From: a virus
Reading direction: 5' to 3' (one strand)
Length of the DNA: 22,234 nt
IMG/VR virus record: IMGVR_UViG_3300046004_002309
Span: 1-22,234 of that record
Made by a program: the position numbers and the translations under genes. The number at the start of each line of letters is the position of its first letter. The first letter of the stretch is position 1. The notes beneath the pieces were generated by a model, which was not told where the DNA came from, did no database searches, and saw only the letters and a list, made by a program, of their open reading frames with translations. Shown here piece by piece: positions 1-22,234 of the stretch.

Positions 1-1
1 A

Positions 2-1090
2 TGCTATTGTATCTTGACCTTCAGCGTGTGAGCGGCCTCCGTATGCTATTGTTCCTAATCCTTCTGCGTGTGAAAAAAGTCCTATTGCCTGTGTACTATC
101 TCCTTCGGCGTGTGAGTTTTCTCCTGTTGCTGTATTTCCCAATCCTTGAATAAGAGAGCCTGTTATAGTTTGATTTCCATTAAATTGATTTGAACCAGTT
201 GTTGCAAATCCAAGCGCAACAATTTGAGTTGAACTACTGACAATATTTGTAGGTATGTTAGAGAGTCCAGTATAAGATACTTGACCAGAACTTGATACGA
301 TACCACTCGGAACATTACTAAGTCCCGTATACGAGACTTGTGAGGAACTGGAGACTACTCCTGACGGGAGTCCGCTCGGAAGTACATACGATGCACTCGT
401 TGCCCAACTGGCAGTCCCAACCAATGCCCCCGTAAGTACTCCGGTAAATGAACCAGTAAACGATCCCGTATTGACTTGCACAGAACTACTGACCGTGCCT
501 ACTGCAACTGGGGCGTATGATGCAGAAATAGAATTATTTGCCCAACTTCCTGTACCTATAAATCTACCAGTAAATGAACCACTGAACGAACCGGTATTAA
601 TTTGAACAGAACTGGATACTAATCCAGTTGGTTTATTTGTTATAGCATCCCATGTACTTACGGCACCAGGCACATAACTTGCCGTTAATGCAAATGAACT
701 AGATACTGCATTACTTGCCCAACTGCTTGTTCCTACAAGGTTGCCAACGAATGACCCAGTAAATAAATTGGCTCTAATAGATTGTGATACGGTAAGATTG
801 CCAAAATAGGCATTGGAGGCAGAAATGGTATCATATACAATTGAGCCACCTGCCGCCAATGATTGCGCAATCAGCGCGTAACTAGCCGTGCTTGCATAAT
901 CTGCAACGGTAAGATAACTACCAGAGTTATTTGTTACGATGATATCATGGTTATCCACAACAACATTATAGTTGTCTCCAGTATTAACCAATACCTGATA
1001 TACTTCGCTTGGAGTTACCGTGGAAAGATATTCGCTTCCTTTTTCAATAACAACGGTAATATCCGGTATATCTAGTTTTATATTGTGCAT
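2..1090 (-). CDS. Tail fibre / adhesin, N-terminal part (runs off the window edge)
   Basis: An open frame begins at the ATG at 1090-1088, just after the upstream stop codon, and stays open for 363 codons to the window edge, so the C-terminus is missing. The first ~70 residues are a globular-looking N-terminus (MHNIKLDIPDITVV...). The middle is made of T/S/G-rich repeats of the TGSFTG, GTASWATSASY and VSSSxQVSYTGLSN type. The last ~45 visible residues contain three SHAEG motifs spaced 14 residues apart. That is the signature of the left-handed beta-roll head of YadA-type trimeric adhesins, which is also found in phage fibres. I infer a trimeric fibre that contacts the host surface. It follows the Ig-like gene at 1094-1444 by three bases and probably shares its transcript. 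The Shine-Dalgarno site is weak. The fibre role is inferred from repeats and context; the receptor and the C-terminal tip cannot be seen. Confidence 0.8.
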   Translation of the reverse strand, partial: MHNIKLDIPDITVVIEKGSEYLSTVTPSEVYQVLVNTGDNYNVVVDNHDIIVTNNSGSYLTVADYASTASYALIAQSLAAGGSIVYDTISASNAYFGNLTVSQSIRANLFTGSFVGNLVGTSSWASNAVSSSFALTASYVPGAVSTWDAITNKPTGLVSSSVQINTGSFSGSFTGRFIGTGSWANNSISASYAPVAVGTVSSSVQVNTGSFTGSFTGVLTGALVGTASWATSASYVLPSGLPSGVVSSSSQVSYTGLSNVPSGIVSSSGQVSYTGLSNIPTNIVSSSTQIVALGFATTGSNQFNGNQTITGSLIQGLGNTATGENSHAEGDSTQAIGLFSHAEGLGTIAYGGRSHAEGQDTIA

Positions 1091-1093
1091 TTA

Positions 1094-1444
1094 TTATCTA
1101 GTTACCGTTGGTCTTACTGTTAATCCGCCTTCTAGGATGCGACGAACTACTGGACCTGTTGAGCCACTGGTAATATTAATATCATATACATACTTACGTT
1201 GTGTTAGTTGTAGTGTAGATGCAGGATCTAGTTGTATAAATAAACTGCCCGAGGTATATGGAGTTGCCTTTTCAAACGAAAATGTTGCGGCAACTTCATC
1301 TGTGGTGTAATTTTCTCGTAATTGGCCGGTGAACGTATAATTGGTAATATCCAATGGAGTATTGTTATTACTACGATTTTGCAATTGTACGAGTATTTTA
1401 AATGTTTCACCTTGCCCGACTTGAAAATCTGTAATATCTGCCAT
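1094..1444 (-). CDS. Small Ig-like / baseplate-upper-protein-like structural protein
   Basis: This 116-residue protein is predicted to be mostly beta strand. It has the pattern seen in N-terminal domains of phage baseplate or fibre-attachment proteins (BppU-like): a start like GETFKI, then PLDITNYTFTGQLRE, a central TSGSLFIQLDP segment, YVYDINI, and an end of the type RRILEGGLTVRPTVTR. I recall this strand pattern from many phage tail genes but cannot name a specific family. It lies between the tail-tube gene and the fibre gene, behind its own terminator-promoter junction (terminator at 1525-1562, TATTTATA box at 1473-1480). This suggests a transcript carrying this gene and the fibre. It may link fibre to baseplate or form part of the virion surface. 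The overlapping frame starting at 1455 was judged a shadow. Confidence 0.6.
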   Translation of the reverse strand: MADITDFQVGQGETFKILVQLQNRSNNNTPLDITNYTFTGQLRENYTTDEVAATFSFEKATPYTSGSLFIQLDPASTLQLTQRKYVYDINITSGSTGPVVRRILEGGLTVRPTVTR

Positions 1445-1472
1445 ATAATTCTCATTATAAAGAATACTCTAG

Positions 1473-1480
1473 TATAAATA
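1473..1480 (-). promoter_or_regulatory. Candidate late promoter box TATTTATA
   Basis: The sense strand reads GATATTTATACTAG here, 28 bases before the ATG at 1444 and just downstream of the terminator at 1525-1562. The same box precedes several other genes in the window. The promoter role is inferred from position and recurrence only. Confidence 0.5.
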
Positions 1481-1524
1481 TCAAAAAGTATGTTAATAGG
1501 GTGGTTTTATATGACTTTATATAC

Positions 1525-1562
1525 AAAATCTCCACAGCGTAATTTGTAACGCCGTGGAGATT
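1525..1562 (-). terminator. Rho-independent terminator after the tail-tube gene
   Basis: The arms at 1551-1562 and 1527-1538 form a 12-base-pair stem on the leftward transcript, with one G-U wobble, around a 12-base loop. A run of four U follows. It lies 24 bases past the tail-tube stop codon and before the next TATTTATA box, so it marks the end of the sheath/tube unit. Confidence 0.8.
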
Positions 1563-1585
1563 CTATATCTATTATTACAACAAGA

Positions 1586-2074
1586 TCAATAATTCAAAAC
1601 ACAATAGTCGGGCTGAATGGTCATTGTAAAGGTTTGTACTTCATCCGTTGACCAATCTAAATCACCAAAATTAACTTCAGTAATTTGTGCACCTTTGATA
1701 ATCCACTCTTCAACTTTGTCACCCACTGGGCCAAGAATGTTGAGTGTTAAATCCTTCTTGTAGAATTCAAGATATCCGTCACGGCCAGTGACTGATTCAT
1801 GATGCAGTCTAACCCATTCCATAACGGCTTGAGCGCCAGAAGGGACGATTGGATCATATAATTCCAACTGCATGGAACCCCATGTAGTCTTGCCCTTGAC
1901 ATATCGTTGTACGTTGATATGATCGAGTGACTTAGGATCTTGTTTAATAGTGGGACGTACTGCTTTCTTTACTAAATAAGAAGGAATTCCATCCATGTAT
2001 AGGATGAAACGATTTTTCATTTTTGGTTCAAATGCTGTAAAGAACAGCTCTTGTTCTGATACTAGGTTTGCCAT
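1586..2074 (-). CDS. Tail tube protein (T4 gp19-like)
   Basis: At 162 residues this is almost exactly the size of T4 gp19 (163). Such proteins stack as hexameric rings to form the inner tube of a contractile tail, through which DNA passes. Visible family features are the N-terminal FEPKMKNRFILYMDG segment, the central WGSMQLELYDPIVPSGAQ segment, and a C-terminal segment of the type INFGDLDWSTDE...FTMTIQPDYC. The ATG at 2074 has a GGAG site 8 bases upstream. The gene directly follows the sheath gene, the standard 18-19 pair. It is separated from that gene by a GC-rich hairpin (2126-2149) and a promoter-like box (2102-2109), which may let it be expressed above the sheath level. A terminator follows at 1525-1562. 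Confidence 0.92.
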   Translation of the reverse strand: MANLVSEQELFFTAFEPKMKNRFILYMDGIPSYLVKKAVRPTIKQDPKSLDHINVQRYVKGKTTWGSMQLELYDPIVPSGAQAVMEWVRLHHESVTGRDGYLEFYKKDLTLNILGPVGDKVEEWIIKGAQITEVNFGDLDWSTDEVQTFTMTIQPDYCVLNY

Positions 2075-2101
2075 GTATAATCTCCGAAAGGATATCTAAC
2101 C

Positions 2102-2109
2102 ATAAATAG
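2102..2109 (-). promoter_or_regulatory. Candidate late promoter box CTATTTATG
   Basis: A close variant of the TATTTATA box lies 27 bases before the tail-tube start at 2074 and 17 bases after the hairpin at 2126-2149. It differs from the consensus at the outer positions, so support is weaker than at 1473 or 7327. Confidence 0.35.
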
Positions 2110-2125
2110 TGTTAAAGTTGAATTT

Positions 2126-2149
2126 GTGGGGGGAGTTTCCTCCCCCCAC
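2126..2149 (-). terminator. Strong GC-rich hairpin between sheath and tube genes
   Basis: A perfect 10-base-pair inverted repeat (GTGGGGGGAG against CTCCCCCCAC) encloses a four-base loop that reads GAAA on the leftward transcript, a stable GNRA tetraloop. It lies 7 bases after the sheath stop codon. No U-run follows (the next bases are AAAUUC), so it may not be a classical rho-independent terminator. It could instead protect or process the sheath mRNA 3' end, or act as a partial terminator. Confidence 0.6.
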
Positions 2150-2156
2150 TATCTCA

Positions 2157-4496
2157 TTACGCGGTTGGGAACGTTGCACCCGTTGGGAGAACATTGAAGT
2201 CAAGAATAATGAATTCTGCTGTTCTTGTGGGTTGTAGATAGAGTTGTCCGTAGAGAATATTTCTATCAATCACATCAGGCGTGTTATTTGTTTCATCCAT
2301 CACCACACGGAATGCGTACAATCCAGAACGTTCTTGTACACTTGCGAGGTATGGGTTGACAATGTTTAAGAAACGATTTCGCGTTGCTTCAACATTCTGT
2401 TCGAACACAAGGTATCGTGCCGAACTTGCAATATACTTCTTCACCGCGATTAACAAACGACGGACGTTCACACGGTCAAGTGCTGATGAACGGCGTTGTA
2501 GTGTCTTCTGACCCCATACACAGATGCCTTGTCCTGGGAACTGTGCAATTGGGTTAACTTTTCCTTCGTAGAGCGTATCACGACTTGCTTGCGGTAAGCG
2601 AACCTTGACACCGACTGCACTTGCAATGCCACCACGATTTAATCCAGCAGGTGCAAACCATTCTGCTGCAACATTGTCGTTGTAAGCATAAATTTCTGGA
2701 AGAATCACTGAAGGTGGGACCCAAATTAATTTATTGGTATTGGTATCAATGACTCGTAACCACGGATAGTACGTTGCTGCGTAATTACTATCAATTTCAC
2801 CCGCCTTTGCTGTTGCTGTTGCTAATGTAGCGGTTAATCCCGTAGTATCCATGATGTAGAATGCGTCTCCACGGTCTTCGCACAAGGTTAATGCAGAATC
2901 TGCAACATATGAATGATACTCATAGATAACGCCAGGAAGTATTAATAAGTTAAAATCAAACTGGTCAGGATTACTGATTGCGTTTAATGCTTTCTTGTAG
3001 GATACCGACCCTGCCGACACCGAAGTTGATAAGTTAAATCCTTGACTATTGGTTGCAACAATGTCACCGCCCATATTAATGTCACGTGCAGGATTTAATC
3101 CATCAAATCCGCCTTGGAAGGCCACCGAGAATTTACGATAGATGAAACTATCTGCATCTGTCAGTGAGATTGCCTTTGCTACTGCTCCATTCGGCACGTC
3201 CACGATGTTTTCAAGATTGAATGCCGTTCCAACATTGATTGAACCCGATGGAATTGGTCCAAGATATGAATTGTTGGTTTCGTTTCCAGCATCAAAATTC
3301 CAACCATAAAAATACTTCTTGTCGATTGATTGGGTAGTATATCCTTCAACTCCACCGTCAAGCCAACGACTTGTTACATAATCGGGAGCCGTTAATTCTG
3401 TTGATGCTGCAGAAATAGTTGATTCATATGCCGCAAATCCAAACGGAAGTGCAGTTTCTGGAATCTGTGCGTCTGTCATTTCTACCCAAATATACTGCGA
3501 ATTATTTGGGAAATCACCTTGATAATACATTTCACCCGTTACCGTATCTTCAGTTGGTGCACTGTTACCAATGACCCGTGCAATATACTGTGGGCTATCT
3601 GGGTCAAGATTTACATTGTCAAACTGTTCTAATATTTCCGAACGTGCGTCCGTGTCATCATAACGACGAACGAACATGGTAAAGGTACCAAAATTATATT
3701 CAACATCTCCACTGGCCTTCATGTTTGCAAATGATACTTTAATTTCTTTGTTTGCAGAATTGCCGTCACTGAGTGTGTGAATCTTGAATAGGTCTAATTT
3801 AGTTCCACCCAACGTTTGCGATTGAATATACGGTGTGTGAGCGTGGTAGTAATTACCATATGTTGAGCCATCAAAATTTAACGCAGTACTTGATGTTACT
3901 GCTTGGAATGTAATACTAGTTCCTAGTGACGCAGTTACTGCTTCAGGGAAAATTGCATAGATATATGAATTTTGTGTTGTACTTGGCGTCGATGCAAAGA
4001 AATCTTGGAATGCATTGGAAGTTCCTTCGGTTGGACTCAGTGAACTTGCACTAATATTAGTGCCACCGGATGCAGATACCACTAAACTAAAACTACTCGT
4101 AGTTCCTGCTGCTACTGCGTTTGTAAGTGTATTTCCTGTACTGCTTGGATGTAATACTGCGTATACCTTTCTACCAGCCGACCCCGTAGCATAAATTACT
4201 ACCGATTTTGTAGTAGTCGGGTCATATCCAGTAGTTCCTAATACACGAACGATGGTTGCTACACCAGATTCACGGAGATAATTTTTTGCAGACAATCCCG
4301 TGTAATGGTTAGTATCTGCTTCACCAAATCTGGTAACATATTCTTGTTGACCACGCACGATGGTCGGTATAAACGCCGGACCTTTTGGTGTCGGTCCAAT
4401 AAATGCCGCCCCAATTTCACTAATACCTTGAGTTAGGAAACTTAGATCCTTTTCTCTGGTAAATACGCCAGGGGAAACAATTCTTTCATTTGCCAT
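2157..4496 (-). CDS. Contractile tail sheath protein (T4 gp18-like)
   Basis: This 779-residue protein is the contractile outer layer of the tail. The N-terminus (RIVSPGVFTREKDLSFLTQG) and the motif IGAAFIGPTPKGPAF are typical of gp18-type sheaths. The C-terminal part, with a FPGQGICVWGQKTLQ segment, NVRRLLI, a YLVFEQN segment and ARTAEFIILDF-like end, is the conserved subtilisin-like core seen in myovirus sheaths. It is about 120 residues longer than T4 gp18 (659). The extra length probably lies in the surface-exposed, Ser/Thr-rich region near residues 100-250. The start is strongly supported by GGAGG 6 bases before the ATG. The gene follows a small coiled-coil gene by 23 bases and precedes the tube gene. 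Confidence 0.95.
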   Translation of the reverse strand: MANERIVSPGVFTREKDLSFLTQGISEIGAAFIGPTPKGPAFIPTIVRGQQEYVTRFGEADTNHYTGLSAKNYLRESGVATIVRVLGTTGYDPTTTKSVVIYATGSAGRKVYAVLHPSSTGNTLTNAVAAGTTSSFSLVVSASGGTNISASSLSPTEGTSNAFQDFFASTPSTTQNSYIYAIFPEAVTASLGTSITFQAVTSSTALNFDGSTYGNYYHAHTPYIQSQTLGGTKLDLFKIHTLSDGNSANKEIKVSFANMKASGDVEYNFGTFTMFVRRYDDTDARSEILEQFDNVNLDPDSPQYIARVIGNSAPTEDTVTGEMYYQGDFPNNSQYIWVEMTDAQIPETALPFGFAAYESTISAASTELTAPDYVTSRWLDGGVEGYTTQSIDKKYFYGWNFDAGNETNNSYLGPIPSGSINVGTAFNLENIVDVPNGAVAKAISLTDADSFIYRKFSVAFQGGFDGLNPARDINMGGDIVATNSQGFNLSTSVSAGSVSYKKALNAISNPDQFDFNLLILPGVIYEYHSYVADSALTLCEDRGDAFYIMDTTGLTATLATATAKAGEIDSNYAATYYPWLRVIDTNTNKLIWVPPSVILPEIYAYNDNVAAEWFAPAGLNRGGIASAVGVKVRLPQASRDTLYEGKVNPIAQFPGQGICVWGQKTLQRRSSALDRVNVRRLLIAVKKYIASSARYLVFEQNVEATRNRFLNIVNPYLASVQERSGLYAFRVVMDETNNTPDVIDRNILYGQLYLQPTRTAEFIILDFNVLPTGATFPTA

Positions 4497-4519
4497 ACGA
4501 ATCCTCCAAATGGGTTATA

Positions 4520-4780
4520 TTATTCTGATACTTCCCCGGTTTCCATATCTATGTTACCAGTTCCATATGTCTGTTGCAACTTCTCAAATAAAACCCTTTC
4601 TTTTTCTTTGAAATCCATAAACGCAGATTGCTGCGCATTAATATCTGTAGAAATACTATCTAACTGTGTTTGTATTAAAAATTTATTGAGCGTGAGTTCT
4701 CCAATTGAAACAACAATTTCAAGTAGTGATTCCCGCATTTTTTGAATTTCTGCTAATTCTGCCTCAGTAACTTTTTTCAT
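4520..4780 (-). CDS. Small coiled-coil protein upstream of the tail sheath
   Basis: This 86-residue acidic, helical protein has heptad-like hydrophobic spacing over about residues 5-70. It ends in a short Gly-rich tail (TYGTGNIDMETGEVSE) that I have seen on other short phage proteins. A GAGG site precedes the ATG. It is the first gene of the sheath unit and lies 23 bases from the sheath start. Position suggests a role in tail assembly or as a chaperone or length partner of the sheath, but no domain is recognised and the function is unknown. Confidence 0.7.
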   Translation of the reverse strand: MKKVTEAELAEIQKMRESLLEIVVSIGELTLNKFLIQTQLDSISTDINAQQSAFMDFKEKERVLFEKLQQTYGTGNIDMETGEVSE

Positions 4781-4886
4781 ATCTACCTCATTTTACAAAA
4801 CGGTTATATATCATACATATATAATTTCGTATCGAAACTTATGTAATCTAATTAATAAATATCATTCATTATTCCCAAAGTTATTA
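4781..4886 (-). promoter_or_regulatory. Leader region with candidate promoter box and two small hairpins
   Basis: This 106-base intergenic stretch precedes the sheath unit. It holds a variant box TATTTATT at 4854-4861 (sense), 73 bases before the ATG at 4780. It also has two adjacent perfect inverted repeats: a 5-base stem with a 3-base loop (4825-4837) and an AT-only 8-base stem with a 5-base loop (4804-4824). The stems are weak, so a regulatory leader is only a suggestion. Confidence 0.3.
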
Positions 4887-5675
4887 TTATACATTATTCG
4901 TAAGAATTTCTGTGTCAAATACCACTTTTTTTGGAGAATATTGTAATCGAGTCGTTGCGGTTCTATTACCGTTTTTGTCCAACGCACTCTGTGGAAGAAT
5001 ATATGCCTTTACGTCAATTGAAAATTTATTACGCACCAATCTATCATTTGCCGCAGGAAGGTCCGTTAGTTGTTCAAACTGAGAAATTTTGGTAACAAAC
5101 TTATAGTTATTTGCTTCCCCCCAATATTCATCACTTTCAAATGAAATATTTTCTACAACACCATTCATTTGTTCCATGTATTCCGTCCAAATCATTGCTT
5201 CATAGGTAAAATCATAATAATCGGGAATCATCGTCGTATGGTAAATTTGACTTGGGGTAATACCATTTTGTGCCGTAAATCTATCGTAAATGTTTCTAGA
5301 ATTCCATCCCGCTTTAAACGTATATTGTTGATATTTGTTCGTCGGTGATGCGATGGAATTTCGTTTCATGGTCGTGCGTTTAATCATAATAATAGGTAAT
5401 AGAATTTTTCCGTTCTTATCACGTAGATTACCATCTTGCTGTGCACTCTTCCATCGTTCTGGATTTCCGTAAATTACAGGAATTTGAATTTGTTTACCAT
5501 CTTGCGTTATTACAGGTTTAATTTTTGTCTGTAAGTATTTTAGGATGGCGTTGTCTACCGTATATAACCCCACAGACACGGGTGAACTGACGCCTGTGAC
5601 ATGTTTGTTATCCATACCACGGTTATACCGTGTTGGCATTGTAATACGGTTTCTGTCGAATGTAGGCGTACTCAT
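4887..5675 (-). CDS. Tail completion / sheath-stabilising protein (T4 gp15-like)
   Basis: This 262-residue protein is close in length to T4 gp15 (about 272), which caps the tail tube and sheath and forms the connector to the neck. The visible pattern fits the family as I know it: an N-terminal YNRGMDNKHV region, IQIPVIYGNPERWK near residue 70, then GKILLPIIMIKRTTMKRN, a positively charged central stretch, and a beta-rich C-terminal half ending in PKKVVFDTEILTN. The start overlaps the stop of the preceding gene by four bases (ATGA), which implies translational coupling. It sits directly after two neck-type genes and before the sheath, as expected for gp15. The assignment rests on motif pattern and gene order, not on a database match. 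Confidence 0.7.
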   Translation of the reverse strand: MSTPTFDRNRITMPTRYNRGMDNKHVTGVSSPVSVGLYTVDNAILKYLQTKIKPVITQDGKQIQIPVIYGNPERWKSAQQDGNLRDKNGKILLPIIMIKRTTMKRNSIASPTNKYQQYTFKAGWNSRNIYDRFTAQNGITPSQIYHTTMIPDYYDFTYEAMIWTEYMEQMNGVVENISFESDEYWGEANNYKFVTKISQFEQLTDLPAANDRLVRNKFSIDVKAYILPQSALDKNGNRTATTRLQYSPKKVVFDTEILTNNV

Positions 5676-6130
5676 GTGTGGGTGTCCTCAATATTAAGAC
5701 TACTTCTACGCGTCAAATGTGCTTCACAAATAATATTATTATTATATTCAGGTCTTGCCGCAACTAGTTGAGTTTCGTTAATATTATCAATTTCATAATA
5801 ATTTTCGTTATATTTGATAATGTCACCGATGTCTGGATATACATCCACATCTTGTAGTAATTTTCTTACAAATCTAAATTCTACGCCGGGTTGGGTGGCA
5901 TCATATCCAAATCCTTCTGACCCAGGTTGCGCTTTGGGATATTTTATTAATGCATTTAAACTAATACCACGATACCGTGCTTTACTAATAGATTCTCCGT
6001 AAATATTCACATTGGCAATATCTTGAATAATTTTATATAATACGACTTCTACATCAACAACATCAACAACAACTTCTCGGTTGATGTGTTGGAAAAATAA
6101 AAAGTCGCGTTCGGTGACAAATCGTGGCAT
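5672..6130 (-). CDS. Neck / head-closure protein (T4 gp14-like or stopper-like)
   Basis: This 152-residue, beta-rich protein lies between a gp13-like and a gp15-like gene. The N-terminus has FFQHINREVVVDVVDVEVVLYKI. The second half carries YPDIGDIIKYNENYYEIDNI, the type of segment seen in head-closure and stopper proteins, where a strand pair surrounds the channel. T4 gp14 is larger (256), so this may be a reduced version or a different head-completion protein of the same role. It overlaps the next gene by four bases and lies three bases after the previous stop. The exact family is uncertain; the structural role is well supported by context. Confidence 0.6.
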   Translation of the reverse strand: MPRFVTERDFLFFQHINREVVVDVVDVEVVLYKIIQDIANVNIYGESISKARYRGISLNALIKYPKAQPGSEGFGYDATQPGVEFRFVRKLLQDVDVYPDIGDIIKYNENYYEIDNINETQLVAARPEYNNNIICEAHLTRRSSLNIEDTHT

Positions 6131-6133
6131 ATA

Positions 6134-7300
6134 TTATAAGATGTAAAAAGGCACTGGAATATACTTAAACATTGCTTGCATTGCTTCTGCATTTTCCATA
6201 TGCTTTTTCATCTGTGCTTGGTGACCCGTTTGTTCTAAGGTTTCCCGAATTTCTTTGATTAAGTTATCCTTTTCCTGTGCAGATTCTCTACGTAGTGCAT
6301 CACCGTCCATTCGTATTTGTGCGTCAGGTATTGGAATGTTTTCATATTTAGAACGAATATTACCCAACACTTCTTTTGCTAAGGCAAGGGTGTAACGATA
6401 TACCCAATTTCTTCCAATACTATTGATATTTTTGTACTGAATGTTGTCATACGGAATATTAGAGAGGTCAGACACCGTGCTGTTTTCTGATCCCGATTGT
6501 AATAATGCATTTCCACTTTGTTTATCATTAACCACCACATAATCAAACCAGATGGTTGTTGCTTCAGTAAAAATTGGCGTGAATCGTATGATATTATTGG
6601 ATACCATGAAACTATATTGGCTTTTACGAATCATATCATTAATTTCGATTGCTTGAATACGGAGTAGGTCTTCGAACGCAGGCATCATGACGAACGTTAC
6701 CGGTGGAGAATATCCGTCAAATCCAAACTCACTCATGAGGTTGGTGAGTCCAAGACCCGTGGTTGCAAATGGGTCATAATATCGTGCAATTGCCGGGGGC
6801 ATCTGATGATAAATACGACGAATTTCAATTGCCGACCCGCTTTCGTATGGGTCTGCCCATAATTTTTTGAGGTCATACGATTGCGTATACGCAGAGGCAG
6901 TAACAAATCCTTTTTTTACCGTCACACTTCCACCACTTTCTGCTTCGGTCCCATATTGTGCAGACAATTTTACCAGTTGTGGTAATGGAGTCGATAGAAT
7001 ATTTCGTTGGGTAATATTTGTCGATGTACTCATGCCTTGTAATGAGAGCATGTGTTCCCGAGCATTAAATTGGTTAACTTGATTACTATAGGTGGTAATA
7101 GCTTCTTCTAAGCACGTATATAATTGTCGATGGGTAAGTTCCACATCTACGACAGGATATCCCAATCGTCTTGCTACAAAGGAAGCAACTTGCGGAGCTT
7201 CTGTTTGAAACTCTGGGTCGCTATCATAAAACCCAAACGCCGTTAAATTATAGGGATTGACGGGGGATTCTTCAAAAATAATCGGTTCACGATTCTGCAT
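6134..7300 (-). CDS. Neck protein (T4 gp13-like)
   Basis: This 388-residue protein is the first gene after the capsid terminator. The N-terminal region has a segment of the type ASFVARRLGYPVVDVEL followed by LEEAITTYSNQVNQF, a pattern I associate with gp13-like neck proteins of T4-related phages. These bind the portal after packaging and, with gp14, hold the DNA in and recruit the tail. The C-terminal ~80 residues are charged and helical, followed by a short hydrophobic end (FKYIPVPFYIL). It is longer than T4 gp13 (309). The start has GAGGG before the ATG, and a TATTTATA box lies 26 bases upstream. The gene leads a 13-14-15-like cluster. Confidence 0.65.
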   Translation of the reverse strand: MQNREPIIFEESPVNPYNLTAFGFYDSDPEFQTEAPQVASFVARRLGYPVVDVELTHRQLYTCLEEAITTYSNQVNQFNAREHMLSLQGMSTSTNITQRNILSTPLPQLVKLSAQYGTEAESGGSVTVKKGFVTASAYTQSYDLKKLWADPYESGSAIEIRRIYHQMPPAIARYYDPFATTGLGLTNLMSEFGFDGYSPPVTFVMMPAFEDLLRIQAIEINDMIRKSQYSFMVSNNIIRFTPIFTEATTIWFDYVVVNDKQSGNALLQSGSENSTVSDLSNIPYDNIQYKNINSIGRNWVYRYTLALAKEVLGNIRSKYENIPIPDAQIRMDGDALRRESAQEKDNLIKEIRETLEQTGHQAQMKKHMENAEAMQAMFKYIPVPFYIL

Positions 7301-7326
7301 ACAAGCCCTCTATTAGAGTCATATAC

Positions 7327-7334
7327 TATAAATA
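7327..7334 (-). promoter_or_regulatory. Candidate late promoter box TATTTATA
   Basis: The sense strand reads GATATTTATAGTAT here, 26 bases before the neck-gene start (7300) and about 37 bases after the capsid terminator. It nearly repeats the box at 1473-1480, including the GA before it. This is a clean terminator-then-promoter junction. Confidence 0.5.
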
Positions 7335-7370
7335 TCAAAATAGTTTATATAACCATAACTTTATAACAAT

Positions 7371-7398
7371 AAAAAGGGGTGACCTTTCGGCCACCCCC
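7371..7398 (-). terminator. Rho-independent terminator after the major capsid gene
   Basis: On the leftward transcript, arms 7389-7397 and 7376-7384 form a 9-base-pair GC-rich stem (one G-U pair) closed by a GAAA tetraloop and followed by five U (7375-7371). It starts 30 bases after the capsid stop codon. Confidence 0.88.
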
Positions 7399-7427
7399 AT
7401 TTATCACTATTGTTACCAAGTTACATC

Positions 7428-9008
7428 TTAGACGAGATTGAGCTTGTCGATGTAGATCTTGCCGAAGAATTCCGGGCGAACCACTTTCTTCGCGTAACGT
7501 GTCATCACGCCACGACGAGGTGTGAAGTTCTGCGGATCGTACACAAGTGGTGTCATGATTAATGGAATGTATGGTGCGTACACTGCACCCGTTTCCAAGA
7601 ATTGGTTGCCACGGAAGCCCATCAACATCACGTTTTCTGTCATGTATGGGTTCTTGTATACGGTGAAACGGTTCTGGAAAGAACCAATCTTCGTTACACC
7701 GGCTGCAAATTCCATCTTGTCGCCATCGGTTCCGGCTGCGAAGCCAGGGATGGTTTCAAGAATCGTTGCAACAGTTGGTGACACGACTGCAAAGTTAGCA
7801 CCGCCACGCATCGTGAGCTGATGAATCTTGTTACTAACCTTCTGCATCTTCTGACCAAGTGTTTGGAACCAGGTCATGTTGGTCCATGCCGTTCCCGTAA
7901 AGGAACTTGCGACAAATGCACTTCCGTTCCAGACTGAACCAATTTCTGCTGACCAGAATTCTGTTGTGGTTGATGGTGCAGCGCCAATTAACATATCAAG
8001 AATTTCAAGGTCAATTTCCATTGCAACATAGTCACTTAACATTGAAGTGAGTTCTGCTTCAGCGTCCACTGAATGATATGCGTTCAAGTCTTGTGCAAGT
8101 TCTGGTGACCATACTGCCTTCAACTTACGTGTCTTGGCAACGATGGTTTCTGAACGAAGTTCCAAATCAATTTCTGGAATGTTGAGGTTTGTTGAGCCGT
8201 CACGATCTTCGAAATCGCCACGTGCTGTATCGACAGGTGCCTTTGTGAATGTAACACTGTTAAGTGTCTTCGTTACTAGTACTGATGAACTAACAATGAA
8301 TGTCACGTTAGTGCCATCATACTTGGTAAATTCTGGTAATAGTAATGCCCCAAAATCAATTACTGATCCACTTAAAGCAAATGAGCGAACTGCTAAGAAA
8401 TCAGCACTTGGTAATGCTGTTCCAGCAACCGTATATTTACTTAGACTTCCTGTTGCTACGTAATCTTGATTGTAATTTACATCGGAAAATGATGCAGATG
8501 CTGGTACAATTGCTAATGACGATGTAATTTGATCATTCAATGAATAACCAAAACGACCTGCACCATATAAACCACCCGTGTTCGTGTTACCAAATCCACC
8601 GAACGTTGACGATGCCGCGGCGCCATAAAGTGATTGTCCTGACGTTTGACCGTTTGACGTTGAACCATACTTGAAGTCCATGTAGAACACAAGTCCTGCT
8701 GGAAGGTTCATTGGTTGTACAGACACGAAGTTCTTTGCGGCAATTGAACCAAAGACCTTACGGACTAAGGGAAGTGCAACACCGGCCCAGTTTTCACCAC
8801 TGGTTCCAGCTGAGTTCGTCTTACTGTTTTCCGAGAGAAGCTGTGTTGCTTGGTTTTCAAGCATCACGGACATAGCCTGCTTTTCATAGCCCTTCAATCC
8901 TTCTAGGAGGCCTGAGCCTTCCCACTTTCCTGCTAATTTACGGGTTTGTTCGATAACGTGCTTGTGTGCACTACCCGCTTCGTTGATAAATTCTGATACA
9001 TCTGACAT
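7428..9008 (-). CDS. Major capsid protein (T4 gp23-like)
   Basis: At 526 residues it is almost the size of T4 gp23 (521). The N-terminal helix region has RKLAGKWEGSGLLEGL and MSVMLENQATQLLSE, typical of gp23 pro-proteins. T4 gp23 loses its first 65 residues to the gp21 protease after an (I/L)-x-E site; here LSE at 58-60, followed by N61, is the matching candidate. The body shows gp23-type segments such as a RKLKAVWSPELAQDL stretch, LSDYVAMEIDLEILDML, and a C-terminal FTPRRGVMTRYAKKVV. A GGAG site precedes the ATG. It follows the scaffold gene by 19 bases, the 22-23 order of T4, and ends in a strong terminator. Confidence 0.95.
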   Translation of the reverse strand: MSDVSEFINEAGSAHKHVIEQTRKLAGKWEGSGLLEGLKGYEKQAMSVMLENQATQLLSENSKTNSAGTSGENWAGVALPLVRKVFGSIAAKNFVSVQPMNLPAGLVFYMDFKYGSTSNGQTSGQSLYGAAASSTFGGFGNTNTGGLYGAGRFGYSLNDQITSSLAIVPASASFSDVNYNQDYVATGSLSKYTVAGTALPSADFLAVRSFALSGSVIDFGALLLPEFTKYDGTNVTFIVSSSVLVTKTLNSVTFTKAPVDTARGDFEDRDGSTNLNIPEIDLELRSETIVAKTRKLKAVWSPELAQDLNAYHSVDAEAELTSMLSDYVAMEIDLEILDMLIGAAPSTTTEFWSAEIGSVWNGSAFVASSFTGTAWTNMTWFQTLGQKMQKVSNKIHQLTMRGGANFAVVSPTVATILETIPGFAAGTDGDKMEFAAGVTKIGSFQNRFTVYKNPYMTENVMLMGFRGNQFLETGAVYAPYIPLIMTPLVYDPQNFTPRRGVMTRYAKKVVRPEFFGKIYIDKLNLV

Positions 9009-9027
9009 AATTTATATCTCCTTAAAA

Positions 9028-10212
9028 TTAAATGATTCCTGCAAGTTCTTGTAATCTTTTTGCTACCGTGTTTTCCACGATGACTTGCGACTTTGGAGCC
9101 GTACTTGGGACTGCCTTAGAGGCTAATCCTTCAGTAACAACTTTCTTACGTGATGCGTTGAATGTCTTCACTGCTGCAGAAAGATTTTCAACTAATGTCG
9201 TATAAACAATCTTAACTTCACGAACGGTGGTTGCACGGTCAAATGATTCAACAATGCGAACTTTCTGTTCGTTGGTTAAACTATTTTTATGGAACATTTT
9301 GTTGGTGAAGAGTAACTTTGCATTGAGTAAGTTAACTTCTTGTAAACGGCCACGGAGAATGTTCACTGCTTCTCTGTATTGTGCCATTTCGCCCTTGAGT
9401 CTCGCAAGTTTATCAGCCATTGCCGTTTTTTCATCGTGAGCAACTTTTTCATCGCCCATTTCTGCATCGTCGGCTTCAAGTTCTGCAAGAATTTCTTCAA
9501 GATCAATTTCTTCGTCATCACCTTCTTCGGCACTCATTGGTGCGTCCATCGGTACTTCACCTTCTGTCTTTGCCTTACCAATTGCGGACGAATCTGAAGG
9601 TACTTCTGAGCCTTCTTCGCCAGCTGGTTCACTTTTTGGATATTCACCCTTTTCGTCATCGGCTTCTTTGTGTGAAAGTGCGGCAATATCTTCTTCTAAT
9701 TCACGAATTACTTCGTCGAGGTCAAAATCACTTTCTGACCAATCATCGTACCAATCCGTTGAACTATCTGTGTTTGCTTCTGGTCCATGCCCAACATCTG
9801 ATGTGTCGAATGCATCTGCCGATGGTTCCTTGTTATCTGATGAACCAATTGCCGATGTATTAGCAGGGAATTCTTTTCCACCGCCAACTTTTTCACCATC
9901 CTGCCACGGCTTTTCTGATGCTACTTCTTTCTTGACATCACCACTGGCCTTTGTTGCAACTGCCTGTTTCATCGGCTCTTCAGTATCACCGTCCTTGTCC
10001 GCATCAAGAAAGTCTGGCTTTGCACTTTCTTCGACTTCATCTTCGTCGTTAGCCATATCGGCTTCGACACGAAGACGGCGTGAAATCATATCACGAATCT
10101 GCGGGGTAATTGCTTCTTCTAAAACCAATTTTGCATTTGCTACAGCAGTTTCACGAACTGCTTCTGCATCGGCAATAGCTTGTTTTAAAAGCTTGTTAGT
10201 AATCTGTGTCAT
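9028..10212 (-). CDS. Prohead core scaffold (T4 gp22-like)
   Basis: This 394-residue, very acidic protein lies just upstream of the major capsid gene, as gp22 does in T4. Such scaffolds form the prohead core and are degraded by the prohead protease. The N-terminal ~45 residues form a helix with a LEE-A site (31-34) that fits (L/I)-x-E cleavage. Residues 50-260 are low-complexity acidic sequence with repeated SSAIG-type segments and several more L-E-E / L-A-E sites. Residues 265-330 form a coiled coil, and the end (NTVAKRLQELAGII) is a typical capsid-binding tail for scaffolds. A calcium-loop-like DADKDGD motif sits at 70-76. AGGAG precedes the ATG. It is longer than T4 gp22 (269). Confidence 0.85.
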   Translation of the reverse strand: MTQITNKLLKQAIADAEAVRETAVANAKLVLEEAITPQIRDMISRRLRVEADMANDEDEVEESAKPDFLDADKDGDTEEPMKQAVATKASGDVKKEVASEKPWQDGEKVGGGKEFPANTSAIGSSDNKEPSADAFDTSDVGHGPEANTDSSTDWYDDWSESDFDLDEVIRELEEDIAALSHKEADDEKGEYPKSEPAGEEGSEVPSDSSAIGKAKTEGEVPMDAPMSAEEGDDEEIDLEEILAELEADDAEMGDEKVAHDEKTAMADKLARLKGEMAQYREAVNILRGRLQEVNLLNAKLLFTNKMFHKNSLTNEQKVRIVESFDRATTVREVKIVYTTLVENLSAAVKTFNASRKKVVTEGLASKAVPSTAPKSQVIVENTVAKRLQELAGII

Positions 10213-10333
10213 AAAATTAAACTCCTGAAAGGAATAAAACAGATATTTTATCTGTTATTGAATATTAAATTTACCACCAATATTAGAGATTAGTGTTTAC
10301 TATTATATAAATATAATGTTTTTTTCTAAAACG
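10213..10333 (-). promoter_or_regulatory. Leader of the scaffold-capsid unit with promoter box and hairpin
   Basis: This 121-base gap precedes the scaffold gene. A full TATTTATA box (sense) is at 10306-10313, 93 bases before the start, giving a longer leader than at other genes. Within the leader, 10238-10256 forms a perfect 8-base-pair hairpin (AACAGATA / TATCTGTT, 3-base loop). It lies 25 bases before the scaffold ATG, close to the AGGAG site, and might influence translation. A role as a weak terminator for the bS21 transcript is possible but the stem is AT-rich. Confidence 0.4.
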
Positions 10334-10549
10334 TTAATTATCGTATTGTTTTTGTCGTGCAACTCTTTTTTCTTCACGCTTTTTACGACGAAATGCTTCT
10401 TGCCGTTTGAATATTTTCTTTTTTGATGGTTTTAGATAGTGTTCTCTATTACGAAGTTCCTGCAATAGTTCTGATTTCTTCACCATCTTAGTAAATACTT
10501 TTAACGCTTTGTTGAGTTCATCTTTCCCATCTTTTACAATAACTTCCAT
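10334..10549 (-). CDS. rpsU: Ribosomal protein bS21 homologue
   Basis: This 71-residue, strongly basic protein has the bS21 layout: a short beta start (MEVIVKDG), then a helix with the conserved ALKVF...K core, ELRNREHYLKPSKKK around residues 31-45, which matches the family's R-x-R-E-x-Y-x-K-P signature, and a long Arg/Lys helix to the end. bS21 sits near the 3' end of 16S rRNA in the small subunit and affects initiation by the anti-Shine-Dalgarno region. Phage-encoded bS21 genes are known from metagenomes and some cultured phages. A phage copy could replace the host protein and favour phage mRNA. A GGAGG site precedes the ATG, so the gene itself is well set for SD-led translation. It lies inside the prohead block between the HAD gene and the scaffold gene. 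Confidence 0.9.
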   Translation of the reverse strand: MEVIVKDGKDELNKALKVFTKMVKKSELLQELRNREHYLKPSKKKIFKRQEAFRRKKREEKRVARQKQYDN

Positions 10550-10559
10550 ACTGCCTCCA

Positions 10560-11246
10560 TTAACTGTTTTGTTTTGGAACTAATCGTCCATTTTGTGATG
10601 TGTGTGTTACTTTTTTATTCTTGCCGTACCGACCAAATCCTAAATAATCTAGTCCCAATTGCTGTGCTTGTTTTGCAATTTCACCGTCTTCTGCGGCTTG
10701 TTTTGTTGCAATCGGGGCAGACGGCGTGGTTGATGGTTTATCTGGTTCAGGATGTTCTTTTGCTTGATGTACTAGTATTTTTGCATCGGGAAATTCCGTT
10801 CTCAATGCTTTTACTGCTTGTACATTTTTCGGAGAATCATCAATAAAGGCAACCTTATCATACCCATCCTTCATATGTTTTCTAATATATGCCGCTTTCT
10901 TTTCTGGATTTGCATCACCCAATGCCGCAATAGATACCCCAGATGTAATTCCGTGCATCTTTAAAAATTGTGCAACGGGACGAGTATGACCTCGTGCGGT
11001 TAATACAACAATTTTATCCGCTCTACCAACTGCTTGTTGTAATAATTTGACAAATCGTTGGATTGGTTTTGGGTTAATTAATTTATCAAATTCGGAGAAA
11101 TCAAATTGGTCACCCGGCTGTTCATCGTATACAGCAAATGCAGCGGGGTCCATTTCAATTCGGTTTCCCTTACGAGTAAGAAAGATTTTAGAGTCAGTTT
11201 GTGCCAATGTGTCATCAAAATCACTGACGAATAATGTTTTACCCAT
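10560..11246 (-). CDS. HAD-superfamily phosphatase with phage C-terminal tag
   Basis: This 228-residue protein has all main HAD motifs: motif I DFDDT at 9-13 (nucleophile D9, general acid D11), motif II VLTARG with T83, a lysine-rich region near 116-127 that can supply motif III, and motif IV FIDDSPKN with D136/D137. The small cap fits a nucleotide or polynucleotide 3'-phosphatase type, like the phosphatase half of T4 PseT, but no kinase domain is present. Residues 145-190 are a Pro/Ala linker. The C-terminus (LDYLGFGRYGKN followed by VTH at 213-215) resembles a short tag I recall from prohead-region proteins of other phages. It is unclear whether it acts on nucleic acid ends, nucleotides or protein. 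It sits 3 bases from the DUF3008-like gene and 10 bases from bS21. Confidence 0.8.
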   Translation of the reverse strand: MGKTLFVSDFDDTLAQTDSKIFLTRKGNRIEMDPAAFAVYDEQPGDQFDFSEFDKLINPKPIQRFVKLLQQAVGRADKIVVLTARGHTRPVAQFLKMHGITSGVSIAALGDANPEKKAAYIRKHMKDGYDKVAFIDDSPKNVQAVKALRTEFPDAKILVHQAKEHPEPDKPSTTPSAPIATKQAAEDGEIAKQAQQLGLDYLGFGRYGKNKKVTHTSQNGRLVPKQNS

Positions 11247-11249
11247 AGA

Positions 11250-11645
11250 TTAGTAGGTTAAAACTTTATAAGATACGGCAACCATCTCATTTAATGAACT
11301 TTGTAATAATGTATTTTTATTTTGTTCATTTAACTTATTCATCACAGTTACCAACATTTGTGCCGTAAATACATCAACGGTTTGCCCTTTTACTTGTCCC
11401 GAAATTTTTGTCGTTGCAATTTCTCGTAATGTTTCTTCGGTGTATGCGGGGGAATGCAGAATGGTATGCAATATTTCTTTGAGATTGTCATGTGGTGTAG
11501 ATGCATATTTTTTTGCATCTGCGGGTGATATACTCTTTGCAATTTTTTTAATTTGTGCACTTACTTTGCCAGCAGGTATTTTTCCCGTTTGGTAGGCATG
11601 TACAATGCCAAATAGTCGTTGTTGAGATTTGCTGGTTGACGGCAT
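11250..11645 (-). CDS. DUF3008-like prohead-region protein
   Basis: Residues 1-55 match the pattern I know as DUF3008: SKSQQRLFGIVHAYQTGK, then VSAQIKKIAKSIS and a KKYASTPHDNL segment. This family occurs in phages and some bacteria and has no known biochemical role. The rest (60-131) is helical and ends in SSLNEMVAVSYKVLTY, where LNE (118-120) fits a prohead-protease site. The gene lies one base after the prohead protease stop, so it is almost certainly co-translated with it. This suggests a capsid-assembly or internal-head role. Confidence 0.7.
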   Translation of the reverse strand: MPSTSKSQQRLFGIVHAYQTGKIPAGKVSAQIKKIAKSISPADAKKYASTPHDNLKEILHTILHSPAYTEETLREIATTKISGQVKGQTVDVFTAQMLVTVMNKLNEQNKNTLLQSSLNEMVAVSYKVLTY

Positions 11646-11646
11646 G

Positions 11647-12231
11647 TTATTTCACTTCACTTAAAAAGTCGTGAACTAATTTATTAATATTGTCATATGG
11701 TGCCGCAACTTGCTGCATCACATTTTCGGTGATGAATGCACCAATTGTTGATGGATTACTCACAATATCAAAACAAATTAAAGCAAAGTCTTCTTGGACT
11801 TCTACCGTATTTTCACTCATTTGTTTGACTGAACCCATACCACGGGAACTGACGCCGAGTTTTATATTATTACGAATTAATTCCCGAACGATATTTCCCG
11901 TTGGAGTCGTCAAAATTTCAATATCACCACGAACGTCATCACCGTCCGTCCATAGTCCTACAATGTTACAACAGACATTTTTCAGATTGACTACGGGACT
12001 TTCTGGGTGATCTAATTCACCCAGTGCCCGTCGTTGATTAACAAAATTTTGTTTATATACACTTGCTTCACGCATTAAAATTTCTTTAGGATAGACTCGT
12101 CCATTTTGATTTTTTGCGTTTGCTCGTTGTAATACGACATTACGAAGAACCAGTGGTTTATTACTGTCCAACGCTTCCGTTAAAAGTTCTTTATTATAAT
12201 GAAGCTCTGTGTATTCACATAGTAATGCCAT
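11647..12231 (-). CDS. Prohead maturation protease (T4 gp21-like)
   Basis: This 194-residue serine protease shows the gp21 catalytic pattern: His75 in GELDHPE, a Ser128/Ser129 pair in LGVSSRG, and Asp155 in ICFDIVSNPS. The spacing is close to the known triad of T4 gp21. The N-terminal region (LVLRNVVLQRANAKNQNGRV followed by YPKEIL) is also typical. In T4-like phages this enzyme is built into the prohead, cleaves scaffold, capsid protein and internal proteins after (L/I)-x-E, then destroys itself. It lies between two small head genes and upstream of the scaffold, as 21 precedes 22 and 23 in T4. Confidence 0.93.
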   Translation of the reverse strand: MALLCEYTELHYNKELLTEALDSNKPLVLRNVVLQRANAKNQNGRVYPKEILMREASVYKQNFVNQRRALGELDHPESPVVNLKNVCCNIVGLWTDGDDVRGDIEILTTPTGNIVRELIRNNIKLGVSSRGMGSVKQMSENTVEVQEDFALICFDIVSNPSTIGAFITENVMQQVAAPYDNINKLVHDFLSEVK

Positions 12232-12232
12232 A

Positions 12233-12739
12233 TTAATTTCTCATATCGCGCAAACGTGCCGCTAGTTCAGTAAGTTTACCTTCTAATTTTACCATCTGAG
12301 TCGTGGTGCGTTTCCATAACTTGTCATTGGACAACCCCGATTCTTTCTTTAATCGGCTGTTCATTTTTAAGGCCCGTTCCACTAACTTTAATTGTTTATT
12401 TAATTCAGACATTGCTTGACCAATTTTTTGATGGGGTTGGCGAGTTGCATCATTACGATACGAATAATAATTCTCTTGAAGAGTTTTTACACCTTCTTGA
12501 ATTGCAGCAAATCGTTCTTGGAGTTTATCACCTGGCTTGGTGTCTTCTGCACCACGTTTAGTTAACGAATATCCAATAGATTTTGCCATTTGTTTGATAC
12601 GATTTGTATTACCGTGCTTATCCCCGACAAATGCATTCGGTGTTAAATATCCCGCCACATTGGCCGTGGTGCTTATTTCGTTTAATGCCTCACGGATGCA
12701 TTTTCGAATGATTTCACGCAATCTTTCTTCAGTATTCAT
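12233..12739 (-). CDS. Helical prohead-region protein with a STTANVAGY motif
   Basis: This 168-residue basic protein begins with an amphipathic helix (EERLREIIRKCIREALNE) followed by ISTTANVAGYLTPNAF, a short segment I recall from many phage proteins near the portal and protease. The LNE at 19-21 just before that segment fits cleavage by the gp21-type protease, like the capsid-targeting leaders of T4 internal proteins. The remainder (70-168) is coiled coil. One base separates it from the protease gene. It may be an internal head protein or core component. Function is unproven. Confidence 0.7.
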   Translation of the reverse strand: MNTEERLREIIRKCIREALNEISTTANVAGYLTPNAFVGDKHGNTNRIKQMAKSIGYSLTKRGAEDTKPGDKLQERFAAIQEGVKTLQENYYSYRNDATRQPHQKIGQAMSELNKQLKLVERALKMNSRLKKESGLSNDKLWKRTTTQMVKLEGKLTELAARLRDMRN

Positions 12740-12742
12740 GTC

Positions 12743-13621
12743 TTATCTCAGTGAATCAAGTTCGTGTGAAATCTGATATGCAATCAATAATGCCGTAATG
12801 TAATTATCCTTTACTTGATTCTTTTGTTGAATCTGTTGTAATTGATGTACCACTTCATTAATTTTAATTTTCGTAACATTGTCCGTAATTTTATTTACAT
12901 TCTTTTTGATGTGCTGAATTAAATTAGTGGCTTCTGTAGACACATAGGTACCAAATTTTTCAATGTTAGTGCCATTATTAATGTACTCACGAAGTAAATT
13001 CTTTTGCTTATCACTGAAATTACTATATTTTTCATTGAAACTTTCTAATAAAAATTTATAGGACAGATAACGAATTTCTTCGGGTTGATCTTTTAACATT
13101 GCCGAATAATTTGATTCTTTGACAATCTGTTCTTCTTTGAGTTCACCCTTTAGATGTTCCACAATCACAAACCGTGCAGCAACCATTTCGTCAATTTGCA
13201 TGAATACCGATTCGTCAATATTTGACGCACTGGTTGTTTCAAACAATTTGTAAATGGATGCGTGAACTTTATAGGAAGGAACTCGACCAGACATAAATTG
13301 TTTCAAATCACAATTCTGTTTAATTTCTCGGATCAATAGAAATTTTTGTGCATTTAGTAATTTTTCATTTAATGATGCCCGTCGTTGTAATACGACATCT
13401 AACATATTAAATGCTTTACCTTCGGAAAGTTTCGGAGCATTAAAAAAAGAACGATAGAGTTGCAATTCTTTTCCTAGTTCCGATTTTGAGTGGAAGTGTT
13501 CACGCATCATTTTGACTGCAAAACTATCTGGTTTGCCGTCGAGAACATCTGCGGCAACTTTTCTAACTAATAGTTCAAAAAGAATGCCCGTGTTCTTAAT
13601 TTTGTTATGCCGTATATTCAT
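12743..13621 (-). CDS. Conserved-looking helical protein between portal and protease genes
   Basis: This 292-residue protein is almost entirely helical. It starts with RHNKIKNTGILFELLVRKVA, followed by segments like KELQLYRSFFNAPKLSEGKA and SYKVHASIYKLFE. I believe related proteins occur next to the portal gene in other T4-like phages but I cannot name a family or role. There is no signal peptide or transmembrane segment. It is three bases from the next gene. Upstream is a 62-base gap after the portal stop with AT-rich sequence, including a poor match to the TATTTATA box (13663-13670). Confidence 0.65.
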   Translation of the reverse strand: MNIRHNKIKNTGILFELLVRKVAADVLDGKPDSFAVKMMREHFHSKSELGKELQLYRSFFNAPKLSEGKAFNMLDVVLQRRASLNEKLLNAQKFLLIREIKQNCDLKQFMSGRVPSYKVHASIYKLFETTSASNIDESVFMQIDEMVAARFVIVEHLKGELKEEQIVKESNYSAMLKDQPEEIRYLSYKFLLESFNEKYSNFSDKQKNLLREYINNGTNIEKFGTYVSTEATNLIQHIKKNVNKITDNVTKIKINEVVHQLQQIQQKNQVKDNYITALLIAYQISHELDSLR

Positions 13622-13683
13622 ATGTTATCCGTATTAAGACGAGTAAACAACCACCATATATAAGTAAATATAATCAAAATATA

Positions 13684-15567
13684 TTAATCCTCTACTTTAT
13701 CGTCAGATGACAACTGTTCTACGATAATTTGTTTGTATTTACTGGTATTTTTGATTTGTAATTTATCTAAGAAATGTTTTGCTTCTAACGATAAGGTAGA
13801 ACGTTTATAACGTTTGGTATTTTCTTTATGTCCTAATGGGTCACGGCCAAGCGGATGTGCGTCAGTGCCAAATTTTAATCCTTCTCTTGGACGACCACCT
13901 TTATTTTTCATAAGTGCTTCTTCCAACTCTTCATCTACTTCTTCGTCACCTTCTAACGTGTCAAGACTCTGTAATATTTGGTCCACATCGTCTATTTGCG
14001 TTTCTTGGTCATCCGCACTAGCGTCACCTTCCGGTGGAGCTTCCCCTTCTGGCGGCGCCCCTCCTTCTGGCGGCATTCCACCCATTGGCGGTTCTTGCGG
14101 TTGTGCCATTGCTTGTTGTTCTTGTTGACGTTTTACATCTTCGATAATTTTCTTCCGTTCTTCAGCAATTTCATCATCTGATAATTCAAGAATGTGATTG
14201 TATACCCAATCTTGTGACAGTAGAATTGTTTGTCCGCCTGTCATTTGTTGCGCTAATCCAAACTTTTCTTTCCAGATATTAATTTTTTCTTGTTCGTATA
14301 ACGTAGAAGGATTCGTTAACGATAATTCAAAATTGACAAGTTTTTCATCTGTAAATCCTTGAACATACAAATGAATGATGGCAATCTTGGTGAGTTCCGA
14401 TATCATAATGCGTTGAATGCGCTCGATGGTTCGTGCAAATCGCACATCTTGTGCTGCCAAGGTTGCTTTTCCGTTAATATCTTCTTCGTATCCAATAAAG
14501 GACTTGGGAACTTTAAATGCTGCAAGTAATTTTTTACGGAGATATTCAATGTCTTCAATTGCGTTAAATTGTAGACCCTGCATGGTTTCAATTTCCGTTC
14601 CACTATCCTTCCCACGTACTGGGAGATAGAAATCTTCGGTGATATTCATCATGTTATACCGGAGATTATAATCACCCGTTTTTGGGTCCACCAATGGTGT
14701 TTTCTTAGACCGGTCAATGATACGATTCATATATGTATCAACTTCGGCAGGTGGAATATTACCAATATCAATTTTAAATTTTCGTTTGTCGGGTGCTCTC
14801 ATGATACGATGAATTAACATTGCATCTTCCATCAATTGTAATTGCTTCCATGTTCTCCGACCACCTTCAATCATGGCTTTTCCATATGGAAGGAAGTTTG
14901 TATCTGACAATAAACGAAAATGTGCAATTTCATAGTTATCAAAATCTTTTTTGCCTAATTGCAAGAAGTCAGTGTCAATGGAAAATCTTACGGAGAATGG
15001 ATTACCCGGTTGTTCACCTTCTACACGAATAGTTTCATAGACAGATAATGGAACGGCATTAACGATACCATATTCTGGGTCAATGTCGAGATATAAAAAT
15101 AAATCTCCATATTTTGCCATGTTTCGAACCCACGGCCAGAGATTAAATTCTACGTTGAGAATATCGTAAAATAAATTGTGGAGAATTTCTTGAACTTGAG
15201 TATCATCGGTTTTAATCGAGAGAATACGGTCAAATTCATCTTTTACGGTACTTTCATCTGCATAAATGTCAAGCACTGACGCAATAATAGGATCATTGTC
15301 CATCATGTCATAATCGCGGAACAACTGTAATCGTGCTCCTTGAAAAGATGCGGCTGCTTCATATCGTCCGTGTGATGACCCATACCCACCAGTGGCAGAA
15401 TTATATACACGATGATACCGATCAACACCTCGTCTGTTAACAAACGATTGAATTTGATCCGTATCTGCAATACGAAGTTTTTTTCCACCCACATTTCGTA
15501 CAATTGTGTTCGTGGAAAAAAGTTTCTTTAGTCTACCAAAAATTCCATTGTTACTAGTATCTGCCAT
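13684..15567 (-). CDS. Portal protein (T4 gp20-like)
   Basis: This 627-residue protein forms the dodecameric ring at the packaging vertex. The region QLFRDYDMMDNDPIIASVLDIYADE (written here in two parts: residues ~82-94 and 95-106) and the following VEFNLWPWVRNMAKYGD are typical of gp20-type portals, as is the LAAFKVPKSFIGYEED segment near residue 345. The core ends around 470. A Pro/Gly/Glu-rich stretch of repeated PPEG units follows (about 490-520), then an acidic stretch, an LEE-A site near 550, and a basic tail (GGRPREGLKFGTDAHPLG onwards). This tail is absent from T4 gp20 (524 residues). GAGGAG precedes the ATG. Confidence 0.92.
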   Translation of the reverse strand: MADTSNNGIFGRLKKLFSTNTIVRNVGGKKLRIADTDQIQSFVNRRGVDRYHRVYNSATGGYGSSHGRYEAAASFQGARLQLFRDYDMMDNDPIIASVLDIYADESTVKDEFDRILSIKTDDTQVQEILHNLFYDILNVEFNLWPWVRNMAKYGDLFLYLDIDPEYGIVNAVPLSVYETIRVEGEQPGNPFSVRFSIDTDFLQLGKKDFDNYEIAHFRLLSDTNFLPYGKAMIEGGRRTWKQLQLMEDAMLIHRIMRAPDKRKFKIDIGNIPPAEVDTYMNRIIDRSKKTPLVDPKTGDYNLRYNMMNITEDFYLPVRGKDSGTEIETMQGLQFNAIEDIEYLRKKLLAAFKVPKSFIGYEEDINGKATLAAQDVRFARTIERIQRIMISELTKIAIIHLYVQGFTDEKLVNFELSLTNPSTLYEQEKINIWKEKFGLAQQMTGGQTILLSQDWVYNHILELSDDEIAEERKKIIEDVKRQQEQQAMAQPQEPPMGGMPPEGGAPPEGEAPPEGDASADDQETQIDDVDQILQSLDTLEGDEEVDEELEEALMKNKGGRPREGLKFGTDAHPLGRDPLGHKENTKRYKRSTLSLEAKHFLDKLQIKNTSKYKQIIVEQLSSDDKVED

Positions 15568-15577
15568 ATCTCCTCAC

Positions 15578-15913
15578 TTAATAGTTACAGGCTTCGTCTA
15601 ATGCTTTTAGTAGTGGTCTAAAATCCACATCCTTCTGGGATTCTGAAATTTTCACTACTTCATTGCGTAATTCGTTAAGTTTTACATAGGTTGCTGCAAT
15701 TAATAACTGCCATTCGTTCATATTAAACTTCGTATACGGTAACGAATTTAAATTTGTTGCCATCATACTTACTTCTGCAAAGGTTTCCATCAATGTTTTT
15801 GCATGCGGTGCAGATATGCAACATGTTACCTTTTCTAATAATGCCGTTAATCGCATTAAATTAATTCTATTTTCTACATTCTCACGAAGTATTGATTTCA
15901 ATGAAAGTGACAT
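15578..15913 (-). CDS. Small helical protein upstream of the portal
   Basis: This 111-residue protein is all helical and contains two adjacent cysteines (VTCCISAPHAK). The N-terminus MSLSLKSILRE resembles a short amphipathic targeting leader ending in an L-R-E protease-type site. There is a good GGAG site before the ATG. It overlaps nothing but is one base from the preceding gene. No family is recognised; by position it could be an internal head or portal-associated protein. Confidence 0.6.
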   Translation of the reverse strand: MSLSLKSILRENVENRINLMRLTALLEKVTCCISAPHAKTLMETFAEVSMMATNLNSLPYTKFNMNEWQLLIAATYVKLNELRNEVVKISESQKDVDFRPLLKALDEACNY

Positions 15914-15914
15914 G

Positions 15915-16346
15915 TTATTTCTCCTTGTTGAGTTGCTTCCGAGTTTTTTTCACATCGGCTGGTTTTGGTGCGCCATTAATATATCCGCCAGGAAGCGATA
16001 ATCCAATTCCTCCCGTTGGTGCACCACCTGCGGGGGCACCATCTTCCTTTACTGTTGATTGTTCCACATATTTCTTTAGTAAACTATAATATTTTGGATT
16101 TTCTCGGAGATGTGCTGCAGCAATCATTGCAGTTTTTACTAAACTTCCTTCCGTTACATCTTGATGTTCCAATTCAACATTCATGCCCATATAAAATTCA
16201 GCAGGATTAAAATCATATCCCATATTTTTATATACACGCATTGCTTCTTCCTTACCTATATAAGTATCACCACTTATGTAGGGAGTTTCTTTTTTTGGTA
16301 CATCAACTTCATGTATTAGATGTATTAATTGCGTTAGCCTAATCAT
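15915..16346 (-). CDS. DUF5661-like small protein
   Basis: The central region of this 143-residue protein (about 35-95) has the pattern I know as DUF5661: DFNPAEFYMGMNVELEHQD, then AMIAAAHLRENPKYYSLLKKYVE. That family is widespread in phages and has no assigned function. The leader MIRLTQLIHLIHE ends in I-H-E, a fit to the prohead-protease site. The MIRLT start is shared with the protein at 18670-19509. The C-terminal third is Gly/Pro/Ala-rich and then basic. The start codon lies one base from the stop of the collar-like gene. Confidence 0.7.
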   Translation of the reverse strand: MIRLTQLIHLIHEVDVPKKETPYISGDTYIGKEEAMRVYKNMGYDFNPAEFYMGMNVELEHQDVTEGSLVKTAMIAAAHLRENPKYYSLLKKYVEQSTVKEDGAPAGGAPTGGIGLSLPGGYINGAPKPADVKKTRKQLNKEK

Positions 16347-16347
16347 A

Positions 16348-16584
16348 TTACGGGCGTGACGGATACATTCCTTGTGTGCAAATAATCCAATGTAAATTTG
16401 CCGCCGGTGCTTCTAATTTTGGCAATGCAAATGTTGAATGTCCGTCTCCACCGAATTGAGTGCCTAATAAACTAAACAGTGCTGCGTTTTGACTAACTTG
16501 TAGTGTCATGCCGTTACAAGGAAGCCATCCCTGTGGTGCCCAATTAAATGGGACTAATAATAAACTACCTAAAATTGCATCCAT
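16348..16584 (-). CDS. Miniature tail-collar (MdpB-like) protein
   Basis: This 78-residue protein matches the phage tail collar domain: an N-terminal MDAILGSLLLVPFNWAPQGW, then LPCNGMTLQVSQNAALFSLL, GTQFGGDGHSTFALPKL and an ending ICTQGMYPSRP. Full-length bacterial relatives (microcystin-dependent-protein type) are about 170-180 residues and finish with the same QG-I/M-xPSR element. Here the middle ~100 residues are missing, so the N-terminal collar is joined directly to the C-terminal element. It could decorate a fibre or head vertex. The AGGAG site and a CATTTATA box 35 bases upstream support expression. Its place between terminase and portal is unusual for a tail-fibre-type gene. Confidence 0.85.
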   Translation of the reverse strand: MDAILGSLLLVPFNWAPQGWLPCNGMTLQVSQNAALFSLLGTQFGGDGHSTFALPKLEAPAANLHWIICTQGMYPSRP

Positions 16585-16619
16585 AAAAATCTCCTGTTAA
16601 ATTACTTATTTCGTACTAG

Positions 16620-16627
16620 TATAAATG
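16620..16627 (-). promoter_or_regulatory. Candidate late promoter box CATTTATA
   Basis: The sense strand reads CATTTATACTAGTA, 35 bases before the collar-gene start at 16584. The TTTATACTAG part is identical to the box at 1473-1480. It lies right after the homing endonuclease gene, so the collar gene can be expressed independently of it. Confidence 0.4.
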
Positions 16628-16671
16628 TGCTTGTTGAGTGATATATTCGGTCAGTAAATTGTGAAGTCTGA

Positions 16672-17286
16672 TTATATTTTCATCTGTTGTTCAATGTAGA
16701 ACCCTGCCAACGGACCTCTTTTAATTGTCTTAGGACCATTACATATCTTCCAAGCAAGAGTACTGTAATTCCAACCATGTTGCTCACACACAGATTTAAA
16801 ATTAACTGCATTTACCATTAAGGTTTCTCCAGAAGCAGTAATAATTTTATAAATATATTTTTCATGTTTTGACTTTGCACCGCTATGACCACCCGCTACA
16901 TGCCATTCTCTAACCCTTCCCTGTTCTTTCAACTTATCCCTAAAAGATTTTGCGCCAATTTTACCTGCCATAGATTGATGGGTTTTTAGTTCTTCCCTAG
17001 TCAATCCAGACAAATAATGTTTACCACCCACGCACATATTATACGAATTTTCATCTTTTACTACATCTTCATTTACATATTTCTTTTCAAGTTCCCACAA
17101 TTCTGGACTAGAGTTTGCTTCATCCAATATTTCTTTTATAAAATTTTCACGACCATATTTACGAATAGCGTTTTTAATCCACAATCCGCTACCCATATAT
17201 CCGTCATTTACATTGTCTGTAGAGTGTCGGCCAATATAATATTTGTCATTTATAGTGTTAGTAATTTTATAAATAATGTGTTTCAT
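16672..17286 (-). CDS. GIY-YIG homing endonuclease, free-standing
   Basis: This 204-residue protein has the GIY-YIG nuclease fold at its N-terminus: IIYKITN (4-10), KYYIGRH (15-21), DGYMGSG (28-34) and AIRKYGRENF (40-49), then a Glu-containing ELEKKYV helix and YNMCVGG. This is the variant common in selfish endonucleases of T4-like phages. The C-terminal region (GETLMVNAV...SVCEQHGWNYSTL...ICNG) looks like a NUMOD-type helix-turn-helix DNA-binding module. I chose the ATG at 17286 because it overlaps the upstream stop codon (TAATG) and begins the domain. A longer frame to 17343 would add 19 residues not needed by the fold. No intron ends are visible, so it is a stand-alone gene that spreads by cutting related genomes lacking it. 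Confidence 0.9.
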   Translation of the reverse strand: MKHIIYKITNTINDKYYIGRHSTDNVNDGYMGSGLWIKNAIRKYGRENFIKEILDEANSSPELWELEKKYVNEDVVKDENSYNMCVGGKHYLSGLTREELKTHQSMAGKIGAKSFRDKLKEQGRVREWHVAGGHSGAKSKHEKYIYKIITASGETLMVNAVNFKSVCEQHGWNYSTLAWKICNGPKTIKRGPLAGFYIEQQMKI

Positions 17287-18302
17287 TACCAAGCTCTGCA
17301 CGACCAATATCTTGCACTGGTTCTGTCCTTTGCAGTGTGACATTTATGTCGTGCCCGAAAACTTTTACGACGGGCAGGATTGCTCTTTTTAATTCTCATG
17401 TTTGGGTCACCAAAATTTACTTTCTTGACATTTCCAGTACTTGGATCTTTTACAAACACTTTGAATTTTGCTACATCGCCCCGCATTGGTTTACCTAATG
17501 AAACTTTACGGCCTTGATATTCTGCTTCCGTAAGCACATTTGCATGTTCTAAAATATATTCTTTGAGACACGCCGAACAATATTCATCATCGTTAAGTTC
17601 GTCAACATTTTCGTCGATAGGAACGCAATTAGGAACCATCTTACCACCTTTATCTTTCATTCCTACTTGTTTGTATCCTTCCCAACATGCTTCATTTAAT
17701 CCCACGGATGGGTCAGTAAACCGTCCCGTTAATGTTTTACTTGGGTCGGCTTTTGGATTAGACACCGCATCATATCTATCGAAGTCTGGTTGAGGTGCCC
17801 CAAAGGTATCTCCAGTATACTCACACAATCCATTTGACTCACCTTCATTACATTTTCTCCAACGACCACCTTTACTTTTATAGTTTTTTGCGGCCCATCC
17901 ATTTGCATAAGCAGATGGATACACATCAAATTTAGATTTTGCCGCAGATTTTGATGCTGACCATTTACCTGGGTCAGTTGGGCAATTCTTTTCTAAAAAT
18001 AAATTTAATCGTTCTTCTATGTTCATATTTTCCCTTGTTGGTTTAGTAGAAACATATATTGGTTTTTTACCCTGCCCCTTACTATCTTTTCCACCTCTAC
18101 CTGCTTTATTTTGTGCTGCTCGTTTTCGGTTAGTTGCACTTTCTTTTTCTTTTTTACTCATGCTGGCTGCTTTTGCGGCAGGAACACATTTTGCATAACC
18201 TTTCTTTTCTCCCGACGTTCCGCAGGGTGGGTGTTTACCATCGACTTTTTTGCCAATGTTTACCCATTTTTCTTTAAACCACTTATCTAAATCTTCGTCC
18301 AT
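17286..18302 (-). CDS. Mosaic phage protein of several short modules, Cys-containing
   Basis: This 338-residue basic protein looks assembled from short modules. Residues 6-62 have WFKEKWVNIG, CGTSGEKKGYAKCVPAAKA and a Lys/Arg tail. Residues 107-139 have CPTDPGKWSASKSAAKSKFD and VYPSAYANGWAAKNYK. Residues 206-227 have CWEGYKQVGMKDKGGKMVPN followed by CVP. Residues 267-338 have VSLGKPMRGDVAKFKVFVKD, a VNFGDPNMRIKK segment, RKSFRARHKC and the end ARYWSCRAW. I recall each from other phage proteins, alone or in other combinations (DUF5872 and DUF6321 come to mind, unverified). LNE (202-204) and LTE (257-259) sites lie between modules. A YCSACL pair (242, 245) and other cysteines could bind metal. 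The role is unknown; a head-internal or capsid-associated protein is plausible. Confidence 0.75.
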   Translation of the reverse strand: MDEDLDKWFKEKWVNIGKKVDGKHPPCGTSGEKKGYAKCVPAAKAASMSKKEKESATNRKRAAQNKAGRGGKDSKGQGKKPIYVSTKPTRENMNIEERLNLFLEKNCPTDPGKWSASKSAAKSKFDVYPSAYANGWAAKNYKSKGGRWRKCNEGESNGLCEYTGDTFGAPQPDFDRYDAVSNPKADPSKTLTGRFTDPSVGLNEACWEGYKQVGMKDKGGKMVPNCVPIDENVDELNDDEYCSACLKEYILEHANVLTEAEYQGRKVSLGKPMRGDVAKFKVFVKDPSTGNVKKVNFGDPNMRIKKSNPARRKSFRARHKCHTAKDRTSARYWSCRAW

Positions 18303-18306
18303 ATCT

Positions 18307-18669
18307 CTATTTCAAGAATCTGAGTTTATAAATGGTTGCACTCACCAATCCAGAAATTTCATCCACAGTGTTATTAAGTTCACCGTCTTGTGGAAGTGTT
18401 TGCCGAATTGAATCTACAAATTTTTGTAATCCCATAAAATATTTTACGACTGAATCATCTTCAAATATTTGCGTTGGCGTGGTATATCCTTTGATAATAC
18501 CATATCGTCCTTGTGCCATTTCTGCATAGGAGTCAATAAGGTCTATAATATCATCGTAATATTTATTTAATGCTTTATGAGCAGCAAATGACTGCGTTTG
18601 TAGATGAAAAACGTGGGCCTGTGTTCTACTACCCATTAGTGTCGATAAAAACTTGGCAATTTCTTCCAT
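18307..18669 (-). CDS. DUF5856-type ferritin-like (Dps-like) small protein
   Basis: This 120-residue, all-helical protein has the pattern I know as DUF5856: HLQTQSFAAHKAL (22-34), YYDDIIDLIDSYAEMAQGRYG (in two parts, 37-50 and 51-57), and a C-terminal helix. His31, Asp46 and Glu50 have the same spacing (15 and 4) as the Dps ferroxidase ligands His63, Asp78, Glu82 of E. coli. A further His lies at 22 and at 19; 19 would give the full 12-15-4 Dps spacing. The family is predicted to be a ferritin-like four-helix bundle. Whether it binds iron is not known. It lies between two prohead-type genes, one base and four bases away respectively. Confidence 0.7.
   Translation of the reverse strand: MEEIAKFLSTLMGSRTQAHVFHLQTQSFAAHKALNKYYDDIIDLIDSYAEMAQGRYGIIKGYTTPTQIFEDDSVVKYFMGLQKFVDSIRQTLPQDGELNNTVDEISGLVSATIYKLRFLK
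18327..18334 (-). promoter_or_regulatory. Possible promoter box CATTTATA inside a gene end
   Basis: The sense strand reads CATTTATA 24 bases before the start at 18302, inside the last codons of the DUF5856-like gene. The match equals the box at 16620-16627, but these bases also encode protein (TIYK), so chance is a real alternative. Confidence 0.25.
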
Positions 18670-19509
18670 TTATTTTCTCTTACGGGCACGAATACCTTCG
18701 TTCAAGTTATCATCGGTTGGCATGGAAGGGTCGGCAGGAGTACCTTCGCCATTACCAATCGTATTTGCTTTATTCTTTTCGTATTGCATATAATTGTATG
18801 CTGCATTAATATAATCGGATGCCTTTGTAATTTTACTTTGAATCCATGCTTCCAATTCTTCGTTATCACCCAACATATTATATAATTCACCCGATTGCTT
18901 ATTTAAACTCATTAATTGAGCCTTAGCCATATATCCTTCACCGTCATCATTCGTATCGGCAGGTGGAGTATCACTATCAACAACATTGTCAGGAGCCTCA
19001 TCAATTCGACCGGTAATACCTCGCAATGACATATCTATTTCTGATACTGTCTGTTTTTTCATATGTTGTGCATACATTCTTGCCGCAATTTTACGACCAG
19101 GGTGTTCTTTTGCATATCCCAACAATGACTTAACCGTTGCTTCGTGTTCCTTGCCCGCATCGTCTTTATATTTTACTGTTTGTTGTAGTAAAGTATCGCG
19201 TGTTTGTACAGTTGCTGCCGGTTTTTGTGTTGGTTGTGGACGAAATGTAGTAGCCCTAAACGGTTTCTTTTTAGGTGCAAACGGGTCGTCCATAAATCTA
19301 TCATCTCGCTGACTATCATATTCTTCTTCGTCTAAACTTTTATTTTTTTGCTTACGAAGTTTTGCTAAATCTTCTCCTTCAATTTCCCCATCTTTATCTA
19401 CATCCAACTTACTTTGATTACCACTGAGTTCTTCTTCATTGACAGTCCATGATCCCACTGGCGCAGGTCCAATCGGTCGTAATTGCACCAATCCTGTTAA
19501 ACGTATCAT
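18670..19509 (-). CDS. EF-hand-like acidic protein in the packaging region
   Basis: The chosen ATG at 19509 gives 279 residues. It lies two bases after the upstream stop, has GGAG before it, and starts with MIRLTGL like the protein at 15915. A longer frame to 19569 overlaps the upstream gene and is unlikely. Residues 36-47 (DVDKDGEIEGED) match a 12-residue calcium-binding EF-hand loop, with Asp at 1, 3 and 5, Gly at 6, Ile at 8 and Asp at 12. The middle is charged and disordered, with a segment EHPGRKIAARMYAQHMKK near 130-147. The end has NLNE followed by GIRARKRK, an L-N-E site eight residues from the C-terminus. No enzyme domain is recognised. It could be a core or internal head protein. 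Confidence 0.65.
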   Translation of the reverse strand: MIRLTGLVQLRPIGPAPVGSWTVNEEELSGNQSKLDVDKDGEIEGEDLAKLRKQKNKSLDEEEYDSQRDDRFMDDPFAPKKKPFRATTFRPQPTQKPAATVQTRDTLLQQTVKYKDDAGKEHEATVKSLLGYAKEHPGRKIAARMYAQHMKKQTVSEIDMSLRGITGRIDEAPDNVVDSDTPPADTNDDGEGYMAKAQLMSLNKQSGELYNMLGDNEELEAWIQSKITKASDYINAAYNYMQYEKNKANTIGNGEGTPADPSMPTDDNLNEGIRARKRK

Positions 19510-19511
19510 AG

Positions 19512-19793
19512 TTATTCTCCGCCTTTTAAGGCTATGCTGGATGCCGATGCCCAGAGGTATGATTCCCAATCTGCACCGTGTTTTTTCTTGAATTTTGCTA
19601 CCACTTTTTTATTTTTTTTCATTTTATTACCGATATCTTTTCTGTTTTCTATTTGTGAATCGGTCATTTCTCGACGAGGAGGAGATTTTCTATTATACGG
19701 CTCTGGTACGGATTTTTCGTCCAACTCCTCCATTTCGGCAAAGTATTTATATAATTCTTCTTCAATTATTGCTTCCAATTGACTACGTTTCAT
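19512..19793 (-). CDS. Small basic phage protein following the terminase gene
   Basis: This 93-residue protein has an acidic N-terminal helix (about 1-27) and a basic C-terminal region with MTDSQIENRKDIGNKMKKN followed by KKKHGADWESYLWASAS. I recall this WESYLWA-type pattern from other phage small proteins but know no function. GGAG precedes the ATG, and a TATTTATA box lies 31 bases upstream. It follows the large terminase by 65 bases. A small-terminase role cannot be excluded, but there is no clear DNA-binding motif and size and sequence do not resemble T4 gp16. Confidence 0.65.
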   Translation of the reverse strand: MKRSQLEAIIEEELYKYFAEMEELDEKSVPEPYNRKSPPRREMTDSQIENRKDIGNKMKKNKKVVAKFKKKHGADWESYLWASASSIALKGGE

Positions 19794-19824
19794 AAAAAAT
19801 CTCCGTAAGATACATACATCTCAA

Positions 19825-19832
19825 TATAAATA
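19825..19832 (-). promoter_or_regulatory. Candidate late promoter box TATTTATA
   Basis: The sense strand reads TTTATATTTATATTGAG in the gap after the terminase gene, 31 bases before the start at 19793. It fits the spacing of the other boxes. No clear terminator precedes it. Confidence 0.45.
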
Positions 19833-19858
19833 TAAACAAATTTTACATTACATGAATA

Positions 19859-21445
19859 TTATCCAATCAACCATCGAATATCTTCCGTTTCCGTATTATT
19901 ACCGACTTGCATTTGATATGGGTCAACTGTTAAATTATTTGGTAAATTACCACGTTTCATGAATGGTGTACTAGAATAATCAGTATGTGTGAGTGCTAAT
20001 TTGGTTAATTCAATACCTTGCTGTCGTAATCGCAATGCAGTATCACGCACCCACAATCCAATACCTAATGCCATGACCAAATCGTCATTGTATCCACTTA
20101 ATGCTTCAGCGCGTCCGTTTTTCCAAATGAATGTTTCTAATTCTGCTAACGTGCGTGAAGATCGAATCGTAATTGACGTTTCTCGCATATATTCTTCTAA
20201 TTTGGCAATGATTAATGGTCGAGTACGTTGAGAAATGACAAATCCTGCCACCAAATTACGTTCACTCTTATAGGATGACTGATGTTCTACGTCGATATAC
20301 TGCATATCTTTGGACATATAGAATAAATTTCGATATCCACGGTCAATTACTTGCTGTACCGAACTCCATCCAATTGAGCTGTTGTCTGGAATCAATAATG
20401 CGTCATTATATTCTGTTGCCAGTGATACCATAAGGTTACCAAACTCTTTGGTGGGAATTTTACCCTTATATTCTGCTACTTGAATAGAACGTTCTGCGTC
20501 AATAATATGAATGGTGGAATAATCCTCACCATCACCTCTTGCAACGTCTGCGGCGGCAATATAGGTTCTACCCGCATCAGGATATTCCCATATCCACAGA
20601 TTTCCGTCAAATCCTTGTTTGGAAATGGGTTCGGTGACATAGGTTTTCTTATAAAACTCTAATATTTGTGGATTGACCACCGTATTACCGGAGAAAATAA
20701 AGGATGCATCATGTTCTTGTGAGGATTGCATCTCACCCATCATTTCTGTTTGACGGTCACGCCACGCTTGGTCACGTTCTGGATGAACTTTCCAATCTAA
20801 TAGAATGGGATTGAAACTATTTGACTTAGTTTCTGCTTGTTGCCACATTTTATGAAAGAAATTACCCACGCCGTTCGGCGTTGATAGTAATATGGCTTTA
20901 CCACCCGTAGATAGGGTAGACGATGCGGCAGTCCAAATAATATCGGCGTCATCAATGAACGCAGCTTCGTCCAGAATCAATAAGGATAGTGCTTCAGAAC
21001 GACCCGCATCCTTACTACTTGCTACGGCCTTAATTTGTGACCCATTGGCAAATTGCAATGACAATTTATTATCGGTGGTACACACGCCTCGTAACCATAC
21101 GGGTAAATTTGCGTGCATAAATCGTACTTTGGTGACAAGATTCTTTGCTGTTTCTTGTTTGGTAGCAATAACAAGAATGTTTTTGTCACGATGAAATAAT
21201 AATAACCATAGTGCATATCCGGCAACCAATGTAGAAATACCAATCTGTCTACCCTTTAAGACAATATTATTATCGTGGTCGTCAAAATCACGAATGGCAT
21301 CTTTCTGATACTTGTATAACTCAAATAATACCTTTCCCCGAATAGGATGTTGGATATATGAGTATTTACTGAGAAAGTATTCTGGACTTACCGCACATTT
21401 TTTGTATTCTTGTTTGATAAGGTCTTTTAAATTTGGCTGCGTCAT
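19859..21445 (-). CDS. Terminase large subunit (T4 gp17-like)
   Basis: This 528-residue DNA-packaging motor has an ATPase and a nuclease domain. The Walker A-like segment is LKGRQIGIST (63-72), the deviant form seen in terminases. Walker B is LLILDEAAF (155-163, D159/E160), and motif C is LLSTPNG (186-192). The nuclease acids are D300 in AAADVARGDGEDYS, D354 in LIPDNSSIGW at the second acidic position (Glu in T4 gp17), and D454/D455 in GYNDDLVMALG. These sites fit a headful-type terminase that cuts concatemers and pumps DNA through the portal. It is shorter than T4 gp17 (610), lacking part of the N- and C-terminal extensions. It lies six bases after the membrane coiled-coil gene. No small subunit was identified. 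Confidence 0.95.
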   Translation of the reverse strand: MTQPNLKDLIKQEYKKCAVSPEYFLSKYSYIQHPIRGKVLFELYKYQKDAIRDFDDHDNNIVLKGRQIGISTLVAGYALWLLLFHRDKNILVIATKQETAKNLVTKVRFMHANLPVWLRGVCTTDNKLSLQFANGSQIKAVASSKDAGRSEALSLLILDEAAFIDDADIIWTAASSTLSTGGKAILLSTPNGVGNFFHKMWQQAETKSNSFNPILLDWKVHPERDQAWRDRQTEMMGEMQSSQEHDASFIFSGNTVVNPQILEFYKKTYVTEPISKQGFDGNLWIWEYPDAGRTYIAAADVARGDGEDYSTIHIIDAERSIQVAEYKGKIPTKEFGNLMVSLATEYNDALLIPDNSSIGWSSVQQVIDRGYRNLFYMSKDMQYIDVEHQSSYKSERNLVAGFVISQRTRPLIIAKLEEYMRETSITIRSSRTLAELETFIWKNGRAEALSGYNDDLVMALGIGLWVRDTALRLRQQGIELTKLALTHTDYSSTPFMKRGNLPNNLTVDPYQMQVGNNTETEDIRWLIG

Positions 21446-21451
21446 AACTGT

Positions 21452-22141
21452 TTACCGTTTGAGTTCTGCTCCAGCAACTACGCCCAATACAAATCCCGTC
21501 ACGCCGACTACTGTTCTACTTGGCTTTGGAATAAATCCAAATAATTTGTTTGAATTTGGTGCAGGTTTTGGAAGTGTGCGAAGAATATGTTGTAAACTAT
21601 CGGCGCGGGTGGAAGAAAGTGCCACTGCACTTTGTAATAATACTGACTGTGCATCTTTTTGTGCAATTATTAATGATTGGTCTACAATAGTTGAGTCTGC
21701 TACTACTACTTGCTTCTTAAGATTACCAATAATACTATCCTTATATACAACCACTAACGATGTATCCACAATTAAATTATTAAGGAGAGTGACATGGTTT
21801 TCCAGTTCAATTAGATTGGTCCGTAACGTATCTTTCTGAGTGTTCCGATACGCAATGCTAACTGTAAGTTTTTTTACAATTCCATCTTTCTGTGCGTTTT
21901 CATCTTGCAATTTTTGCACTTCGTTTTTTAATGAATCAGCAAACGTTGCAGTTTTTTGTGCATTATTTTTAAATTCTGAATATTCAATATTAAACTTTTC
22001 TAGTTTACTGTTACCGTCAGACTTACCTAACATAAACGAGATAATAAATATGGCGCCACCAACGATGGCAAGTTTACCCACCGAGTTGAGTGTGCTAAAT
22101 CCTTTACCAAAATTAAGTAGTGACGCCAATATTTTATCCAT
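21452..22141 (-). CDS. Membrane-anchored coiled-coil protein, possible spanin-like
   Basis: This 229-residue protein has an N-terminal hydrophobic segment (LAIVGGAIFIISFMLG, about 24-39), a long coiled coil (about 45-190) and a second hydrophobic segment near the end (VGVTGFVLGVVAGAEL, about 212-227). An N-terminal anchor plus a periplasmic coiled coil resembles an inner-membrane spanin subunit, which helps disrupt the outer membrane at lysis. The second hydrophobic end is unusual for that class, and no overlapping outer-membrane spanin gene was found. A membrane or virion coiled-coil protein of another type is possible. GGAG precedes the ATG, and the gene lies one base after the upstream stop. 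Confidence 0.6.
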   Translation of the reverse strand: MDKILASLLNFGKGFSTLNSVGKLAIVGGAIFIISFMLGKSDGNSKLEKFNIEYSEFKNNAQKTATFADSLKNEVQKLQDENAQKDGIVKKLTVSIAYRNTQKDTLRTNLIELENHVTLLNNLIVDTSLVVVYKDSIIGNLKKQVVVADSTIVDQSLIIAQKDAQSVLLQSAVALSSTRADSLQHILRTLPKPAPNSNKLFGFIPKPSRTVVGVTGFVLGVVAGAELKR

Positions 22142-22142
22142 A

Positions 22143-22234
22143 TTACTCTCCAGTTTCTACTTCTGTTAGAAATCCATTTAATTCTTCAATATCTTTCATG
22201 ATATCTGCCTTTACTTTATCAATGTCCACGTGCC
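22143..22234 (-). CDS. C-terminal end of an unknown gene (cut by the window edge)
   Basis: The last 30 codons of a leftward gene are visible and end with TAA at 22145-22143. The tail is charged and helical (KVKADIMKDIEELNGFLTEV). It is one base from the next start, so it belongs to the same transcript. Nothing more can be said about its function. Confidence 0.65.
   Translation of the reverse strand, partial: HVDIDKVKADIMKDIEELNGFLTEVETGE

Follow-up and report, generated by a model that had tools for sequence, protein, structure and literature searches.

The ribosomal protein bS21, to our knowledge the commonest ribosomal protein encoded by viruses, adjoins the anti-Shine-Dalgarno (anti-SD) sequence. 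It is a late-joining protein of the 30S subunit that is exchangeable and can dissociate (PMC9976891). In the phages described by Chen et al. 2022, the bS21 gene adjoins the terminase, portal, protease, and capsid genes, and a late takeover of the ribosome was proposed (PMC9723584). Across 900 published phages with bS21, any nearby prohead protease and capsid genes generally lie 2-4 genes off, and an aromatic residue at position 54 of bS21 helps block the anti-SD (PMC9723584). Furthermore, Mizuno et al. 2019 reported that bS21 of Pelagibacter phage HTVC008M entered E. coli 70S ribosomes, which translated poorly in vitro (PMC6375957). The location of the gene, its late timing, and the idea of ribosome takeover are already published (PMC9723584). 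The present locus differs in being co-directional, in belonging to an SD-using clade, and in its evidence of long vertical inheritance.

We analysed a stretch of 22,234 bases (the window), which is an entire IMG/VR virus record and probably a piece of a larger genome. It carries a T4-like head, neck, and tail cluster with terminase, portal gp20, prohead protease gp21, capsid gp23, neck, and sheath genes, and all main genes lie on the minus strand. The bS21 open reading frame occupies exactly the interval given in Table 1, on the same strand. An earlier note made from the window had placed this gene in the capsid cluster, and it does lie there, shortly before the scaffold and gp23-type capsid genes and in the same direction. 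The note's finer placement, between a HAD phosphatase and the scaffold gene, holds in the window, but the HAD-like neighbour is variable and was undetected at the equivalent place in many relatives, whereas the scaffold gene is the constant downstream neighbour of bS21. The HAD-like protein has a DFDDT motif, with NCBIfam HAD matches below cut-off only and no Pfam match at 1e-3. For the 394-aa acidic protein no informative family match was found in Pfam, and its assignment as the prohead scaffold, from its place before gp23 and its composition, is putative.

Table 1 Coordinates of the bS21 gene and of other features in the window.
Feature	Position	Strand	Evidence
Large terminase subunit gp17	19859-21445	minus	Pfam E 3.3e-10
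GIY-YIG (SegE-like) endonuclease gene, free-standing	16672-17343	minus
Portal protein gp20	13684-15567	minus	Pfam E 8.5e-71
Prohead protease gp21 / Peptidase_S77	11647-12231	minus	Pfam E 3.3e-27
131-aa protein, PHROG 10538, variable neighbour	11250-11645	minus	PHROG
HAD-like protein, 228 aa, variable neighbour	10560-11246	minus	PHROG 415 polynucleotide kinase E 1.2e-8
bS21 ribosome-binding site GGAGG, 4 nt spacing	10550-10562	minus	predicted anti-SD pairing
bS21 (rpsU) gene, 71 aa, basic C-terminal tail	10334-10549	minus	profile matches and structure model
Intergenic leader upstream of scaffold gene	10210-10333	minus	AT-rich box, two hairpins, and AGGAG site
AT-rich box of leader, putatively promoter-like	about 10317-10299	minus
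Hairpin 1 of leader	10295-10275	minus
Hairpin 2 of leader	10256-10238	minus
Start codon of scaffold gene	10212-10210	minus
Putative prohead scaffold/core protein, 394 aa, acidic	9028-10212	minus	position and conservation
Major capsid protein, gp23 type	7428-9008	minus	Pfam Gp23 E 2.9e-74
Terminator-like hairpin	7375-7398	minus	10 pairs, 7 GC, then T-run

Several further features of the cluster were observed. The C-terminus of the HAD-like protein (GLDYLGFGRYGKNKKVTH.S.NGRLVP) reappears near the protease of relatives in a 207-aa protein that differs elsewhere (L005:3206-3829), which suggests a shared module. A similar N-terminal segment (e.g. MK..QLKDIIRE.INE) is found in several small near-protease proteins (L005:2743-3829; window 12233-12739 and 19512-19793) and is reminiscent of prohead-targeting peptides. 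The free-standing endonuclease gene of the window has similar counterparts between the capsid and neck genes of L015, L023, and L026, which suggests a mobile homing endonuclease. A strong, terminator-like hairpin directly follows the capsid gene. In L009 (7729-9903), the portal gene and the following gene are apparently inverted behind the neck gene, probably as an assembly chimera.

By its sequence, the open reading frame is a genuine bS21 gene. The 71-aa translation, MEVIVKDGKDELNKALKVFTKMVKKSELLQELRNREHYLKPSKKKIFKRQEAFRRKKREEKRVARQKQYDN, matches Pfam Ribosomal_S21 (PF01165) over positions 2-54 of the 55 in the profile (E 1.4e-11; 44.3 bits against a cut-off of 27) and the NCBIfam equivalog S21p (TIGR00030; 36.2 bits against 28.95), together with PHROG 21469 'ribosomal protein S21'. 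With both cut-offs passed, a pI of 10.3, and 24 Lys and Arg against 11 Asp and Glu, the complete core and basic tail read by the earlier note are confirmed. The AlphaFold model (mean pLDDT 82, pTM 0.40) has helices at 9-25, 27-37, and 43-70; the two bS21 helices, the absence of which would count against the assignment, are therefore predicted (9-25/27-37 and 43-70). Bacterial bS21 chains are the nearest solved structures. A Foldseek search of the PDB with the model, a 71-aa helical hairpin that is small for such a search, gave zero matches, so the identity of the fold rests on the sequence. Chance is excluded by the profile score together with the GGAGG site, 27 relatives of the same synteny, and the dN/dS.

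Those 27 viral relatives were obtained by bS21-seeded scans in two steps. In all of them the gene order, as far as the contig extends, is protease, variable stretch, bS21, scaffold, and capsid, the variable stretch being the 131-aa gene and/or the HAD-like gene, either of which is sometimes undetected. Since a bS21-seeded search is biased, a capsid-protein search was used instead, yielding 80 loci: 29 have bS21, about 30 that are long enough to assess lack it, and the remainder are too short. The gene is co-directional in 29 of 29 loci and nearly always directly precedes the scaffold gene. Within the capsid clade of the window, it is found at the equivalent site in all 18 assessable capsid-found loci, and its long C-terminal tail is conserved across the clade. 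On a capsid tree of 93 rows, four changes of bS21 presence or absence suffice, a number as low as which was reached in 0 of 500 shuffles. The distances of bS21 follow those of the capsid protein, with a Mantel r of 0.88 for the whole set and of 0.67 within the window clade, values reached in 0 of 500 shuffles in either case. The median dN/dS of bS21 is 0.054 (11 unsaturated pairs), and the gene is under purifying selection. Collectively, the synteny, the few changes on the tree, the distance correlation, and the low dN/dS identify bS21 as a long-standing member of the head cluster that was passed on by vertical descent. As judged from these comparisons, the window gene is the product of long vertical inheritance in a T4-like myovirus clade, not of recent acquisition from a host. 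Many related phages have no bS21 at the capsid site or altogether. One of those without any is Flavobacterium phage immuto, which is the nearest cultured relative as judged by capsid and terminase. A 75-aa open reading frame in the corresponding gap of immuto was considered as a degraded bS21 and rejected as unrelated.

The GGAGG site of the window bS21 gene has a predicted anti-SD pairing of -9.3 kcal/mol, the strongest in the window, tied with those of portal and sheath. A G-rich, SD-like site stands ahead of bS21 in nearly all relatives, and GGAG or GAGG is present at many window genes. To compare SD use, predicted anti-SD pairing at starts was set against that at in-frame internal ATGs under one gene-calling procedure. 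Strong SD sites were found at 41% of genes versus 13% of internal ATGs in a 164-kb relative, whose bS21 is 99% identical to that of the window, at 30% versus 8% in Microcystis phage Mel-JY01 (PP395634.1), and at 5% versus 18% in immuto. The window lineage and Mel-JY01 are SD-rich and immuto is SD-avoiding (L030-L038 versus L054-L061). The 164-kb relative also has 20 tRNA genes within L030 (its first 13 kb) and one in L031, 21 in all; only tRNAs for Phe, Tyr, Trp, and Cys are absent, and the phage thereby provides much of its own decoding set. The earlier note had taken the GGAG sites as marking late mRNAs as the target of the protein. This was not supported in the 164-kb relative, where strong SD sites occur at 11 of 26 late-region genes versus 35 of 87 others (Fisher p = 1), and the equal frequency takes away the backing that the note drew from its late-mRNA GGAG sites. 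Across the group, 45% of genes are SD-led in bS21 phages versus 15% in others by raw counts. A link of bS21 presence to SD use was rejected: the raw difference is large, yet not independent of the tree. The group includes the SD-poor bS21 phages L118, L130, L137, and L141, and the bS21 of L118 most closely resembles F. johnsoniae bS21 (7jil).

The suggestion of the earlier note that the sequence may point to the host was not supported. A scan of genome contigs with bS21 gave one distant bacterial match, to a Fretibacterium MAG with 52% over 50 aa, and a plasmid search gave four weak matches. No psbA gene was found in the relatives or in Mel-JY01. In ungapped register with F. johnsoniae bS21 (KPS common at 40-42), position 54 is Arg, which is nearly invariant in the window clade; a register shift of one residue gives Phe53 in the window protein and Leu in most relatives. 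The SD use of the lineage and Arg54 in place of an aromatic residue argue against a Bacteroidota host for the window phage.

The bS21 and scaffold genes are separated by a leader of roughly 120 bases, in which an AT-rich box is followed by two hairpins and the AGGAG site of the scaffold gene. In an alignment of 19 relatives, 97.4% of cells pair, and double-sided changes are found in 5 of 12 pairs versus 1.3 expected from shuffles. Among 24 relatives including a sister lineage, hairpin 2 has compensatory changes in 5 of 7 pairs, and hairpin 1 is re-formed from another stem sequence (ACACCTC/GGGGTGT). A covariance model located a single copy in each genome of the clade, and every copy precedes the scaffold gene. 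In a wider set, a stem of at least 7 pairs is present at the hairpin 2 position in 47 of 59 loci, versus about 15% in shuffles, in phages both with and without bS21 (further examples of the leader are L063:1352-1455, L111, L103, and L085). No family matching the leader was found in Rfam. The T4 late box TATAAATA has a single minus-strand copy in the window and none ahead of the scaffold gene. The leader was considered as a bS21-specific element and rejected, being common to bS21-less phages; for the same reason it is probably a separate element of the capsid mRNA, serving stability or translation behind a promoter and independent of bS21. It may represent a new RNA element in the capsid mRNAs of T4-like phages. 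Because the AT-rich box and two hairpins intervene, bS21 may end the transcription unit before it and lie outside the scaffold-capsid transcript.

On balance, we lean towards the reading that a vertically kept, genuine bS21 is made with the head proteins and enters the host 30S subunit to keep or retune initiation on phage mRNAs. The capsid-grade ribosome-binding site would give abundant synthesis together with the head proteins, at a late time suggested by the gene position. The protein would bind the host 30S subunit where bS21 normally sits, next to the 16S rRNA 3' end, and would replace or top up the host bS21, and the ribosomes would thereby stay competent for initiation on phage mRNAs during virion building. 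The family scores, helical model, clade retention, distance tracking, dN/dS, and SD strength count for this reading, as do the entry of a phage bS21 into E. coli 70S ribosomes (PMC6375957) and the in situ transcription of phage bS21 with structural genes in lakes (PMC9723584). Against it stand the roughly 5% activity in vitro of E. coli ribosomes with the tested phage bS21 (PMC6375957), the many related phages that manage without the gene, and the promoter-like box between bS21 and scaffold gene. We consider general support or retuning of initiation likelier than a switch to late mRNAs, since early and late genes carry SD sites equally often. Such a switch, in which phage bS21 yields specialised ribosomes that prefer phage late mRNAs via their SD sites, was put forward by the earlier note and by Chen et al. 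2022, the latter from co-expression (PMC9723584), and it agrees with the location of bS21 beside the anti-SD and with the GGAG/GAGG sites on many window genes. We nevertheless regard it as unlikely, given the equal SD strength of late and other genes in the 164-kb relative, the occurrence of bS21 in the SD-poor group members named above, and the want of an independent link between bS21 presence and SD use on the tree.

A little less likely again is a phage bS21 that functionally equals the host protein and only maintains its level once host synthesis is shut off. This purpose would suit a 30S protein that joins late and can be exchanged (PMC9976891), and the strong SD site and intact family core agree with it. 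Two traits, the long C-terminal tail kept throughout the clade and a sequence deeply diverged from the bacterial copies, nevertheless suggest something beyond a spare. The place of the relatives' bS21 between prohead protease and scaffold could also reflect packaging, with bS21 delivered in the virion to act at the onset of infection of the next host, as raised in PMC9723584; we hold this to be very improbable. Lowest of all we place an extraribosomal binding of bS21 to RNA, for instance to the adjacent two-hairpin leader of the scaffold-capsid mRNA. The leader is structured, conserved, and adjoins the gene, but it is equally common in phages without bS21, and L118, L120, and L141 have bS21 without clear hairpins. 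It is just as hard to credit that ribosomes bearing phage bS21 recognise this leader, which would amount to capsid-specific translation control by a phage-encoded ribosomal protein.

The window locus can be set against the known systems. Mel-JY01, which lies outside the clade of the window, is T4-like, with about 50% capsid and terminase identity to the window phage, and likewise has an annotated RpsU between the prohead protease and the scaffold/capsid genes on the same strand. Unlike that of the window, its bS21 is divergent (45% over 31 aa) with an N-terminal extension, and its bS21 and capsid genes are separated by extra genes. The uncultured phage LR756508 (484 kb), likewise outside the clade, also has a bS21 gene, some 2 kb ahead of a related capsid gene on the same strand, but the protein is divergent and the region is SD-poor (5% strong SD versus 22% control). 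The bS21 of HTVC008M is likewise a myovirus bS21, and its entry into E. coli ribosomes was seen (PMC6375957); it is reported to derive from the Pelagibacter host (PMC6375957), whereas no host source is visible for the window gene. The Bacteroidetes jumbo phages of Chen et al. 2022, with complete genomes of 293-331 kb and Bacteroidetes hosts, resemble the window in having bS21 among the terminase, portal, protease, and capsid genes (PMC9723584). In contrast, their bS21 is on the opposite strand and aromatic at position 54 (PMC9723584), whereas in the window it is co-directional, as it is at each of the 29 capsid-found bS21 loci, and has Arg at position 54. SD-poor genes are expected for a Bacteroidota host, and the window lineage instead uses SD sites strongly, as measured in the 164-kb relative. 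In the window clade, SD sites are not a mark of late genes, which argues against the simplest form of takeover. The window clade and the Bacteroidetes phages have opposite modes of initiation and the same gene position, which makes the hypothesis of mRNA selection comparable between them.
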